A stretch of 64,000 nucleotides of DNA, taken from NCBI GenBank assembly GCA_026003175.1, contig BPGT01000002.1, forward strand, positions 682,001 through 746,000. Reading direction: 5' to 3'. The notes beneath the pieces are model-generated. The model saw only the letters and a list, made by a program, of their open reading frames with translations, was not told where the DNA came from and made no database searches. This stretch comes from Armatimonadota bacterium (GTDB taxonomy: Bacteria > Armatimonadota > HRBIN16). Positions within the stretch are counted from its first letter, which is position 1. Each line of letters begins with the position of its first letter. A program made the position numbers and the translations under genes. Shown here in pieces: positions 1-64,000 of the stretch.

Positions 1-233
1 TCGGGCGACCAGATTGGGGCGAAGTCGTAGCCTTCATGAACGGTCAACCGTTTCGCTTCCCCGCCTGCACTACTCACCAGCCACAGGTCGCCCTGCCACG
101 AGAACGCAATCTGTTTGCCATCGGGCGAGGGGGCAGGGTAGCGTGCGAAGCGGACAACGGTTTGGGCGGTGCAGTGAGTTGCCAGAAAGAGAACTATCCA
201 GGTCAGAACGGCACAGCGTGTAGACAGATTCAT
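1..233 (-). CDS. Secreted PD40/TolB-like repeat protein, N-terminal fragment (tricorn protease type)
   Basis: The gene runs off the left edge; only 77 codons are visible. The ATG at 233 follows a GGAGG about a dozen bases upstream. The product begins with a signal peptide (Met-Asn-Leu, basic residue, then a hydrophobic stretch ending near TAQ). It continues with YPAPSPDGKQIAFSWQGDLW, then WLVSSAGGEAKRLT and a following FAPIWSP. These are the classic PD40 (TolB/tricorn) beta-propeller strands. This start is common in secreted tricorn-like S41 proteases and in TolB-like propellers; the catalytic part lies outside the window, so which one it is cannot be said. Confidence 0.62.
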   Translation of the reverse strand, partial: MNLSTRCAVLTWIVLFLATHCTAQTVVRFARYPAPSPDGKQIAFSWQGDLWLVSSAGGEAKRLTVHEGYDFAPIWSP

Positions 234-326
234 CCCGCGTTTCCACAACCTCCGTCACCAGTCTAAGTATCACCCTATTCGCCTTGCGCTCTCCTGATGC
301 CTGCAAAACAGGTATGCTTCACAGCC

Positions 327-356
327 TTGACGAAACTGACCAAACTCCTGTATAAC
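327..356 (+). promoter_or_regulatory. Sigma-70-type promoter for the beta-mannosidase
   Basis: TTGACG (327-332) and TATAAC (351-356) are separated by 18 bases. This places transcription start near 363, just ahead of the AAGGAGG ribosome site (about 369-375) of the gene at 384. Confidence 0.5.
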
Positions 357-383
357 TATGCGGTAGGCAAGGAGGTATAGAGG

Positions 384-2921
384 ATGCAGTTATCTCTCAA
401 CGGTGTCTGGAATCTTTTCTACTTTGAGCCCGGGCAGGGTATGCAGCAAGGGGCGCATCGCGAAGACTTCAATGAGCGTGATGCCATTTCGGTGGACGTG
501 CCTGGGGATGTTCATACTGCACTAGTTCGCGCGGGTATCTTGCCCGACCCCTATTACGATGAGAACCCCGAAGCCTGCGGCTGGGTGGAGGACTACGAGT
601 GGTGGTATCGAACCCGCTTCACCGTGCCTGCCGATATGCAGGGCGAGCGGTTTGACCTCGTTTTTGAGGGACTGGACACCCTCGCCGATGTCTATCTGAA
701 CGGCGAGAAAGTAGGCTCCGCGCAAAACATGTTTACGCCTTATCGCTTCGATGTCACCGAACACCTGCGTCGCGGTGAGGAGAATACGCTGGCAATATGC
801 TTCCACTCGGTGGTGCTGGAGGCGGAGAAGAAGGATGTCTCGCGCTACTGGGCGGCGTTTTACAAGCCGCGCGTGTGGGTGCGCAAAGCGCAGATGAACT
901 GGGGCTGGGATTGGGGACCCCGCTTCGTCACCGTCGGCGTGTGGCGACCGGTTCGGCTGGAGGCGCACTCGGTAGCGCGAATCGCCCATCTCTTCGCGTA
1001 CACCATTCGTCTTAGCGAAAACGGCGCGGAGGTGCGTCTGAGCGCAGAGATAGAACGCATCGGTGAAGATGGTCGTCCGCTGGTGGTCAACTTTTTCGTG
1101 CGCGACCATGGGCAGGATTGGCGCGTGAGCGCGCCGGTGAACGACGGCAAGGCGGAAACCACGTTGTGGATGGAATCGCCCCAGCTGTGGTGGACACACG
1201 ATTTGGGCGCACCACATCTTTACACCGTAGAAGCAGAGCTGTTGGACGGTTCGAAGATGGTGCACTCCAGCTCTGTACGCTTTGGCGTGTGCACGATTGA
1301 GGTAGACCAGTCGCCCGGGATAGAACCAGACACCACAAACTTCACCTTCGTGCTGAACGGTGTGAAGCTCTTTGCGAAGGGGGCGGACTGGATACCCGCC
1401 GACAACCTGATAGGCGCCATCCCCGCCGAACGCTACCGCAAGCTGGTGCAGATGGCGCGCGACGCCAACATGAACATGTTGCGTGTGTGGGGAGGGGGCA
1501 TCTACGAGTCGCCGGAGTTCTACGGCGCCTGTGACGAAATGGGCGTTCTGGTGTGGCAGGACTTCATGTTCAGCTGCGCCGCCTATCCCGATGACGATGA
1601 GGAGTTCGTCAACGAAGTGCGACGCGAGGCGGAAATTGTTGTTAAGCAGCTGCGCAACCATCCCTGCATCGCCCTGTGGTGCGGCAACAATGAGAACCAG
1701 TGGATTGACAGCATGATTCACTGGAACGAGCCCGATTTTCCCTTCTTCGGCAGGCGTATCTATGACGAGGTGCTTCCACAGGTGTGTGCTCAGCACGACC
1801 CTTCGCGCCTGTACTGGCAGGGTAGCCCCTGGGGCGGCGACGATGCTAACAGCGACAAGGCGGGCGATAAGCATAACTGGCAGGTGTGGGCAGGTATGAT
1901 TTACCCGCGAACCAGTCGCGAGGAACCTCGTTCGAACCCCACGCCGGAGGGCGTTTCCTACCGCCATTACGCGCACGACAGGGGGCGGTTTATCAGCGAG
2001 TTCGGGATGCACGGCGCGCCTGCCCTGCGCACCCTGCAACGCAACATTCCGCCTGAACAGTTCTTCTATGACAGTGAAGGCTTCCTGTACCGCATCAAGG
2101 ACCCCGATACCTCGCGCAAGGAGCACATGTTTGAGGCGCACGTCTGGCAGCCGAAGGATATTCAGGAGTTCGTCCTGCTGTCGCAGTTTGTGCAGGCGGA
2201 GGGATTAAAGTTCGGCATCGAGCATTACCGCAGGCGCAAGTTCGAGTGCAGTGGTGCGCTCTTCTGGCAGCTGAACGACTGCTGGCCCGGCATCTCGTGG
2301 AGCGTGATAGACTACTATCTGAACCCGAAGGGCTCCTATCACTACGTGACCCGAGCCTTCGCACCGTTGTTGTATACCTTCCGGCAGGAGGAGGATGGCT
2401 CGGTAACGCTGTGGGGTGTGAACGACCGCAATGAACCATTATCCAGTGAACTGCGCATTCGCCGAATGCGACTGGATGGCACAGTGCTCTCGGATGAGGA
2501 GCATCGAGTGTATGTGCCAGCCAACAGCAGTCAGCAGCTGTTACAACTGGCACCCGCGACAGACCCCACCACCGAGTTTCTGGTGGTGCAGGTGAAGCGC
2601 GGTCACTCCGCCCCCGACAACGTGCACTTCTTCGCCGAGTGGAAGCACCTGAAGATGCCGAAAGCAACGGTGCAGGCAGTGTTCACGCTCAAGGGGCAGG
2701 AAGGGTGCGAGTGGGAGTGTGAACTGCGCGCCGATGCTTTCGCACATTTTGTGCACCTGGTGTTTCCACAGGACGCTGTGCAGGTGAGCGATAACTACCT
2801 GTTCTTGCTGCCCGGCGAGCCGCGCACGGTAGAGTTCACCTGCCCCGAACCCTGTGACCCCCGACAGATACAGATATCGGGCTTCAACGTGAGCAAGGTG
2901 GAAACGGAGGTGAGGGGATAG
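384..2921 (+). CDS. Beta-mannosidase, GH2 family
   Basis: The protein has 845 residues, the usual length for GH2 beta-mannosidases, and should cleave terminal beta-mannose from manno-oligosaccharides. It opens with a GH2 jelly-roll domain (LNGVWNLFYF near the start, then GDVHTAL and WWYRTRF). An Ig-like domain follows, then a TIM barrel with WGGGIYE. The probable acid/base Glu is in CGNNE (about residue 437) and the nucleophile Glu in ISEFGMHG (about 539). No signal peptide is seen, so it is probably cytoplasmic and acts on imported sugars. The start is fixed by AAGGAGG nine bases upstream. It faces the epimerase gene convergently across a 25-base gap; that epimerase may also act on mannose-containing sugars, which fits a mannan route. 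Confidence 0.9.
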   Translation: MQLSLNGVWNLFYFEPGQGMQQGAHREDFNERDAISVDVPGDVHTALVRAGILPDPYYDENPEACGWVEDYEWWYRTRFTVPADMQGERFDLVFEGLDTLADVYLNGEKVGSAQNMFTPYRFDVTEHLRRGEENTLAICFHSVVLEAEKKDVSRYWAAFYKPRVWVRKAQMNWGWDWGPRFVTVGVWRPVRLEAHSVARIAHLFAYTIRLSENGAEVRLSAEIERIGEDGRPLVVNFFVRDHGQDWRVSAPVNDGKAETTLWMESPQLWWTHDLGAPHLYTVEAELLDGSKMVHSSSVRFGVCTIEVDQSPGIEPDTTNFTFVLNGVKLFAKGADWIPADNLIGAIPAERYRKLVQMARDANMNMLRVWGGGIYESPEFYGACDEMGVLVWQDFMFSCAAYPDDDEEFVNEVRREAEIVVKQLRNHPCIALWCGNNENQWIDSMIHWNEPDFPFFGRRIYDEVLPQVCAQHDPSRLYWQGSPWGGDDANSDKAGDKHNWQVWAGMIYPRTSREEPRSNPTPEGVSYRHYAHDRGRFISEFGMHGAPALRTLQRNIPPEQFFYDSEGFLYRIKDPDTSRKEHMFEAHVWQPKDIQEFVLLSQFVQAEGLKFGIEHYRRRKFECSGALFWQLNDCWPGISWSVIDYYLNPKGSYHYVTRAFAPLLYTFRQEEDGSVTLWGVNDRNEPLSSELRIRRMRLDGTVLSDEEHRVYVPANSSQQLLQLAPATDPTTEFLVVQVKRGHSAPDNVHFFAEWKHLKMPKATVQAVFTLKGQEGCEWECELRADAFAHFVHLVFPQDAVQVSDNYLFLLPGEPRTVEFTCPEPCDPRQIQISGFNVSKVETEVRG

Positions 2922-2946
2922 TGGTTTGCAAGCCAGAATGCGCCCA

Positions 2947-4137
2947 TTATAGTACCTTCCTCGCTTCCTGCCCGTACAGGTTCCCTGCAACATGCCACCA
3001 TGCTTGCGTCAGGTGGTATGCCGCCTTCCACGCGCTCCCTTTGTGTGTGTGCGTGGGCTGGCAGGATTCGTCCAGCGTTTCGAAGTATTCGCCGTAGTCA
3101 GCATCATAGAAGCGGGTGAGCACGGTGTGACACACCTGCGCCAGACGCTCACAGAACTCGTTTTTGCCTGTCAATCGCCACCACAGGGATAACGCGCCCA
3201 TCGCCTCGCCCTGTGTCCAGTAGATGAGGTGTCGGTTCGTGGGTTCACCGTCGGGCGTAGTGTTCTGGATGAAGGCTTGGCGCGGTTCATCCCAACCGTG
3301 CTGCAGGCAGAAGCGAAGCAGGGTATCAGCAACGGGAGTGAACAAGTCGGTATTCAGCTGTAGCCCTGCGACGCGCAGGAACCATGCCGCCTCCAGATTG
3401 TGTCCGATGCTGACGTTGCCTCCGGTGGCGTCGAAGTTCTCGCTCCAGTCGTTCAGGAACCACTCGCGGGCGCACTGGCCGTTGGGATGCAGAGTTCGGG
3501 TGGCGATGGTTTGTGCCAGCTCGTGCAGGTGATGACGGGCGAAGGGAGACCCACAAAACGCCGCCACTGCCGATGCTGCCTCCATGCTGTGCAGCTGGGT
3601 GTCCAGCCTTTTGGTGTTGTCGAGCGGAAACAGACAGCGTGTGAGCGATTGCACGTAACCGCCTCTGTCCGTATCCCACAGGTGCTCCTGCATCCAGTGC
3701 AGGCCGTCTTCGGCGTCGTGTAGCAGCGCATCGTCATCAAGGGCATGTCCGGCGTAGGCGAGGGCGTACACCCCAAAGGCGTGACCGTACGCCATCTTGC
3801 TGCCGTTGGTCAGATCGCCTTCGCGGGACACCGTCCAGAACCAGCCGCCACACTTAGCATCACGCATCTTCTCCTGCAGGAAGCGCACGCCGTGTTCTAC
3901 CAGCTCTCTCCACGCGCTATCACCGCTCCACAGAGCAGCGATGGCGAAGGCGTAGGTCATTCGCGCCTGCATCACCAGGAACTTCTGTCCGTCGCCATAG
4001 CGGGTGCCGTCGCGGTTGAGATGCGTCCAGAAGCCTCCGTGTTCGCGGTCTACCGCATGTTCTGCCCAGAACTGCAGGTTATGCAGCACGTGCGCTTGTA
4101 TCTCTTCTGCAGAAGGCAGCCTCAGCTCACCCATCAT
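2947..4137 (-). CDS. N-acylglucosamine 2-epimerase / mannobiose-cellobiose 2-epimerase family protein
   Basis: The 396-residue protein has the alpha/alpha-barrel layout of the AGE superfamily. Visible elements are the FWAEHAVDREHGGFWTHLNRDG opening (shown here in part: HAVDREHGGFW), MQARMTYAFA, KMAYGHAFGVYALA and the late IYWTQGEAMGALSLWWRLTG helix. Family members interconvert the C2 epimers of N-acyl-glucosamine, or of the reducing-end glucose/mannose in cellobiose and mannobiose. The nearby mannosidase makes a mannose-type substrate attractive, but this is inference. No signal peptide is present. The start overlaps the stop of the nicotinate phosphoribosyltransferase gene as ATGA, so translation is probably coupled, even though sugar epimerisation and NAD salvage are not an obvious pair. 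The next codon (4134) is also ATG. Confidence 0.82.
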   Translation of the reverse strand: MMGELRLPSAEEIQAHVLHNLQFWAEHAVDREHGGFWTHLNRDGTRYGDGQKFLVMQARMTYAFAIAALWSGDSAWRELVEHGVRFLQEKMRDAKCGGWFWTVSREGDLTNGSKMAYGHAFGVYALAYAGHALDDDALLHDAEDGLHWMQEHLWDTDRGGYVQSLTRCLFPLDNTKRLDTQLHSMEAASAVAAFCGSPFARHHLHELAQTIATRTLHPNGQCAREWFLNDWSENFDATGGNVSIGHNLEAAWFLRVAGLQLNTDLFTPVADTLLRFCLQHGWDEPRQAFIQNTTPDGEPTNRHLIYWTQGEAMGALSLWWRLTGKNEFCERLAQVCHTVLTRFYDADYGEYFETLDESCQPTHTHKGSAWKAAYHLTQAWWHVAGNLYGQEARKVL

Positions 4138-5495
4138 CTCTGCTCCACGCGCCGCAGGTTTGGGTTGTCGCAGGCTCTGCGTCCCTCTTTTGCCATGTGT
4201 ACCCAGCGCTCATCTATCTTCACGCGCACCACGTCGGCAGTAAAGTCGGTCACCGTGCCCTCCACCGAGCTGTTCGAGAAGAAAGAAGAGCCGACGCCAT
4301 AGATGTCTACCGGCACGCCTTTCTCCTCGAACTGCCGGATGCGCTGCACGTTGAAGCCGCCTGTTGCCACGATTTTTATCTGGCGGCAGTATTCAGCAGC
4401 ACGCTCGCGCCATTCGCCCGACAGGCTCCAATCTTTCCACGCGCTGTCCAGCGCGTCCCGCAAGGCGCGAATCAGCGCAGGGCTGACACCGTACAGCGTG
4501 GGTTCGTCGGGGAGATGCTGCAGGCTACGGTCACGTAGCTCGCCGCCTGTGTCGGGGCGAACGCCAAACAGTTTATATCGCTGGGCTTCTTCCCGGTCGC
4601 CCGATTCCGCTGCCTGTCGGTAGCGTTCGAAGAAGGCACGCGCCACTTGCAAGGAGGTAGTCACGCAGTCGTTGTGAAAGTCCACCAGCGCGATGCGGGG
4701 TACGCTGGGTGGCAGGATTCGGGCGAACTGTAGCATCAGCTCAGTCGTGTCGCCCAGGAAGCAGGCAATCATGGCGTGTGCAATGGTTCCACCTGCCTGT
4801 CCGCCCCACAGCGAGGCTTGCGCGGGGGTGGAGACAAAAGGCAGCGTGCTCGCGCCGAAGTCGTAGTTATACCGTTGCACACCGATATAATAGGCGTAGC
4901 CGTCTATCGCCTGCGTGGCGGGCAGGTCAAAGCGAGCGGGGAAGAAAAGCACCGGTTTACCCCGAGCCGCCTGCATCAGGTAGTAGGTGTTGGTAGCGAT
5001 TCGGCTGGCTCGGGTGAGCACCCCCAGCGTTGGCGTCTCCAGAATGGCGAAGTGTCGGTAGCGTCCGCGCACCTTCAACACGGGTGTAATCTCCATCGGG
5101 TTGCCGGCGTAGGGAGCGAGGTCGCCATCTTGCACCGCCAGTATCTCCAATTGGTCGCCTGCAGGGATGAAGGCATCGCCTTCCCACTCGCCGCTACACC
5201 GTTGCAGGATGGCTATCGCCACATCCACGCCGGCCACCACTGTAAGCGGCTTGCGACGGGGAAACCACTGCATCTCCACGACAGTATCACCGGTGAGCAA
5301 GTGGTGATACTCGGTAATGCCCTGTGCCTCCAGTAGGGTAGAGTGTCCGCGAAACCGATAGCCTTCCCGCGCCAGCTGTGTGAGGATGGTCATGCCGTTC
5401 CAGAAGTAGCGATCGCTGTACTCGCCGCGCCGGATGCCCTCCCAATCCAGTTGCAGTTTGTCTGCAGGTATCCGCTTACCGTCGAAGATGCTCAT
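4134..5495 (-). CDS. pncB: Nicotinate phosphoribosyltransferase
   Basis: It converts nicotinate and PRPP to nicotinate mononucleotide in NAD salvage. The protein (453 residues from the chosen start) shows the NAPRTase pattern: SDRYFWNGMTIL near the N-terminus, ETPTLGVLTRASRIATNTYYL, then DGYAYYIGVQRYN. ALVDFHNDCVT and a late IVATGGFNVQRI strand follow, and belong to the phosphoribosyl-binding face. The frame stays open upstream to 5570, but this overlaps the nicotinamidase. The ATG at 5495 lies 8 bases after that gene's stop and gives MSIFDGKRIP, so it is preferred. Nicotinamidase followed by this enzyme is the textbook pncA-pncB pair, giving nicotinamide to NaMN in two steps. Confidence 0.9.
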   Translation of the reverse strand: MSIFDGKRIPADKLQLDWEGIRRGEYSDRYFWNGMTILTQLAREGYRFRGHSTLLEAQGITEYHHLLTGDTVVEMQWFPRRKPLTVVAGVDVAIAILQRCSGEWEGDAFIPAGDQLEILAVQDGDLAPYAGNPMEITPVLKVRGRYRHFAILETPTLGVLTRASRIATNTYYLMQAARGKPVLFFPARFDLPATQAIDGYAYYIGVQRYNYDFGASTLPFVSTPAQASLWGGQAGGTIAHAMIACFLGDTTELMLQFARILPPSVPRIALVDFHNDCVTTSLQVARAFFERYRQAAESGDREEAQRYKLFGVRPDTGGELRDRSLQHLPDEPTLYGVSPALIRALRDALDSAWKDWSLSGEWRERAAEYCRQIKIVATGGFNVQRIRQFEEKGVPVDIYGVGSSFFSNSSVEGTVTDFTADVVRVKIDERWVHMAKEGRRACDNPNLRRVEQR

Positions 5496-5503
5496 TTCTG
5501 TTC

Positions 5504-6217
5504 TCACCGTATATCTTTTACCACCTTCACGCCATGCATTGCCAGATGGTACAGGGCGAACCTGTGACACAGCTCGGCAGGGTGTGGGAGGATACCCATC
5601 TCCTGCGCGAGGTCGGGGGCGATATCGTAGGTATCTGTGCAGTCAGCTGGTATGATGACCCTGCCCGATATATTGTGCGCCAGCAGATGCGTGTGCAGGT
5701 AGGTCGCCAGCAGGTAGACACCCAAATCGGTTCCGCAGCCACTCACCACAAAGTGGGTGACCTGCGGGTTGTCCATCAGCCAGGGTTCCAGGCTGGTGGC
5801 GTTCGCGGGGTGGAAGGAATTCTTGACGAACATGGTAAACAGGTCGCGAAAGGTCAGGGAAGCGAGCTCCGATACCAGCCGCGCTTCCGTCGTGCCGCGA
5901 ACCGCATGTGCGGGGAAATGGCGAAACTCCTCTGCGTCGTCGCTGTGGCTATCCACAACCAGTACAAAGTTCTGCACACCCCACTCATGCGCGCGGGTGA
6001 ACAGGTCGCGTAAACGGGGGAGCATGGCGCGGATGCGCCCGCTAGCGAGGCTGCCCTCATACGCGAAGGCGTTGACCGTATCCACTGCGAACAGCGCAAC
6101 CGCCTCGGGGGAACCTGCAGGCATGAGGACATCCTCTTCCCACCGCGCTTCGGGAAGGCGGGTAAACCACTCGTCTATGAAACGCAAAAAGTCCGTTCCG
6201 TTAAGGGCGTGTTCCAT
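5504..6217 (-). CDS. Nicotinamidase, cysteine-hydrolase (isochorismatase-like) family
   Basis: The 237-residue protein has the Rossmann-like cysteine-hydrolase fold. A plausible catalytic triad is Asp46 (in AVDTVNAF), Lys132 (in MFVKNSF) and Cys161 (in VVSGCGTDLGV). The DSHSDDAEEF segment with later histidines (FPAHAV) matches the metal-binding region of PncA enzymes. It should hydrolyse nicotinamide to nicotinate and ammonia in the cytoplasm. Adjacency to the nicotinate phosphoribosyltransferase, 8 bases downstream, makes nicotinamidase far likelier than other members of the superfamily. The insertion between Asp46 and the metal site (GSLASGRIRAML and on) is ordinary. Confidence 0.85.
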   Translation of the reverse strand: MEHALNGTDFLRFIDEWFTRLPEARWEEDVLMPAGSPEAVALFAVDTVNAFAYEGSLASGRIRAMLPRLRDLFTRAHEWGVQNFVLVVDSHSDDAEEFRHFPAHAVRGTTEARLVSELASLTFRDLFTMFVKNSFHPANATSLEPWLMDNPQVTHFVVSGCGTDLGVYLLATYLHTHLLAHNISGRVIIPADCTDTYDIAPDLAQEMGILPHPAELCHRFALYHLAMHGVKVVKDIR

Positions 6218-6324
6218 TGCTTTTTCGTTTTGTACGTCGCTGCGGGCTTACTGTTCTTCGCTCAACCAGTCCTCCAGTAGGAGCTCAGACACGCACTGGA
6301 AATGTTTTCGGTTAGGAAGTCCAG

Positions 6325-6462
6325 CTACGCCTGCAGGCGGGCAGACCTCTCCCCAGCAGGCGAGTATAACAAAATCTCCACTTCCTGTCCGTCGGTGACG
6401 TGTATATCCTGCAACGGACGGAGCACGCCACCCTCTACTCTGGCTCTGAGCACGGTAATCAT
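6325..6462 (-). CDS. Small DUF104/AF2212-like protein (antitoxin-like), possibly frameshifted
   Basis: This 45-residue gene starts at an ATG nine bases after GGAGGAA. It reads MITVLRARVEGGVLRPLQDI and then DGQEVEILLYSP. The layout of beta strand, (E)GGVLRPL, DGQEVEI is that of DUF104 (AF2212-like) proteins, often the antitoxin partner of PIN toxins in archaea and bacteria. No PIN gene follows here. A second frame on the same strand is open through 6248 and ends with the protein-like stretch LLLEDWLSEEQ before TAA. The gene may therefore have lost its tail by a frameshift. It lies about 110 bases upstream of the nicotinamidase and could share its transcript. Confidence 0.6.
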   Translation of the reverse strand: MITVLRARVEGGVLRPLQDIHVTDGQEVEILLYSPAGERSARLQA

Positions 6463-6519
6463 TGTTCTATTCCTCCTGCAACTCCATTATATCACAGGCA
6501 AACCGTCAGGCAATTACTC

Positions 6520-6548
6520 TTGACAACCTGCATACCTTGTTTTATGAT
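6520..6548 (+). promoter_or_regulatory. Consensus-like sigma-70 promoter for the split LuxR-type regulator
   Basis: A perfect TTGACA (6520-6525) is followed by TATGAT (6543-6548) with the ideal 17-base spacer. Transcription would begin near 6555, about 27 bases before the ATG at 6582. It is one of the best promoter matches in the window. Confidence 0.7.
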
Positions 6549-6581
6549 ATTGCCAGCATTTTATCGCAAGAGGTATCCTGT

Positions 6582-6674
6582 ATGCCTACTGTATGGCTGA
6601 TCTGTCCTGACGCGGTGTTGCGAGAACGGCTGTTGCGGTGCTTGCATGATGGGGAGCAGGTGGGGTATGCGTGA
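6582..6674 (+). CDS. 30-residue leader ORF, translationally coupled to a LuxR-type HTH protein
   Basis: The ATG at 6582 has an AAGAGGT-like site upstream and lies behind a strong promoter. The product begins MPTVWLICPDAVLRERLLRC and stops at TGA 6672-6674, overlapping the GTG of the next gene as GTGA. Its sequence (VWLIC, then LRERLLRCL) resembles the first strand and helix of a response-regulator receiver domain. It may be the N-terminus of a protein continued in the next frame (CVADAVVVVPP), or a true coupling peptide. Too short to name. Confidence 0.4.
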   Translation: MPTVWLICPDAVLRERLLRCLHDGEQVGYA

Positions 6675-6976
6675 AGCCGTGCGTTGCGGATGCGGTGGTG
6701 GTAGTGCCTCCTGTGTTCACACAGGCTCAGGTGGAGACATTGCAGGCGTATGTGGACACGGGCAGTGTGCGTGAGGCGGCGAGGCGCAGGTGCTGTTCGG
6801 AGCAGACGGTTCGGCGTCATCTGGCGGCGGCGCGAGCGCGGATGGGTGCGCAGAACGTGGCGCAGTTGGTGCACGTGGCGTGGGTGTTGGGAGTATTAAC
6901 CGCTCCGTCTAGTACAAATTGGGTACAAAAATGGCAAAAATGGACTATTGACACGGGGGGGGACAGAGTAGAATAG
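6671..6976 (+). CDS. LuxR/GerE-type helix-turn-helix transcriptional regulator
   Basis: The 101-residue protein starts at a GTG inside the GTGA overlap with the 30-codon ORF. Residues roughly 22-70 form a GerE-type DNA-binding domain: GSVREAARRRCCSEQTVRRH, an LAAARARMGAQNVAQLVHVA stretch, then WVLGVL. This matches the alternating helix pattern of LuxR-family HTHs (skip-over of a Cys-rich turn, SEQTVRRHL recognition helix, M/LGAxN). The short N-terminal CVADAVVVVPP looks like the end of a degenerate receiver domain. There is no phosphoacceptor Asp. The C-terminal tail after WVLGVL has unusual composition and overlaps the promoter of the next gene. It probably controls the downstream cassette (inference from position). 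Confidence 0.72.
   Translation: MKPCVADAVVVVPPVFTQAQVETLQAYVDTGSVREAARRRCCSEQTVRRHLAAARARMGAQNVAQLVHVAWVLGVLTAPSSTNWVQKWQKWTIDTGGDRVE
6948..6974 (+). promoter_or_regulatory. Probable promoter for the Cys-rich/polymerase cassette
   Basis: TTGACA (6948-6953) and TAGAAT (6969-6974) are separated by 15 bases, two short of ideal. A short spacer can mark an activator-dependent promoter, and the LuxR-type gene lies immediately upstream. AAGGAGG (about 6992-6998) follows before the ATG at 7012. Confidence 0.45.
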
Positions 6977-7011
6977 AGGTAGAAAACTCTCAAAGGAGGA
7001 GGTCAATCAAA

Positions 7012-7479
7012 ATGCGCCAAACAAAGGCTATGTTGTGGACGGCCTTAGTAATACTGGTTATGGTAGTGTGTGCCGTCACAGCCACCAGCGTTTTAACAGG
7101 CGAGGTCATGGCGTGCCCTGACGATGCTGGATGTTATGGAGATGTTCTGGTTGCCCCGTTAGAAGCGAGTTACATCCCGCCGCAGGAAGGCGCTCCGCCT
7201 GCTCGCGTACTGTACGAGTACAGATGCTCTTCACAACATGTGGCCAAGTGCTTATCGCAAGATTGCACTAACGGCTTGGGGTGGGTAGGGGGGACAGCAT
7301 ATGCTAGCAAAAAATTTGTTTCCGACAATGTTCCCTACCCTCGCTGCATACATACAGGAAAAGCTAAAGACAAGTGCTATTACTTCCCACAACAGTGTGG
7401 AAGCTTCTACTACTATCTTTTGAGCAATTGCATCCTGCAGGTATACTCGAAGCCTGGTTACCTAGAGAAGTGCTCATAG
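7012..7479 (+). CDS. Secreted cysteine-rich protein of unknown function
   Basis: No family is recognised. The 155-residue product has a clear signal peptide (basic MRQTKAM, then a hydrophobic helix to about residue 25). The mature part holds ten cysteines, many spaced as small loops (CPDDAGC, RCSSQHVAKC, DC, KDKC, QQC, SNC). An even number of Cys in an exported protein suggests disulfides. Aromatic clusters (FYYYLL, CYYF) stand near the C-terminus. It has a strong ribosome site (AAAGGAGGAGG) and its own promoter, so it is probably well expressed. It is the first gene of a three-gene unit with the LolA-like protein and the Wzy-GT51 fusion. Possible roles are a secreted structural or recognition protein, or a substrate of its neighbours. 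Confidence 0.6.
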   Translation: MRQTKAMLWTALVILVMVVCAVTATSVLTGEVMACPDDAGCYGDVLVAPLEASYIPPQEGAPPARVLYEYRCSSQHVAKCLSQDCTNGLGWVGGTAYASKKFVSDNVPYPRCIHTGKAKDKCYYFPQQCGSFYYYLLSNCILQVYSKPGYLEKCS

Positions 7480-7507
7480 CCAGTCCCAGGCACTCTTGGG
7501 GAAGCAT

Positions 7508-8689
7508 ATGGCTAGCGTGCTTAAGAACTTCAAGCTGGCTGTGATGGCGTGTGCAATCGCAGCCAGCTTAGGATGTTTTTCACTCAGGCAAGGTAGGAGG
7601 GCGAGCGAGGCAGAGCCTTGTGATGACAAAGCGTTCTGCGAAGTTGCGCAATTCTGCGCATATGCGCAGCAGGGTACTCCCGCAAGTCATTTCATTGGTG
7701 TAGCCGATGAGGCTTCACGGTCAATTCGAACGATCAAAGCCGATGTTTCTGTGATTGAGAAACTTCACGAACCTGCCAACCAGGGTCATTGTCGGGTGAC
7801 AACGCAACGGAACACTGTGCAATGGACACTCGACTTTGAGAAGCGTCGATATCACCTAAAGAGGCTAGACGGAGACGGTACATATGTGGAGGGAGCATGT
7901 GGCACCGATACATGTGCGGTTCTACGGCGCGTTCAACAGGGTAAAATACTTTTTAGTGCTACAATTGCCAAATCATCGGAGCAGGACATTAGAGATTCTG
8001 TTGTTGAAGAGGAAACCACAGTATGGTGGTTGGAGTTTTTAAATCTCCACCGGGAAGTCGCATTAGCTAGCATCCCCAATCTCGGCGAAAGAAGGCTCAG
8101 CGTGTGGTATGGGAACGCGCCTGAAGCAGCGTCTGCCGCTGAGGTAGAGATTGTTGCCGAAACCAATCTGCCGCTGTTTGGCGCCTGTCAAGTAGTGCGT
8201 ATAGTATTCAAGCAACCAGAATTGCGGCGTGATGTCGAGATGTGGGTATGGCTAGCGTCACAGAATGGGTTGCATGCCGTAAGAAGTGCGATTTACGCTA
8301 AAAGCACAGGAGGACTGGTAATCCGTGAGGTATTGCGTGGCTTCCGATATGCAGGTGTATACCTGCCTATCCACATGCGAGAAGCTGTATACTACACATC
8401 GCCTTCGCAGCAAAACGTGCCTTTGAGCGACAGGCGTGCTCACCTTGCAATCCTGCGGGAGATAAAGCTTGATAGGGTAACGGTTAACACCCCTCTGGAC
8501 GAGTCCGTTTTCGAGTTTGAAATTCCCAAAGGCACGCTTATCGAGGACAGACTCAGAGGCAAGGTCTATGTGGAGCAAGTAACACGACCTGCGTGGTTAC
8601 CAATGGCAGTGGTCGGGGTAGCTGTATTGGTGACATTGTACATCTTTGGGCATCTGCGCCAGTTATTAGTGAAAAGTCGTTCAGATTAA
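7508..8689 (+). CDS. Exported, membrane-anchored protein with LolA-like outer-membrane-lipoprotein-sorting features
   Basis: The 393-residue protein has an N-terminal hydrophobic segment ending at SLGC, which is only a weak lipobox. A Cys-rich stretch follows (PCDDKAFC, QFCAYA). The middle part begins SRSIRTIKADV and has alternating beta strands (VQWTLDFEKRRYHLKRLDGD, VWWLEFLNLHREVALASI), as in LolA/LolB/RseB-type half-barrels. A C-terminal transmembrane helix (LPMAVVGVAVLVTLYIFGHL) is followed by a short basic tail. The likely start is ATG 7508; TTG 7496 is possible. It lies 28 bases after the Cys-rich gene and 13 before the polymerase fusion, so the three are probably co-transcribed. The LolA link is a fold impression, not a motif match. 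Confidence 0.5.
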   Translation: MASVLKNFKLAVMACAIAASLGCFSLRQGRRASEAEPCDDKAFCEVAQFCAYAQQGTPASHFIGVADEASRSIRTIKADVSVIEKLHEPANQGHCRVTTQRNTVQWTLDFEKRRYHLKRLDGDGTYVEGACGTDTCAVLRRVQQGKILFSATIAKSSEQDIRDSVVEEETTVWWLEFLNLHREVALASIPNLGERRLSVWYGNAPEAASAAEVEIVAETNLPLFGACQVVRIVFKQPELRRDVEMWVWLASQNGLHAVRSAIYAKSTGGLVIREVLRGFRYAGVYLPIHMREAVYYTSPSQQNVPLSDRRAHLAILREIKLDRVTVNTPLDESVFEFEIPKGTLIEDRLRGKVYVEQVTRPAWLPMAVVGVAVLVTLYIFGHLRQLLVKSRSD

Positions 8690-8702
8690 TGGAATATAAC
8701 AG

Positions 8703-10784
8703 ATGCGAGCAGCAGTTTACCGCATCATCAAAGAGCATATACTGCGTTTGACCTGTTGGGAGGTTGTACTGTATTTTGTCCTCTTCCTTTACGTTGTGTC
8801 GCCATTTCATCCATATCTCTGGTATGTATTTCCAGGAATCCATGAGGGATTCCGCGTCGCTACAGTGGAGTTCTTCGGTACTGAACTTTATTTCCTGAAC
8901 TACACGATACTCGCGGCACTTATCCTCAGCCTGTTCGTATTAACGTGTTGTGGTAGGCAGCAGTATCCGATCTGGGGTTCGCCGCGTATGGCTCTTCTTT
9001 CCCACATGCTGTTCGCATCATTGTATTTCCACGACTTCTTTTTGTCGCGTGCGCCTTTCTACGAGTACGCCATACTTTCCATCGTAATACTTCCGCCAGT
9101 TGTATGGCTGTCTGTTCTTCTCTTCGCAGATCAGATAAAGGCTCTGCGTCTGATAAAAACAACGGCGCTATTCATCACTATCCAGAGCATGTATGGGGTC
9201 GCGTATTATATGACAGGCACAGAACAATTCTACACACCCCAGTTCGGCGCGCGAACAGCAGGGACACTAGAGTCACCCAATAACCTGTACCCTTTAGCGC
9301 TGATGGGAGTACCCCTCTTATGGTGCTTGGCGAGTGGCGCTCATTCTAGATGGGAAAGAGCACTCTGGTGCACTGGTCTGGCAATTACTTTTCTGGCATT
9401 AATCTTTACGTACACACGAACCGGTTGGCTGGCAGTCATTCCTGTTCTGCTCTGGCTAGCGTTTCATCCCCATTCCTGCGTATCTACCGGAGTATCTAAG
9501 CGTATCGTCGTGCTGGTATGCACAACACTTTTTATCGCAACGGTCTTCGTGAGGACAGGGGGAAACTACCTTGGACATTCGAGTGACCGGTCGTTGCATG
9601 GACGGTTCGCCATCTGGAAGGTTGCGTTAAAAGTATGCACCCTTCATCCGTGTATAGGAAATGGATTGAATACCTACCCGTGGTTGCAGCAGCAAGCGAT
9701 GACCCCCGAGCTGGCGTCATTCGGTGCAGGTAACGAAGAGGCAAAAAACTTGTTCCTCAACCTGTTTGTAGAATTCGGTGCTGTGGGGCTTATCCTGTTT
9801 CTTATGGCGATGTTCAGCTATATCGCTTTGATTCGCCTCCGACTACCTGAGATCGAGAGCAGTGCGTTGCGATGCGCTGTCTCTGGCTGTTACATGGCGG
9901 TGGTTTCCGTGCTGCTGGCAAGCTTCGGGGATACGCCCATTTTACACTTCAGACGTCTTGCCCCAACGCTCGCTTTCGCAGTTGTGATTGCGTCTAGTAC
10001 GGTGATTGCTGGAGGGTATCCTTCCGCATTTGTGTCATCTGCCAAACACAAACAACCAGACTCACTCATCCCTATTGTTTTTCAAAGGCTCCTGCCGGCG
10101 GGGATACTGCTGCTGTTTCTTCTATTAATCCCTCTGCTCTCAGGTTACCTGCAGTTTCTCCACTACCGAACTGCTATCCCATCTTACCGCACCCTTACAC
10201 CTGCCCGTGCGCTATTCACCCCGCTGGCAGAGGTTGCCGAGCCGATGCGCTATACCCTCATCGCCTCCGAAGATGGCAACTTCTACCAGCATCATGGCGT
10301 GGACTGGCAAGCCCTGCACCGCGCCCTGCGCGTCAACATCCGAAGCCTCTCTTACAAACAGGGTGGCTCCACCCTCACCATGCAGACCGCACGCTATCTG
10401 TTCGTGGGCAGAGAAAAAAGCCTCTCGCGCAAACTCGCCGAAATCCTGCTGGCACTGGAGATGGAGAAGCGGCTTTCCAAAGAGCGGATCCTGGAGTTGT
10501 ATCTGAACAGTGCGCGTTTCGGGCTGGGTGCAGAGGACATTGGCACAGCGTGTCGGGTGTATTTTGGCAAGCAGCCCAAAGAGTTGACGTTGGCGGAGTC
10601 GGCATTTCTGGCAGGGGTATTGCCGGAGCCGCCGAAGCGTCGTGAGGAGTTGACGTTGGAGAAGGTGGAGCGTTGCAAGCGGAGGGCGTTGAGCCGGTTG
10701 GGTTATTTCTTCGGGTGGCGTTATTCGCCCGAGCAGATAGAGCGGGCGATGCAGGAGAAGATAGTGTTCGTGTGGGAGAGGTGA
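8703..10784 (+). CDS. Fusion of an O-antigen ligase/Wzy-type membrane polymerase with a GT51 peptidoglycan glycosyltransferase
   Basis: The first ~440 of 693 residues form about ten membrane helices with O-antigen-ligase/Wzy_C hallmarks. These are FTYTRTGWLAVIPVLLWLAF, GRFAIWKVALKVCTLHPCIG with NGLNTYPW, and AKNLFLNLFVEFGAVGLILF. A last helix (about 465-485) leads into a complete-looking GT51 domain. Its motifs are IASEDGNFYQHHGVDW with the catalytic Glu, GGSTLTMQTARYLF, RKLAEILLALEMEKRLSKER, ILELYLNSARFG, VYFGKQPKELTLAESAFLAG and LPEPP. The GT51 domain would sit outside the membrane, as in monofunctional MtgA. No transpeptidase domain follows. The two halves differ in base composition, the GT51 part being richer in GC. 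It may polymerise and attach a lipid-linked glycan; function is inference, while the domain calls are strong. Confidence 0.85.
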   Translation: MRAAVYRIIKEHILRLTCWEVVLYFVLFLYVVSPFHPYLWYVFPGIHEGFRVATVEFFGTELYFLNYTILAALILSLFVLTCCGRQQYPIWGSPRMALLSHMLFASLYFHDFFLSRAPFYEYAILSIVILPPVVWLSVLLFADQIKALRLIKTTALFITIQSMYGVAYYMTGTEQFYTPQFGARTAGTLESPNNLYPLALMGVPLLWCLASGAHSRWERALWCTGLAITFLALIFTYTRTGWLAVIPVLLWLAFHPHSCVSTGVSKRIVVLVCTTLFIATVFVRTGGNYLGHSSDRSLHGRFAIWKVALKVCTLHPCIGNGLNTYPWLQQQAMTPELASFGAGNEEAKNLFLNLFVEFGAVGLILFLMAMFSYIALIRLRLPEIESSALRCAVSGCYMAVVSVLLASFGDTPILHFRRLAPTLAFAVVIASSTVIAGGYPSAFVSSAKHKQPDSLIPIVFQRLLPAGILLLFLLLIPLLSGYLQFLHYRTAIPSYRTLTPARALFTPLAEVAEPMRYTLIASEDGNFYQHHGVDWQALHRALRVNIRSLSYKQGGSTLTMQTARYLFVGREKSLSRKLAEILLALEMEKRLSKERILELYLNSARFGLGAEDIGTACRVYFGKQPKELTLAESAFLAGVLPEPPKRREELTLEKVERCKRRALSRLGYFFGWRYSPEQIERAMQEKIVFVWER

Positions 10785-10962
10785 ACCTCACCCCCGTCCC
10801 CTCTCCTACAAGGAGAGGGGTGCCTGCTGACGTTTCCCCCTTCCCTCGTAGGGAAGGGGGGGCAGGGGGTTAGGTTGCCGAAGTTTACCTCACCCCCGTC
10901 CCCTCTCCTACAAGGAGAGGGGTGCCTGCTGACGTTTCCCCCTTCCCTCGTAGGGAAGGGGT
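10785..10962 (+). repeat. Tandem pair of ~75-base intergenic units, each with two hairpins (REP-like)
   Basis: A unit at 10785-10860 recurs at 10887-10961 with nearly no change, offset 102 bases. Each unit holds two perfect palindromes with 3-base loops. In the first copy these are at 10798-10820 (10-bp stem, CCCCTCTCCT arm) and 10836-10860 (11-bp stem, CCCCCTTCCCT arm). The array sits between the stop of the fusion gene and the ribosome site of the prepilin gene. It could act as a transcription barrier or mRNA-stabilising REP/BIME-type element. No transposase is nearby. Confidence 0.75.
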
Positions 10963-10989
10963 TAGGTCAACTAAAAAGGAGGTTCTACC

Positions 10990-11715
10990 ATGTGCCGAAA
11001 AGGCTTTACCCTGATGGAACTGCTGGTGGTCATTGCGATTATCGCCCTGCTGGCGGCGTTGATTTTTCCCGTCTTCTTTCGCGCCCGCGAGGCAGGACGC
11101 AAGACCACCTGTGCCTCCAACGTGCGCCAGTTGGCGCAGGCGTGGGTGATGTATGCGCAGGATTGGGATGAATGCACGCCCGGAGGCGCATACACCCGCT
11201 TCGCCGACAAATACACGGGCAGAAGCCCCGACGGCAAACGCTACACCGCGCTGTGGGCGTTGTTGCCATACGTGCGCAGCGACAAGATTTTCGTGTGCCC
11301 CACGCAGTTAGGCTGGGACTTCAGCACCACGAACCCTGCACTGGACACCCACCGCCCCCGTCAGGGCAGTTACACCTCCAACTACGAGGTGATGGACATC
11401 CCCCTGTCGGCGATAGAGCGGGTGTCGGAGCTCATCGTGTTTGCGGACAGTTACAACCCGTGGATGGACTGCATCCATGACTGCAGCAACTGCACGGGCG
11501 GGTGTAGCAGTTTCGTGTGGGATAGGATAGGCCGGGGATGTTATCAGGGGGATTGCACGAAGCGAACGGACTGGCATGATGGTGGCATCAACATGGTGTT
11601 TGCGGACGGTCACACACGCTGGGCGCCGCTGGGCGGGATATATTATCGCAACTGGAAGCGTGACCTGCCGGAGTGGGACCCTCACTGGAACAAGCCGATT
11701 ACGCAGGACTGGTAA
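10990..11715 (+). CDS. Prepilin-type secreted protein with H-x9-DG motif (DUF1559-like)
   Basis: The 241-residue protein begins with a type IV prepilin signal: basic MCRKG, the cleavage Gly, then [20 protein letters not shown]. The ELL glutamate is at the expected +5 position. The mature part continues [20 protein letters not shown] with [16 protein letters not shown], the usual opening of these pseudopilins. It ends with [13 protein letters not shown], the H-x9-DG motif near the C-terminus. Such proteins are massively expanded in Planctomycetes and Armatimonadota and are exported by a type II secretion/pilus-like machine; individual roles are unknown. A Cys-rich insertion ([12 protein letters not shown]) is present. 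AAAAGGAGG precedes the ATG. A second family member lies at 62490-63269. Confidence 0.85.
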
Positions 11716-11741
11716 CCCGTGCGGGCGAAATAACCCGTACC

Positions 11742-14273
11742 ATGATAACCGCCAACGACTTGCGTTGTGAATATCTGGCGCGCCCGATGGGAGTGGACAC
11801 TCCTCAGCCGCGGCTGAGCTGGGCGTTATGGTCGCGTCAACAGGGGCAGCGACAGACCGCTTACCGAATCCTTGTCGCCAGCACCTCTGAGCTGCTGGAG
11901 CGCAACGAAGCTGACTTATGGGACAGCGGCAAGGTAGATTCCGACAACACGTGCCATATCCCTTATGAAGGCAAACCTCTGCGCTCATTGCAGCGATGTT
12001 ACTGGAAGGTACGCGTGTGGGATACGGATGGACGCCCCTCCGACTGGAGTGAGGTCAGCTGGTGGGAGATGGGCATCCTGCACGCACAGGAGTGGCGCGC
12101 AAAGTGGATCTGCGCCCCAGCTGCCGAGCCTGCACCTCTGTTTCGCAAAGAGTTTGACGTCGCGCCCAGCTTGCGACGCGCACGCGCCCTGATATGCGGG
12201 TTGGGATACTATGAACTGTACCTGAACGGCGAGCGCGTGGGCGAGCAGGTGCTGGATCCCGCCCAAACCGACTACGAGAAGCGAGCGTTTTACGTGGTGC
12301 ATGATGTGACCCACCTTCTGCGCGTGGGGAAGAACTGCGTGGGCGTGATGCTGGGCAACGGCTGGTACAACCAGTGTGTAGTGTGGGGGGGCATGTCGTA
12401 TGGACAACCGGTTCTGCTGCTGCAGCTGGTGATGGAATACGACAACGGCAACGTGCAAACAGTTTGCTCTGATGGAACATGGAAAACGAAGCCCGGTCCT
12501 GTGCTGAAGAACAATGTGTATGCTGGCGAGGAGTACGATGCCCGTCTGAAGGTATCTGGCTGGAGTGAGGTGGGGCTGGACGATTCAGACTGGCAACCGG
12601 TTCGGATGGCGGATAGCCCCGCACAGAGCCTGCAAAGCCAGATGATGCCGCCTATCCGTCGCACGCGCACATTACCTACCGTTGCCCTGAGCAATCCACA
12701 GCCCGGCGTGTGGATTTTCGATATGGGGCAGAACTTCGCGGGATGGGCAAGGCTACGGGTGCAGGCGCCTACCGGGACCACCATCACTTTGCGCTTCGCA
12801 GAGGCTTTGAACCCCGATGGTACGCTCAACCCGGAGAGCACCGGCGTCTTTGCCACGCACGTGGTACAGACCGACCGCTACACTTGCAAGGGCGAAGGCG
12901 TGGAAGTGTGGGAGCCTCGATTTACCTATCACGGCTTTCGCTACGTGGAGATGACCGGCTATCCGGGCACGCCCACGCCCGACATGTTAGAAGGGATAGT
13001 CGTACACACTGCCGTGCAGCCCACAGGCACGTTTGAGTGTTCTGATGAAATGCTCAATCGCATCCACCGCACCGCGATATGGACGCAAATCAGCAACCTG
13101 CACAGCATCCCCACCGATTGTCCGCATCGCGAGCGTTGCGGCTGGCTAGGCGACGCGCACGTCTCCGCCGAGATGACCATCTACAACTTCGAAATGGCGA
13201 ACTTCTGGACGAAGTATCTGGAGGACGTCGAAACCTCGCTTACCGAGAAGGGTCTGCCCACCTTCGTCGCGCCCGGAAAGCGCAAAATCGGCGAGGCATC
13301 GCCCGATTGGGGAACCGCCATCGTGCAAATTCCCTGGTACCTCTATCTGTACTACAGCGATATGCGTGTACTGGAGCGCCATTACCCGATGATGAAGCGA
13401 TGGGTGGAGCACCTGCAAAGCATCTCGGACGGCTATATCGTCTCAGCAGGGTTAGGCGACTGGTGCGCACCCGGCTCCGTGCCCGGCAATACTCCCATCC
13501 CCATCACTTCCACCGCCGTGTTCTATCTGGATGCAGCGCTGATGGCAAAAGTAGCAAGCGTGCTGGGTCAGGGAGAAGACAGCCGCCAATATAGCAAGTT
13601 GGCGCAACGGATTAAGCAGGCGTTTGTGGAGCGGTTTTACGACAGAACGAACCATACCTTCGGCAGTCAAGCGGCAGATGCACTCGCGCTGGCGTGGGGG
13701 CTGGCCCCTGAAGGAGAAGAGCAAGCCATTGCCGACAGTCTGGCACGCGATGTGATGGAGAAACATGGGGGCCACCACTCTACGGGTATACTGGGGAGCC
13801 GACATCTGTACTGGGCACTGAGCGAGTACGGACATGGCGACGTGGCGATGACCATCCTGCACCAGCAGGATTACCCCAGTATCGGAAACCTCTTCCAGAT
13901 GGGAGCAACCACCTTCTGGGAGTACTGGGGTGAGCCCCGCATTGATGAGCAGGAGGGACCGCGCTCTTACAACCATCCGATGCAGGGGGGGTTCGATGCG
14001 TGGTTCTTCTACGGCATCGCGGGTATCCGCCCCGACGAGGGAGGCACCGGTTTCAAACGCATCCTGCTCCAACCGCAATTCCTACCTGGCTTGAACTGGG
14101 CACGGGCAAGTTATCGCTCCAGGCATGGGCTGATTGCCAGCGAGTGGTACAGAGAAGGTAACATGGTGAGGTGGAAGGTGGTCATCCCGCCCGGTGTCAC
14201 AGCAGTGACTCGCCTACCGTCGCTGATGCGGGAACTCGCGTCGGGGGAGTATGAGTTCGAGGTAATTGTATGA
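11742..14273 (+). CDS. Alpha-L-rhamnosidase, GH78 family
   Basis: The 843-residue protein has the GH78 architecture: an N-terminal Ig-like domain (PQPRLSW, then QTAYRILVAS), a beta-sandwich Bac_rhamnosid_N region (ALICGLGYYELYLNGERVGE), the conserved WIFDMGQNFAGWARL strand, and an (alpha/alpha)6 barrel. The barrel shows PTDCPHRERCGWLGDAHVSA (near residue 458), GLGDWCAPG, and GATTFWEYWGEP (near 721). It hydrolyses terminal alpha-L-rhamnose. No signal peptide is evident. The frame is open further upstream into the prepilin gene, but ATG 11742 gives MITANDLRCEYL, the normal start of the family. The gap to the prepilin is 26 bases, so read-through transcription is likely. Confidence 0.92.
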   Translation: MITANDLRCEYLARPMGVDTPQPRLSWALWSRQQGQRQTAYRILVASTSELLERNEADLWDSGKVDSDNTCHIPYEGKPLRSLQRCYWKVRVWDTDGRPSDWSEVSWWEMGILHAQEWRAKWICAPAAEPAPLFRKEFDVAPSLRRARALICGLGYYELYLNGERVGEQVLDPAQTDYEKRAFYVVHDVTHLLRVGKNCVGVMLGNGWYNQCVVWGGMSYGQPVLLLQLVMEYDNGNVQTVCSDGTWKTKPGPVLKNNVYAGEEYDARLKVSGWSEVGLDDSDWQPVRMADSPAQSLQSQMMPPIRRTRTLPTVALSNPQPGVWIFDMGQNFAGWARLRVQAPTGTTITLRFAEALNPDGTLNPESTGVFATHVVQTDRYTCKGEGVEVWEPRFTYHGFRYVEMTGYPGTPTPDMLEGIVVHTAVQPTGTFECSDEMLNRIHRTAIWTQISNLHSIPTDCPHRERCGWLGDAHVSAEMTIYNFEMANFWTKYLEDVETSLTEKGLPTFVAPGKRKIGEASPDWGTAIVQIPWYLYLYYSDMRVLERHYPMMKRWVEHLQSISDGYIVSAGLGDWCAPGSVPGNTPIPITSTAVFYLDAALMAKVASVLGQGEDSRQYSKLAQRIKQAFVERFYDRTNHTFGSQAADALALAWGLAPEGEEQAIADSLARDVMEKHGGHHSTGILGSRHLYWALSEYGHGDVAMTILHQQDYPSIGNLFQMGATTFWEYWGEPRIDEQEGPRSYNHPMQGGFDAWFFYGIAGIRPDEGGTGFKRILLQPQFLPGLNWARASYRSRHGLIASEWYREGNMVRWKVVIPPGVTAVTRLPSLMRELASGEYEFEVIV

Positions 14274-14383
14274 ACGCGGTCGTCACTTCTGGTATCGGCC
14301 TCTTCCCCGCGCTCGACAGCCATTCGCGCAGGAAACTGCTGCGCCCGCGTCGTATGATACCTTGACCCTGTACGCTGAGGTGG

Positions 14384-16663
14384 ATGATGACGCAGTGCCT
14401 GCCGATATGTATGCTTATCCTTTTAGCGATGGTGATGTTCATCACTACAACACAGGCTGAACCTGTCATCCCGCGTCCTGAACATCCGCGCCCCGATTTC
14501 CAGCGCGACCTGTGGCTGAACCTGAACGGCAAATGGGAATTCGAGATAGATGAACAGGGAACCGGTGAGCAGCAGGGCTGGAGTTCGGGTAAGAGATTTT
14601 CCAAGCACATCCTCGTGCCGTTCTGCCCGGAGAGCAGACTGTCGGGCATTGGCAACACCGACTTCATGACGCACGTGTGGTATCGTCGCCACTTCCGCGT
14701 GCCTGCCAGTATGAGGGGCAAGCGGCTCTTCCTGCATTTTGGCGCGGTGGACTGGCACGCGCGCGTGTGGCTCAACGGCGCGTTTTTAGGCGAACACCGG
14801 GGAGGCTACAGCCCCTTCCGCTTCGAGATTACCCGACAGGTGAGGGCGGGCGACAACGAGCTGGTGGTGCACGTGATCGATGAAACCCGCTCTGGCAAGC
14901 AAGCGACGGGCAAGCAGACCCATGAACGACACTCCTACGGTTGCGTGTACACCCGTACCACTGGAATCTGGCAAACCGTTTGGCTGGAGGCTACTGGGGA
15001 TACCTACCTGAAAACCTTCTGGCTGACACCGGACCCCGATGGTGGACGGCTTATTTTTCAGGGGTGGATAGACGGTAAGCAAAAGGGTACAAAAGTGCGC
15101 TTACGGGCATACGCAGGCGGTAAGCTGGTCGGTGAAGAGGTGATGCCTGCCAACTGGCGCAATACCATCGGCGTCTTGAAACTGTCCACGGCGAAGCTGT
15201 GGCACCCGGGCAAGCCTTTCCTGTATGACTTGGTGATTACCGTCGAGCGTAACGGTAAGCCGGTGGATACCGTGAAGAGCTACTTCGGCTTGCGCAAGGT
15301 GACCATTGAGGGCAACCGGTTCCTGATTAACGGCAAGCCGGTATTCCAGAGGCTCATTTTGGATCAGGGCTTCTATCCCGATGGTATCTATACCGCTCCC
15401 TCTGACGAGGCGTTGCGCAAGGATATCGAACTGGCGATGGCAGCAGGTTTTAACGGCGCACGCCTGCACCAGAAGGTGTTCGAACCACGCTTCCTGTACT
15501 GGGCAGACAAGCTGGGCTACATAGTGTGGGGGGAGTATCCCTCATGGGGGCTGAACGTGAACGATTACGAGGCGGTGACTCATGCGGTGCAGGAGTGGCG
15601 CGAGGTACTGGAGCGCGACCGCAACCACCCCAGTATCATCGGCTGGTGCCCGCTAAACGAGACCGATAGCAGCGAAGGTTCCGCGCTGGCGCAGATTCTG
15701 CTCGCGACTACTCAAACGATGGACCCCACACGCCCCTGGCTGGATACGAGTGGATATGTGCACTTCGTACCCGAGACAGATGTCTACGACTGCCACGACT
15801 ACACTCAGGAGCCAGAGGTCTTTGCGCAGCGTTATGAGCCGTTCAAACAGCTGGGTACCCGTGCATGGAATAACGCACCGAGTGATCCACGCAGCGTGTA
15901 TCGTGGTCAACCGTACTTCGTGAGCGAGTACGGCGGAATGCGCATCCGTACCGAGCGGAACACCGGTGAGGGATGGGGTTACGGCGAGACCGACCTTCAG
16001 GAGTTCCTGAAACGCTACAAAGCGTTGACAGATGTGTTGCTGGATAACCCCAACATGTTCGGCTTCTGCTATACCCAGCTGACGGATATAGAGCAAGAGC
16101 AAAACGGCGTATACTTCTACGACCGGCAGCCCAAGTACGACCCCGCGTTACTGAAGGCGATTAACTCCCGTCCCGCAGCGTACGAGACGCAACCTCCGCG
16201 TGTGCTGGACGTGCAATGGCAGACCTTGTTGCCCACCTCACAGCATCAGGCACAGCAGTGGCGGTACACAACTGCCAAACCGGCGGACAGCTGGTTCCAG
16301 CCCGGTTTCGACGATAGCGCGTGGCAGGAAGGCGAAGGCGGCTTTGGCACGCAAGGCACACCGGGAGCGGTGGTGCGCACGGTGTGGAATACCTCCGACA
16401 TCTGGCTGCGCCGTCGGTTTCATCTCGATAAAGTGGATTTCAAGCACCTCGCGTTGGTCATCCATCACGATGAGAGTGCCGAGGTGTACGTTAACGGCAA
16501 GTTGGTGGCGACGTTCAAAGGGTTTGTTACCGGCTATGTAGAGCACCTCGCTACCGAAGCGTTGAAGAGCGTCCTCCGGCCTGGCGAAAACGTGATCGCT
16601 GTCCACTGTCGCCAAACGACCGGGGGGCAATACATCGATGTGGGGATTGTGGGGGGAAGATAG
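14384..16663 (+). CDS. Secreted GH2-family glycoside hydrolase (beta-galactosidase/beta-glucuronidase type)
   Basis: The 759-residue protein has a signal peptide ending near TQAEP. It then has the GH2 sugar-binding domain (RDLWLNLNGKWEFEID, VWYRRHFRVP, VDWHARVWLNG), an Ig-like domain and a TIM barrel. The acid/base Glu is in PSIIGWCPLNETDSS (about residue 425) and the nucleophile Glu in YFVSEYGGMR (about 513). After the barrel comes an extra galactose-binding-like domain (WFQPGFDDSAW, then AEVYVNGKLVATFKG). Substrate cannot be fixed from sequence. It follows the rhamnosidase by 110 bases without a terminator. The ATG at 14384 has GAGGTGG just upstream; the next codon is also ATG. Confidence 0.85.
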   Translation: MMTQCLPICMLILLAMVMFITTTQAEPVIPRPEHPRPDFQRDLWLNLNGKWEFEIDEQGTGEQQGWSSGKRFSKHILVPFCPESRLSGIGNTDFMTHVWYRRHFRVPASMRGKRLFLHFGAVDWHARVWLNGAFLGEHRGGYSPFRFEITRQVRAGDNELVVHVIDETRSGKQATGKQTHERHSYGCVYTRTTGIWQTVWLEATGDTYLKTFWLTPDPDGGRLIFQGWIDGKQKGTKVRLRAYAGGKLVGEEVMPANWRNTIGVLKLSTAKLWHPGKPFLYDLVITVERNGKPVDTVKSYFGLRKVTIEGNRFLINGKPVFQRLILDQGFYPDGIYTAPSDEALRKDIELAMAAGFNGARLHQKVFEPRFLYWADKLGYIVWGEYPSWGLNVNDYEAVTHAVQEWREVLERDRNHPSIIGWCPLNETDSSEGSALAQILLATTQTMDPTRPWLDTSGYVHFVPETDVYDCHDYTQEPEVFAQRYEPFKQLGTRAWNNAPSDPRSVYRGQPYFVSEYGGMRIRTERNTGEGWGYGETDLQEFLKRYKALTDVLLDNPNMFGFCYTQLTDIEQEQNGVYFYDRQPKYDPALLKAINSRPAAYETQPPRVLDVQWQTLLPTSQHQAQQWRYTTAKPADSWFQPGFDDSAWQEGEGGFGTQGTPGAVVRTVWNTSDIWLRRRFHLDKVDFKHLALVIHHDESAEVYVNGKLVATFKGFVTGYVEHLATEALKSVLRPGENVIAVHCRQTTGGQYIDVGIVGGR

Positions 16664-16768
16664 GGGCAGGCTAGTCTGCAAGCCATCGCGCCAGTTGTCG
16701 GTATAAGCGAGGCAGCAGGGCGTTTCCCCACCGATCCCTGTGTTCTGCGATGCGACAAAGTGTTCACA

Positions 16769-16797
16769 TTGCACCTTTCTGTCGCACGCGGTAAAAT
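16769..16797 (+). promoter_or_regulatory. Sigma-70 promoter for the coiled-coil/methyltransferase pair
   Basis: TTGCAC (16769-16774) and TAAAAT (16792-16797) have a 17-base spacer. Start of transcription near 16804 leaves a 30-base leader with GGTGAATGAGGTGAG before the ATG at 16834. The 170 bases between 16664 and 16834 hold no other feature I can name. Confidence 0.6.
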
Positions 16798-16833
16798 ATG
16801 AAAGAGAAATCATGTGAAGGTGAATGAGGTGAG

Positions 16834-17172
16834 ATGGCAAGGATAGACGCCCAAACTATCATCAACCTGCTTCTGCAAGATGAGGAACTGCGGCAGCAAG
16901 TGCTGGAAGCGGTTGAGCCGGCGGAGGTCAAGCGACTCTACGAGCAGACACGTCGGATTCTGGAAAGGGTCCGCGAACTGGAGATGCGCCATGCCTACCT
17001 GGAGGCAACGGTGAAGGAGCTGCAAGCGCGTCAAAAGGAGATAGAGGAGCGAGTCAGGTTAGCCGAAGCCGTTGTCAAAGCGTTGCTGCAGGGCGCCAAG
17101 AAACTGCCCGGCGACTCCGCGCTGGGTTTTATGGTGGTGCGTAAACCGGGCAGCGATACGATGCTGAACTAG
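16834..17172 (+). CDS. Small coiled-coil protein of unknown function
   Basis: No family is recognised. The 112-residue product is highly charged. It has a short helical start (DAQTIINLLLQDEELRQQVL) and then heptad-like repeats from about residue 33 to 85 (RRILERVRELEMRHAYLEAT, then KELQARQKEIEERVRLAEAV), so a coiled coil is likely. There is no signal peptide or membrane segment. It lies 3 bases before the DNA methyltransferase gene behind its own promoter and is presumably co-transcribed. It resembles in style the coiled-coil half of the repeat protein at 20738-21907 but lacks that protein's nuclease-like tail. Confidence 0.55.
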   Translation: MARIDAQTIINLLLQDEELRQQVLEAVEPAEVKRLYEQTRRILERVRELEMRHAYLEATVKELQARQKEIEERVRLAEAVVKALLQGAKKLPGDSALGFMVVRKPGSDTMLN

Positions 17173-17175
17173 AAC

Positions 17176-18396
17176 ATGGTGGGGACGCCAGCGCGAGATA
17201 ATGCCCCGCACGATGCACTGGTTGCTTTTTGCGCTTTCGGCAAACGGACTATTGTGGGACAGACACGCGGTGTCCCCACCTATGTGAACGAGTTCTGGAC
17301 ATCCAAACAGCGTCAGGCGAACAATCTGCACGAGATTGCCTATCGCGCCTGTTTCAAACCCCAATTGCCTCGATTCTTCATAGACCTGCTCACCCGACCG
17401 GGTGAGGTAGTATATGACCCCTTCATGGGGCGCGGAACCACGCCTCTCGAATCCGCACTGATGGGGCGTATCCCTTACGGTTGCGATGTGAACCCGCTCA
17501 GCGACATCCTGACACGCCCGCGCCTGAACCCGCCGCGACTGCCCCAGATTGTGCAACGTTTGAGCGAGATAGACCTGCGTCGGTGCGATCACTACGCCGA
17601 AGAACTGGAGGCCTTCTATCACCCCGCCACGCTCACCGAAATCTGCGCCTTGCGGGAGTACCTGCTGCAACGCGAAAGGGCAGGGGAGCTGGACGACGTA
17701 GACCGCTGGATTCGGATGGTGGCGGTCAATCGGCTAACGGGGCACAGTAAGGGCTTTTTCTCGGTGTACACCTTGCCGCCCAATCAGGCGGTGTCCCTCG
17801 AGTCACAGCGCAAAATCAACGAGCGATTGGGGCAAACACCACCGCGTCGCGATGTGCGCCAAATCATCCTGAATAAGAGCCGCTCTCTGCTGCACGACTG
17901 CAACGAGGCGGTGCGTGGACAGCTCGCTACCGTTTATCCTCAATCGCTGCTGCTCACCCGACAAGCACACGACACGCCGGAGATACCTGACGAGAGCGTT
18001 TCGCTGGTGGTAACTTCCCCGCCGTTTCTGGACGTGGTAGACTACGCTCAGGATAACTGGCTGCGCTGCTGGTTCTGCGGGATAGACCCGCAGAGTGTGT
18101 CCATCACGATGGCACGCAGTGTGCATGAATGGCGTGAAGCGATGTGTCAGGTCTTCACCGAGCTCGCGCGTGTGCTGAAGCCGGACGGCTGGATAGCCTT
18201 CGAGGTAGGAGAAATAAGGGGAGGGCAGATACGGTTGGAAGAGGTAGTCATCGAGGCGGTATGCGGGTTGCCCCTGACGCCTGAGGCGGTAGTGATTAAC
18301 GATCAGCACTTTACCAAAACGGCGCACATCTGGGGAGTAAGCAACCGATCGAAGGGAACCAACACGAACCGTATCGTTTTACTGCGACGAGGGTAG
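17176..18396 (+). CDS. Site-specific DNA methyltransferase, N4-cytosine/N6-adenine type
   Basis: The 406-residue protein carries the SAM-binding motif YDPFMGRGTTPLESALMG at about residues 80-97 and the catalytic motif TSPPF at about 279-283. This order, motif I first with a long gap before motif IV, fits the alpha-like arrangement. SPP(F/Y) rather than DPPY favours N4-cytosine methylation, without proving it. The ~180 residues between the motifs (with NRLTGHSKGFFSVYTLPPNQ) would hold target recognition. No restriction endonuclease gene is adjacent. Its 3-prime end overlaps the convergent MNT gene by 18 bases. The neighbouring HEPN/MNT pair gives a small defence-like setting. It may be an orphan modification enzyme. 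Confidence 0.82.
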   Translation: MVGTPARDNAPHDALVAFCAFGKRTIVGQTRGVPTYVNEFWTSKQRQANNLHEIAYRACFKPQLPRFFIDLLTRPGEVVYDPFMGRGTTPLESALMGRIPYGCDVNPLSDILTRPRLNPPRLPQIVQRLSEIDLRRCDHYAEELEAFYHPATLTEICALREYLLQRERAGELDDVDRWIRMVAVNRLTGHSKGFFSVYTLPPNQAVSLESQRKINERLGQTPPRRDVRQIILNKSRSLLHDCNEAVRGQLATVYPQSLLLTRQAHDTPEIPDESVSLVVTSPPFLDVVDYAQDNWLRCWFCGIDPQSVSITMARSVHEWREAMCQVFTELARVLKPDGWIAFEVGEIRGGQIRLEEVVIEAVCGLPLTPEAVVINDQHFTKTAHIWGVSNRSKGTNTNRIVLLRRG

Positions 18397-18705
18397 TGCT
18401 TCCCGCTCGTAGAGCACCACGCCGACCCGCCGGATATGGTCTATCACATCGGGGTCATCGATCTGGTGGAAAAGGGAGAGGTCGAAGGTGTATGGCAGTA
18501 ACAAATCATCCAGGTCCCACGCGATGTGGTACAACACGTCCAGGGTAAGGTCTTCATCGCCCATCAGTGTCAAGTCGATATCCGAGCCCGGTTTATAGCA
18601 TCCCTTCGCACGGGAGCCGTAAAGCACCGCTCGTTGTACCTGGGGATACTTACGAAGCACCCTCTGAATTTCTTTGAGGACCTGTTCGCTTAGCCCGTGG
18701 TTCAT
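18379..18705 (-). CDS. MNT-type minimal nucleotidyltransferase (antitoxin of a HEPN/MNT pair)
   Basis: The 108-residue protein has the minimal nucleotidyltransferase signature: LYGSRAKGCYKPGSDIDL. Gly30-Ser31 is followed ten residues later by Asp42-x-Asp44, the metal-binding pair. In HEPN/MNT toxin-antitoxin systems such proteins can neutralise the HEPN toxin by adding AMP to it. The start overlaps the stop of the HEPN gene as ATGA, which gives coupled translation of toxin then antitoxin. A C-terminal FDLSLFHQIDDPDVIDHI helix is normal for the family. The end of the gene overlaps the methyltransferase gene on the other strand. Confidence 0.88.
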   Translation of the reverse strand: MNHGLSEQVLKEIQRVLRKYPQVQRAVLYGSRAKGCYKPGSDIDLTLMGDEDLTLDVLYHIAWDLDDLLLPYTFDLSLFHQIDDPDVIDHIRRVGVVLYEREALPSSQ

Positions 18706-19130
18706 CTGGACAGCTCCTCGTAAGCCAGCTGTTCCAATCGGTGTCTGAGTGACTCCATTTCGCTGGCGTAGTGCTGCAGCACGGCGTGCACGACCTGTTG
18801 TGCTACCGACTCGTTGTACGTGTGCGACGTCAGGTTACGGCTTTCTATCATTTTCATCCAGACCTCGCCGTTTGGCAGCAGTCCCTGTTTAAACGCCTCG
18901 CGGGTGGTATCCCGAGAGCCATACAGGTTCTGCACGCCGCGGCTCTCCAGAAAGTCCTTCAGCGTCTTCCATGCCAGTTCGTGGGTGTACTCAAAAGCCT
19001 GTATCAGTCCCTGTTGCTCCAGCTCTGAGAGCGGACGCTGTCGCGCCAGCTGTACAGCGTCTTGCAGTTTCGCTAGAGCACGCCGATAGTGTGTGAGCCG
19101 TTGTATCCAGCGAATATCTTGCTGGTTCAT
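18702..19130 (-). CDS. HEPN-family protein, HI0074-type nucleotidyltransferase-substrate-binding protein (toxin of a HEPN/MNT pair)
   Basis: This 142-residue, all-helical protein belongs to the HI0074 family usually paired with an MNT nucleotidyltransferase. The HEPN ribonuclease motif R-x4-H is present as Arg98 to His103 in MIESRNLTSHTYNE. AFEYTHELAWKTLKDFLESR is the conserved central helix of the family. HEPN toxins cleave RNA; here the activity is inferred from the intact motif. The ATG at 19130 has only a weak ribosome site. A TATAAT-containing dyad (19160-19192) upstream is a good candidate for autoregulation. Confidence 0.88.
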   Translation of the reverse strand: MNQQDIRWIQRLTHYRRALAKLQDAVQLARQRPLSELEQQGLIQAFEYTHELAWKTLKDFLESRGVQNLYGSRDTTREAFKQGLLPNGEVWMKMIESRNLTSHTYNESVAQQVVHAVLQHYASEMESLRHRLEQLAYEELSR

Positions 19131-19159
19131 GCCGCTTGCCTCATTGGATCGATAAGGTA

Positions 19160-19192
19160 CGCCTGCGATATTATAACATGATGTCGCAGGCG
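19160..19192 (-). promoter_or_regulatory. Operator-like inverted repeat over the -10 box of the HEPN/MNT operon
   Basis: Perfect 9-base arms CGCCTGCGA (19160-19168) and TCGCAGGCG (19184-19192) flank 15 bases. Those 15 bases include a minus-strand TATAAT (19175 to 19170). A protein bound here would block the promoter, as in conditional cooperativity of toxin-antitoxin operons. Transcription would start near 19163, about 33 bases before the HEPN ATG. Confidence 0.6.
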
Positions 19193-19225
19193 CGTGTAGC
19201 GGATTTCGTGAGAAGGTCTGTTGTG

Positions 19226-19234
19226 TGCTATAAT
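19226..19234 (+). promoter_or_regulatory. Extended -10 promoter for the amidohydrolase
   Basis: TGCTATAAT is a full extended -10 element (TG-n-TATAAT). No good -35 box is seen, as usual for this class. Transcription would start near 19241, about 46 bases before the ATG at 19287. It lies only about 35 bases from the dyad of the divergent HEPN/MNT operon. Confidence 0.55.
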
Positions 19235-19286
19235 GTGGATGCTGAGCGCACCACCAAATTCACAGAGAGTGTTACCCTGGAACAAA

Positions 19287-20573
19287 ATGCCGACAGCGAT
19301 AATCAACGTGAGTGTCTGGGACGGTGCACGCACGATCTCGCCCGGGTTCGTGTTGTGGAAGGGAGATACCATCACCGATGTGGGGCGGGCGGACGTAGTG
19401 CGTTTCTCGTCCATCGTGAAACTGTTGGATGGCAAAGGGGGATGGGTTATCCCCGGGTTAGTGGACCTGCACGTGCACGTGGACGAGGTGAAAACGCCCG
19501 AGATGTTCGTACGCTATGGGGTAACCTCTGTGCGCGATATGGGCTCCTCTCCGAAGGCAATCGCCGAATGGAGAAAAGCGTGGCGCCGGGGAGACCAGCG
19601 TCCTTACGTTTACTGGACAGGGCGCAACATCGACACGGGCAAGCCTTCCTGGTGGGAGGCAGTGGCGGTCAAAAATCCTGCCGAAGTGCCGGGCTTGCTG
19701 GAACACCTGCGCAAGCTGGGTGCGGACGGTTTCAAACTGTACGTGAACGCCGACCGTGCCACTGCGGAAGCGGTGATAGACTATGCACGGTGGAAGGGGT
19801 TGCCGGTCACCGCTCATCATGAATCAATCCCCGCCTCCGAGCTGATGCGCATGGGCATCTCAGGCATCGAGCATGCGCACTGTTTGCTGCACGAGCTGTT
19901 ACCCTCGCGCCCTCGCATCGATGAGAAGCGTAAAAGCGGTTATCTACGGGTATTTGCCGGTTTTGACCGCTTGAGCACGGAGAGCGAGCGCGTGCGCCGG
20001 CTGATGGAGCTGGCTTATGCCACCTCGGTCGTGTGGACGCCTACGCTGAGCCTGTACGACCTTCCGCCCCGGTGGAAGAGCAAGTTGCCTGCTGGTCAGC
20101 CGATACCTGCCGAATGGCGTGTAGAATGGTCACGCCCGTATTGGGATTTCCTCTCCACACGCGGCTGGACACCTGCTGATTTCGATACTGCCGAACGCGC
20201 AGTAGAGGTTTACAAACACTTTGTGCGCGAAGCGCATCGCTATGGTGTGCTGGTTGGAGCGGGTACGGATACCCCTGCACCCGGGCTTTTGCCCGGAGCC
20301 GCGTTGCACCATGAACTGCGGCTCCTGGTACAGTGTGGTTTCACGCCAGAAGAGGCACTGCGTGCCGCCACCGTGACCGCCGCGGAGGCGCTGAGACAGC
20401 GTGGCAAGATAGGTGTGCTGCAACCCGGCGCGCGAGCGGACATGCTGCTGCTAGAGAAAAACCCTCTGGAGCGGGTGGAAAACTTGCTCACCATCCGCCA
20501 GGTATACCTGCTGGGCAGAGCGGTGCAGCACCCGACAGCAAGGCGATCACCCGAGCAAGGAAATTGGCGATAG
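19287..20573 (+). CDS. Metal-dependent amidohydrolase (imidazolonepropionase/prolidase-like)
   Basis: The 428-residue protein has the amidohydrolase-superfamily layout. An N-terminal beta strand (AIINVSVWDG) leads to the metal site GLVDLHVHVDE, then a Lys in DGFKLYVN that may be carboxylated. Metal His residues follow in PVTAHHES and GIEHAHCLLHE, and the late catalytic Asp is in GVLVGAGTDTPAPG. The C-terminus (ALRAATVTAAEALRQRGKIG, GARADMLLLEKNPLE) is typical of Xaa-Pro dipeptidase- and imidazolonepropionase-related amidohydrolases. Substrate is unknown. No signal peptide is seen. The frame is open from 19221, but that start would lie upstream of the predicted transcript, so ATG 19287 is chosen. 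It has no strong ribosome site. Confidence 0.85.
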   Translation: MPTAIINVSVWDGARTISPGFVLWKGDTITDVGRADVVRFSSIVKLLDGKGGWVIPGLVDLHVHVDEVKTPEMFVRYGVTSVRDMGSSPKAIAEWRKAWRRGDQRPYVYWTGRNIDTGKPSWWEAVAVKNPAEVPGLLEHLRKLGADGFKLYVNADRATAEAVIDYARWKGLPVTAHHESIPASELMRMGISGIEHAHCLLHELLPSRPRIDEKRKSGYLRVFAGFDRLSTESERVRRLMELAYATSVVWTPTLSLYDLPPRWKSKLPAGQPIPAEWRVEWSRPYWDFLSTRGWTPADFDTAERAVEVYKHFVREAHRYGVLVGAGTDTPAPGLLPGAALHHELRLLVQCGFTPEEALRAATVTAAEALRQRGKIGVLQPGARADMLLLEKNPLERVENLLTIRQVYLLGRAVQHPTARRSPEQGNWR

Positions 20574-20678
20574 CACTATTCTCCAGAGGTGCATATCTGC
20601 TGCGTCTACAGGCTAAGTTGCACGCGGCGGCTTTGCCCCCGGGTAGTCCCTTCTGAGTAGTCAGCATGGTCACACAAA

Positions 20679-20704
20679 CGGCGGCAGGGATTTCCCTGCC
20701 GCCG
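20679..20704. terminator. Bidirectional hairpin terminator between convergent genes
   Basis: A perfect 12-bp stem (CGGCGGCAGGGA arm) with a very short loop lies between the amidohydrolase and the minus-strand coiled-coil gene. It is followed by a short A/T-rich run on the plus strand only (CATTTATT). A near-identical GGCGGCAGG hairpin occurs at 21977-22000. Confidence 0.65.
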
Positions 20705-20737
20705 CATTTATTGAGACCCGTCAGCCCAGATGGGTAC

Positions 20738-21907
20738 TCAAAACTCGTATGAGTAGTATACTAGCACCCCTTGGGCACGGGCGTACTCTTCCGCGTCCGG
20801 CTCAGACGTGAAGTGGGTAACCAGCAGAGGCACGATATTCGGGTACACCGCTTGCAACGCGCTGACCGTGCGGCGCAGGAAGCGGTCTACGTCGTTCTTG
20901 GACAGCTGCGACTTGCTCTCACCAACCAGCGTCACCCGCTCGCCGTCCCGGTAGCCCGTGCCGAAGATGTTGACCTCCAGGTAGTTCCCCTGACTGTCCT
21001 GCACGTAGCGGCGCGTGAGACGCCCTTCCACGCGGATGCCTGCGTCGCGCAGCAGGTCTGGCAGCTTCTTCATCGCCTCGTTCTCTAGGGTATATCCGAC
21101 CGTTTGCGACAACCCGCCCAGTTGTCTGCGGATATCCACGATTTCGTTTTGCATCCGACGTTGTACTTCTACCAGCTGAGCGATTTGCTCTTCGGTCCGC
21201 TTTTGTGCTTCTGCGAGTTCACGGAAGCGTTCGTCGGTCTGCTTGCGATACTCCTGGAACTCGGCATACATCTGCTGCTGTGCCTCGCGCAGTTCACGGA
21301 ACCGCTCGTCCGTCTGCTTGCGATACTCCTGGAACTCGGCATACATCTGCTGCTGTGCCTCGCGCAGTTCACGGAAGCGTTCGTCGGTCTGCTTGCGATA
21401 CTCCTGGAACTCGGCATACGCCTTTTGCTGGAACTGCGCGAGCTCCTCGACACGTTGTTCAGTGCGGCGCTGTGCCTCAGCCAGTTCACGGAAGCGTTCG
21501 TCCGTCTGCTTGCGATACTCCTGGAACTCGGCATACGCCTTTTGCTGGAACTGCGCGAGCTCCTCGACACGTTGTTCAGTGCGGCGCTGTGCCTCAGCCA
21601 GTTCACGGAAGCGTTCGTCGGTCTGCTTGCGATACTCCTGGAACTCGGCATACATCTGCTGCTGTGCCTCGCGCAGTTCACGGAACCGCTCGTCCGTCTG
21701 CTTGCGATACTCCTGGAACTCGGCATACATCTGTTGCTGCAACTGCGCCAGGTGCCTTACGGCGCTTTCGAGTGACTCTAGCCGCTTGATCACCAGGCTT
21801 TCGTACAGCTGCTGCTGAACTGAAAGGATAACCTGAGCCATCTTCTCGGCAACAGGTCTATCCATTACCGAAGTAAGTTCCTCTATTATTTGCTCCAGTG
21901 CAACCAT
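20738..21907 (-). CDS. Repeat-rich coiled-coil protein with C-terminal PD-(D/E)XK nuclease-like domain (DUF3782-like)
   Basis: The 389-residue protein has a helical start (about 1-55), then six near-identical copies of a unit beginning YAEFQEYRKQTDERFREL, and a nuclease-like tail. Some units are 25 residues and others 39, the long ones adding RRTEQRVEELAQFQQK. The tail (about 275-389) reads TLENEAMKKLPDLLRDAGI, then YLEVNIFGTGYRDGE and LVGESKSQLS. Glu/Asp followed by ExK is the core of PD-(D/E)XK folds, as in DUF3782-type proteins common in thermophiles. The repeats predict a long coiled-coil stalk. No membrane segment is seen. Its promoter contains a palindrome (21928-21956). Function is unknown. 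Confidence 0.75.
   Translation of the reverse strand: MVALEQIIEELTSVMDRPVAEKMAQVILSVQQQLYESLVIKRLESLESAVRHLAQLQQQMYAEFQEYRKQTDERFRELREAQQQMYAEFQEYRKQTDERFRELAEAQRRTEQRVEELAQFQQKAYAEFQEYRKQTDERFRELAEAQRRTEQRVEELAQFQQKAYAEFQEYRKQTDERFRELREAQQQMYAEFQEYRKQTDERFRELREAQQQMYAEFQEYRKQTDERFRELAEAQKRTEEQIAQLVEVQRRMQNEIVDIRRQLGGLSQTVGYTLENEAMKKLPDLLRDAGIRVEGRLTRRYVQDSQGNYLEVNIFGTGYRDGERVTLVGESKSQLSKNDVDRFLRRTVSALQAVYPNIVPLLVTHFTSEPDAEEYARAQGVLVYYSYEF
21201..21741 (-). repeat. Coding tandem repeats, mixed 75- and 117-base units
   Basis: Inside the coiled-coil gene the DNA itself is nearly identical between units, including third positions. Units run short-long-long-short-short-partial. Such identity implies recent duplication or gene conversion, and copy number probably varies between strains. 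Confidence 0.85.
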
Positions 21908-21927
21908 ACGGGCGCCTCCTCGCCTTC

Positions 21928-21956
21928 ATTATACCTGTTCACAAGGTGAACAACAA
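21928..21956 (-). promoter_or_regulatory. Promoter with palindromic operator for the coiled-coil repeat protein
   Basis: On the minus strand TTGTTG (21956-21951) and TATAAT (21933-21928) have a 17-base spacer. The spacer and -35 edge contain the perfect palindrome GTTCACAAGGTGAAC (21937-21951). A dimeric repressor bound there would block the promoter. Confidence 0.55.
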
Positions 21957-21976
21957 GAGAGGGGATGTGATGAATA

Positions 21977-22000
21977 AGGCGGCAGGTGTTCCTGCCGCCT
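21977..22000 (-). terminator. Hairpin terminator downstream of the sigma factor gene
   Basis: A 10-bp stem (AGGCGGCAGG arm) with a 4-base loop lies 40 bases past the rpoD stop. The following T-rich tract (TTATTC) is weak. The stem sequence nearly repeats the terminator at 20679-20704. Confidence 0.55.
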
Positions 22001-22040
22001 CATGAGGTGTATGTCAACCCGGCTGCGCCGGAGGAAAACG

Positions 22041-23093
22041 CTACATCTTGGCGAGTTCCTGCGGACCAATCTGGCGCAGTTTCTTGATGGCGCGCAGTTC
22101 AATCTGACGCACTCGCTCGCGCGTCACGCCCAGTTCTTGCCCGACTTCTTCCAGCGTACGAGCATAGCCGTCTACCAATCCATAGCGCATCCGCACGACT
22201 TCCGCTTCGCGGTCGGTGAGCTTGCTCAGTATCGCCTCTATCTGCTCACGTCGGATCATGGCGTCGGTCACGTCGGTGGGGCGAGGAGTGTTTTCTGCTT
22301 CCACGAAGTCGCCGATAGTAGAGTTGTCCTTCTCGCCCACAGGTGTCTCCAGCGACAAAGGCTCCAGCGCGACACGCATCACCTCTTCGACACGGCGAGG
22401 CGACATCTTCAACGCTCGAGCAACCTCCTCGGTGGTGGGGTCACGCTGCAGCTCCTGCCGAAGCAGGTTGCTCACCTTCACCACCTTCTGGATAATCTCC
22501 GCGACATATACAGGAATGCGGATGGTGCGCCCCTGATTGATAATAGCGCGGGCGATGGCGCGGCGAATCCACCATGTAGCGTAGGTGCTGAAGCGATAAC
22601 CGCGTCGCCAGTCGAACTTCTCCACTGCGCGAATCAACCCCAGGTTGCCTTCCTGAATCAAATCGGGCAGAGCGATGCCACGCGAAGCGTACCGCTTGGC
22701 AATGGAAACCACCAGACGCAAGTTGCTTTCTATCAGGCGCGTCTTCGCCTCCTCGTCGCCCTCCGCCACACGCTGCGCCAGCTCCACTTCTTCCTCGGGC
22801 GTTAGCAGACGTGCCTTACGCGCCTGGCGCATCCACATCTGGATTTCCTCGTCGTGCTCGTGTGCCTCGTCTTCTAGGTCATCCGACAGCAACTGTGCAT
22901 CGTTCAAGTCAGGGGCGACCGGTTCGGCAACAAGCACGTCCTCCTCCAGCAAAGAGTCGAGCACCTCGCTCTCCATATCCGCTACTTCCAGATGCTCGTC
23001 CTCCAGCGGCTCCTGCGTAGCTGTTCGCACGTTTTGCATTTTGCGCGTGCTGTTTCGCTGACTCACTCTGTTTTTCCCCTCCTCGGCGGCCAT
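22041..23093 (-). CDS. rpoD: RNA polymerase primary sigma factor (RpoD/SigA type)
   Basis: The 350-residue protein has an acidic N-terminal ~65 residues and then regions 1.2 to 4.2 of a group 1/2 sigma-70. Region 2 contains [20 protein letters not shown] and the -10 recognition/melting part [20 protein letters not shown]. Region 3 has [20 protein letters not shown]. Region 4.2 ends with the [23 protein letters not shown]. It directs RNA polymerase to TTGACA/TATAAT promoters, of which several good ones occur in this window. The large acidic region 1.1 of proteobacterial RpoD is reduced. It is flanked by a leader/promoter region upstream (to 23425) and a hairpin downstream. Confidence 0.9.
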
Positions 23094-23425
23094 GCCCGGT
23101 AATCGGGCATTTGTGCGCTATTTCACGTTTTCGATGCTGTCCTTATATTAGACACCTTTCGGTGCGAAAAGGATTTATCATTTTACCATTGTTGCCACAA
23201 ATTTCAAGTATAATTTTCTCTATGTATATTCAAATTCTTGCTTATTTGTAAGGGTTCATATTTATTTAGCCATTCTATATATATCACAGCCTGTAGTTCC
23301 TGTCAAGGGTTTTCAGGGTCTTTCGTGGAATTCTTCTCAAACTGCTCTGCCGACGCGAGAAGCACACACCATAGACATGTATTTATACGCGGGGAACCGC
23401 ATTTTTGTTTCCTTCGCATCCTAGT
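23094..23425. other. A/T-rich intergenic region upstream of the sigma factor gene
   Basis: This 330-base gap holds no convincing gene. It is unusually A/T-rich for the window (runs such as TTTATTTAG and TATATATATC). It contains the likely rpoD promoter (23180-23207). A second minus-strand TTGAAT/TATACT-like pair about 20 bases further upstream may be another start. The rest (about 23280-23425) shows nothing I can name. Confidence 0.6.
23180..23207 (-). promoter_or_regulatory. Probable promoter of the sigma factor gene
   Basis: On the minus strand TTGAAA (23207-23202) and TAAAAT (23185-23180) have a 16-base spacer. This gives a leader of about 80 bases. Confidence 0.45.
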
Positions 23426-24394
23426 TCAGTGGCAGGCGGCACCCTTTCCTTTATGAGCCGAATGCTCCTCTACAGCATCTTCGGCTGGTGGGTGCAGAGC
23501 AGCAGACTGTGCTGCACTGTGCACAGGACGTTCCTTTGCAGGGTCATACGGGTCAACGTGAATGACCACATGTGCGGGAGCCAGTTCTTGGGCGATGCGC
23601 TTCTCTAGTTCATCCGCCACCTGATGGGCTTCCAGCAGGGTTGCGTCGGTACGAAAAACGATGTGCAGGTCAATGTGGCGTGTATTGCCGGATTTGCGCG
23701 TGCGCAGGTTATGCCACGAATGGATACGGGTTTCGCCGTTGAGGATGCCTTCAATGTGCGATACCTCGGCTGTCGGCAGCTGTGCATCCATTAAGTGGTG
23801 CAGCGATTTTATCGTCAGGCTCAAGCCGATGCGCAGAATCAACGCTGCCACGCCGATAGCCACCAGGGGGTCTATTATATGCCAACCGGTCAGCCAGGTT
23901 ACTGCCAAGCCGACGAGTACTCCCAGCGAGGTATACACGTCGGTCGCCAGATGGTGGGCGTCGGCTTCCAGGGCAGGGGAGTCCTCCTCGCGTGCTACAC
24001 GAAATAGATAGCGCGACACCAGCACGTTCAGCAACACAGACATTCCCATTGCAGCGGTACCCCAGCCGAGATACTCCACCGGTTTGGGCTTGAGTATTTT
24101 CTGTATTGCCTCCACCACAATCCACACTGCTGCGCCCACAATCAGTATCGCTTCGGCGGCAGCGGAGATACTTTCCGCTTTGCCATGCCCGTAGGGATGC
24201 TCGTCATCCGGGGGGAGTTCCGCGATGCGAACCGAGATAAGAGCGATGAGCGAGGCGATGAGGTCGTTCGCTGAGTGGATGCCCTCTGCAATGATGCTAA
24301 CAGACCCCGACAGAAAGCCCACCAGCAGTTTCAGCACCACCAGGGTACTATTAGAAATGACCGATAATGTGGCTGCCAGCACTTTGCGGGACAA
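23426..24394 (-). CDS. Cation diffusion facilitator (CDF) family metal transporter
   Basis: The 322-residue protein has the CDF layout: six membrane helices and a cytoplasmic C-terminal domain. Metal-site motifs are visible in helix 2 (EGIHSANDLIAS), in HPYGHGKAES between helices 2 and 3, and in helix 5 (ADAHHLATDVYTS). An HxxxD-type motif suggests Zn or Fe/Mn efflux, but the metal cannot be told. The C-terminal domain (RTRKSGNTRHIDLHIV, VADELEKRI) is typical. A His/Lys-rich tail ends the protein. An upstream ATG (24472) would overlap csrA; instead GGAGG nine bases before a TTG at 24394 gives LSRKVLAATLSV, so TTG is the likely start. It sits at the end of the flagellar operon, 28 bases after csrA. 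Confidence 0.87.
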   Translation of the reverse strand: MSRKVLAATLSVISNSTLVVLKLLVGFLSGSVSIIAEGIHSANDLIASLIALISVRIAELPPDDEHPYGHGKAESISAAAEAILIVGAAVWIVVEAIQKILKPKPVEYLGWGTAAMGMSVLLNVLVSRYLFRVAREEDSPALEADAHHLATDVYTSLGVLVGLAVTWLTGWHIIDPLVAIGVAALILRIGLSLTIKSLHHLMDAQLPTAEVSHIEGILNGETRIHSWHNLRTRKSGNTRHIDLHIVFRTDATLLEAHQVADELEKRIAQELAPAHVVIHVDPYDPAKERPVHSAAQSAALHPPAEDAVEEHSAHKGKGAACH

Positions 24395-24422
24395 CTGGAT
24401 GCACCTCCGAGTATAACCGGCG

Positions 24423-24662
24423 CTATGATGTGTCCTCTTCTGCCAGTCGTGTTTGCAGGTTAGTGAGGTCATCGGCAGAAACGGAGGCCGCGTTCAGGTT
24501 CTCTTGGCGTATCTGCTCGTAGATTTCCTTACGATGCACAGCGATCGTTTTGGGTGCCCGTACACCGATGCGAACCTGTTCACCTCGCACCTCCAGCACA
24601 ACCACCTCGATCTCATCACCGATTACTATGCTCTGATTGGCTTTGCGCGTAAGTACCAGCAT
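24423..24662 (-). CDS. csrA: Carbon storage regulator CsrA (translational repressor)
   Basis: The 79-residue protein begins [20 protein letters not shown] and has [19 protein letters not shown], the full CsrA signature including the RNA-binding Arg in the fifth strand. CsrA dimers bind GGA motifs in leaders and block translation, classically of flagellin mRNA. The start lies 47 bases inside fliW, whose product is the protein antagonist of CsrA. The family tail ([14 protein letters not shown]) is longer than in gamma-proteobacteria. Last flagellar gene of the run. Confidence 0.96.
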
Positions 24663-25134
24663 CGGTGCCCTCCCTGGCTTCTTCTCGCCTTTTCGTCAGT
24701 TCCTGCAGGATATTGTGTTTAGTAGAATAGCAATCGTCCTCCACAATCACCTGACGTGCACAGCGCGTCGCCGCGTTGATAATAATAGGTCCCATCAGGT
24801 TGGCGGTCATCTGTTCCGGCTTGCCAGCAGGAATGGTGACGATGACATAGGTCAGTACGGGTGTGTCGGCATCCAAACCTAGCGCCTCGGCGTCGGCGTC
24901 CGAAATGGTTGGTGCATAGTCCGGCATGAAATGGCGGGGCTCGATGACCACAAACGCTAGGCTCGGCTCTTCCAGGCTTTGCAGCCAGCGGAAGGGGCTT
25001 TTTTCATCCAGACAGAGCACCACAAACCGCCGATAGTCCTCGAAGCCGAACAAACCCTGCGTGAAGGTGATGACCGCCTCCTCGTCAACTTCAATTCTAC
25101 CGAAACGGGTGCTATCGATGCAAGTCTTCGTCAT
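24616..25134 (-). CDS. fliW: Flagellar assembly factor FliW
   Basis: FliW binds flagellin and CsrA and so tunes flagellin synthesis to export. The ~172-residue protein has the FliW pattern: [33 protein letters not shown], then [16 protein letters not shown] and the C-terminal [22 protein letters not shown] 25134 is 6 bases after AGGA; ATG 25140 also fits but sits too close to that site. The last 47 bases overlap csrA in another frame, adding a charged tail ([14 protein letters not shown]) beyond the usual FliW end. Confidence 0.93.
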
Positions 25135-25151
25135 GGTCATTCCTGTGTTCC

Positions 25152-26036
25152 TCAGGTTAGAAAGTCCAGAAGGCTTAAATTCTGCAACCGCGCCATTGTT
25201 GCCAAAGTGACCTGGTAGGTGGTGTCCGCCATTTTGAGTTTGGTGATAGCATCTGCGATATCAGCATCCTCGATCCCGCTGAGCAATTCGGTAAAGTCCA
25301 CCTTTCTCTTGTCCAGTCGCTGCTGGATCATTTCTATCTGCTGGATTTTACTTCCCACCACAGCGCGTGTACGCAACAGGTTATCCAGCTGGTTCTGCAG
25401 TTCCTGCAAGCCATCCCGGGATAACCCTTCGATGTCACTGGTTTCTACATAGTGCTTAATCTGCGCCATCGAGTTGTAGATTCCCGTGATCAGGGGGTCA
25501 CCCTGCACATTGATGCTCATCACAACAGCTGGACTGACTTCCACGTTCAGGCTTCCGTGGTCGCCATGATAGGCAAGGGTATCGCCGGACACGGTAAACG
25601 GGGCGGAGAGCGTTTGCAACCCGCCAAAAATAAAGCGGTCCCCGTAAGTAGTATTGTTGCCGATGCTGACGACCTCTGCCATTATCTGCTGAATCTGCTG
25701 GGCGATGGCGGCGCGCCCCTCAGCGCTCTGTGTGTCGGTAGCGGCTTGCACCGCCAGGCTTTTCGTCTGGCGTATCAGGTCGTTCAAATTCTCCAGTGCC
25801 ACCTCGGTGATAGAGAGAAAATTCTTTGCTGTGGTCAGGTTGCGCTGGTATTGCTCGCTCTCCTGGAGCAGACGGTGCAGCGTAATACCCAGCGATGCGC
25901 CAAACGGGTCATCGGATGGCCGCTGGATGCGTTTGCCGGTCACCACCGTTTGCTGCGCCAGGTGGTAGCGTTCGTAGTTGCGCTCCATTGCCTGTTGCAT
26001 GGCGTTGAGCATCTGTGCGGTGCTAACTCGCATCAT
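25152..26036 (-). CDS. flgL: Flagellar hook-associated protein 3 (hook-filament junction)
   Basis: The protein of about 295 residues shows the flagellin-like N-terminus RVSTAQMLNAMQQAMERNYE with GKRIQRPSDDPFGASLG. The C-terminal coiled helix is GIEDADIADAITKLKMADTT followed by a YQVTLATMARLQNLSLLDFL end. It joins hook to filament together with FlgK. Several in-frame starts exist (26045 GTG, 26042, 26036, 26033); ATG 26036 has AGAAGG at good distance. Order flgK-flgL-fliW-csrA is the conserved one. Confidence 0.94.
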   Translation of the reverse strand: MMRVSTAQMLNAMQQAMERNYERYHLAQQTVVTGKRIQRPSDDPFGASLGITLHRLLQESEQYQRNLTTAKNFLSITEVALENLNDLIRQTKSLAVQAATDTQSAEGRAAIAQQIQQIMAEVVSIGNNTTYGDRFIFGGLQTLSAPFTVSGDTLAYHGDHGSLNVEVSPAVVMSINVQGDPLITGIYNSMAQIKHYVETSDIEGLSRDGLQELQNQLDNLLRTRAVVGSKIQQIEMIQQRLDKRKVDFTELLSGIEDADIADAITKLKMADTTYQVTLATMARLQNLSLLDFLT

Positions 26037-26056
26037 GTCCATCACCTTCTCTTATA

Positions 26057-27430
26057 TTATCGGCGCCCGGTGAACGCAGCCAGCATGTCGGCAATAGTGG
26101 CATCCATCACGCTGACCAGTTGCGCCGCCGCCTGATAGCTGCGCTGGTAACGTAGCAGGTTTGCCATCTCCTCGTCCATATTCACCCCGGAAACCGCCTC
26201 GCGTTCCGCCTGCAGGTTCTGCAGGATGATTTTCTGATTCTCCTGTCCGATAGACGCCGCCCGGGTATGCTCGCCCAGCTCCGCTACCAGCGCGGTATAG
26301 TAATCCGGGATGGTTTTGTTCTCCAGCCCTATTAGGGGAGATTGACGCAGCCGAGCGATCTCCAGCGCCTTTTGCCCGTCTCCTGGTGCGCTGGTGACGC
26401 CTGCGGCAATGTGATTGATGTCGACCACATCCTCGCTAACACGGATGGTGAGTGCATCACTACCTTCCAGCAGGCGATAGCCTGTGTTGCCGTCCAGTCC
26501 ATATCCCGTTTCGTGGATGGCATTGACTGCCTGCACCATTTCATTTGCCAGGGTGTCCAGACGGGTGCGGTAGTTGCGGATATACTCCATCGCGTCCATC
26601 AGTCCGCGCACGCTACCTCCCGCGATGCGTGCCTGCACACCGGCACCATCGGTAAACAGTTTGTTCACGTAGTCTATCCCATCTGGTAGCGTGTTGGTGC
26701 GTTCCGCCTCCACCAGGACAAACTCACCGAGCGAGATGCGCACCGTACCATCGGGCAGGTCTGTCACGCGCACATTCACGTACTCGGAAAGTTTCTCTAT
26801 GAGATTGGTCCGTTGATCCAGTAAGTCGTTGGGCATCGTGCCCAGCGCTTTATTATAGCGGATTTTCACATTCAAATCGGCGATACTTTGGGCGATAGAG
26901 TTGATTTCGCTGGCGGTTGCCTGCACCCGCTGCTCCATCTCGGCAAAGATTTCGTCCAGCCGACCAGCGAGCTGCCGAAAGGTACGCGCCATACCCTCTG
27001 CCTGTTGATACACGCTGGCGCGCGTGCCCACGTTCTCCGGGTTGGTAGAGAGCTCCTGAAAAGCATTGAAAAAAGCCACAATTTGGCGCGAAAGCCCTGC
27101 GTCCGTCGGTTCGCTAAAGACATCTTCTACCTGCGTTAGCCGCTGATATAGCGTGTTCAGTCGCTGGTACTCACTGTTGGTAGCGGCAACGCGCCCATCC
27201 AGAAAGATGTCCCGAATGCGCTGGATACTATCCACGCGCACTCCGCTGCCCATAAACAATGTTTTGATGCCCTGTAACACTTGCGGCTCTGTAGTCGCCA
27301 GGTTCACACGCTGGCGTGAGTAGCCGGGTGTGTTGATGTTCGCCAGATTGTGACCGGTGGTGTTCATCGCCATCTGCATCGACTGCAGGGCGCGTGACGC
27401 CAGCTCTATCCCGAAGAACGTCCATGGCAT
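26057..27430 (-). CDS. flgK: Flagellar hook-associated protein 1
   Basis: The 457-residue protein begins MPWTFFGIELASRALQSMQM and then NTTGHNLANINTPGYSRQRV, the rod/hook N-terminal motif. It ends with SGVNMDEEMANLLRYQRSYQ and AAAQLVSVMDATIADML, the conserved C-terminal helix of FlgK. FlgK forms the first hook-filament junction ring. The chosen ATG follows GGAGGTGTGACAAAA, which overlaps the flgN stop. The central variable region is short, giving a smaller FlgK than in enterics. Confidence 0.94.
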   Translation of the reverse strand: MPWTFFGIELASRALQSMQMAMNTTGHNLANINTPGYSRQRVNLATTEPQVLQGIKTLFMGSGVRVDSIQRIRDIFLDGRVAATNSEYQRLNTLYQRLTQVEDVFSEPTDAGLSRQIVAFFNAFQELSTNPENVGTRASVYQQAEGMARTFRQLAGRLDEIFAEMEQRVQATASEINSIAQSIADLNVKIRYNKALGTMPNDLLDQRTNLIEKLSEYVNVRVTDLPDGTVRISLGEFVLVEAERTNTLPDGIDYVNKLFTDGAGVQARIAGGSVRGLMDAMEYIRNYRTRLDTLANEMVQAVNAIHETGYGLDGNTGYRLLEGSDALTIRVSEDVVDINHIAAGVTSAPGDGQKALEIARLRQSPLIGLENKTIPDYYTALVAELGEHTRAASIGQENQKIILQNLQAEREAVSGVNMDEEMANLLRYQRSYQAAAQLVSVMDATIADMLAAFTGRR

Positions 27431-27435
27431 TTTTG

Positions 27436-27936
27436 TCACACCTCCGCATTCAGTACCACCGCCGTCCCCATGGCAGCCTGCGGGTGATAGTCCACCTGGC
27501 TGTAAGCGGCGTTGACCACCAGTGCCAGCCACGTGTTGACCGTTTCAGCCGCATGGTTTACCAGCGTCCGGTTGCGCTCGTTTAACGTCTGCAGCCGATG
27601 GATATCTTGGAGCAGCTCACGCTGCAGCCATTTCAGCGTGCGTGCCATGTTTTCCGGTGCAAGACTGGTGCAATCCACAAGCGTCGGTGGTTGTGCATGT
27701 AACCCCAGAGTCTCGCCGACACGACAAATAATCTGCTTACGCTGATGTTCCAGCGCATCTATTTCGTCAAGGTGGTCTGCCTGTTGCTGAGTGATCTCCG
27801 CCAGCCGTTCCACGTTCGCTTCTGCCAGAGCGTGCGTTTGCTCGCGCGCCAGGCTGATCAGTGCATGGATGTGTCTGCGCTGCTCTCGCAGGTTGAAAAT
27901 GAGATCGCGCCACAGTCTGCTATCCTGTTTGTTCAT
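27436..27936 (-). CDS. flgN: FlgN-like flagellar export chaperone
   Basis: The 166-residue helical protein has the FlgN layout: a long first helix (LIFNLREQRRHIHALISLAR, then EQTHALAEANVERLAEITQQ) followed by IDALEHQRKQII and late helices. FlgN binds the C-termini of FlgK and FlgL before export. Its place between the rod-binding gene and flgK supports the call; similarity is mostly of pattern, as in all FlgN proteins. GGGAGGAG lies upstream of ATG 27936, inside the end of the preceding gene. Confidence 0.8.
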   Translation of the reverse strand: MNKQDSRLWRDLIFNLREQRRHIHALISLAREQTHALAEANVERLAEITQQQADHLDEIDALEHQRKQIICRVGETLGLHAQPPTLVDCTSLAPENMARTLKWLQRELLQDIHRLQTLNERNRTLVNHAAETVNTWLALVVNAAYSQVDYHPQAAMGTAVVLNAEV

Positions 27937-28222
27937 CTTTGACTCCTCCCGATACCCTTGCAGGGGGGTGTAAATAAGGGCTGAGTTTCTTGTAAAGCAT
28001 CTTGCCCAGCCCGAACTGGTCGCTTTGCGCCAGCTGCCGTGCCAGCGCCTCATCCATCATATCGGTATACATTTGCGTGGCGTAGCTGGACTGGGTGGCG
28101 GGAATAGTGCGGCGCATGGCGCGCAGTAGCTGGTGCAAAAACTGCGCCTCCATCTGTCGCGTGGCTTCGCGCAGCCTCCACTGCTGCGCATCTGTTCCCT
28201 CGCGTGCCTGCACCCGCATCAT
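27920..28222 (-). CDS. Flagellar rod-binding protein, FlgJ N-terminal domain type
   Basis: The 100-residue protein has the rod-binding domain: EATRQMEAQFLHQLLRAMRR then a YTDMMDEALARQLAQSDQFG segment ending LGKMLYKKL. In many bacteria FlgJ also carries a muramidase domain; here it is the short stand-alone form, so the peptidoglycan hydrolase must be elsewhere. It overlaps flgI by ATGA and flgN by 17 bases. Confidence 0.85.
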   Translation of the reverse strand: MMRVQAREGTDAQQWRLREATRQMEAQFLHQLLRAMRRTIPATQSSYATQMYTDMMDEALARQLAQSDQFGLGKMLYKKLSPYLHPPARVSGGVKDEQTG

Positions 28223-29319
28223 TGCACCTCCACTTCCGCATGAAGCGCGCCCGCTGCTCTTAACGCCTGCAGGATGGACATCAGGTCGCGCGGGCTAACT
28301 CCCAGCGTGTTGAGAGCTTTCACCAGCTGCTCTACCGTTATCGCTTCGGGCAGGGCAATCAGACGCTCTGTCTGTTCCGTTACCTTCACATCACGCCGGG
28401 TGGTGGTGGTTGTAGTGCCTCCGGACAGCGGCGCGGGCTGGGATACCTGCGGTTTGGCTTCGATACGCACCGTCAGATTGCCATGCGCCACCGCAGCCGG
28501 ACTGAGAGTGACATTACCTCCCAGCACTACCGTGCCAGTACGTTCGTTAATCACCACACGCGCTGGCGTATCTGGTTGCACGGTTATCTCCTGCAGGGCA
28601 GCGATGAGCGTGACAACATCCTCGCGGTCCTCACCGCTGAGGTCTACCCGCACTGTACTTGCATCCAGCGCGCGAGGCAGTGCCTGTGGAAACTTCTGTC
28701 GGATAGCAGACGCTACCCGCGCAGCGGTGGTGAAGTCGGGCGTGTTCAGGGTGATCAGCACGCTGTTGTCCTTGACCACACTGGCAGGCACCTCACGCTC
28801 CACAATCGCTCCTGCCGGTATCCGTCCAACGGTGAGGTGGTTCTTCTGCTGCGAGGAGCCGCCGGATGACGCGCCGAACCCGCCGACCGAAATCGCTCCC
28901 TGAGCCACTGCGTACACATTGCCATCGGCCCCCATCAGCGGGGTTTGCAGTAGCGTGCCGCCTTGTAAGGAGCGGGCATCGCCGATGGACGAGACGGTGA
29001 CATCGATCCGGCTCCCTTCCTTCGCGAAGGGGGGCAGGTCGGCAGTGACCACTACCGCGGCGATGTTCTTGACCTTCATCTGTGCGGCGGGCACACTGAT
29101 ACCGAAACGTTGTAACATATTCGCTACCGACTGTGTGGTGAACAGCGTGCCTTTGCTGTCGCCCGTACCTTCCAACCCCACCACCAGCCCGTAGCCGATC
29201 AGCTGGTTGCCACGTGCGCCCTGTATCTGCGCGATGTCTTTCAAGCGCACGTCGGGCGTCGCCGATGCCAGCGCGGCGCAGGTCAAGAGCCATATCAGGA
29301 TGTTGCCGATGGGTCTCAT
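28219..29319 (-). CDS. flgI: Flagellar P-ring protein
   Basis: FlgI builds the periplasmic P-ring around the rod. The 366-residue protein has a signal peptide (to about SATPD), then VRLKDIAQIQGARGNQLIGY, GLVVGLEGTGDSKGTLFTTQ, SVANMLQRFGI and the late VVINERTGTVVLGGNV strand. The C-terminal ALNTLGVSPRDLMSILQALR is also conserved. Between them lies a short Thr-rich linker (GGTTTTTTRRD). A P-ring needs a peptidoglycan layer and periplasm, so it supports a diderm cell. GAGGTGAAGCG precedes the ATG. Confidence 0.96.
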   Translation of the reverse strand: MRPIGNILIWLLTCAALASATPDVRLKDIAQIQGARGNQLIGYGLVVGLEGTGDSKGTLFTTQSVANMLQRFGISVPAAQMKVKNIAAVVVTADLPPFAKEGSRIDVTVSSIGDARSLQGGTLLQTPLMGADGNVYAVAQGAISVGGFGASSGGSSQQKNHLTVGRIPAGAIVEREVPASVVKDNSVLITLNTPDFTTAARVASAIRQKFPQALPRALDASTVRVDLSGEDREDVVTLIAALQEITVQPDTPARVVINERTGTVVLGGNVTLSPAAVAHGNLTVRIEAKPQVSQPAPLSGGTTTTTTRRDVKVTEQTERLIALPEAITVEQLVKALNTLGVSPRDLMSILQALRAAGALHAEVEVQ

Positions 29320-29331
29320 CGCTTCACCTCA

Positions 29332-29901
29332 TTAGAATAGCCACTTGAGCAGTTTGGTCAGCAGTCCCTCGCGCTGTTTACTGCCGACGGGTCCCTTGCC
29401 CTCATAGTGAATCTCCGCCTGCGCGATGGCGGTAGAAGCGACAGTGTTCTCCGCCGATACATCTTCCGGCCGCACGATACCTGTGAGCACGATTTTCTCC
29501 TTCTCGCCGTTCACGCCGACGGTGCGTGTGCCTTCTACCTTCAGGTTGCCGTTGGGGAGCACCTCTCTCACCACCACGCTGATTTTGCCCACCAGCGTGC
29601 CGCTGCGGGTGGTACTGCCCGAAGCCTGCGAGTTGGTCTTGCCGCTGAGCGACCATTCGGGCAACATACTGAGCAGCGGACCCACGCCCGGCTTGGTGGA
29701 TGCCGAATCGCTTTTGCTGGTTTTGGTGTCGGCACGGCTCGATGCGGTGGTGCTTTCGTAAATCAGCACCGTTAGCACGTCGCCCTCTTTGATTGCCTTG
29801 CGGTCGGCATACAGGCTGCGGTTTCCATCCTTCCACAGCGAGTCCGCAAAGACGTACCCGCCAATCAATATGCCGATGAGCACTACCACTAACGCTCGCA
29901 T
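29332..29901 (-). CDS. flgH: Flagellar L-ring protein
   Basis: FlgH forms the L-ring in the outer membrane. From ATG 29901 it is 189 residues with a signal sequence. The core SLYADRKAIKEGDVLTVLIY, the ASSRADTKTSKSDS stretch and VREVLPNGNLKVEGTRTVGV with the VRPEDVSAENTVAS segment are diagnostic. The usual lipoprotein Cys is not seen at the cleavage site (GGYVFADSLW), so it may lack the lipid anchor. The frame extends upstream to 30006, but GGAGG eight bases before ATG 29901 decides the start. Confidence 0.93.
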   Translation of the reverse strand: MRALVVVLIGILIGGYVFADSLWKDGNRSLYADRKAIKEGDVLTVLIYESTTASSRADTKTSKSDSASTKPGVGPLLSMLPEWSLSGKTNSQASGSTTRSGTLVGKISVVVREVLPNGNLKVEGTRTVGVNGEKEKIVLTGIVRPEDVSAENTVASTAIAQAEIHYEGKGPVGSKQREGLLTKLLKWLF

Positions 29902-29914
29902 CGTCATCTCCTCC

Positions 29915-30868
29915 TTACTGCACGTCCACTGTGACCGTCTCCGCATCCGCCACAGTAGCCAGCAGAGTCCTGCGCGTGTCGGTAACCTGCACTCGAATGC
30001 GTGCACCTACTTTGCCGTCCTGCATGGCAACCGCGCCTGTTTCTATCACCGCTCCGTCCAGCCTGACCAGCAGCTTCACGTTTTGCCCATGCCGAATCAC
30101 AGCAGGCAGGTCTATCGCCGAGCGTTTCAGTGGCTGTCCGGGGGCGAGCGGGCGGCGGGCGATTTTACCGACAACCTCGGCAGGGTCGGTGAGCAGATCC
30201 GGGTCGTCCGCGCTGGTTGCCAGGCGTTGCATGGCTACTGCGTCGGCATCTATCGCCTCGCCTGTGTGTATCGTGCGTCGGGCTACCAGCACCTCACGCC
30301 ACTGACTAACGCGCAGACGGACGTTGAGGGTAGCAGTTGGGGCTCCATCGCAGAGTATCTGTACCGGAACCACGTACAAGCCCGTTCCCAGTGCACGGGG
30401 TTCGCCCGTTGTGAGCTGCACATTATCGTTCGGCAACGGAAGGTCACGAAGAGGGATGTCGCATACCGCCTGAGTGTCATCCGACAAAGGGACTGTTTCG
30501 CGTAGTTTCTGGATAGCTACCTCTACCGCTTGTTGTGCCCGAAAGAGGTACACCTCTCGTCGCACCACCATTTTCTGTGGGGCGACGATATCGAAAGCTT
30601 CGGGGCGCAGCCCGTGCTGGCGCAGGCGGGTGGCTATCTGTTGCAGCGTGATCGTGCGCTCCAGACCGGGCAGGGGAGAGGTTCCCAGCACGACTCCTGC
30701 CAATCGCGCCTGCATCTGAGCGTCTGCGCCGGTAAAGGTGGCGACCTCGCCGAGGGTGAACTGCGCGTTTTTCACCACGCTGAAGTCACGCAGTTCGATG
30801 CGCGGCTGTTGAGCACACCGTGCACCTGTTGCCAGCGCTAAGATGATGGTCAGGAAGAGCAATTTCAC
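29915..30868 (-). CDS. flgA: Flagellar P-ring assembly protein FlgA
   Basis: FlgA is the periplasmic chaperone of P-ring formation. The 317-residue protein starts at GTG with an AGGTGA upstream and has a signal peptide (to about ARCAQ). The C-terminal half is the SAF-like domain: WREVLVARRTIHTGEAIDAD, VVGKIARRPLAPGQPLKRSA and then the VRLDGAVIETGAVAMQDGKV stretch. Its place between flgG and flgH is usual in diderm flagellar operons. Confidence 0.92.
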   Translation of the reverse strand: MKLLFLTIILALATGARCAQQPRIELRDFSVVKNAQFTLGEVATFTGADAQMQARLAGVVLGTSPLPGLERTITLQQIATRLRQHGLRPEAFDIVAPQKMVVRREVYLFRAQQAVEVAIQKLRETVPLSDDTQAVCDIPLRDLPLPNDNVQLTTGEPRALGTGLYVVPVQILCDGAPTATLNVRLRVSQWREVLVARRTIHTGEAIDADAVAMQRLATSADDPDLLTDPAEVVGKIARRPLAPGQPLKRSAIDLPAVIRHGQNVKLLVRLDGAVIETGAVAMQDGKVGARIRVQVTDTRRTLLATVADAETVTVDVQ

Positions 30869-30880
30869 CGGTTATCACCT

Positions 30881-31669
30881 CTACCGACGCAAGTTGTTGG
30901 CGATGTTCAACATCTCATCCGAGGTCTGGATGGCTTTCGCGCTGATCTCGTAAGCACGCTGGGCGATAATCATCGCGACCATTTCATCTACTATCTGCAC
31001 ATTGGACATCTCCAGCATGTTCTGAGCGACCGTGCCGAAGCCTTGCTCGCCAGGCGCGCCCTCCACGGGGTCACCGGAGGCGGCGGTGGGCTTGTACAGG
31101 TTCTGCCCCAGATGCTGCAAGCCGCTGGGGTTCACAAAACGCGCCAGCTGGATTTGCCCGACCTCATCAGGCGTGTTTTGTCCTGCCCGCAGCACCGACA
31201 CCGTGCCGTCCTTGCCGATGGTGATAGTCTGCGCGTCTTGTGGAATGATGATTTCCGGCTCCAGCGGATAACCGTCGGAAGTGACGAGGCGTCCCTGCAC
31301 GTCCAGTTTGAACGCGCCATCCCGCGTGTATGCCACCGTGCCGTCGGGCAGAAGCACCTTAAAGAAGCCGTCCCCCTCTATTGCCAGGTCGGTAGGGTTG
31401 TCGGTTTTTTGCAACGTGCCCGTGGTGAAGATGGTGGCGGTAGAAACCGGGCGCACACCCAGCCCGACGTTGAGTCCGGTGGGGACTTGCGCTCCCCGGG
31501 CGGCAGTTGTACCAGCTGGGCGCAGCGTTTGATATAGCAAGTCTTGAAAATCAGCGCGACTGCGCTTGAAGCCAACGGTGTTGACGTTTGCCAGGTTGTT
31601 GGCGATAACGTCCAGATGTAACTGCTGTGCTGCCATGCCGGTCGCCGATGTGAAAAGCGCCCGCATCAT
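30881..31669 (-). CDS. flgG: Flagellar distal rod protein
   Basis: The 262-residue protein has [20 protein letters not shown] then [20 protein letters not shown] at the N-terminus. [20 protein letters not shown] lies in the middle, and [20 protein letters not shown] at the C-terminus is followed by [14 protein letters not shown]. This is typical FlgG. AGGAGG lies 11 bases before ATG 31669; a GTG at 31681 is in frame but would overlap that site. A GCCCCC/GGGGGC hairpin (31710-31733) lies in the gap to flgF and may affect relative expression. Confidence 0.94.
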
Positions 31670-31784
31670 CTTGACGTACACCTCCTCTGCATATTCTGGT
31701 TATCTCGTGCGCCCCCTCAGTCGGTCGGGGGCGTTCATCGGCTTCCGTGCCTGGCGCACGCACGGTCCAGCCGAAAACCTGATG

Positions 31785-32519
31785 TTATACTTTACCGACA
31801 TCGTTCACCGCTCTCTGCAGCGTTTCATCATGCGCCAGAACCGCACGGTGTGACGCTTCGTAGGCACGCATCGCTACTATCATATCCACCATTGCCTGCA
31901 CCACAGACACGTTGGAGCGTTCCAGCGCGCCCACCTGCAGGCTGAACTGTGGAAGCGGTTGCGCGTTGCCTGCGAATCGGTTTGCTCCCTGTTTCACTGG
32001 GTTCTGCAGTTGCACCACGCGCAGGCGATCCACTAACTGACCGCCCGCCAGCACATCGCCGTTAGGAGCGATGGTCAGGGGGACTGTCGCACTGCGGATA
32101 ACACCGCGCGTGCCCATTACCGGCATCCCATCTGCGGTAACCAGCGTACCGTCTGCTGCTTGCCGGAACGCGCCGTCGCGGGTGTACCGCTCGCCCTGCG
32201 GCGTGTTGACCACGAAGAACCCCTCGCCGTCGATCGCCACGTCCAGCGGACGCCCGGTGAGCGCAATTGGTGCTGAGCGCAGGTCGGTGACCACCGCGTC
32301 AACCTCTGTACCAAAGGACAATGTGCCCACCTGCGGCGTCGGTGCGCCTTTTTGCGGGTCACGATGTCGCCAGATTGCTGTATCCAGAGCGGTGCGGAAT
32401 GCCACCTCGTCCGCTTTATATCCGGTGGTATCGGCGTTGGCGAGGTTGTTGGCGATAGTTTCGTGCCGCACCTGTTGCGCCAGCATCCCCGATGCTGCGA
32501 TATGCAGTCCACGTAACAT
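31785..32519 (-). CDS. flgF: Flagellar proximal rod protein FlgF (FlgF/FlgG family)
   Basis: The 244-residue protein begins MLRGLHIAASGMLAQQVRHE with TIANNLANADTTGYKADEVA. It has IDGEGFFVVNTPQGERYTRD and ends with the rod helix VVQAMVDMIVAMRAYEASHR. Being first in an flgF-flgG-flgA-flgH-flgI order, FlgF is the natural name. ATG 32519 is preferred; GTG 32534 is in frame. The bases directly before the ATG take part in a long-range inverted repeat (32521-32532 with 32585-32596), so start-site access may be regulated by RNA structure. Confidence 0.88.
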   Translation of the reverse strand: MLRGLHIAASGMLAQQVRHETIANNLANADTTGYKADEVAFRTALDTAIWRHRDPQKGAPTPQVGTLSFGTEVDAVVTDLRSAPIALTGRPLDVAIDGEGFFVVNTPQGERYTRDGAFRQAADGTLVTADGMPVMGTRGVIRSATVPLTIAPNGDVLAGGQLVDRLRVVQLQNPVKQGANRFAGNAQPLPQFSLQVGALERSNVSVVQAMVDMIVAMRAYEASHRAVLAHDETLQRAVNDVGKV

Positions 32520-32730
32520 AGAGCCCTGTTCCACCTGTAAATCTCAAGTGCTGTGTGAGATACCGGTATGGATTATCGGCTAGAGGAACAGGGTTCTTTA
32601 CGGGGTGACGCGAGAGGCGTTTTATGGCAGGGGCCTTTGGCGGATTCTATTCCGTTCCACCACCGTCAACTTATGGGACAGGGTGATTTCGCCTGCGGTA
32701 ATGCCTTTCCTTTGTAAAGGATATTAGTCT
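32520..32730 (-). ncRNA. Structured 5-prime leader of the flagellar operon (candidate riboswitch or thermosensor)
   Basis: From the predicted start (about 32730) to the flgF ATG the leader is about 210 bases without a gene. Reading the minus-strand RNA, GCAGG (32696-32692) can pair with CCUGC (32631-32627). That helix closes a junction with two hairpins: CACC(cu)GUC with GACGGUG (85-82, 79-77 against 67-61 of 326xx), and CGGA with UCCG (32654-32651 with 32644-32641). Further on GAACCCUGUUCC (32596-32585) can pair with GGAACAGGGCUC (32532-32521), 11 of 12 positions. This would cover the ribosome site one base before the ATG. The layout is that of a translational switch. I cannot match it to c-di-GMP or any other known class. 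Confidence 0.5.
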
Positions 32731-32736
32731 GCCCTG

Positions 32737-32765
32737 ATTATAATACATCCGCAGACGAAACGCAA
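32737..32765 (-). promoter_or_regulatory. Promoter of the flagellar operon
   Basis: On the minus strand TTGCGT (32765-32760) and a perfect TATAAT (32742-32737) have a 17-base spacer. This is a housekeeping-sigma type promoter, not a flagellar sigma-28 or sigma-54 type. Confidence 0.6.
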
Positions 32766-32780
32766 GATACACCCTCTTCA

Positions 32781-32789
32781 TGTTATAAT
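32781..32789 (+). promoter_or_regulatory. Extended -10 promoter of the MFS gene, implying a near-leaderless mRNA
   Basis: TGTTATAAT is a perfect extended -10 box ending 9 bases before the ATG at 32799. Transcription should start at about 32796, leaving zero to three bases of leader. Confidence 0.55.
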
Positions 32790-32798
32790 GAAACCAGG

Positions 32799-34049
32799 AT
32801 GCTGTCACGGCTGGCTGAAAAGGTAAACAGCGAAAGGCTTGTCGGGCGAGTGCTTTCCCCGCAGGTGATCCCTGCCTACCGATGGGATGCGCTGGCAGGT
32901 CTGCTCGGCGGCATTTATATGGGGGCGATTTTCCCCTTTGTGATGCGCATTGCTCGCGCTGACTTGCACGCCAGCCGCCTCGAAATCAGCCTGCTCACGG
33001 CTGCGCCTTTCATCGGTAGTCTGCTTGCTCCATTATGGGCAAGGCAGATGGTGGGCAGGTCTAAAATGCCTTTTTGCGTATACTCGTGGACGTTTGCCCG
33101 CGCTCTGTTTTTCGGGATGTTTCTGGTGACCCAGGCATGGCAGTTTGTGCTGTTAATCGGTACAGCGCAAATCATCGGCTCTATCTCGGGTCCCGCTTAC
33201 ACTTCGCTGATGAAAGACATTTATCCCGATGAAGAACGGGGCAGGGCGATGGGGCTGGTGCGGGTAGGCTCCTACAGCGCGGTGCTGGTGGTCTCCTTCA
33301 TCGCAGGACATCTGCTGGACTCAGGCGTACCGTTCCATTGGCTTTTTCCGATAGCGGCGGTTATCGGCATTGCAGGAGCATGGAGTTTCAGCCGCGTGCC
33401 TGTGCGCGAGTCGCTTACGCCGGCCGTCTCACAGGAACGCCTGTCTGCGTTCGGGTTCTGGCTACAAACGGTAGCCATACTGAAACACAACAAGGGCTTC
33501 CGCTGGTTCGCCGCCTCGGTGATGACCTACGGCTTCGGCAACCTAGTAGCGTTTACCCTCTATCCTCTGTATCAGGTAGACCGCCTGCACGTGACGAACG
33601 TACAGGTAGCGACTCTCACCAACGCGGCTTCCATCTCCTCTATTATTGCCTTCGCCTACTGGGGACACTTTATGGACAAGCACGGTGCATTGTGGACTGC
33701 GCTGGTAAATATCCTCATCCAGTGTCTGATACCTGTGGTGTACCTGTTCTCCGGGGCGTGGTGGCATTTGATACCTGCTGCCATCGCGCAGGGGGTTGCG
33801 GGTGCAGGCATTGAGCTGGCTTATCTGAACGTTATCCTCACCCTTTCGGAAGAGGGCAAAGAGGCACAGTATCAGGCATTACACAGCATGTTACTGGGCG
33901 TGCGGGGCACGATCGCGCCCTTCGTGGCAGTACCTATCTTGCGAACGCTTGGATTCCATACCAGCTTTGTGGTATGTCTGTCGTTGATGCTGCTGGGTGC
34001 ATACATGCAAGCAGTATCCCTGGGTGCTTACCGAAAGCGCGGCGTTTAG
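32799..34049 (+). CDS. Major facilitator superfamily transporter
   Basis: The 416-residue protein has about twelve membrane helices (for example WDALAGLLGGIYMGAIFPFV, then LLTAAPFIGSLLAPLWARQM). The loop between helices 2 and 3 and the PDEERGRAMGLVRVGSYSAV segment are typical of MFS antiporters. The central cytoplasmic loop lies after SFSRVPVRESLTP. The substrate cannot be told. It is transcribed divergently from the flagellar operon and has no ribosome site of note, which agrees with a near-leaderless start. Its stop overlaps the small minus-strand gene by four bases. Confidence 0.85.
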   Translation: MLSRLAEKVNSERLVGRVLSPQVIPAYRWDALAGLLGGIYMGAIFPFVMRIARADLHASRLEISLLTAAPFIGSLLAPLWARQMVGRSKMPFCVYSWTFARALFFGMFLVTQAWQFVLLIGTAQIIGSISGPAYTSLMKDIYPDEERGRAMGLVRVGSYSAVLVVSFIAGHLLDSGVPFHWLFPIAAVIGIAGAWSFSRVPVRESLTPAVSQERLSAFGFWLQTVAILKHNKGFRWFAASVMTYGFGNLVAFTLYPLYQVDRLHVTNVQVATLTNAASISSIIAFAYWGHFMDKHGALWTALVNILIQCLIPVVYLFSGAWWHLIPAAIAQGVAGAGIELAYLNVILTLSEEGKEAQYQALHSMLLGVRGTIAPFVAVPILRTLGFHTSFVVCLSLMLLGAYMQAVSLGAYRKRGV

Positions 34050-34216
34050 GCTGCCTTGCGGTAGGTTTCCGGTTCTTCTTCGGCGGTGGTCACAGGCAGC
34101 TCGATGTCGTCCGGCATTTCCCATGCCTCCGAGTCGTATGGGTCAGGCTGCGCAATCATGACCAGTATCGTATAGAACGCAGTTGCCGCGATGAGATAGG
34201 CGAAGAAAGCCCACAT
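34046..34216 (-). CDS. Small single-span membrane protein (56 residues)
   Basis: The ATG at 34216 follows GAGGTG by ten bases. The product starts MWAFFAYLIAATAFYTILVM, one hydrophobic helix, then has an acidic tail (DPYDSEAWEMPDDIEL, EEEPETYRKAA). The clean helix, acidic tail and ribosome site make it a credible gene. The MWxF start recalls CydX-like oxidase subunits, and a bd-like oxidase lies 380 bases away, but on the other strand, so this is only a hint. No family assigned. Confidence 0.55.
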   Translation of the reverse strand: MWAFFAYLIAATAFYTILVMIAQPDPYDSEAWEMPDDIELPVTTAEEEPETYRKAA

Positions 34217-34220
34217 CCGT

Positions 34221-34500
34221 GTGTGTCACCTCGCTAATGCTATTTGCAGATGCTCCACGTTTTATTTTCGGTTACTGAGGATATTTTTTGGAGAAGGGAA
34301 GGTGAGGCGCACGCCAAGCCGTGCACATTGCATTGACATCTCACGGGGTTACTCCCGGCGAAGCGTGCCTTGTGCAGGAGTGTCACCAAACCATAGCCGC
34401 AGGCTTCATCCTCCCCATCGGCACGGCGGGAGCCTCGCCCTCCAGAGCGTTCTGCGCCATTGCGCCCCAAAAATCTCTGAACACGCTTAGATTAGCTTAA
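34221..34500. other. Intergenic region with a possible dispersed G/C-rich repeat
   Basis: This ~280-base stretch lies between the divergent 56-residue membrane protein gene and the oxidase promoter. Open frames here are short and have no ribosome sites. The segment around 34425-34455 (CGGGAGCCTCGCCCTCCAGAGCG) shares TCGCCCTCCAGA with 62466-62477 and may be a copy of a dispersed repeat. Nothing else is recognised. Confidence 0.35.
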
Positions 34501-34521
34501 TCATCAGATTGGTTCTGTCTA

Positions 34522-34564
34522 TTGACTTTATCAAGTCGTTACTGGTATAATGATAACGATTATG
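34522..34564 (+). promoter_or_regulatory. Promoter of the bd-like oxidase operon with an overlapping Fur/PerR-like box
   Basis: TTGACT (34522-34527) and an extended TGGTATAAT (-10 at 34546-34551) have an 18-base spacer. The 19 bases 34546-34564 match the Fur consensus GATAATGATAATCATTATC at 15 positions and are close to a dyad (ATAAT ... ATTAT). A Fur-family repressor bound here would cover the -10 and start site. This suggests control by iron or peroxide. Confidence 0.55.
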
Positions 34565-34596
34565 ATTTCCATCTCAACAAGAAGGAGATGTGAAAA

Positions 34597-35901
34597 ATGG
34601 AGTACCCTTTTTGGGACGTTCCCCTGATAGGAGGCGGGATGCTCATCGGCATCATCGCCATCCTGCATGTATTTGTTTCACACTTTGCCATCGGTGCGGG
34701 ACTGTTTCTCGTGCTCACGGAACGCAAGGCGCGCCGTGAGGGAGATACCGCGCTGCTAGAATACCTCAAACGCCACAGCACCTTCTTCATCCTGGTGGTG
34801 CTGGTGTTTGGCGCGGTTAGCGGGGTAGGCATCTGGTGGACTATCGGTCTGGTGCATCCCACAGCTACCTCCGCGCTCATCCACATCTTCGTGTGGGCGT
34901 GGGCGATTGAGTGGGTGTTCTTCGTGATAGAGCTGCTGGCCGCGTTCATCTACTACTACGGTTGGAACCGCCTAGACGCCCGTACACATGAAACGATAGG
35001 GTGGATTTACTTTGCGGGTGCGTGGTTGAGCCTGTTCATGATTAACGGCATCCTGACCTTCATGCTCAGTACCGGCAGGTGGCCGGAGACCCGTTCTATC
35101 GTGGATGCTTTCTTCAACCCCACGATGTTGCCTTCGCTGGTGGTGCGCACGGCGGTAACCATCGCACTGGCTGGACTGTATGCCCTTATCACCGCCTCGG
35201 CAGAAGCGGATGAGTCGCTGCGCGAAAAGGTGGTAAAGTACGCTTCCAAATGGGTGCTGGTGGGCATGACCATCATCCCGATTGGCGGTATCTGGTACAT
35301 CTCGCGCATCCCCGACCAGGCACGTGAGATTTCAATGGGTGGTGCGCCGGTAGTCACATTGTTCGCCGCAGCGAGCATCGTCTTCTCGTCGTTTGTGTTT
35401 CTCGCCACGCTCGTTGGTCCGTTCATGTTCCCGCGCCGGTTCCACGTCACCTTCGCGTTCGTCATCGTCGCACTGGGGTTGATTACCACTGGCGTCACCG
35501 AGTGGGTGCGCGAGGCGGTGCGTAAGCCTTACATTATCTACAACTACATGTACTCCAACGCGATACGCACCACAGATGTGCAGAAGGTCTGGGAACAGGG
35601 GGTGCTTGGCTCCGCGAAATGGGATCTGCTGAGCGAGCAAGAAAAGCAAGACCCGCTCAAGGTTGGCGAAAGGGTTTTCCGTTTCCATTGCCAGTCGTGC
35701 CATACCGTCAACGGCTTCAACGGCATCAAGTTCGCGGTGAAAGGCTGGAAGAAAGATTTTCTGGATATGCAGATACAGAACCTAGACCAGCTGAAGGGCT
35801 ATATGCCGCCGTTTTTAGGAACAGCTGAGGAACGCAAAGCGCTGGTAGAGTGGCTTTACAGCCTCAACAACCCGCCGCAGCAAACCGCGGCGCGTCCATA
35901 G
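34597..35901 (+). CDS. Cytochrome bd-superfamily (CydA-like) membrane subunit with fused C-terminal cytochrome c
   Basis: The 434-residue protein has about nine membrane helices, opening with GMLIGIIAILHVFVSHFAIG, like CydA with a His in the first helix region. VSGVGIWWTIGLVHPTATSA and HIFVWAWAIEWVFFVIELLA are the CydA-type second and third segments. After the last helix (LGLITTGVTEWVREAVRKPY) comes a soluble domain with one c-type heme site CQSCH (about residues 365-369) and a candidate axial Met in GYMPPFLG. The Q-loop of true quinol oxidases is not evident. It may pass electrons between heme c and the membrane hemes. GAAGGAG precedes the ATG. The partner gene follows after 18 bases. Confidence 0.78.
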   Translation: MEYPFWDVPLIGGGMLIGIIAILHVFVSHFAIGAGLFLVLTERKARREGDTALLEYLKRHSTFFILVVLVFGAVSGVGIWWTIGLVHPTATSALIHIFVWAWAIEWVFFVIELLAAFIYYYGWNRLDARTHETIGWIYFAGAWLSLFMINGILTFMLSTGRWPETRSIVDAFFNPTMLPSLVVRTAVTIALAGLYALITASAEADESLREKVVKYASKWVLVGMTIIPIGGIWYISRIPDQAREISMGGAPVVTLFAAASIVFSSFVFLATLVGPFMFPRRFHVTFAFVIVALGLITTGVTEWVREAVRKPYIIYNYMYSNAIRTTDVQKVWEQGVLGSAKWDLLSEQEKQDPLKVGERVFRFHCQSCHTVNGFNGIKFAVKGWKKDFLDMQIQNLDQLKGYMPPFLGTAEERKALVEWLYSLNNPPQQTAARP

Positions 35902-35919
35902 GGAAGGAGGTACACACAA

Positions 35920-37005
35920 ATGCCTCTTGTGGTTCCCCCGCCTGATCCAGCAGGACTGCCTGCTCCTGCTTGGTTGCTGCAAATACTGCTGGTGTTCACG
36001 TTTATCTTGCACGTGCTGGCGATGAACCTGTTGCTGGGCGGCAGTGTGGTGTTGGCGTTGAGCACGTGGCGAGCACAGCGCAGCGAGTTCTGTGCGAAAC
36101 TCAGCCAGCGCCTATCCCGAGCGCTACCGGTTGCCATGTCGCTGACCATTACACTTGGCGTGGCACCGTTGCTGTTTGTGCAGGTGCTGTACGGTCAAGC
36201 CTTCTACACTGCGTCGGTGCTGATGGCGTGGTTCTGGCTGTCGGTGGTGCTGCTGGTATTGCTGGCGTATTACGGGCTGTATCTGGTACAGTTTCGTCCC
36301 GAATGGCTTGGCGCGAAGGCAAGTGTGATCGCGTGGATTAGCGCGCTGTTCATTCTCGCCGTTGGTCTGCTGTTTACCCACAACGCAACGCTGAGCATCT
36401 CTCCCGCCAAGTGGGCGGAGATGTACGCTGCCAGCGCATCGGGACTGCATCTGAACTGGTCAGAGCCCACGCTGATTCCGCGCTATCTGCACTTCGTGGT
36501 CGCTGCATTTGCAGTGACCGGGCTCGGTATCATGTTGCTGGCGATGGGTTATCGGAAAAGCGATGCAGAGTGGTCGGAGGAAGCCACACGTTACGGTGTG
36601 CGCTGGTTCGTGGGCGCAACGCTGGTGCAGTTCGCCGTCGGGCTGTGGTTTCTGGTGAAGCTGCCCCAGGGTGTGATGATGAACTTTCTGGGGATGAACA
36701 TGGTGGATACCGCCGTGCTCTGGGGGGGCGTTGTTCTGGCGGTGCTGGCTCTGCTAGCGGTGCAGCGCAGTGCGGCAGGCGCGACGGTTCTGGTTGCGCT
36801 GACCATTACGCTGATGGCGGTAACGCGCCATCGTGTGCGACAGATGCTTCTAGGGGAGCATCTGAACGTGAACACCCTGCCGGTCAATCCGCAGTGGGCG
36901 ATGTTCGTCATCTTTGCGGTGTTGTTGGTGATAGGACTGGCAGTGGTCGGTTGGATGGTGTGGAAGTTCGCAAAAGCCAGCCAGCCACAGGTGGTGTCGG
37001 AATAG
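35920..37005 (+). CDS. Multi-span membrane partner of the CydA-like cytochrome
   Basis: The 361-residue protein has eight to nine membrane helices and no soluble domain. Its first helix (LLQILLVFTFILHVLAMNLL) holds a His in a place like that of its neighbour, and further His residues occur (FTHNATLSIS, RYLHFVVAAF). It starts after AAGGAGGT, 18 bases past the cytochrome gene, so the two form an operon and probably one complex. It takes the position of CydB but I see no clear CydB motif. A 13-bp hairpin follows 10 bases after the stop. Confidence 0.6.
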   Translation: MPLVVPPPDPAGLPAPAWLLQILLVFTFILHVLAMNLLLGGSVVLALSTWRAQRSEFCAKLSQRLSRALPVAMSLTITLGVAPLLFVQVLYGQAFYTASVLMAWFWLSVVLLVLLAYYGLYLVQFRPEWLGAKASVIAWISALFILAVGLLFTHNATLSISPAKWAEMYAASASGLHLNWSEPTLIPRYLHFVVAAFAVTGLGIMLLAMGYRKSDAEWSEEATRYGVRWFVGATLVQFAVGLWFLVKLPQGVMMNFLGMNMVDTAVLWGGVVLAVLALLAVQRSAAGATVLVALTITLMAVTRHRVRQMLLGEHLNVNTLPVNPQWAMFVIFAVLLVIGLAVVGWMVWKFAKASQPQVVSE

Positions 37006-37015
37006 CAGGTGCAGA

Positions 37016-37045
37016 CCTCCCACTCCTCGCCTGAGGAGTGGGAGG
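37016..37045. terminator. Strong bidirectional hairpin terminator
   Basis: Perfect 13-bp stem (CCTCCCACTCCTC arm) with loop GCCT, between the end of the oxidase operon and the convergent subtilase. It serves both strands; the T-rich tail is short (CTTATT on the plus strand). Confidence 0.75.
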
Positions 37046-37050
37046 ATCAC

Positions 37051-40000
37051 TTATTCGTCTCCGATCGCGCCGAAATTGCTTACGAGGATGCCAAAGTCAA
37101 ACAGAGTGACCTCCTGATCCCCATCTAGATCCGCCTCCGGGTTCCAGTTGCCGTCGCCTGGCACGCTCCCGAACGCCGCCACCAGCTGTCCAAAGTCGAA
37201 CAGCGTCACCTCGTTATCGTTGTCGACGTCGCCGTTGATCAGTCCATAGAAATGCACCGAGATGTTGTCTACGATGGCGATTTCGGTTCGCGTGCGCCTC
37301 AACCAGTGCGACACCTTCGCTGCCATATCGAACATACCATGGAGCCTCGTTTGCAAGGTATAGCGGGCTTCACTGTCCAGCGTGACGCTGTGTGTCTCCA
37401 GCGGGATTGTGCTTCCCGTCTCACGGATTTCGATGGTAGCCTGCAGACCTGACGGATTACCCACGAAATGCTGCAGGTCCATCGTGCCGGATACCTGGCG
37501 ACTGGAGACAAGAAAGCTGAACTCCGGGCTTTCCCCCAGATTACCCGCCATATCGTACGCGTAGAAACGGATTAGAGTGGGCCCCTGAGGAATCAGGGGT
37601 ACCTCGCTGGCGGTCATGGTTTCGGAATCACGGGAGCCGGGATCCCCCGTGATCGATGCAAGCAAGTAGTCAGACCACGTATGTCCTCCATCGGTGGAGT
37701 ACGTGAAAAGGCAGTGGCTGGTTTCCAGCCCCGACAGCCCGTCCCTGACCTGTACGGTACAGGTAGCGTATTGCCCGTCTGCACTGATTTCGGTAACGGT
37801 GAAGTTCTGCCAGTCACTGGGCGCGGTGCCGTCCACGATGACTACATTACTCGTTGAGGCGGTGCCGCCGTTAATAGAGTGGACGGTGTAACCGATTTCG
37901 AAGAACCCTTCGTTGAAGGCTGCCACGTTCCAGAATAACCTGCGCTGAAATCCGGCAGGGATGTTGCCCTGATTGATACCAACTCTTTCGGGGAAGGAGA
38001 AGCTCTCTTCCATTCCGCCTGGCGCAAATCGGACAAAGGTCATGTGAGCGACGGTAATGTCCGGAGGAAGATTGATTTGTCCATACACGCCGGATGCCAC
38101 ATAGGAAGTAGCGTACGCTGTGCCGAAGACACCGAACGCCTCGTACGGTCGCACAGCCACCGGCGTGGAGAGGGAGAGCATAATGTCCGGGTAGATGGGT
38201 CCGTACACCGCGCGTACTGCGACTGCCCACGTCTGGAAAGGATCACTACTGTCACGGTGGTTGTAGGTGTAGATGCCTATACGATAGGTTCCTGCTCGAG
38301 CACTGCGCAACTCGATAACCTCCACGTTGTCGTTTGGGGAGAGGGACGTCCAACTACCGGTTGGCCCGTCGAGATAGAGGTCCAGGTCGTTGACCAGCGC
38401 CATGCTGGCACCGCTGGGTGCAGGGGTATCGGGGTAGACCAGCACCACGCGCAACAGCGAGGCGTCATCCGGTAGTTCGAATTCTACCGTCTGCAGGTCG
38501 CCAGTGCGATGGTTTATACCCCACCACGCCGACCACCAGCCATCTACGTCGAAATGACAGAGCATCGCATCCACTTTTCCGTACCCTAAATCGTCTGGAT
38601 AGCCCAGGTTGATCGCGTTAGCCAAGATGATAGCTTTCGTCACCCAGGCGTAGAGGTTGTAGTTACCGAACTGCCCGATAATGCCTGCCGCCAGCCCCGC
38701 CACGTGGGATGTTGCCATCGAGGTGCCTCTCCAGTTATACTTGTATCCCGTCTCGTCCGTGTTGCTGCAGGAATCGATCCATGCGCCAGGCGCCACCACG
38801 TCGGGTTTGCGGCGCCAGTCCCCGGTAGGGCCACGGGAAGAGAAGCTTGCCACTGTGTCTACGTAACCCATGTCGTCGTCGTAGATAGCTCCTACGGTTA
38901 ACGCCCCTTTTGCCACGCCGGGGCTGTTAATGGTGCCCCTATTTGGTCCATCGTTGCCAGCGGCAACGACCGGCAGGACACTCTTGCGGAACAGCTCGTC
39001 TACCTTTCGGGAGTTGGCATCTGTGCCGACAAGGTTGGTGCCTGAAGCACCGCCGCTGAAGTTAAACACCTGGCGGGTGTACACCGTAGGAAATCCCTGC
39101 GAGTCCAGCGCTCCCATATCCAGCAAGCCCAAGTAGACGGAGGGTCCTTCTGAGCTTTCGTCTGCACGAAACACCTTACTGATCAGTAGGTCGTAGCCAG
39201 GCACGCCGGTATCGCGCAAGCCCTGTGCGGTGCCCCGATAGCGCGCGGCTGCATGGCCCTCACCCAGAAAGGTGCCGGTGACGTGTGTGCCGTGACCGTG
39301 CAGGTCATCCCACCAGTTGGCTTCGGTCGTGCGGTTGTAGCCAGCGGTGTTGCTCCAGATGTTGCTAAAGTCCCAGTGGAAGCTCAGCCCGGTGTCCATC
39401 ACACCCACCTTAACGCCTTCCCACATATTGCTGTCGCGCGCGTAGTACCATATCAAATCGGCGCTGATAGACCCTTGCGACTCAGTGTGTAGTGCACGTG
39501 ATGGGCGTATCGGCTCTACGAACAGCACCGCATCCATGTCTAACAAGCGGTTGACCGTAGAGGCATCCGCCATTATCGCGAACACACCCAGCGAGGGGTC
39601 ATACATCCCCGTCTCCGCCACCATGCTCGCGATAGCTGCCTTCGCGCCTTCATCCGCACCGAACAGGTTCACATACAGCCAGATGCGCTCCCCCGTCTGA
39701 CCGCCCATGAAGTAGAGCAACTCGGGGTCTAACTTCTGCACCGGGTTGGGTTGCCCCACCCAGCGCACCTGCGGATGAGATGCCACTGCGTTCAAGGCAT
39801 CCACCGGTATGCGCGCCTGGTAGGCACTGTAGGGGTAGAAGCCGAGCAGTTCCACCCCGCGCTCCTTTAGCCACGCCTGCAGGTCTTCGTCCAGCCTGCC
39901 GTCCAGCAGGATGAGCGCATACACCGCAGGTTTGGTGCTGGAGGCTTGTGCGGAGAGTTGTGCTGCCCGCTGTTGCGCCAGCCTTGCCAGTGCAGGCTGC

Positions 40001-40398
40001 AGTTTTTCGCCTGGCGGGGGCACATAGTCACCGCTGAGGAACGCCAGTGCGACCTTCTCGCCCTTGGTGCCGAAGGGGAGGATATAGCGTTTCCCCTGTA
40101 CCACCCCGTCGCTACCCATGAGACGACCTTCCCGCAGGTACTGTGGACCAACTGGGCGAGCGACGCTGGCGATTTCAGGGCGGGTGTGCACCACTGAAGT
40201 ATGGTAATGGAGTGGGGGAGCTGGCGGCAAAATCTCCCATACGCCGTAGAGTCCAGGAGATTGCTGGAATGGCAATGCTTCTGAACCGAGACCGGGATGG
40301 ACAACCTGCTGGGCAGATGAGAGCACAGTGAGGATTATTGTCGACAGAAGTGAGCCTGCCCACTTTATGAGAGAGCATGTGATGCCTTGCCGTCGCAT
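37051..40398 (-). CDS. Secreted subtilisin-like (S8) protease with C-terminal dockerin-like repeats
   Basis: The 1115-residue protein has a signal peptide, then an inhibitor/propeptide-like region (YALILLDGRLDEDLQAWLKE with ASHPQVRWVG), and an S8 domain. The catalytic triad is in KVGVMDTGLS (Asp, about 334), HGHGTHVTGTF (His, about 369) and GTSMATSHVAGLAAG (Ser, about 560). Two beta-rich domains follow. The last ~55 residues are two Ca-binding type repeats, NGDVDNDNEVTLFDFGQLVA and EADLDGDQEVTLFDFGILVS, as in dockerins. It is predicted to be extracellular or surface-bound. AAAAGGAGG precedes the ATG. Confidence 0.93.
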   Translation of the reverse strand: MRRQGITCSLIKWAGSLLSTIILTVLSSAQQVVHPGLGSEALPFQQSPGLYGVWEILPPAPPLHYHTSVVHTRPEIASVARPVGPQYLREGRLMGSDGVVQGKRYILPFGTKGEKVALAFLSGDYVPPPGEKLQPALARLAQQRAAQLSAQASSTKPAVYALILLDGRLDEDLQAWLKERGVELLGFYPYSAYQARIPVDALNAVASHPQVRWVGQPNPVQKLDPELLYFMGGQTGERIWLYVNLFGADEGAKAAIASMVAETGMYDPSLGVFAIMADASTVNRLLDMDAVLFVEPIRPSRALHTESQGSISADLIWYYARDSNMWEGVKVGVMDTGLSFHWDFSNIWSNTAGYNRTTEANWWDDLHGHGTHVTGTFLGEGHAAARYRGTAQGLRDTGVPGYDLLISKVFRADESSEGPSVYLGLLDMGALDSQGFPTVYTRQVFNFSGGASGTNLVGTDANSRKVDELFRKSVLPVVAAGNDGPNRGTINSPGVAKGALTVGAIYDDDMGYVDTVASFSSRGPTGDWRRKPDVVAPGAWIDSCSNTDETGYKYNWRGTSMATSHVAGLAAGIIGQFGNYNLYAWVTKAIILANAINLGYPDDLGYGKVDAMLCHFDVDGWWSAWWGINHRTGDLQTVEFELPDDASLLRVVLVYPDTPAPSGASMALVNDLDLYLDGPTGSWTSLSPNDNVEVIELRSARAGTYRIGIYTYNHRDSSDPFQTWAVAVRAVYGPIYPDIMLSLSTPVAVRPYEAFGVFGTAYATSYVASGVYGQINLPPDITVAHMTFVRFAPGGMEESFSFPERVGINQGNIPAGFQRRLFWNVAAFNEGFFEIGYTVHSINGGTASTSNVVIVDGTAPSDWQNFTVTEISADGQYATCTVQVRDGLSGLETSHCLFTYSTDGGHTWSDYLLASITGDPGSRDSETMTASEVPLIPQGPTLIRFYAYDMAGNLGESPEFSFLVSSRQVSGTMDLQHFVGNPSGLQATIEIRETGSTIPLETHSVTLDSEARYTLQTRLHGMFDMAAKVSHWLRRTRTEIAIVDNISVHFYGLINGDVDNDNEVTLFDFGQLVAAFGSVPGDGNWNPEADLDGDQEVTLFDFGILVSNFGAIGDE

Positions 40399-40578
40399 TG
40401 TGCTGCCTCCTTTTGATATGGCGGTATATTTATTATGTATAAGTAGTTACATAAAAATCAACATATACAGAATAGAAATGGTGATTCTTCCTTACCACCG
40501 CGCCTGACATATCCGGAGTTGCACTGCGCAGGATAGTGCTGGTATCATTAACATAGCCGGTCGCGCGGGAGGTGAGCT

Positions 40579-41841
40579 ATGAGCGCGTTTTGCCCCATTG
40601 AGGAAGCCATCGAACGACTGAAGCGCGGGGAGATCATCATCGTGGTAGATGATGAGGACCGTGAGAACGAGGGTGATTTTGTGATCGCAGCGGAGAAAGT
40701 CACTCCCGAAGCCATCAATTTTATGGCGAAGTATGGTCGGGGACTGATTTGTCTTGCTGCCACCGGACAGCGTCTGGATGAGCTGCGAATCGGTCCCATC
40801 ACCAGCAAATACACCGCCCGACACGGCACAGCGATGATGGAACCGATAGACGCCCGCATCGGAACCACCACAGGCATCTCCGCGTACGACCGGGCGCAGA
40901 CAATCCGTCTGTTCGTGGACCCCCGTGCCCGCCCGGAGGATTTCGAGAAGCCCGGGCACGTCTTCCCGCTTCGTGCGGTGGAGGGAGGAGTGCTGCGACG
41001 TGCGGGACATACAGAGGCGGCTGTAGACCTGGCGCGATTGGCGGGGTTGTACCCAGCGGGCGTCATCTGCGAGATTATGAACGACGACGGCACGATGGCG
41101 CGGGTGCCCGACCTGCTGGAGATTGCACAGCGGTTCGATTTGTGTATCGTCACTATCGCAGACCTGATTCGCTACCGAAGACGCTACGAGAAGCTGGTCA
41201 ACAAGGTAGCAGTGGCGAGGCTGCCTACCCGCTATGGCGATTTTACGGTGCATGCTTACGAGTGCACCGTGGACCCCAACCCGTACGTCGCTTTAGTCAT
41301 GGGCGATGTGTCTGATGGCAAACCCACGCTCGTGCGAGTGCACTCCAGCTGCCTGACGGGCGACCTGCTGGAGTCGTTGCGGTGTGACTGCGGAAGCCAG
41401 CTTGAAATCGCGTTGCACAAAATCGCCGAGGAGGGGCGTGGTGTACTGTTGTACATCCAGCAAGAGGGACGCGGTATCGGTTTGTTGAATAAACTGCGAG
41501 CCTACGCCCTGCAGGATCAGGGGTTGGACACGGTAGATGCCAACATCGAACTGGGCTTCCATGCGGACGAGCGCGACTACGGCATCGGGGCACAGATACT
41601 GGCGGACCTGGGGCTCAAAGAGATACGGCTGATGACCAATAATCCCACCAAGCGCATCGGGCTGGAAGCGTACGGGCTGAGGATTGTAGAGATCGTGCCG
41701 ATTGTAGGAACCGTCACCCCTTACAACAAACACTACCTGCGCACCAAACGAGAGAAGCTGGGGCACATCCTGCCGGAGAATGGTGAGCAGGTCGAGCAAA
41801 AAGAACCGGAGGGTACCGTTTGCCATGCCCAAAACGTATGA
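40579..41841 (+). CDS. ribBA: Bifunctional 3,4-dihydroxy-2-butanone-4-phosphate synthase / GTP cyclohydrolase II
   Basis: It carries out both entry steps of riboflavin synthesis. The N-terminal RibB half has [20 protein letters not shown] and the middle [20 protein letters not shown]. The C-terminal RibA half has [20 protein letters not shown] (zinc Cys), [19 protein letters not shown] and the final [16 protein letters not shown]. The 420-residue length is normal. GGGAGGTGAGCT precedes the ATG. No FMN riboswitch motif is seen in the 180-base gap upstream. The end overlaps ribH by 17 bases, making a riboflavin pair at the head of a seven-gene run. Confidence 0.97.
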
Positions 41842-42307
41842 AGGACAGCTGGTCGCCACGGGGTACCGCTTCGCCATCGTGGTGAGCCGTTTCAACGAGT
41901 TTATTACCTCCAAGCTGCTAGGAGGCGCACTGGATGTGCTGGCGCGTCACGGCGTGGACACCGAGCGCGATGTGGAGGTCGCCTGGGTGCCCGGTTCGTG
42001 GGAGATCCCGCTGGTAGCCATGCGGTTTGCTCGCAGCGGACAGTACGACGCGGTGATCTGTCTGGGATGCGTGATCCGTGGGGGTACTCCCCACTTCGAG
42101 TACATCGCGGCAGAAGCAGCGAAAGGCGTTGCGCAGAGCATGTTAGAATCCGGAGTGCCCATTACTTTCGGCGTGCTGACGACCGATAACATCGAACAGG
42201 CAATTGAGCGAGCAGGCACCAAAGCGGGTAATAAAGGTGGTGAAGCCGCCATCAGCGCGATAGAGATGGCCAGCCTGATGCGCCAGTTGCCGCAGGCAGG
42301 ACGGTGA
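41825..42307 (+). CDS. ribH: 6,7-dimethyl-8-ribityllumazine synthase
   Basis: It joins the RibB product with the pyrimidine intermediate to form lumazine, the riboflavin precursor. The 160-residue protein has [36 protein letters not shown] and [20 protein letters not shown] with the catalytic His region. [20 protein letters not shown] with [14 protein letters not shown] completes the family pattern. The ATG at 41825 (after GGAGGG) gives [10 protein letters not shown]; an earlier in-frame start at 41780 lies well inside ribBA and is not needed. Confidence 0.97.
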
Positions 42308-42313
42308 TGAGTG

Positions 42314-43444
42314 ATGTCCAGACCCTGGAGCACGGTCATCGCGTTTGTGCTTGGCTTTGCCGCCTGTGCGCTCATCCTGCGCTGGATGGGCTACCAGCCG
42401 CCGTCACAATCCAGGCAGCTGGTGTTGGCGACGCTGGATGCGCCTTCCAGACCCTTGGGCAGTATACCCGGCGCGGAGGCGGTGGCTGATGCCAGCGCGC
42501 GCATCGAGCCTGCTGTGGTAAACATCGATACGTTCGTGCGCCCGCGTCGCTCGTTACGACTGGAGGATTTCTTTGGACAGCAGGAGGCGATGCGTGGCTC
42601 CGGTTCAGGAGTGATTATCAGTCCTGACGGATACATTGTCACCAATCACCACGTGGTGCGTGAAGCGGACGAGATTGTGGTGTCGCTGGCGGATGGCAGA
42701 CGCTTTCTGGGAAAGCCTGTCGGTGCAGATGAGCAATCCGACATCGCGGTGATTAAGGTGGATGCCCGGAACCTGCCCACCGCCGAGCTGGGTGACTCCG
42801 ATAAACTGCGCGTGGGTGAGTGGGCAATCGCTGTGGGGAATCCGCTCGGCTTGGGTAGCACGGTCACCGTGGGCGTCATCAGCGCACTGAACCGGCGCAA
42901 GCTGATGGTAGAGGAGGGACGATACCTGGAGGTAGCCATCCAGACCGATGCCGCTATCAACCAGGGCAACTCCGGGGGCGCTCTGGCGAATATTCACGGA
43001 CAGCTCATCGGGATCAACACCGCTATCGCTGCACCGCCGGGAGGCGGCTCGATAGGTATCGGTTTTGCTATTCCCATCAACCATGTCAAGAAGGTGGTGC
43101 GCGATATTCTGGTGCGGGGAGGAACAGTCAAGCGGGCCAGACCGTGGATTGGCGTCTATTTCGACGCGGTGCGCCCCTCGCTGATGAAGCGCATGAGACT
43201 ACCTGACCTGAACGGTGTGGCTGTCAATGAAGTGGTGCCGGGTAGTCCTGCCGACAAAGCAGGACTGCAGGCGGACGATGTCATCCGCCGTTTCGCGAAT
43301 CGCCCGATTCGCTCCACACAGGAGCTGCTGGAGGAAATCATGAAGAGGCAGCCGGGCGACCGGGTGGATGTTGTCGTGTTGAGGAACGGCAAAGTGGTCA
43401 ACCTGTCGGTAACCATCGGAACAGCCCCGGACGTGATGCGCTAA
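42314..43444 (+). CDS. Membrane-anchored HtrA/DegP-type serine protease with PDZ domain
   Basis: The 376-residue protein has one N-terminal membrane helix (VIAFVLGFAACALILRWMGY), then a trypsin-like domain. The triad is His in IVTNHHVVREA (about 112), Asp in EQSDIAVIKVD (about 143) and Ser in NQGNSGGALANI (about 219). A single PDZ domain follows (NGVAVNEVVPGSPADKAGLQ, QPGDRVDVVVLRNGKVV). It acts in the periplasm as a quality-control protease. Starts GTG 42311 and ATG 42314 are both possible, directly after ribH. Confidence 0.92.
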   Translation: MSRPWSTVIAFVLGFAACALILRWMGYQPPSQSRQLVLATLDAPSRPLGSIPGAEAVADASARIEPAVVNIDTFVRPRRSLRLEDFFGQQEAMRGSGSGVIISPDGYIVTNHHVVREADEIVVSLADGRRFLGKPVGADEQSDIAVIKVDARNLPTAELGDSDKLRVGEWAIAVGNPLGLGSTVTVGVISALNRRKLMVEEGRYLEVAIQTDAAINQGNSGGALANIHGQLIGINTAIAAPPGGGSIGIGFAIPINHVKKVVRDILVRGGTVKRARPWIGVYFDAVRPSLMKRMRLPDLNGVAVNEVVPGSPADKAGLQADDVIRRFANRPIRSTQELLEEIMKRQPGDRVDVVVLRNGKVVNLSVTIGTAPDVMR

Positions 43445-43460
43445 CGGTGAGGTATCTGTT

Positions 43461-43910
43461 ATGGTGTCTGACGAGATAGCCCAAACAGAGATGTTGCTAA
43501 GGCTGGCGAGGCGGTTCCATCTCTCGGAGCTGGAGTGGCAGGAAGACGGGCTGCGTATCTTCATCCGGCGGGAAAGGGCAACGGTAGAAGTGCCACAGGA
43601 CATACCAGCGCCTGTTGCAGTGCCGGCAAAGACGCCCGAAGCTTCTGAGCAGGCAGTGCTCGTGGATTTATGTGCTCCGATGACCGGCGTTTTTTATCGC
43701 GCACCGTCACCGGATGCCCCACCATACGTGGAGGTAGGCGACTATGTGGAGGAGGGGCAAATCGTCTGCCTGATTGAAGCCATGAAAGTATTCAACGAGA
43801 TCCCGGCGGAAAGGTCGGGGCGCATTGTGCAGATATGCGCGGAAAGTGGACAGCTGGTGGAGCAGGGCGCCGTGCTTTTCCGCCTGGAGCCAGAGGAGGA
43901 AACTGCGTGA
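43461..43910 (+). CDS. accB: Biotin carboxyl carrier protein of acetyl-CoA carboxylase
   Basis: The 149-residue protein has a helical N-terminus, a Pro/Ala-rich linker (PAPVAVPAKTPE) and a biotinyl domain. The biotinylated Lys is in LIEAMKVFNEIPAE; LCAPMTGVFYRAPSPDAPPY is the thumb region of AccB. It carries the carboxyl group in fatty-acid synthesis. The accC partner does not follow, unlike most genomes. The stop overlaps the hom start as GTGA. Confidence 0.94.
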   Translation: MVSDEIAQTEMLLRLARRFHLSELEWQEDGLRIFIRRERATVEVPQDIPAPVAVPAKTPEASEQAVLVDLCAPMTGVFYRAPSPDAPPYVEVGDYVEEGQIVCLIEAMKVFNEIPAERSGRIVQICAESGQLVEQGAVLFRLEPEEETA

Positions 43911-45199
43911 GCAAAGAGGTCATCCAGCTAGGCATCCTGGGTCTCGGCGTAGTAGGGTCGGGAACGGTAGAGGTACTTCGGCGCAACCGCGATAGCATCG
44001 AGCGCAAGATAGGGGCGCGTCTGGAAATCCGCCGTATTGCCGTGCGCGATGTGAACAAACCCCGCCGCGTACCGGTAGACCGCTCTCTGCTAACCAACAA
44101 CGCCTACGAGGTCATCGATGACCCGCAGGTAGACATCGTGGTAGAGCTGATTGGCGGTGTGCACCCGGCAAAGGAGTATGTGCTGCGTGCACTGGAGAAC
44201 GGCAAGCCGGTGGTCAGCGCGAACAAGGAACTGCTCGCCAAAGAGGGCGCCGACATCATGACCGCAGCAGGTAAATGCCAGCTGGACTTCGCTTTTGAGG
44301 GGAGTGTCGGTGGAGGCATCCCTATCATCCAGCCGATGAAGAACGCGCTGGCTGGCAACCGTATCGAGCGGGTAATGGGCATCGTCAATGGTACCACCAA
44401 CTACATCCTCACAAAGATGGCTGAGGAGGGTGCCGATTTTGACCAGGCTTTGAAGGAGGCTCAGGCGCAGGGCTATGCGGAAGCCGACCCGAGTGCAGAC
44501 GTGAACGGACATGACGCCCAGTACAAGATAGCCATCCTTGCCTCTATTGCCTTCACCGCTCGCGTGAAGGTGGACGATGTATATTGCGAGGGTATTACCA
44601 GAATTACTCGCGCCGATATGGAATGGGCAAAGCAGCTGGGTTACGCGGTGAAACTAGTAGCGATCGCGCAGGAGGTTTCGGCAAAGGCGGTGCAGGTGCG
44701 CGTACATCCAGCGTTGTTGCCCCTGTCGCATCCTCTGGCAAGCGTGCGCGATGTGTACAATGCTATCATGGTGCGCGGCGATGCCGTAGGTGATGTGATG
44801 TTCTACGGACGCGGCGCAGGTAGCCTACCGACCGGTAGCGCGGTGGTGGGGGATATTATCGACGTTTCGCGCAACCTGCTGTTCGGCTCCACGGGGCGCG
44901 TTGGTTGCACCTGCTTTGACCAGCGATACGTGGTTCCTATCGAGCAGATCGAAACCAGCTACTATGTGCGTATGCGTGTTCAGGACCGCCCGAATGTATT
45001 GGCGCAGGTAGCTGGGGTGTTTGGTATCCACAATATCAGCATCTCTTCGGTGGTACAGCGACAGATTAACCCACAGGAGGCGGAAATCGTGTGGATTACC
45101 CACCGCGCGCAGGAAGGCGCGATACGCCATGCTACCGCCGAGATACGACGGTTGCCTGTTGTGATGGACGTGTGTAACACCATTCGCGTGGAAGAATGA
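43907..45199 (+). CDS. hom: Homoserine dehydrogenase
   Basis: It reduces aspartate semialdehyde to homoserine for threonine and methionine. The 430-residue protein has the NAD(P) site LGILGLGVVGSGTVEVL. KPVVSANKELLAKEG, GSVGGGIPIIQPMKNALAGN, VMGIVNGTTNYILTKMAEEG and ADPSADVNGHDAQYKIAILA follow. A C-terminal ACT domain (VRMRVQDRPNVLAQVAGVFG) suggests feedback control. The GTG at 43907 follows GAGGAGGAAAC and overlaps the accB stop; an upstream ATG at 43835 in this frame would lie inside accB. Confidence 0.96.
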   Translation: MSKEVIQLGILGLGVVGSGTVEVLRRNRDSIERKIGARLEIRRIAVRDVNKPRRVPVDRSLLTNNAYEVIDDPQVDIVVELIGGVHPAKEYVLRALENGKPVVSANKELLAKEGADIMTAAGKCQLDFAFEGSVGGGIPIIQPMKNALAGNRIERVMGIVNGTTNYILTKMAEEGADFDQALKEAQAQGYAEADPSADVNGHDAQYKIAILASIAFTARVKVDDVYCEGITRITRADMEWAKQLGYAVKLVAIAQEVSAKAVQVRVHPALLPLSHPLASVRDVYNAIMVRGDAVGDVMFYGRGAGSLPTGSAVVGDIIDVSRNLLFGSTGRVGCTCFDQRYVVPIEQIETSYYVRMRVQDRPNVLAQVAGVFGIHNISISSVVQRQINPQEAEIVWITHRAQEGAIRHATAEIRRLPVVMDVCNTIRVEE

Positions 45200-46269
45200 A
45201 GCTGATAGACCGCATGTTGCTGTCGGAGCTGCTGGTGCCCTTCCTTGCGGGCACGCTGGCTGTGGTGCTGATGCTCATCGGCAACATGCTGTTCTTCTAT
45301 GCGGAGGTGCTTTTCTCCAAAGGCGTGCCGGTGCTTGCCGTCGCCCAAATGATTGTCTACCACACCCCCTTCCTGCTGGTGCTCACTCTGCCAGTGGCGA
45401 CGGCGCTATCGGTATCGCTGGCGGTGAACCGTCTGGCAAGGGATTCCGAAATCGTGGTGCTGCGCAATGCTGGTGCCAGCCTCTGGCGTATTTTTTTGCC
45501 CCTGCTGGTAGCGGGAATGGTGATTTCTGTGGTAAACTTCTGGCTTGAGGAGACGGTGGTTCCACACGCCGAGCGACAGTTCCGCCGTGTACGCGACCGC
45601 ATCTTCCTGATGCAGACCGCGCCATTGTTTCGCTCGAACGTGGTGTTCAAAGTGAGTGACTACGCTTTTTACATCGGGATGGTGGAAAATGTACAGGGCA
45701 ACCGCGCACAGTTGCGAGACGTTCAGGTGTGGGAGATGCCTGTATCCGGCTATGCGCGCACGATACTGGCGCCGCGCGCGGTGTACGATGACGGGATATG
45801 GCGATTCTACGATGCACATGTGCACATCTACGGGAAGGATGGCTTCGCGATTGATGCGCACACCGCCGGAGAAATCACCATTAACCTGAGGGTCGCACTG
45901 GAGGAGTTGCTCAGCCCGCCGGCGCCAGAGGAAACCAACGCGACAGAGCTGTACCGTCAGGCACGAGAATTAGAAAAAGCAGGACTGCCTGCGACACGGC
46001 TGTGGGTGGGGTACTATTTCAAGTACTCTATTCCCTTTGCGTGTGCAGTGTTTGCTTTGTGCAGCGCGCCTCTGGCATTGACCTTTGCGCGTGCGGGCAG
46101 TTTTATGGGAGTATTGCTGGCGATTATCCTCGTATTCCTGTTCTGGAACACCCTGCTGCTGGCACGGCTTCTGGGTAATCAGGGGTTCTTGCCACCGGCG
46201 GTCGCCGCATGGGCGCCGAATGCCCTGTTCGCTGCCGGGGGATTGTTCATTTTGTGGCGACTGGAGTGA
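45196..46269 (+). CDS. LptF/LptG-family permease (YjgP/YjgQ)
   Basis: The 357-residue protein begins MKLIDRMLLSELLVPFLAGT and has LPVATALSVSLAVNRLARDS with EIVVLRNAGASLWRIFLPLL, the signature of LptF/G. A periplasmic beta-jellyroll domain lies between helices 3 and 4, followed by three C-terminal helices. LptF and LptG move lipopolysaccharide from the inner membrane with LptB. Only one family member is in this window. Its presence supports an LPS-bearing outer membrane. It overlaps hom by ATGA. Confidence 0.9.
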   Translation: MKLIDRMLLSELLVPFLAGTLAVVLMLIGNMLFFYAEVLFSKGVPVLAVAQMIVYHTPFLLVLTLPVATALSVSLAVNRLARDSEIVVLRNAGASLWRIFLPLLVAGMVISVVNFWLEETVVPHAERQFRRVRDRIFLMQTAPLFRSNVVFKVSDYAFYIGMVENVQGNRAQLRDVQVWEMPVSGYARTILAPRAVYDDGIWRFYDAHVHIYGKDGFAIDAHTAGEITINLRVALEELLSPPAPEETNATELYRQARELEKAGLPATRLWVGYYFKYSIPFACAVFALCSAPLALTFARAGSFMGVLLAIILVFLFWNTLLLARLLGNQGFLPPAVAAWAPNALFAAGGLFILWRLE

Positions 46270-46272
46270 GAG

Positions 46273-48969
46273 ATGAGCCGTTTGAAATCCAAAGCACAGA
46301 ACGCGCCGGCGGTGGCACCGCAAGATGTTCATGACGCTCCGTCCAGCGGTAGCATCATGGCACATCACCTGCGCGAGGACTGGGTGCAGACACTGGCTGA
46401 GATGCAGGATGCTCGCGAGATAGGGCAGTGGATTGTGGAACAACGCGAGCAGCTGATGCGCAACATACAGCCTCTACAAGACGGACTGGGTGCCTGCCGT
46501 TCTTTTACCGCTCTTGCCGATGCAGTGGTGCGACGGCTGTTCCAGCTGGCTATCCAGCGCGCACACGTCGCACATCCACCGGAGATCGCTGTGGCAGCAA
46601 CAGGCGGGTACGGACGCATGGAACTGTCACCGCATTCGGACATCGACATCACCTTTATCCCCGAACACGACGGCGACGCTACCACCGACCGTATCATCCG
46701 CGAGATGTTTCGCCTGCTGATGGACGTGATGATGGAGTACGGGCGCCTGAAGGTGGGCTATGCCTACCGGCTGATTGAGGACTGTGCCACATTAGACCAT
46801 ACTACCCAGACCACGCTGGTGGACGCCAGACTGGTGACAGGGAGCCATCACATCTTCGCCCGCTTTCTGGAGGAGTTCTGGGTGCACTTCAACCCCACCG
46901 ATTTCCTGTTCCGCAAAATCATGGAGCGGCGTCAGATGCGCACCCGCTATGGCACAACGCCCTATATGGTGGAGCCCAACGTCAAGGAAGGAGCCGGTGG
47001 ACTGCGGGATATTCACCTGATACGCTGGCTGGGGGCAGGCTGGGCGGGGCTGCCAACGGCCGGGGAGTGGGAACAACTGGTAGCTCGCGAGTGGCTGACA
47101 CCGGAGGATGCCGACCGTCTGGTTCAAGCGCAGGAGTTCTTGCTGCGCGTGCGCAACCACCTGCACATTTTGGCTGGGGAGCAGAGGGACGTCCTGACCG
47201 CTGCCAAACAGGAGCAAATCGCCGAGCGACTGCAATACCGTTCGCACAACCACACGCCGGCTGTAGAGCAATTTATGCATGATTACTATCTGCATGCCGC
47301 CGCCGCACACCGCATCTGCGAGGAAGTCATACAGCGCGTAGAGCAGGGGCGGCACGTGCTGGGCATCGGACTGGATTGCGAACGGAAAGAGGTCATCCCG
47401 GCACAAAACCTATTGCAACGCGAAGACCCTGTGTGGATGGTTTGGGCGGTGCGTTTGGCGCAGGAGTACGAACTGCATCTCAGTGTCCCCCTGCAACGGT
47501 TGATGCGTCAGACTGTACAACAAAAACCGGTTACCCATGACCCCAAACATCTTGCAGAGACGTTCCTTTCCATCCTTCGTGCTCCTAGCGGGGTAGCGCG
47601 TGCTTTGCGGCAGATGGCAGACACCGGCGTGCTGGGGTGGATCCTGCCGGAGTTCGAAGCAATCCGCACGCTGATACCTTATGACCCGTCGCACGATTTC
47701 ACGGTAGGCGAGCATACCCTGCGCGTGGTAGAGAACATCGAGGCGTTGAACACGGTTACCGACCCCAACTACGCTGACTATCGGCGCATCTTTCAGGAGA
47801 CACCGCATCGGGAGATACTATATCTTGCTGCACTGCTGCACGACGCAGGCAAAGCGAATCCGCAGATCGAGCATGCCGAAGCGGGAGCGCAGCTGGCGCA
47901 AGAGGTGGGTGGGAGACTATACCTGAGCGAAGACGCTATCGCCGACCTCGTGTTCCTGGTGAAGTACCACTTGCTCATGGCAGAAACCTCACGCCTGCGT
48001 GATCTCAATTTAGATGAAACCATACGCGATTTTGTCCACATTGTCGATACTGTAGAGCGACTGAACATGTTGTATATCCTCACATACGCCGACACCCATG
48101 CGGTTGGCAGTGGGCAGTGGACGGAGGTCAAAGCCGCTTTCCTGCGCGAGCTGCACCGCAAAGCGGAGCGGTTCCTGATGGCTTCGGAAGCGGTAGAACA
48201 TGCTCCGCCAGACATTGGTCGGTTCCGGCGCAGGCTGGCGAAGGAGCTGAGCCTGGAAAACCTGCCTGAGGACCTGGTCACACGCCACCTGAACCAGATG
48301 CCAGCAACCTATCTACTCAACACGCCGCAGGAGCAAATTGGCTTGCATATCCGCATGGTGCAGGAGGCGATTAAAGGCGTACCGCAGCTCGCTTTCCAGA
48401 CCCCGCCTGACGCCTCAGTGACCGAGCTCACTGTCTGCGCGATCGACGACCCCGAGCCGGGCTTGCTGGCGAAAATCGCGGGAGTGTTGTACGCGGGGCA
48501 GGTGGCGGTACACGCGGCGAACGTGTTCACCCGCGCCGGGGAAATCAAAATCGCACTGGATACCCTGTGGGTAGACTATCGCGGGCGTCCCATTCCGCCC
48601 TCCAAGCGAGCGGAGATAGAAGAAAACATGGTGTCGGTGCTGACGGGGGAGATGTCTGTCGCCGAACTGCTTCAGCAGCGCAGGCGTGTGGAACAAAGCC
48701 GCCCCGAGCTGGTGAGCCTGGTCATCCACCATGACCTGTCAGAGCAGTTCACCGTTATTGAAGTGCGCACCACCGAGCATATTGGGATGCTATACTGGGT
48801 ATGCCGCGCGTTGTCGCAGCTGGGGTGGAACATCCATAGCGCCAAGCTCAGCACGTGGGCGGGCAAGGCGGTGGGCGTTTTCTACATCACCGATGCCGAA
48901 GGGAACAAAATCCGTGCGGACGCCCAGAGGCTGAGGGACGCTCTCGCGGAGGGAGCAGGGTCACTGTAA
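46273..48969 (+). CDS. glnD: [Protein-PII] uridylyltransferase/uridylyl-removing enzyme
   Basis: GlnD senses glutamine and modifies PII proteins. The 898-residue length and domain order fit: a nucleotidyltransferase domain with GGYGRMELSPHSDID, a GlnE-like region with VKEGAGGLRDIHLIRWLGAG and an HD domain (FTVGEHTLRVVENIEALNTV, YLAALLHDAGKANPQIEHAE). Two ACT domains end the protein (DPEPGLLAKIAGVLYAGQVA, TTEHIGMLYWVCRALSQLGW). All key motifs are present. It starts 3 bases after the LptF/G gene. No glnB is adjacent. Confidence 0.96.
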   Translation: MSRLKSKAQNAPAVAPQDVHDAPSSGSIMAHHLREDWVQTLAEMQDAREIGQWIVEQREQLMRNIQPLQDGLGACRSFTALADAVVRRLFQLAIQRAHVAHPPEIAVAATGGYGRMELSPHSDIDITFIPEHDGDATTDRIIREMFRLLMDVMMEYGRLKVGYAYRLIEDCATLDHTTQTTLVDARLVTGSHHIFARFLEEFWVHFNPTDFLFRKIMERRQMRTRYGTTPYMVEPNVKEGAGGLRDIHLIRWLGAGWAGLPTAGEWEQLVAREWLTPEDADRLVQAQEFLLRVRNHLHILAGEQRDVLTAAKQEQIAERLQYRSHNHTPAVEQFMHDYYLHAAAAHRICEEVIQRVEQGRHVLGIGLDCERKEVIPAQNLLQREDPVWMVWAVRLAQEYELHLSVPLQRLMRQTVQQKPVTHDPKHLAETFLSILRAPSGVARALRQMADTGVLGWILPEFEAIRTLIPYDPSHDFTVGEHTLRVVENIEALNTVTDPNYADYRRIFQETPHREILYLAALLHDAGKANPQIEHAEAGAQLAQEVGGRLYLSEDAIADLVFLVKYHLLMAETSRLRDLNLDETIRDFVHIVDTVERLNMLYILTYADTHAVGSGQWTEVKAAFLRELHRKAERFLMASEAVEHAPPDIGRFRRRLAKELSLENLPEDLVTRHLNQMPATYLLNTPQEQIGLHIRMVQEAIKGVPQLAFQTPPDASVTELTVCAIDDPEPGLLAKIAGVLYAGQVAVHAANVFTRAGEIKIALDTLWVDYRGRPIPPSKRAEIEENMVSVLTGEMSVAELLQQRRRVEQSRPELVSLVIHHDLSEQFTVIEVRTTEHIGMLYWVCRALSQLGWNIHSAKLSTWAGKAVGVFYITDAEGNKIRADAQRLRDALAEGAGSL

Positions 48970-49172
48970 GAGGAGATTTGCGAATGCTTATTGAAACTAA
49001 ATTACAATGTGTTATGGAGCAGTCGCGAGAGTGAGCATCCATTCCCAAATACGGGTTAATTGAACCGCTGGCGGCAACGACATCCTGGAGACAACATCGG
49101 GCTATATCGGCATGGAAACCGAGCTGTTTCTTTCGAGCATCAGTGTACCCTAAACCATAGGGAGGTGACACG

Positions 49173-50420
49173 ATGCGATACCGAATTGCCTGCTGGATAC
49201 TATTGCTCGGATGGCTCATCGCCGGGTACGGCTACGCACAGATTCACGGCGGTGCCGAGACGGCACAATTTGAACCCGGCGATATGGTCATCTATCAGGA
49301 AGACCTTTCGGGCACGCCCATCGGCGCCCAGGTAGAGGGCTGGGAGATCGTCCGGGGAAGCTACGAGGTGGCGGAGTTCCTAGACCGGCGCTGGTTCCGT
49401 CCGCTGGAGCGGGATACTCGCATTCTTCGGGCCCTCCCCTTCCCGCAGGATGTTTCCGTGGAGTTTACCACCTACCTTTCTGCCGAAGCAGGCGCTCATC
49501 TCAGGCTGTTTCTCTACACGGCGCGCGACTTGGAGCGGGAACGCATGGGCCCCGATGGTCCTTCACAGCTCTACCTGATCGTAGGACGGGGCTACCATCC
49601 GGACCACGACTTTGTCCATCTCCGGGTGTACGATCCGACGCAGCGCCGCTATCAGGATGTGGTCACGCCTGGCTCATACAAATTCACGCCGAATCAGCCG
49701 CACCGGATAGCGCTGCAGGTCCGCGGTGGGCAGCTACAGCTCTTCGTGGACGGCACGCGGGTAGCCCTCACGCCTTTCCGTCCCGAAGCGCCTCTGGTGG
49801 CCATCGGGTTCATCTTTGGTGGTGGTGGGCACGAACTGCCCTACAAGGACCGCCCGGCGCTCTTGGACGCTCTCCGCATCGCCGGCTACAGCCGACCCGT
49901 CGGACGCGCCACGGGCGGCGTCTTCCTCTACTGGATGTTCCCCGGAGGGCAGGAAAACCTGCCCCGGCTCCAGGCGGCGCAGAGCCAGACCTTTAATTCA
50001 AGTACGGCCCTGTTTGCCGTCAGTGGTGAGCCCCGCACGATGGAGGGCACGCTCGTGCCGATTGACCTTCCCGCCAACCCCTTCGCCCCGGGTGAGGTGC
50101 GGGTGCGTGCCGAAGGGCAGGCATGGCAGGAGTTCGTTCGGCGCCTGCAGGCGGACCTTCCCGCCGTGCGCGAGGCGGGGGGCGGATTGGTCATCGTCGG
50201 CGACGGGGGCGATGGGCGCACGGAGCAGGAGAGCCGACTCCTTGCCAACCAGCGCGCGATCGCCTTTGCCGCCTGGCTGGCGCAGCAGGGCATCGGCAAT
50301 CCACAGAATCTGCTGGGCATCGTGATCAACAACGGCGGATACAGAGGCATCATGGTCGTGGCGAATAACGGCGGATACCGTGGCATCATGTCGCTCCGGA
50401 TAGAGCAGCGGAAGCAGTAA
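49173..50420 (+). CDS. Secreted protein of unknown function with a LamG/concanavalin-like domain
   Basis: No firm family. The 415-residue protein has a signal peptide (to about GYAQ). Residues about 30-235 read as a beta-sandwich of laminin-G/concanavalin type (VEFTTYLSAEAGAHLRLFLY, HRIALQVRGGQLQLFVDGTR). The rest (about 250-400) has a helical stretch with GGLVIVGDGGDGRTEQESRL and ANQRAIAFAAWLAQQGIGNP. This resembles the start of OmpA-like domains, where N-QR-A-x(3)-YL is common, but the match is loose. The C-terminus repeats NNGGYRGIM twice. GGGAGGTGACACG precedes the ATG. Flanking gaps (48970-49172 and 50421-50582) hold no genes that I can see. Confidence 0.6.
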   Translation: MRYRIACWILLLGWLIAGYGYAQIHGGAETAQFEPGDMVIYQEDLSGTPIGAQVEGWEIVRGSYEVAEFLDRRWFRPLERDTRILRALPFPQDVSVEFTTYLSAEAGAHLRLFLYTARDLERERMGPDGPSQLYLIVGRGYHPDHDFVHLRVYDPTQRRYQDVVTPGSYKFTPNQPHRIALQVRGGQLQLFVDGTRVALTPFRPEAPLVAIGFIFGGGGHELPYKDRPALLDALRIAGYSRPVGRATGGVFLYWMFPGGQENLPRLQAAQSQTFNSSTALFAVSGEPRTMEGTLVPIDLPANPFAPGEVRVRAEGQAWQEFVRRLQADLPAVREAGGGLVIVGDGGDGRTEQESRLLANQRAIAFAAWLAQQGIGNPQNLLGIVINNGGYRGIMVVANNGGYRGIMSLRIEQRKQ

Positions 50421-50560
50421 GGATGGTGAAATAAAGTTATAGGCGGTTCGCTGGTCCTGCGGGGAAATCTCTGGGTCCAACACTGGCGGTTGGGGCGGCT
50501 TCTGCTGGAGAAAATTAGGGCGCGTCGATAGCCAGCACAGCTGGTTTCGTTTCAAGGGGA

Positions 50561-50574
50561 ACGGCTTTAGCCGT
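50561..50574. repeat. Short palindrome ACGGCTTTAGCCGT
   Basis: A near-perfect hairpin (ACGGCT/AGCCGT) just past the stop of the Uma2 gene. Such CGGCTTTAGCCG hairpins often mark ends of IS200/IS605-type or REP elements, and it could also end transcription. No transposase is seen. Confidence 0.4.
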
Positions 50575-50582
50575 GAACAATC

Positions 50583-51206
50583 TCAAAACCACCCCCACGC
50601 CTTCAGTACCTCCTGCATCGGCGGGCGTTGCCATAACCATTCTACCCGTATCCAGAACCCCTCAACGGCAGTGGAGTGGTATTCTCCCTCACTGCCGACA
50701 AACGCAGGATGGTAGATGCCCTGCGGGCTGAGCACGTGCAACTCTACCTGCTTGCGGTCGGGGTCTACGATCCAGTACTCCTTCACACCTGCCTGCTCGT
50801 ATTCATAGTACTTCTCGCCGCGGTCGCGTGCACGGCTATCGGGACTGATAACCTCTACGACCAGGTCAGCCGGACCGTTCAGGAAATGCTTCTGAATCAG
50901 GTGGACGCGGGCTGCAGAGACGAAGAAGATGTCTGGAGAGCGTCCAGGCAGGTCCGGTCCGCTTTTCATCTGGAATGGCTCATCCAGCACGACCCCAAGG
51001 CTTTTCATGCTAACATGGCTTGTCAGTAGTGTTTTGAGATACATTGTTACCAGCTCATGCTCGATACCTACGGGGCTCATGATTTGCACCTCTCCATCTA
51101 CCCATTCCGCCCAGGTGTCCTCGTCCAGCCATTGCAGGAACTCTTCGTAGCTGATTCTGCGCTGGGGCAGGGGACGGGCGGAGGCTGATTGGGGCGTTGT
51201 CGCCAT
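50583..51206 (-). CDS. Uma2-family (DUF820) endonuclease-like protein
   Basis: The 207-residue protein has the Uma2 pattern: YEEFLQWLDEDTWAEWVDGE, GIEHELVTMYLKTLL, SPDIFFVSAARVHL, PADLVVEVISPDSRARDRGE and KYYEYEQAGVKEYWIVDP. The PD-(D/E)XK core residues are Asp in SPDIFF, Glu in VVEVIS and the following Lys. These proteins are expanded in cyanobacteria and many thermophiles; the biological role is unknown. No mobile element is adjacent. Confidence 0.88.
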   Translation of the reverse strand: MATTPQSASARPLPQRRISYEEFLQWLDEDTWAEWVDGEVQIMSPVGIEHELVTMYLKTLLTSHVSMKSLGVVLDEPFQMKSGPDLPGRSPDIFFVSAARVHLIQKHFLNGPADLVVEVISPDSRARDRGEKYYEYEQAGVKEYWIVDPDRKQVELHVLSPQGIYHPAFVGSEGEYHSTAVEGFWIRVEWLWQRPPMQEVLKAWGWF

Positions 51207-51246
51207 TGTGCTTCACCTCCGCCCGTTATTATAGCGTATTCTGAGG

Positions 51247-53910
51247 TTAACGCTCAATGAGGTAATACATCACCGTTGGCTGCAGGTTGATTTTGCCTCC
51301 AAGAGTGGGCTTGCCAGCAGGATAGCCGTTCCAGTCCAGCGGGGTGACCTTCAGCTGCCCAGCGTCGGGACGAGCGAAAGCGACCATGCCGCTGAATCGC
51401 CGCACGTTGATAGGGGCAGTGCCCAGACTCTGAATTGCTCGTTTACCTGTGCCGGGCGCGCTCCAGCCGTAGTTACTGTCCTCGCTCATCACCTGCAGCA
51501 GCATCTTGCGCGAGGTGCGCAGAGGCTGTCCGTCCAGCGGCACCAGCAGTATCGTGCCATACTCCATAGGGCTGGAGATGGTCACGTCGCGCAGTGTCAC
51601 CGTGCCCGCCTTTTGCAGGAAGCCGCACACCCCCTGTGCCTTCGGCGCATTGACCGTGACCAGCCCGTTGCCGTAGTCCCACAGCAGCTCACCGGTGATA
51701 CTGCGCACCTTGTTGCCGTTACGGTCAATGTAGCGCGAGAGGTCGGCGATGCGGGAGGGCGTATCGCGCTCCACGAAATTCATCTGCACCTTGCCTGCCA
51801 GATGCGCTAGCGGGTCTATCGCCTGCAGCTGCTGTACCGGTGCGGTCTGTCCGGCGGGGATGTCTCTCGCGCGCAGCTCATCCAGGTTCATCGGTTGGGA
51901 GAGGGGTGCACCTTTGAGCGCAAACAGGTCTTGCAACTTCAGGTTTGCCTCCACCACAGGTTGGCTCTCCTGCACCAGCCCAAGCCGATACACCAGCGCG
52001 TTAGCCGGAAACTGCCCCATCACCACTGGCGTCTGGATGGAGAACTTGCTCAGCACCTGCTGCCAGCTGGGACCCGACAGGGCGAAGAAGTACACGCCGT
52101 CCGTACCCTGCAGCACCCCGTAAGTGGCAAACAGGAAGGGAAAGTCCGCACGGAAGCGGTTGGGAGGGGTCCAGTTCACCTCGCTGATGATGGAGGGTAA
52201 ACCGTTGTAGATGATGTCCATTAGCGGCAGGGAGCCTTTTGCCACTTCGGTGAGGGCGCAGGCGTCATCGTACAGGTCGCCGACGTTCAGCGACCATCCC
52301 GCCCTCTCGCCTTCGTGCGGACCGCCGAAGTAGCCGTGACGGTCCATGTAGTCGCACACCGCGTTGCTCCACTTGTCCAGCGGTCCCAGAATCTGGGCGT
52401 TGGCGGTAATCCAGTTGGAAGCCTGCACCAGCCCTTTGTAGCCCAGTTCCTTCTTCACATAGTCACGCATCTGCTGGAAGAAGGCGCGCTGGTGTCTGGC
52501 GAGGAACTCGGCGGTATCCTGAGCGCGTTTGTTGCGCTGGTTGAATATCTCCCACAAGCCCATGAAACCGGCACGCCCAGCTGCTTCATCGTCGCCGCGG
52601 ATACGGTCACCGCCCCACGTAGCGAACGCTGCTCCCAACGAACCGTACTTCGCCGTCAGCCAGTTACCGAACTCCTTCTCCAGAATCTCCATCTGCTGGG
52701 CGGGGATGTTCTGGTAGGGCGTGAATGTCCAGAAGAAGTAGGAATCCTCGTTCACCAGCTCCACCATCGCCACCGCCGGTTCGTCTTTAAGGGCAACACC
52801 CGTATACGGGTTGGGAGTGGTCATCAGCTCGCGCCACCAGCTCTTGTAAATCTCCTGAAACCGCTTGTTAAAGAACGGCATGGCGAAAGGATGCTGATTG
52901 TTGTAGTCGCCGTAGCCATCTTGCGGCGTGAACCGCAACCACAGGGGGAAGTAAATGGACAACGTGACGTAGATGCCCTCGCGCTTCATCGCGGAGATGA
53001 AGTAGAAGTACTCGTCCAGATACTCACGGTCAACCTTCGTGTAGTCATTGCCCCAGATGCCACCATGCATCCGCACCATATTCACGCCGTATTTCGCTAG
53101 GTGGCGCGCGAGATAGTCTACCGACGCCCTGTCCATGCGAATGATATCAGGTCCCGCGTTCACTGCCCAGAAGCGCACGGGCTTGCCCGTTTTGCTGTGG
53201 ACGAACTGCCCGTTACGCACCACAATCCAGCCGTTCTCGCCCGCCACCTTTTCGTTCAAGAAGCGCAGGTCAATGGGGGAGGGACGAAAAGCATCAGGTA
53301 CGGGTTCAAAAGCGAACCATCCATCCATTGCCAGGTTGTACCTCTCGTTTGGCTTCAGTTTGCCGCGCGGAACGATGTAGCTGCTGGTGAGCAGGAAGGC
53401 GTCGAAACAGACCGCCCCCTCGTTTTGCAGCACCTCAATGCGCAGGCGGTGCGTGCCAGCGGTCAGTTTGACCTGTCCCAGCGATACCCAGTTCGCTACC
53501 ACAAATTGGCGCAAGGGTGCCTCGTCCAGCAACGACACATCACGGTCGCAAATCTGCCATGCGCCGTCATCGAAGCGCCAGCGGAAGGGACCGTGCTTCC
53601 AGAACTTGCGGGCAAAGAAGAAGTAGTTGCCCGTTTGCGGCACCTTCACTTCGTATTCCAGGAACAGCGTTTTGCCGCCGTAGTTGCCATCTGCGCCAAT
53701 CCATCTGCCCTCGGACAACACGTTCGCTTCTTGTGGGTTGGCGGGTTCAAAAGAGTGACGCTCGGGGAAGTTGGTTGCTGAAGGTTTTTCTCCTTCCCAC
53801 CACACCCACACCAGTCCTGCCTGAGCAGGCTGGCGTGGAGCAGGGGACTGGGCATAACAACCCACTACAATAGCCAGCAGCAGGGGCAACATACAGATTT
53901 TTCTGTTCAC
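51247..53910 (-). CDS. Large secreted glycoside hydrolase of GH-A clan type (GH5-like)
   Basis: The 887-residue protein starts at GTG after AGGAGG. It has a signal peptide, an N-terminal carbohydrate-binding-like beta-sandwich (about 70-180: LFLEYEVKVPQTGNYFFFAR, AGTHRLRIEVLQNEGAVCFD), then a TIM barrel opening with FWAVNAGPDIIRMDR and GVNMVRMHGGIWG. The probable acid/base Glu is in VAMVELVNEDSYFFW (about 386) and the nucleophile in PSIISEVNWTPP (about 575), the two catalytic positions of clan A. The C-terminal ~250 residues form beta domains. Substrate unknown. Confidence 0.72.
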   Translation of the reverse strand: MNRKICMLPLLLAIVVGCYAQSPAPRQPAQAGLVWVWWEGEKPSATNFPERHSFEPANPQEANVLSEGRWIGADGNYGGKTLFLEYEVKVPQTGNYFFFARKFWKHGPFRWRFDDGAWQICDRDVSLLDEAPLRQFVVANWVSLGQVKLTAGTHRLRIEVLQNEGAVCFDAFLLTSSYIVPRGKLKPNERYNLAMDGWFAFEPVPDAFRPSPIDLRFLNEKVAGENGWIVVRNGQFVHSKTGKPVRFWAVNAGPDIIRMDRASVDYLARHLAKYGVNMVRMHGGIWGNDYTKVDREYLDEYFYFISAMKREGIYVTLSIYFPLWLRFTPQDGYGDYNNQHPFAMPFFNKRFQEIYKSWWRELMTTPNPYTGVALKDEPAVAMVELVNEDSYFFWTFTPYQNIPAQQMEILEKEFGNWLTAKYGSLGAAFATWGGDRIRGDDEAAGRAGFMGLWEIFNQRNKRAQDTAEFLARHQRAFFQQMRDYVKKELGYKGLVQASNWITANAQILGPLDKWSNAVCDYMDRHGYFGGPHEGERAGWSLNVGDLYDDACALTEVAKGSLPLMDIIYNGLPSIISEVNWTPPNRFRADFPFLFATYGVLQGTDGVYFFALSGPSWQQVLSKFSIQTPVVMGQFPANALVYRLGLVQESQPVVEANLKLQDLFALKGAPLSQPMNLDELRARDIPAGQTAPVQQLQAIDPLAHLAGKVQMNFVERDTPSRIADLSRYIDRNGNKVRSITGELLWDYGNGLVTVNAPKAQGVCGFLQKAGTVTLRDVTISSPMEYGTILLVPLDGQPLRTSRKMLLQVMSEDSNYGWSAPGTGKRAIQSLGTAPINVRRFSGMVAFARPDAGQLKVTPLDWNGYPAGKPTLGGKINLQPTVMYYLIER

Positions 53911-54035
53911 AGCGCACCTCCTGATAGGTTACTTAAGCGTTTTAGTATTCGTGTCACGTTTTGGGTGTTCCTGCTCAAGCAGGAGAAGCCCCTTTGCACG
54001 GAGAAGCAGAGAAAAACAACAGCGCGGGAGAGAGT

Positions 54036-54941
54036 ATGATGATCTGGGCATATCTGGTGCATTTAAGCTATAACATGTGGTGCGATCGCAATGCTCAGGA
54101 GTGGGGTGACTACGGCGTTTACAGCCCCCGTCTGCGCTTTGACGAGGAGTTGTGGAACTCGCTTCTGGAAGAGATGCCTCGCGCTGGGGTGAATATGGTG
54201 GTGATAGACCTGGGCGACGGAGTAAAATACCGTTCCCATCCTGAAATCGCTGTAGAGGGCGCTTGGAGCACGACAAAGTTGAAGCGAGAGCTGAAACGCC
54301 TTCGGGATAATGGACTGGAGCCGATTCCTAAGCTCAATTTCTCTACAGCACATGATGCCTGGTTAAGCGAGTACTCTCGCTGCGTATCTACACCGCGATA
54401 CTACACTGTCTGCCGTGACCTGATTAGAGAGGTCGCCGAACTCTTTGAGAAGCCCCGCTTCTTCCACCTGGGTATGGATGAGGAGACGTGGGAACACCAA
54501 AGACACTACGCCTATGCAGTGGTGCGCCAACATGAACTCTGGTGGGAAGACTTTCACTTTCTGGTGGAACAGGTGGAACGGCAGGGTGTGCGGGCATGGA
54601 TATGGTCAGATTATTACTGGCATCATCCTGAAGCCTTTTTGCAGAACATGCCGCGCTCGGTAGTGCAAAGCAACTGGTACTACGGTGACGGGTTCGACAA
54701 ACAAGAGGTAGCGGTGCGCACATACATTGACTTGGCTCAGCACGGCTTCGATCAGATACCCACCGGCAGCAACTGGTCGAACGACGCAAACTTCGGACGC
54801 ACTGTGCAGTTTTGTCGTCAGAACATTCCGTCGGAGAGACTGCTGGGCTTTCTGCAAACATCGTGGAAACCTACATTAGCAGAGTGCCGCCAGAAACATA
54901 TCGACGCCTTGCAGCAGGTAGCGCGCGCACGAAAGTCATAG
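54036..54941 (+). CDS. GH20-like TIM-barrel protein (possible beta-N-acetylhexosaminidase relative)
   Basis: The 301-residue protein has no signal peptide from the chosen ATG (after GGGAGAGAG). The barrel shows MPRAGVNMVVIDLGDGVKYR, DNGLEPIPKLNFSTAHDAWL and FFHLGMDEETWEHQ, where Asp-Glu (about 147-148) stands at the place of the GH20 catalytic pair. VRAWIWSDYYWHHPEAFL follows on the next strand. It lacks the N-terminal domain of classical GH20. Substrate is unknown, and it may belong to an unnamed clan-K-like family. Two in-frame ATGs (54036, 54039) are equivalent; an upstream one at 53961 is less likely. Confidence 0.55.
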   Translation: MMIWAYLVHLSYNMWCDRNAQEWGDYGVYSPRLRFDEELWNSLLEEMPRAGVNMVVIDLGDGVKYRSHPEIAVEGAWSTTKLKRELKRLRDNGLEPIPKLNFSTAHDAWLSEYSRCVSTPRYYTVCRDLIREVAELFEKPRFFHLGMDEETWEHQRHYAYAVVRQHELWWEDFHFLVEQVERQGVRAWIWSDYYWHHPEAFLQNMPRSVVQSNWYYGDGFDKQEVAVRTYIDLAQHGFDQIPTGSNWSNDANFGRTVQFCRQNIPSERLLGFLQTSWKPTLAECRQKHIDALQQVARARKS

Positions 54942-55066
54942 ATGCATACAAATCTCTACTATGCAGACCCGTTGACAATCTACCGACAGCTATGATAGCA
55001 TGATTAAGGAGCGAACACGAGGGCACACAAGCCTTACGGGAGGATAGAGGAGGAAAGGCGCGACTA

Positions 55067-55474
55067 ATGGAACGCAAATACAAGATTCTCGCAGTGGACG
55101 ACGAGCCGCACATTCGTCGCCTGGTGCAGGTCAATCTGGAGCGGCACGGATACGAGGTTGTCACCGCCGCTGATGGGAAGGACGCGCTGGAAAAGGTCGC
55201 TACCGAAAAACCGGACCTGGTGGTGCTGGACGTGATGATGCCGTACATGGATGGCTTTGAGGTACTGCAGACTCTGCGCAAAAATCCTGAAACGCGCGAC
55301 CTGCCTGTTATCATGCTCACTGCGAAAGCGCAAGATGCGGACGTGTTCCGCGGGTGGCAGTCTGGTGCAGACCTGTACCTCACCAAGCCGTTTAACCCGA
55401 TGGAGCTTATCTCCTTCGTGAAGCGCATCTTCAAGTCCAAAGAGACGGGCGGCGAGAAACGTTACGAGCTATAA
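55067..55474 (+). CDS. Single-domain response regulator (CheY-like receiver)
   Basis: The 135-residue protein is a receiver domain only: acidic pair in ILAVDDEPHIRRLV, phosphoacceptor Asp in DLVVLDVMMPYMDGFEVL, Thr in VIMLTAKAQ, and Lys in YLTKPFNPMEL. A short basic tail replaces any output domain. It probably works by protein-protein contact, in chemotaxis or another phosphorelay. No kinase is adjacent. GAGGAGGAAAGG precedes the ATG. A TTGACA (54972-54977) lies upstream, with a weaker -10 (TAGCAT at 54996) 18 bases on. Confidence 0.92.
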   Translation: MERKYKILAVDDEPHIRRLVQVNLERHGYEVVTAADGKDALEKVATEKPDLVVLDVMMPYMDGFEVLQTLRKNPETRDLPVIMLTAKAQDADVFRGWQSGADLYLTKPFNPMELISFVKRIFKSKETGGEKRYEL

Positions 55475-55493
55475 CCCGAAAGCGAGGAACGCG

Positions 55494-55709
55494 ATGGGCA
55501 AAAACCGTTTCGGGCTGTGGTTGGGAGTGGCTGTTGCCACCATTGTCGGCGTAGGGGTGGCGGCATATCTTGCCCTGCGCCACGAGCGAGCGCAGAGCGA
55601 AATCAGCGAGGTGCAGCGCCTGATTCAGCGTTCGCAAGACATCGTACATCGCCTCGAAAGCGAATTGGGCAGCCGTGCGTCGCCGGACGCAAGCACCACT
55701 CGTGCATAG
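55494..55709 (+). CDS. Small membrane protein with YtxH-like features
   Basis: The 71-residue product has one membrane helix (LWLGVAVATIVGVGVAAYLA) followed by a charged helix that reads as a short coiled coil (EISEVQRLIQRSQDIVHRLE). This is the layout of YtxH-type general-stress proteins, though too short for a firm call. It lies 19 bases after the receiver gene and before a strong terminator, so the two form an operon. Confidence 0.6.
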   Translation: MGKNRFGLWLGVAVATIVGVGVAAYLALRHERAQSEISEVQRLIQRSQDIVHRLESELGSRASPDASTTRA

Positions 55710-55717
55710 CAAACGCA

Positions 55718-55747
55718 CAGCCCGAAACCTCTGTTTCGGGCTGTTTT
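55718..55747 (+). terminator. Intrinsic terminator
   Basis: A perfect 11-bp stem (CAGCCCGAAAC arm) with loop CTCT is followed by TTTT. It ends the receiver/membrane-protein operon and stands 3 bases before the end of the convergent hydrolase. Confidence 0.88.
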
Positions 55748-55749
55748 GG

Positions 55750-58700
55750 TTACCGAAGGGTCAACAACCGGGGCGTATCAAATCGCACCGGACCCAAAAG
55801 CCCCGAAGGTTGCAGAGGAGAATCCTTCCGCCACAATCTCCACGTGGTGAACGTGTATCGTCCCATAGGGCTTGGACGCCCTTCTAACAACCATGCGGGC
55901 CACTCCCGCAAGGTGCCGTCGGGGTTCCGGCTGCTATCTTCCGGCAACTGCTCGTCGCCAATCATGCGGTTCACCCACAGGTTGGCAACTTGTACCTCCA
56001 GCAGGTTCTCGCCGGGGCGCAGGAGATCGGTAACGTCCACCTGGAAGGGCGTTTTCCACGATATGCCAGCGGGCTTGCCGTTGATGCGGACAGATGCAAC
56101 CACCTCCACGCGTCCCAGGTACAGGTAGACACGCTGTCCCGATTGGAGCAGGCTTGCCGGGATACGAACCGAGGTGCGATAGGATGCTGTACCGGAGAAG
56201 TAGCGGATGCCCGGATGCTCGTGCTCGCTCCATGACATGAGCCTGGGGAAAACCACTTCAGAAGGTGCGCCCCAGCCGGGTGTGAACTGCACTTTCCACG
56301 CACCTGTCACGGGCAGAGCGGGTGGGGCAGGGGATACGCGAAACCGTCTGACCTTGCCCGAGCGGAAAACCAGCTCGTAATCGCCAGGCTGAAACGCTTC
56401 TATACGCAACTTGCCTGCCGACAGCTTCTCGATTCGCAACGGAGGGTCCGGGTCGGAGGGCGGATACAGGGCAATGGTGTCCGGGTCTGTAGCGGAGGCT
56501 ATATAAACCTTGCCCGCTACCTCGTATTCTACGCGCAACGTTTTCACCACGCCAAACGCCGGGTCGCCTTCAGACGCCAATTCTGCTACCGTGAAGGTAA
56601 GTCTACCGTTGTCCACCATGCGCTGCACCTGCGCGGTCACATCCTTGGTGCGTGCGGCGTCGCCCTCCGGTCCCCATAACGCACTGCGGATGCGAATTCC
56701 CGGCGGTGCTGCAGAGGCAAAGTACACATCGCGTCCGCCACGTCTCACCCGCACTATGGGGTCATCGCGAAGAGAGGAGGCTCTGAAAACCACAAAGACC
56801 GACTCCGAAGGCTTCAGGTGCAGAGGCAGCTGGGTAACTTGTCTGTCCTGCCTGTACACCGCTACCTGCTCTATGCGCCCTGTTTCGGGATGCCAGATTT
56901 CCGGGCGCTTACCGGAGACGCGGAACACACCGGTTGCGCTAACAGTTCTATCGCTGATGTTGGCGACGAAGTAAACATCTGCGTTACCGATGCGTCGGTG
57001 GGTAAACTCCAGGTAGCGGTCGGCGCGGAAGTCCGGCGGCACGCCCAGCGAAGCTAGCACCTGCTGCACCGTTTTGCCACGGATGATCTTGCCCTTGCCC
57101 CAGAGTTCTGCAACGAGCACCTGTACCTCTTCGTCGCAGCGTGGATAGCCCGACAGGCTGGGGGATTTCACAGGAGCCACATTGCCCACGACCACCGCCC
57201 CGGCATCTACCAGCTGTTTGATGCGTCGCAGAAGACGTGGGGTCATCCGTTCAGCAGCAGGCAGCGCCAACACGCGATAGCTCATACCATGTGGCAGCAC
57301 CAGACGCCCGTTCTTCACTTGCAGGTCGCGCAGAACCACTTCCGCTGGGCAGGCGTCCGCGCTGTAACCGGACTGTTTGACGGAGGCGGGCGGGATAAAG
57401 CTGCGGGGCGCACCTTCCGGCGCCATAAAAAGCACGTCCACAACGGGCACTCCCTGCTGCAGTAGATATTGACAACGCGCAAGATAACGGTGCCAGGGTC
57501 TAGAATATTCCCACCATGTTTGCGTGCGTTCGTAGTGTAAGCCCCACGGTCCCATGCTCATGCCGGGGGTAACGGCATTTCCACGGCTGCAGGGCGTAGC
57601 GGTGAAAGACGAAGCGGTTGATGCCCTGACAAAACGCCCAGTCACCCAGCGACTTAATGCTGCCCGGATGATGCAGCCATCGCTCAGCAGAGTCAGCAGT
57701 GAACGCCTCAGCACCCACCACGCGCTTGCCGTAAACGTGCGCAGCGGAAGCCATCGCTGGAAGTGTGGTACTGCCACCGAGGCGAGGCGTTGTCCAGAAC
57801 TCCGCCATGGGTTCGTCGGCACGTCCGGCGTAAGCCATATCGTCGAAAACGCAATCGCCGTACGCTTCGATGCTCAGACGTAGCCCGTGACGGTGGGCAA
57901 GGGTACGTAGATGTCCGGCGTAGTTCTCTATCAGCAGGTCAGAAACCGTCTGCCGCCAGTCCCAGAGGAAGCGTTCCGATACTTCTGCGCTTTCTATCAC
58001 TCTGCCTGTGATAACTGGCAGATAGGGTAGGGGATCGTAGCCTCGTCGTCGCCGAAACTCCTCCCGGAAACGCGGTGTCCAGTTTTGGGAGCCGACCTCC
58101 CAGCTGTCAATATGCGTCGCAACCAGCGTCTTGCCAGCCAGTTCACTCACGTCGGAGATAAGCTTCGCCATGAACCCTGCGAAATGTGCTTCGATACCCT
58201 CCTTACTGAGCTTGTCGCATTCCAAACCGCGCCCAGAAGCAGGAGAGGGAGCGTTCATCGCACCGGTGGGTGCATGCCCGATGCGCAGAATAGTCCAGCG
58301 ACCCTCTGGTACATCCCAGATGAGCCTGCCGTTTTCTTGGATATAAGAAGTAAGATTTATCACATTTTCACATCTCACCACCGTAGAGGCGTCTGGCTCC
58401 GGGTACGAGGCTGGCGGAATAAACTCCAGACGAATGAGAGCCGATTTGCCGACGATGTCGGGGATGCGGTAGTCGGCGGCTGGAGCAGGGAAGGCAAGTA
58501 CCGCCACATCCCGGTAGTACCCTGCGACGACCTGTGGTTGTGGTAAAACTATGTCTACGTGTGTTGGTCCGGTAGCCTGCGTTTCCGTCCACACCAGCTT
58601 CTGCATGGCTCTGTCGGGGGGCACCCACGGACCGCCACTGCCGCACCAGCCCGCGTCATTGTTCATGTTCACCTCCAGACCGAGCCGATGCGCCTCAAAG

Positions 58701-58987
58701 ACCACATGCTTGAATAAGTCGCGCCACTGCAGGCTGGCGAAAGATACGGGTCCCAGAGGAACGCCCTGGTCAACCTCCATAATTAACACACCGCCGATAC
58801 CGACACGCTGCATGGCTTCAAGGTCAGCAGTGATGCCTTCATGGGTGATGTTGCCGTTGAGCCAGAACCAGTAGACCCACGGACGCGCCCAGTTTGGCGG
58901 GTTTCGGAACCCCGCTTCCAGCGATTGCGCCCTTGCCAAACCAGCAAGCGCAAGGCAACACAGAAGCATCCCGAGCAAGCGTTTCAT
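55750..58987 (-). pseudogene. GH106-like alpha-L-rhamnosidase, split by a frameshift
   Basis: Two overlapping minus-strand frames (58987 to 57500 and 57822 to 55750) together encode one ~1078-residue protein. The first starts with a signal peptide and PWVYWFWLNGNITHEGITAD, the hallmark opening of GH106/PF17132 enzymes. It continues with VNMNNDAGWCGSGGPWV and ATHIDSWEVGSQNWTPRF and ends just after FVFHRYALQPW. The second resumes with PGMSMGPWGLHYERTQTWWE and ends with a GH2-like sugar-binding domain (VYLYLGRVEVVASVRINGKP). One extra A in the AAA at 57580-57578 (minus) would explain it: dropping it joins QPW to NAVTPGMSMG. Real mutation or assembly error cannot be told apart here. Confidence 0.8.
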
Positions 58988-59050
58988 GCTGCAATCCCCT
59001 CAGGATAGATGTATAACGTCCGATAAGAAATATTATGTTTTATGAAGAGA

Positions 59051-60046
59051 CTATCGCCGCCGACGCTGCCACACATCGCCCAGCACCGCCAGCAGAATCA
59101 CCACACCTTTCACTACTTTCTGGTAAAACGCCGACACTCCTGCCATTACCAGCCCATTGTCCAGAGCGCCGATGAGCATTGCACCAGCAACCGTACCTCC
59201 GACGCCTCCACGTCCGCCTGCCAGACTCGCGCCGCCCAGCACCACAGCCGCAATCGCATTCAACTCGTACATTTCGCCGTATTTCGGGTCGCCCGCACCC
59301 AGCCTCGCTGCCTGCACGATTCCGCAAAGCCCAGCCAGAAAACCCGACAGCATGTACACGATGATTTTCACTCTTGCCACGTCTACGCCCGACAGACGCG
59401 CCGCCTGCTCGTTACCGCCGACAGCGTATACTGCGCGTCCAAACTGTGTTGCTCGCAGTATGACCAGTGCACACAATGCTACAAAAACAGCAACCCATAC
59501 CGGAACAGGGATACTCAGCACCTCGCCACCGGCGCCGCCTCCCAGACGATTAAAGGCTTCCGGCAGATTCCCTACCGGCTTACCATCGGAATACACAAAA
59601 GCCACTCCTCGCGCGATGGTCATAGTCGCCAGCGTCACGATGAACGGCGCGATGTTCCAGCGGGCAATCAGCCAGCCGTTCCACCAGCCGATGAGCGCGC
59701 CCAGCGCGCAGGAGACAATTACCGCAATCGGTATGCCCAGTGCCAGATCCGGCTTCGGGACCAGGGTGCGCCCACCGAGCACCAGTCCGTTCATCATGAG
59801 GTCTGTGCCCACCAGCCCGCACAGCGCCAGCACCGAGCCGACGGAGAGGTCTATCCCGCCGGTGATGATAACCAGCGTCATACCCACTGCTAAAATGGTG
59901 TTAATGGCACTTTGCAGAAGAATATTGACGAGGTTGCGCTGCTCAATGAAACGTCCATCGGTGATCAGGGCGAAGAAAAGGACAAGAATCAACAGATAGA
60001 CGGCAATAGAATATCTGGAGAATCTTTCCGCTCTCAATGCGTTCAT
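59051..60046 (-). CDS. Sugar ABC transporter permease (RbsC-like)
   Basis: The 331-residue protein has the RbsC layout of eight to ten helices: NILLQSAINTILAVGMTLVI, TGGIDLSVGSVLALCGLVGT, APFIVTLATMTIARGVAFVY, and the EAA-like VYAVGGNEQAARLSGVDVAR with IAAVVLGGASLAGGRGGVGG. It should form the pore of a ribose/simple-sugar importer. No ATPase or binding-protein gene is adjacent; upstream is a J-domain-like gene. The frame is open to 60199 but ATG 60046 avoids a long overlap with that gene and gives MNALRAERFSRYSIAV. Confidence 0.88.
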   Translation of the reverse strand: MNALRAERFSRYSIAVYLLILVLFFALITDGRFIEQRNLVNILLQSAINTILAVGMTLVIITGGIDLSVGSVLALCGLVGTDLMMNGLVLGGRTLVPKPDLALGIPIAVIVSCALGALIGWWNGWLIARWNIAPFIVTLATMTIARGVAFVYSDGKPVGNLPEAFNRLGGGAGGEVLSIPVPVWVAVFVALCALVILRATQFGRAVYAVGGNEQAARLSGVDVARVKIIVYMLSGFLAGLCGIVQAARLGAGDPKYGEMYELNAIAAVVLGGASLAGGRGGVGGTVAGAMLIGALDNGLVMAGVSAFYQKVVKGVVILLAVLGDVWQRRRR

Positions 60047-60056
60047 CGGCAGTTCT

Positions 60057-60551
60057 TCAGATTTCGAGGCGGTCAAATCGTGCGCTGGTGGGGTCGAGAT
60101 ACTGCCTGACTGCGTCGTATGCTTGCTGGATGCGCTGGCAAATCTGCTCCGCTCGCCGTCGTTCTTCCGAGCCTTCTGGGAATCGTTCGGGCTTGGCACG
60201 CTCCATCAGCTGTTTGTATGCCTCTTGCGCCTGACGGAGGTCGGCGTTGGGAGGAATACCCAGCAAGCGGAAATGCGCTTGAAGGTCTGGTGGCAACTGC
60301 GCAGCGCCTGAGGATATGCTCCCCTGCTCCACCGACGGTGGCGCGGGGCGAATTGACGAAGGAGTGACTGTGGTATCGGCAGGTGGCAAAGGTGTCTCCG
60401 GCGGCAGGTTCACGCTGGAACCTCCCCCGGGTTGTAGATAGTCCTCCAGCTCGCGCCGCGCATCCAGCTCCGCCTCGAGCTCGTCCAGCCGCTCGCGTGC
60501 CGTTTTCATATAGCCTTTGAGGATTCGCCGGATACGTCGTGTGATTCCCAT
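60057..60551 (-). CDS. Degenerate J-domain-like protein without the HPD motif
   Basis: The 164-residue protein has a basic helix (about 1-40), a Pro/Ser-rich linker, then about 60 residues laid out as a J domain: LLGIPPNADLRQAQEAYKQL followed by MERAKPERFPEGSEERRRAE and a final AYDAVRQYLDP helix. In the place of His-Pro-Asp it has KPE, so stimulation of DnaK is doubtful. It begins at the stop of the beta-barrel gene (one shared base). It may be an adaptor in the PspA neighbourhood (inference). Confidence 0.6.
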   Translation of the reverse strand: MGITRRIRRILKGYMKTARERLDELEAELDARRELEDYLQPGGGSSVNLPPETPLPPADTTVTPSSIRPAPPSVEQGSISSGAAQLPPDLQAHFRLLGIPPNADLRQAQEAYKQLMERAKPERFPEGSEERRRAEQICQRIQQAYDAVRQYLDPTSARFDRLEI

Positions 60552-61432
60552 CAGAAACTAGCCCTCAACTCGATGTTCGCCTGCTCAAAATCCGAGCGTC
60601 GAAAAACCACCTGCGGATACAGCACAAAGCCTCCGCCCACGTTTTGCTGCATAGAGACCATCCAGCGCAACTCGCGGGCTCGAACATCCGTCTCTGCACG
60701 CACCACCGGGTTCAGGCCGGCGGGAAGCCGTATGGACGCCTGCACGAGAAGAAACTCCGTATCAGGCAGCTGACCGCGTCGTGCCACGATTGTTTCCAGC
60801 TGCCACAGGGTAATACCGGCGACCTGTCGGGTATCCAGCCCCACCAGCAACCCGTACCCTTTGTCCAGAACCGGCTGATAGTCCTCGCCGCGGATGAAGC
60901 GGAAGGCGGTTTTGCTCATCGCCAGGTTTTCCCCCACCGCTATGGAGGCTCCCAAAGAGCGCGACCCGAAGCGGCAGAACACCCCATGTTGGCGACGGCT
61001 GCCGTTGTGGGCAAGCGCGACGTCCAGCATGTTGCTGCGCCAGAGTGGCACAGAAAGGTGAATACCCTTTGCCAGCTCGCGCTCCCCCATCCCCTGCCCA
61101 AACGGCATCCACATCTTGCCCGCCCGGACTTTCCAGCCTCGTCCCTCATAACTGAGGAAAGCTTGCTCGATCTCATCCGGGTCTACCGGCTTATCAAAGT
61201 TCTGCAACTTCTGCGCAAAGTAAACGCTCAGCCGATTCTCCCCATAGAGAGCAAGGTGCACATCCGAGTACTCTCCCAACTGCGAGTAAAGCAACAGGTT
61301 GGCGTTGCGGTTGTTGTCTACGCGCATGCGCGCACGGATGTTAAAACCGAACTCATACAGCGGTTCTGCACCACACATGACCGCCAGCGCCAACCATCCT
61401 GTCAGCAGCACACCAAAGAGCGGTTTCATCAT
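60551..61432 (-). CDS. Outer-membrane beta-barrel (porin-like) protein
   Basis: The 293-residue protein has a signal peptide ending near MCGAEP. The remainder alternates in the way of membrane beta strands (YEFGFNIRARMRVDNNRN, DVHLALYGENRLSVYFAQKL, GRGWKVRAGKMWMPFGQG). It ends in ELRASF, a terminal Phe as recognised by the BAM machinery. No sequence family is recognised. Overlap of its ATG with the pspA stop (ATGA) shows coupled expression with the membrane-stress protein. Confidence 0.62.
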   Translation of the reverse strand: MMKPLFGVLLTGWLALAVMCGAEPLYEFGFNIRARMRVDNNRNANLLLYSQLGEYSDVHLALYGENRLSVYFAQKLQNFDKPVDPDEIEQAFLSYEGRGWKVRAGKMWMPFGQGMGERELAKGIHLSVPLWRSNMLDVALAHNGSRRQHGVFCRFGSRSLGASIAVGENLAMSKTAFRFIRGEDYQPVLDKGYGLLVGLDTRQVAGITLWQLETIVARRGQLPDTEFLLVQASIRLPAGLNPVVRAETDVRARELRWMVSMQQNVGGGFVLYPQVVFRRSDFEQANIELRASF

Positions 61433-62217
61433 GAGCCAGAGGTGGTTGTATTGCTGTCTCCTTTGAGCCGTGCCTCCAGTTCCTGAAGCTCCCTATCTAC
61501 CTCGCTGGTTTCCACCGGCACAGGTTGAGCCTGCTGGGTTTCACCAGCCGCTGGAGCCAGCCCCAGTCTCGCTTCCAGCTTTGCCAGTTCTTCCTCAGCC
61601 GCCTGGCTGGCTGCGTAGTCCTCCAGCTCGGCTACTCGCCCCGTCACGCTCTCGCGCGCCATTTCCGCACGCGCCTGCGCTTCTGCCTCCGCACGGCTGA
61701 TTTTGTCTTCCACGCGCTCCAAGTCGCGCGATACGTCGTCCAGGGACATCCCTTCCAGCGCTTTGTTGATAGAGTTCTGAATCTGTGCGCTCTTCCAGCG
61801 CGCTTTCTGCGCTAGAATCTCCGCCGTTTTCTGGCGCACCCGCTCCTCATCACGCTTAATAGCAAGCTTCACCTGTTCCACCACCTGGTCCGCCTGAGCC
61901 AGAGCCTGCTTTACCGACTCCAGTGAGCGCTGGTATGAAGCTTTCTCCATCAAGAACTGCTTCGCCAGCTCCCTGTCGCCCTTGCGCAGCGCCATCTCCG
62001 CCCGTCGCTCCAGATCGATACAGGCTCGTTCCAGCTTCTCCACTTCTCCCCGCAGCCGATTGCGCTCGGTAATCGCCTGAACGGCACGTTCCTTGTTCTT
62101 GAGCAGGTTCTCGCGCATCTCCTCGCGCGCCTGTTCTAGAATCACCTCGGGGTTTTCAACCTGCCCCAAGAGGCTACCGAATAGCGCCCGAATATATCGG
62201 AATAGTCGCTTGAGCAT
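61429..62217 (-). CDS. PspA/IM30-family membrane-stress protein
   Basis: The 262-residue, nearly all-helical protein begins MLKRLFRYIRALFGSLLGQV, the amphipathic helix of the family. ENPEVILEQAREEMRENLLK and KAEMALRKGDRELAKQ-like coiled coil (RRAEMALRKGDRELAKQFLM) follow, then KARWKSAQIQNSINKALEGM. A Gln/Pro-rich linker and a C-terminal helix (EVDRELQELEARLKG) resemble the longer Vipp1-type forms. It binds and stabilises the inner membrane under stress. AAAGGAGTGAG precedes the ATG. It heads a four-gene run with the barrel, J-like and permease genes. Confidence 0.93.
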   Translation of the reverse strand: MLKRLFRYIRALFGSLLGQVENPEVILEQAREEMRENLLKNKERAVQAITERNRLRGEVEKLERACIDLERRAEMALRKGDRELAKQFLMEKASYQRSLESVKQALAQADQVVEQVKLAIKRDEERVRQKTAEILAQKARWKSAQIQNSINKALEGMSLDDVSRDLERVEDKISRAEAEAQARAEMARESVTGRVAELEDYAASQAAEEELAKLEARLGLAPAAGETQQAQPVPVETSEVDRELQELEARLKGDSNTTTSGS

Positions 62218-62257
62218 TCGCTACAGCTCACTCCTTTCGCCCTGCGTTGTCACCGGT

Positions 62258-62287
62258 ATTATCCCACCAATTGAGGAGTGTTGTCAA
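62258..62287 (-). promoter_or_regulatory. Promoter of the pspA run
   Basis: On the minus strand TTGACA (62287-62282), an 18-base spacer and GATAAT (62263-62258) preceded by TGG make an extended -10 promoter. The leader is about 34 bases. Confidence 0.6.
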
Positions 62288-62434
62288 CGGTTGATCCCCT
62301 CTGTAACAGAGACACCAGAACGGTAGTTGAGTTTCGCGCGGGTGAGGACGATGAGGCTCCTGTCGAGTTGTGCGAACTCCCCGCACCCGAGGGCGGGCAG
62401 GAAAGGTGCCCTCTGCGGCGTGCGGCGAGTGGGG

Positions 62435-62476
62435 CTGGAGGGCGTGGATGTTACCACCCGACGATTCGCCCTCCAG
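62435..62476. repeat. Inverted repeat after the second prepilin gene
   Basis: CTGGAGGGCG (62435-62444) pairs perfectly with CGCCCTCCAG (62467-62476) across 22 bases. It lies 14 bases past the stop of the minus-strand prepilin and may end its transcript. The right arm recurs near 34450. The rest of the 62288-62489 gap shows nothing I can name. Confidence 0.5.
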
Positions 62477-62489
62477 ACAAAAGCGGAAA

Positions 62490-63269
62490 TTACTTCCACA
62501 ACTCCCAGTGCTGCGGAGCGTCCTCAGGCATCAACGCCAGTGTGGAGCATCCCATACCGCCTGCCGACTCGCACACGGACTCGCTCACCGGATAGAGCGC
62601 TTCGAAGGGCGTTGCCTTCGCGTGTCCATCGGCGTAGATAACGGTCGATTTCTTGGTGTGTCGGGCGTGAGGTCGCTGGTGCCAGGGCTGTCCGCTGCCT
62701 GTTAGCCCCCAAGCAGCAAAACTGAAGGGCGGTGTGATGTGGTTCATGTACGCGCCCCATGTATTGTGCAGGGGCAGGCTGTTGGGACCGTCGGGTATGG
62801 CGTCCGCCACCATGATATGTGTGGCAGGTGCTTCCATGCGCGCCATTGCTCCAAACACGCCGCTGGCGCCGGGCACAGGAAATGCCATTCCGTATCCTAC
62901 TCGTCCTTCCAGCCATAGACGCTTACCCGCCGTGACACTGGTATCCAGCTTTTTGGCTTCAGGGCACTGCGAGTAGAGGTTGTTTTTGGAATAGGGCTGG
63001 ACGAGGTACAGATAGCCAGCGGACACCAATGAGGTGCCGCATACATCGGGCCACGGGCATGGGATAACGACCTGATAGGGAGGATACGTCTCCTCGTAAT
63101 CCTGTGCGTACATCATAATCGCCAACCCGATCTGCTTGCTGTGGCTGATGCACGCTGCTTGCCGCGCTTTGGAACGAGCCTGCGCGAAGACGGGGAACAA
63201 GATAGCTGCCAGTATCGCGATAATCGCGATAACCACAAGCAGCTCAATCAGGGTAAAACCTTTTCGCAT
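62490..63269 (-). CDS. Prepilin-type secreted protein with H-x9-DG motif (DUF1559-like)
   Basis: The 259-residue protein starts [20 protein letters not shown], a type IV prepilin leader with Glu at +5. [20 protein letters not shown] follows, with the usual [26 protein letters not shown] is the H-x9-DG motif. It is the second such protein here; the two share only the family core. GGAGGTTTCCG precedes ATG 63269; the longer frame (from 63356) would start upstream of the promoter's -10 box. It has its own good promoter. Confidence 0.85.
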
Positions 63270-63296
63270 CGGAAACCTCCTGACCATATAGATTGA

Positions 63297-63356
63297 AACC
63301 GTTCTATAACGGTGTGCGTTTAGTTGCAGTATACCGCTTACAGCGAGGGGTGTCAA
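63297..63356 (-). promoter_or_regulatory. Promoter with downstream inverted repeat for the second prepilin
   Basis: On the minus strand TTGACA (63356-63351), 17 bases, then TATACT (63333-63328). Just after the expected start lies the dyad ACCGTT-4-AACGGT (63298-63303 and 63308-63313), a possible operator or 5-prime hairpin. Confidence 0.62.
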
Positions 63357-63386
63357 GGGGCAAATGCGGGTGTGTGAGCGAAATTT

Positions 63387-64000
63387 TTATTCCACCAGCA
63401 GCAAATCTGCCGCCGATTTGAACTGCTCCTCGTACAGGGTGCGATATACACCCGGCTTGTTCACCAGCTCTTCGTGCGTGCCGATGTCCACCACCTCACC
63501 TTTGTCCAGTACCACGATTTTGTCCGCGTTGACCACAGTGGAGAGGCGGTGCGCGATGATGATGCTGGTGCGCCCCCGCATCACGTGCTCTAATGCTTCC
63601 TGTACGTTTGCCTCCGTCTGGCTGTCCAGCGCACTGGTGGCGTCGTCCAGTATCAATATCTTGGGGTCGGTAAGGATAGCGCGAGCAATGGACAGGCGTT
63701 GCTTTTGCCCCACCGACAGCTTGATGCCATCCTCGCCGATTTTGGTGTCGTACGCGTCGGGCAGGGTCAGGATGAAATCATGCAGGTCTGCCTGCTTGGC
63801 GGCGCGCACGATCTCCTCCTCCGTCGCATCGTGCCTGCCGTAGGCGATGTTCTCCTTAATAGTGACCGAGAACAACAGCGATTCTTGCATCACCATGCCG
63901 ACGTTGCGTCGGATAGAGTCCAGTTTGATGTCGCGCACGTCCACGCCATCTATCAGCACCTGTCCGTCGGTCACATCGTAGAAGCGGGCAATCAGGTTTA
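63387..64000 (-). CDS. ABC exporter (MsbA/multidrug-like), C-terminal nucleotide-binding part
   Basis: The gene runs off the right edge; the last ~204 residues are visible. They hold the Q-loop (VGMVMQESLLFSVTIKENIA), the signature LSVGQKQRLSIARAIL (VGQ in place of the commoner GGQ), Walker B ILILDDATSALD and the H-loop IIAHRLSTV. The pattern is that of type IV half-transporter exporters for lipids or drugs, whose membrane domain would lie beyond 64000. The end (FKSAADLLLVE) is ordinary. Confidence 0.9.
   Translation of the reverse strand, partial: NLIARFYDVTDGQVLIDGVDVRDIKLDSIRRNVGMVMQESLLFSVTIKENIAYGRHDATEEEIVRAAKQADLHDFILTLPDAYDTKIGEDGIKLSVGQKQRLSIARAILTDPKILILDDATSALDSQTEANVQEALEHVMRGRTSIIIAHRLSTVVNADKIVVLDKGEVVDIGTHEELVNKPGVYRTLYEEQFKSAADLLLVE

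Follow-up and report, generated by a model that had tools for sequence, protein, structure and literature searches.

A WaaL-like Wzy_C domain fused to a GT51 peptidoglycan glycosyltransferase in an exchangeable, pilin-associated gene cassette of Armatimonadota

Here, we report a protein of an Armatimonadota bacterium in which, by profile and motif comparison, an intact GT51 peptidoglycan glycosyltransferase domain was shown to be joined to a WaaL-like GT-C domain that keeps the two arginines of the undecaprenyl-pyrophosphate site. The two enzyme classes that meet in this chain, the Wzy/ligase enzymes and the GT51 enzymes, both use undecaprenyl pyrophosphate-linked substrates and are normally separate proteins. 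Each domain is known and the architecture is new; nothing relevant to the Wzy_C–GT51 architecture or to the surrounding cassette was found in the literature searched, the coverage of which was incomplete. As the best explanation, we tentatively propose a bifunctional inner-membrane enzyme that may polymerize lipid II and also transfer a glycan from an undecaprenyl carrier to an exported protein of the same cassette. The gene lies in the window, that is, the whole stretch of 64 000 nucleotides that was analysed, and the positions of its features within the window are given in Table 1.

Table 1. Features of the fusion gene and its cassette (positions in the window)
Feature	Position	Strand	Basis
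HTH (LuxR-like) regulator remnant, split by a frameshift	6459-6973	+	Regulator profile; two overlapping frames, 6459-6671 and 6650-6973
Small Cys-rich secreted protein, 155 aa, possible acceptor	7012-7479	+	Hydrophobic N-terminus and ~10 cysteines (inspection)
Exported protein, 397 aa	7496-8689	+	N-terminal hydrophobic segment and C-terminal membrane anchor; relatives likewise placed in other cassettes
Wzy_C–GT51 fusion protein, 693 aa	8703-10784	+	Pfam, AlphaFold, Foldseek
WaaL-like membrane half, residues 1-487, variable between paralogues	8703-10163	+	Pfam, Foldseek match to WaaL 7tpg, low paralogue identity
Pfam Wzy_C match in the WaaL-like half	9378-9803	+	Pfam
Arg239, putative equivalent of WaaL R215 / PglL R224	9417-9419	+	Invariant in fusions; equivalence inferred from motif
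Arg301, putative equivalent of WaaL R288 / PglL R298	9603-9605	+	Invariant in fusions; equivalence inferred from motif
Lys348 at the ligase-histidine position (WaaL H338 / PglL H349)	9744-9746	+	Alignment with Wzy_C proteins
GT51 domain, residues 502-661	10206-10685	+	Pfam, PDB alignment, motif table, fold
Catalytic Glu523 of GT51	10269-10271	+	PDB alignment, motif table
Second Glu580 of GT51	10440-10442	+	PDB alignment, motif table
DUF1559 pseudopilin, 241 aa, N-methylation motif, possible acceptor	10990-11715	+	Pfam PF07596 and PF07963

Results

Architecture of the fusion protein

The initial annotation had described one unbroken frame holding both an O-antigen-ligase domain and a GT51 domain, and this was borne out: the reading frame starts with ATG and has no internal stop, and both domains matched Pfam above the cut-offs, namely Wzy_C (PF04932) at residues 226-367 (E 5.4e-16, 59 bits versus a cut-off of 31.7) and Transgly (PF00912) at residues 502-661 (E 2e-50, 171 bits versus a cut-off of 27). 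Of the other fusions tested, only the E-type fusion, with 27.3 bits as a whole protein, falls below the Wzy_C cut-off. The nearest solved structure by sequence in a PDB search is the glycosyltransferase domain of Aquifex aeolicus PBP1a (E 2.6e-31), and the search also gave glycosyltransferase domains of other class A PBPs and of MtgA; TIGR02070 also matches the GT51 half, below its own cut-off. A hydropathy count gave 12 hydrophobic segments, the last of which (residues 463-481) stands just before the GT51 domain.

The structure model and Foldseek agree with this assignment. The AlphaFold model, built from a shallow alignment of 22 sequences, is confident in the GT51 region (pLDDT mostly >85) and moderate in the Wzy region (about 37-92). 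The modelled GT51 half matches the peptidoglycan glycosyltransferases 3nb6/2oqo with a TM score of 0.90 over the target, and the N-terminal half matches WaaL (7tpg; E 5.7e-4) over 409 columns with a TM score of 0.44 over the target. The fusion architecture of this reading frame is thus confirmed as real.

Active-site residues

The GT51 motifs are intact, as first noticed from the sequence: the fusion has the two glutamates and an RK motif (R576-K577), and in the motif table every cassette GT51 that extends over these columns has both glutamates and the RK pair. Loss of these residues across homologues, which had been named as evidence against the claim, was not found.

For the ligase half, the reference arginines and histidine (R215/R224, R288/R298 and H338/H349) were taken from PMC3643930. 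Despite strong divergence of the Wzy halves, all fusions share both arginines and several glycines. The histidine position is occupied by Lys in 13 of the 14 distinct fusion ORFs and by His in the remaining one; among the split relatives described below, several also carry Lys and others His, and His predominates in unrelated Wzy_C proteins from the phylum. Because of this replacement, the ligase half is no textbook WaaL or PglL, and the Pfam scan gave no match of the fusion to the PglL-specific domain PF15864 (PglL_A). WaaL H338 has been described as the analogue of the catalytic Asp262 of RodA (PMC10449877). A further variant was observed in four short Wzy_C genes without GT51 (L174-L177), from four genomes of the genus, this genome included, which have Glu at the ligase-histidine position and a pilin gene directly after them.

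The gene cassette

Own profile HMMs revealed a recurrent gene order: a small HTH regulator, a Cys-rich secreted protein, an exported C-terminally anchored protein of ~330-450 aa, in some types an extra protein with weak to clear similarity to DUF1573, and then Wzy, GT51 and a DUF1559 pseudopilin. The cassette in the window comprises a broken HTH regulator, the Cys-rich secreted protein, the membrane-anchored exported protein, the fusion and the DUF1559 pseudopilin. The region 6314-7003 has 90-95% DNA identity to the upstream flanks of the C3 paralogues and forms a constant upstream flank; the HTH assignment, made on an intact paralogue copy of the regulator, is weak. The E-type regulator copy at C2 is also frameshifted; on C3, copies c and d are unbroken and continue in frame into the small secreted protein of copy c.

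Relatives of the Cys-rich protein hold the same place in other cassettes, and the Pfam scan assigned it to no family. For the 397-aa protein, the top PDB profile match was an outer membrane lipoprotein-sorting protein (E 0.17) and one member of its family gave DUF2092 (E 0.036), neither of which is significant, and its AlphaFold model has a pLDDT of 36.5; a LolA/RseB-like fold is suspected only, and a LolA-like identity was dropped.

The pseudopilin has 99% DNA identity to the pilin after paralogue d and forms a constant downstream flank. Nearly every cassette for which downstream sequence is present has a pilin there in the same orientation, often within ~200 bases of the GT51 domain. With only 67 DUF1559 matches across the 4.1 Mb genome, or roughly one every 60 kb, chance adjacency is unlikely. 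In E-type cassettes, a 351-aa gene without a Pfam family (E351; L037:11071-12126) is inserted between the fusion and the pilin. In the window, the gap between fusion and pilin (10784-10990) contains two copies of a short G+C-rich repeated segment (CTCACCCCCGTCCCCTCTCC...), which is probably an interspersed repeat.

In the Pfam and profile scans, no sugar-nucleotide, flippase, Wzz, polysaccharide-biosynthesis or further glycosyltransferase gene was recognized in the cassette, and no LPS core or O-antigen gene was recognized among the neighbours scanned. An LPS or capsule locus was rejected on these grounds.

Fused and split forms

This genome has five GT51 genes, one class A PBP-like and four Wzy–GT51 fusions, the other three fusions being a tandem pair (C3:125298 and C3:130288) and C2:233596. 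In a survey of 291 Armatimonadota genomes, fused ORFs were found in eight genomes of three families: six species of the genus, including this one, G036 (family f15) and G211 (family f31). In a seventh species of the genus (G009), the two halves lie at contig ends. The closest loci among the matches listed in the collection scan were from Armatimonadetes RSWS16, Chthonomonadia Ch118 and Fimbriimonadaceae SJ840, in line with a placement in Armatimonadota; rarer fusions of other phyla may lie beyond the matches listed. The fusion therefore recurs in related genomes; confinement to this assembly would have told against the initial annotation.

That an assembly or annotation error joined two genes could be suspected from the contigs of G001, G002 and G009, which break inside the repeated GT51 region and indicate that it is hard to assemble. 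However, complete fused ORFs with diverged junctions are present in separate assemblies (four in G000, two in G004 and one each in G001, G005, G036 and G211). Because of the three further copies in this genome and the copies in others, the fusion is neither a chance frame nor a misassembly; an artefact has a negligible probability, and we regard this explanation as refuted.

Split forms, in which the separate Wzy and GT51 genes lie close together and keep their common strand and order, occur in G093, G079, G081, G098, G096, G086, G084 and G085, and less tightly spaced Wzy and GT51 genes occur in G029 and G074; in G029, Pfam gave no Wzy_C match for the membrane region of the GT51 protein. In three split cassettes (L047 of G029, L165 of G098 and L167 of G086), the GT51 proteins end in Extensin-like_C (PF06904), a domain related to DD-peptidases, which points to the cell wall.

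In the GT51 tree, which was rooted at the midpoint and in which the 'PBP' label on several split rows reflects only their retrieval under another locus identifier, the split GT51s and the main fused type form one clade (97/92) apart from the class A PBPs, and the main fused clade (99/92) is nested within this split and fused clade. Such a topology suggests that two adjacent genes gave rise to the fusion. The E-type fusion (L005, L014 and L042) has a long branch whose position is uncertain, and with a midpoint root a separate origin of this type is possible.

Two other arrangements were observed. A 963-aa open frame in G026 (L051:9072-11969) combines Wzy_C, an MdcG/nucleotidyltransferase-like stretch and a DUF1559 pilin; it could be a further fusion or several genes read through as one frame. 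In Myxococcota, a 4.3 kb contig carries a monofunctional GT51 gene (motif ASTLTMQ) directly 5' of a Wzy_C gene with the normal histidine (L082:2533-4294).

Exchange and loss of the cassette

Between loci, the GT51–pilin end has about 91-99% DNA identity, and the Wzy half is diverged. When the three main-type copies in this genome are compared at third codon positions, the Wzy halves are only ~20-32% identical, against 82-100% from about residue 518 onwards. The breakpoint lies near residue 518 within the genome and near residue 496 in the comparison with G004, a difference between pairs as recombination would give.

Different cassette types occupy one site in different species. Next to a purB-like gene, G000 has two tandem cassettes and G004 carries another Wzy type, followed by the same 3.3 kb; at the E-type site, G009 has a main-type GT51 and pilin instead. 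G003 has no cassette at the site of the window: the flanks are contiguous, and a piece of the regulator runs directly into the last part of the pilin gene, with ~10 bases of imperfect shared sequence at the join (L189:2300-2465 versus 6482-11604 of the window), and no fusion was found elsewhere in this 93% complete genome. From the type swaps at the same sites and the loss in G003, we conclude that the cassette is accessory and exchangeable. The E-type cassettes of this genome and G004 (L037 versus L039) are ~98% identical over 8 kb, compared with ~93% for the main-type flanks, and the E-type cassette may therefore have moved recently.

Discussion

Proposed function and alternatives

In the bifunctional enzyme that we propose, both active sites would face the periplasm. 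The GT51 half would polymerize lipid II or a similar precursor, giving a short glycan linked to undecaprenyl pyrophosphate, and the WaaL-like half would take such a glycan, most simply the chain made by the GT51 half itself, and pass it, in a PglL/TfpO-like manner, to an exported acceptor encoded by the cassette, either the DUF1559 pseudopilin or the Cys-rich protein. The fusion may serve to hand the substrate from one site to the other, or to keep wall growth and protein modification in one place. Lipid II or the GT51 strand is the simplest donor because no other glycan gene was recognized nearby, and the candidate acceptors are suggested by a parallel with PglL, since 21 of 31 PglL genes lie next to a pilin gene (PMC3643930). 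This proposal is favoured by two domains above their cut-offs with matching folds, by the conserved GT51 residues and the invariant ligase arginines, by the split Wzy, GT51 and pilin genes that stay adjacent and in order, with GT51s in one clade with the main fused type, and by the pilin downstream, the Wzy genes that have a pilin without a GT51 (L174-L177) and the Extensin-like_C domains. Against it stand the lysine at the position of the histidine that is thought to be the catalytic base, the failure to match PF15864, and a cassette that is accessory and absent from one species; the model, which is only moderately good in the WaaL-like half, does not fix the relative placing of the two active sites. 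A bolder form, in which the ligase half moves a GT51-made wall strand en bloc onto the co-encoded exported protein to give protein–peptidoglycan conjugates, and exchange of Wzy between loci changes the acceptor specificity, is doubtful as it stands.

The alternatives differ in what they ask of the Wzy half. Two independent activities may simply be tethered for location, the GT51 domain supplying local peptidoglycan for installing a pilin-like structure through the wall and the WaaL-like half modifying the pilin with an unrelated, lipid-linked oligosaccharide that is synthesized elsewhere in the cell. The split state of several families, which works without a covalent link, the pilin that is always near and the Extensin-like_C domains, which suggest local wall remodelling, are all in keeping with such tethering, but by itself it does not account for the lasting adjacency and eventual fusion of precisely these two enzymes, and we consider it unlikely, although worth keeping in view. 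The initial annotation had instead suggested that a secondary wall or surface polysaccharide, polymerized or ligated by the Wzy half, could be coupled to nascent peptidoglycan. Wzy_C does include both O-antigen ligases and polymerases, the GT51 domain is intact, and the idea of a functional coupling was strengthened by the conserved adjacency of the split genes. The polysaccharide partner gained no specific support, because none of the genes expected of it (sugar-nucleotide, flippase, Wzz or further glycosyltransferase genes) was recognized in the cassette, the gene order of which centres on exported proteins, including a pilin-like one, and points rather to protein modification; we rate this explanation as improbable. 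Much the same low probability is given to a Wzy half that has lost its enzymatic activity and would act as a scaffold in the membrane or as a regulator, in the way that PBPs are regulated by SEDS partners, leaving GT51 as the sole active part. The replacement of the presumed base by lysine, the fast divergence of the membrane half beside a constant GT51 and the membrane region of the G029 protein would fit a scaffold, whereas the two arginines and several glycines, which stay invariant while the Wzy halves diverge strongly, need not be kept by one.

Comparison with known systems

Among the closest known systems are the PglL/TfpO-type protein O-oligosaccharyltransferases (PMC3643930), which share with the fusion the Wzy_C domain, the two conserved arginines, an adjoining pilin-like gene and the lack of an LPS locus; the fusion differs in having no PF15864 match, in the change of the catalytic histidine to lysine in most copies and in the attached GT51. 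Similarly, the fusion matches the fold of the O-antigen ligase WaaL (CAZy GT121; PMC10920833) and keeps its arginines, but it has Lys at H338, no LPS genes nearby and the extra GT51 domain. It has the full catalytic motifs and the fold of the monofunctional GT51 enzymes (MtgA/SgtB) and of the GT51 domains of class A PBPs, although its GT51 is carried on a WaaL-like membrane half rather than on a single transmembrane helix or with a transpeptidase, and forms its own clade with the split cassette GT51s. SEDS–class B PBP pairs such as RodA–PBP2 (PMC10449877) likewise combine a GT-C-type undecaprenyl-pyrophosphate enzyme with a periplasmic wall enzyme, and an arginine element is common to RodA and WaaL; in the fusion, however, the partner is a GT51 glycosyltransferase and not a transpeptidase, the chain is single and the membrane half is WaaL-like and not SEDS. 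Unlike the Wzy polymerases of the Wzx/Wzy pathway, the fusion is found in a cassette without recognized flippase, Wzz or repeat-unit glycosyltransferase genes.

Conclusion

In conclusion, this study describes an exchangeable cassette with a constant end, made up of a wall enzyme and a pilin, and a variable core. The natural fusion, together with the conserved adjacency of the split genes, provides strong comparative evidence that glycan transfer and peptidoglycan polymerization can be one process, and hints at a direct link between the building of the cell wall and the decoration of surface proteins. In a phylum whose envelope biology has been little studied, the fusion offers a concrete candidate for the direct attachment of a wall glycan to protein.
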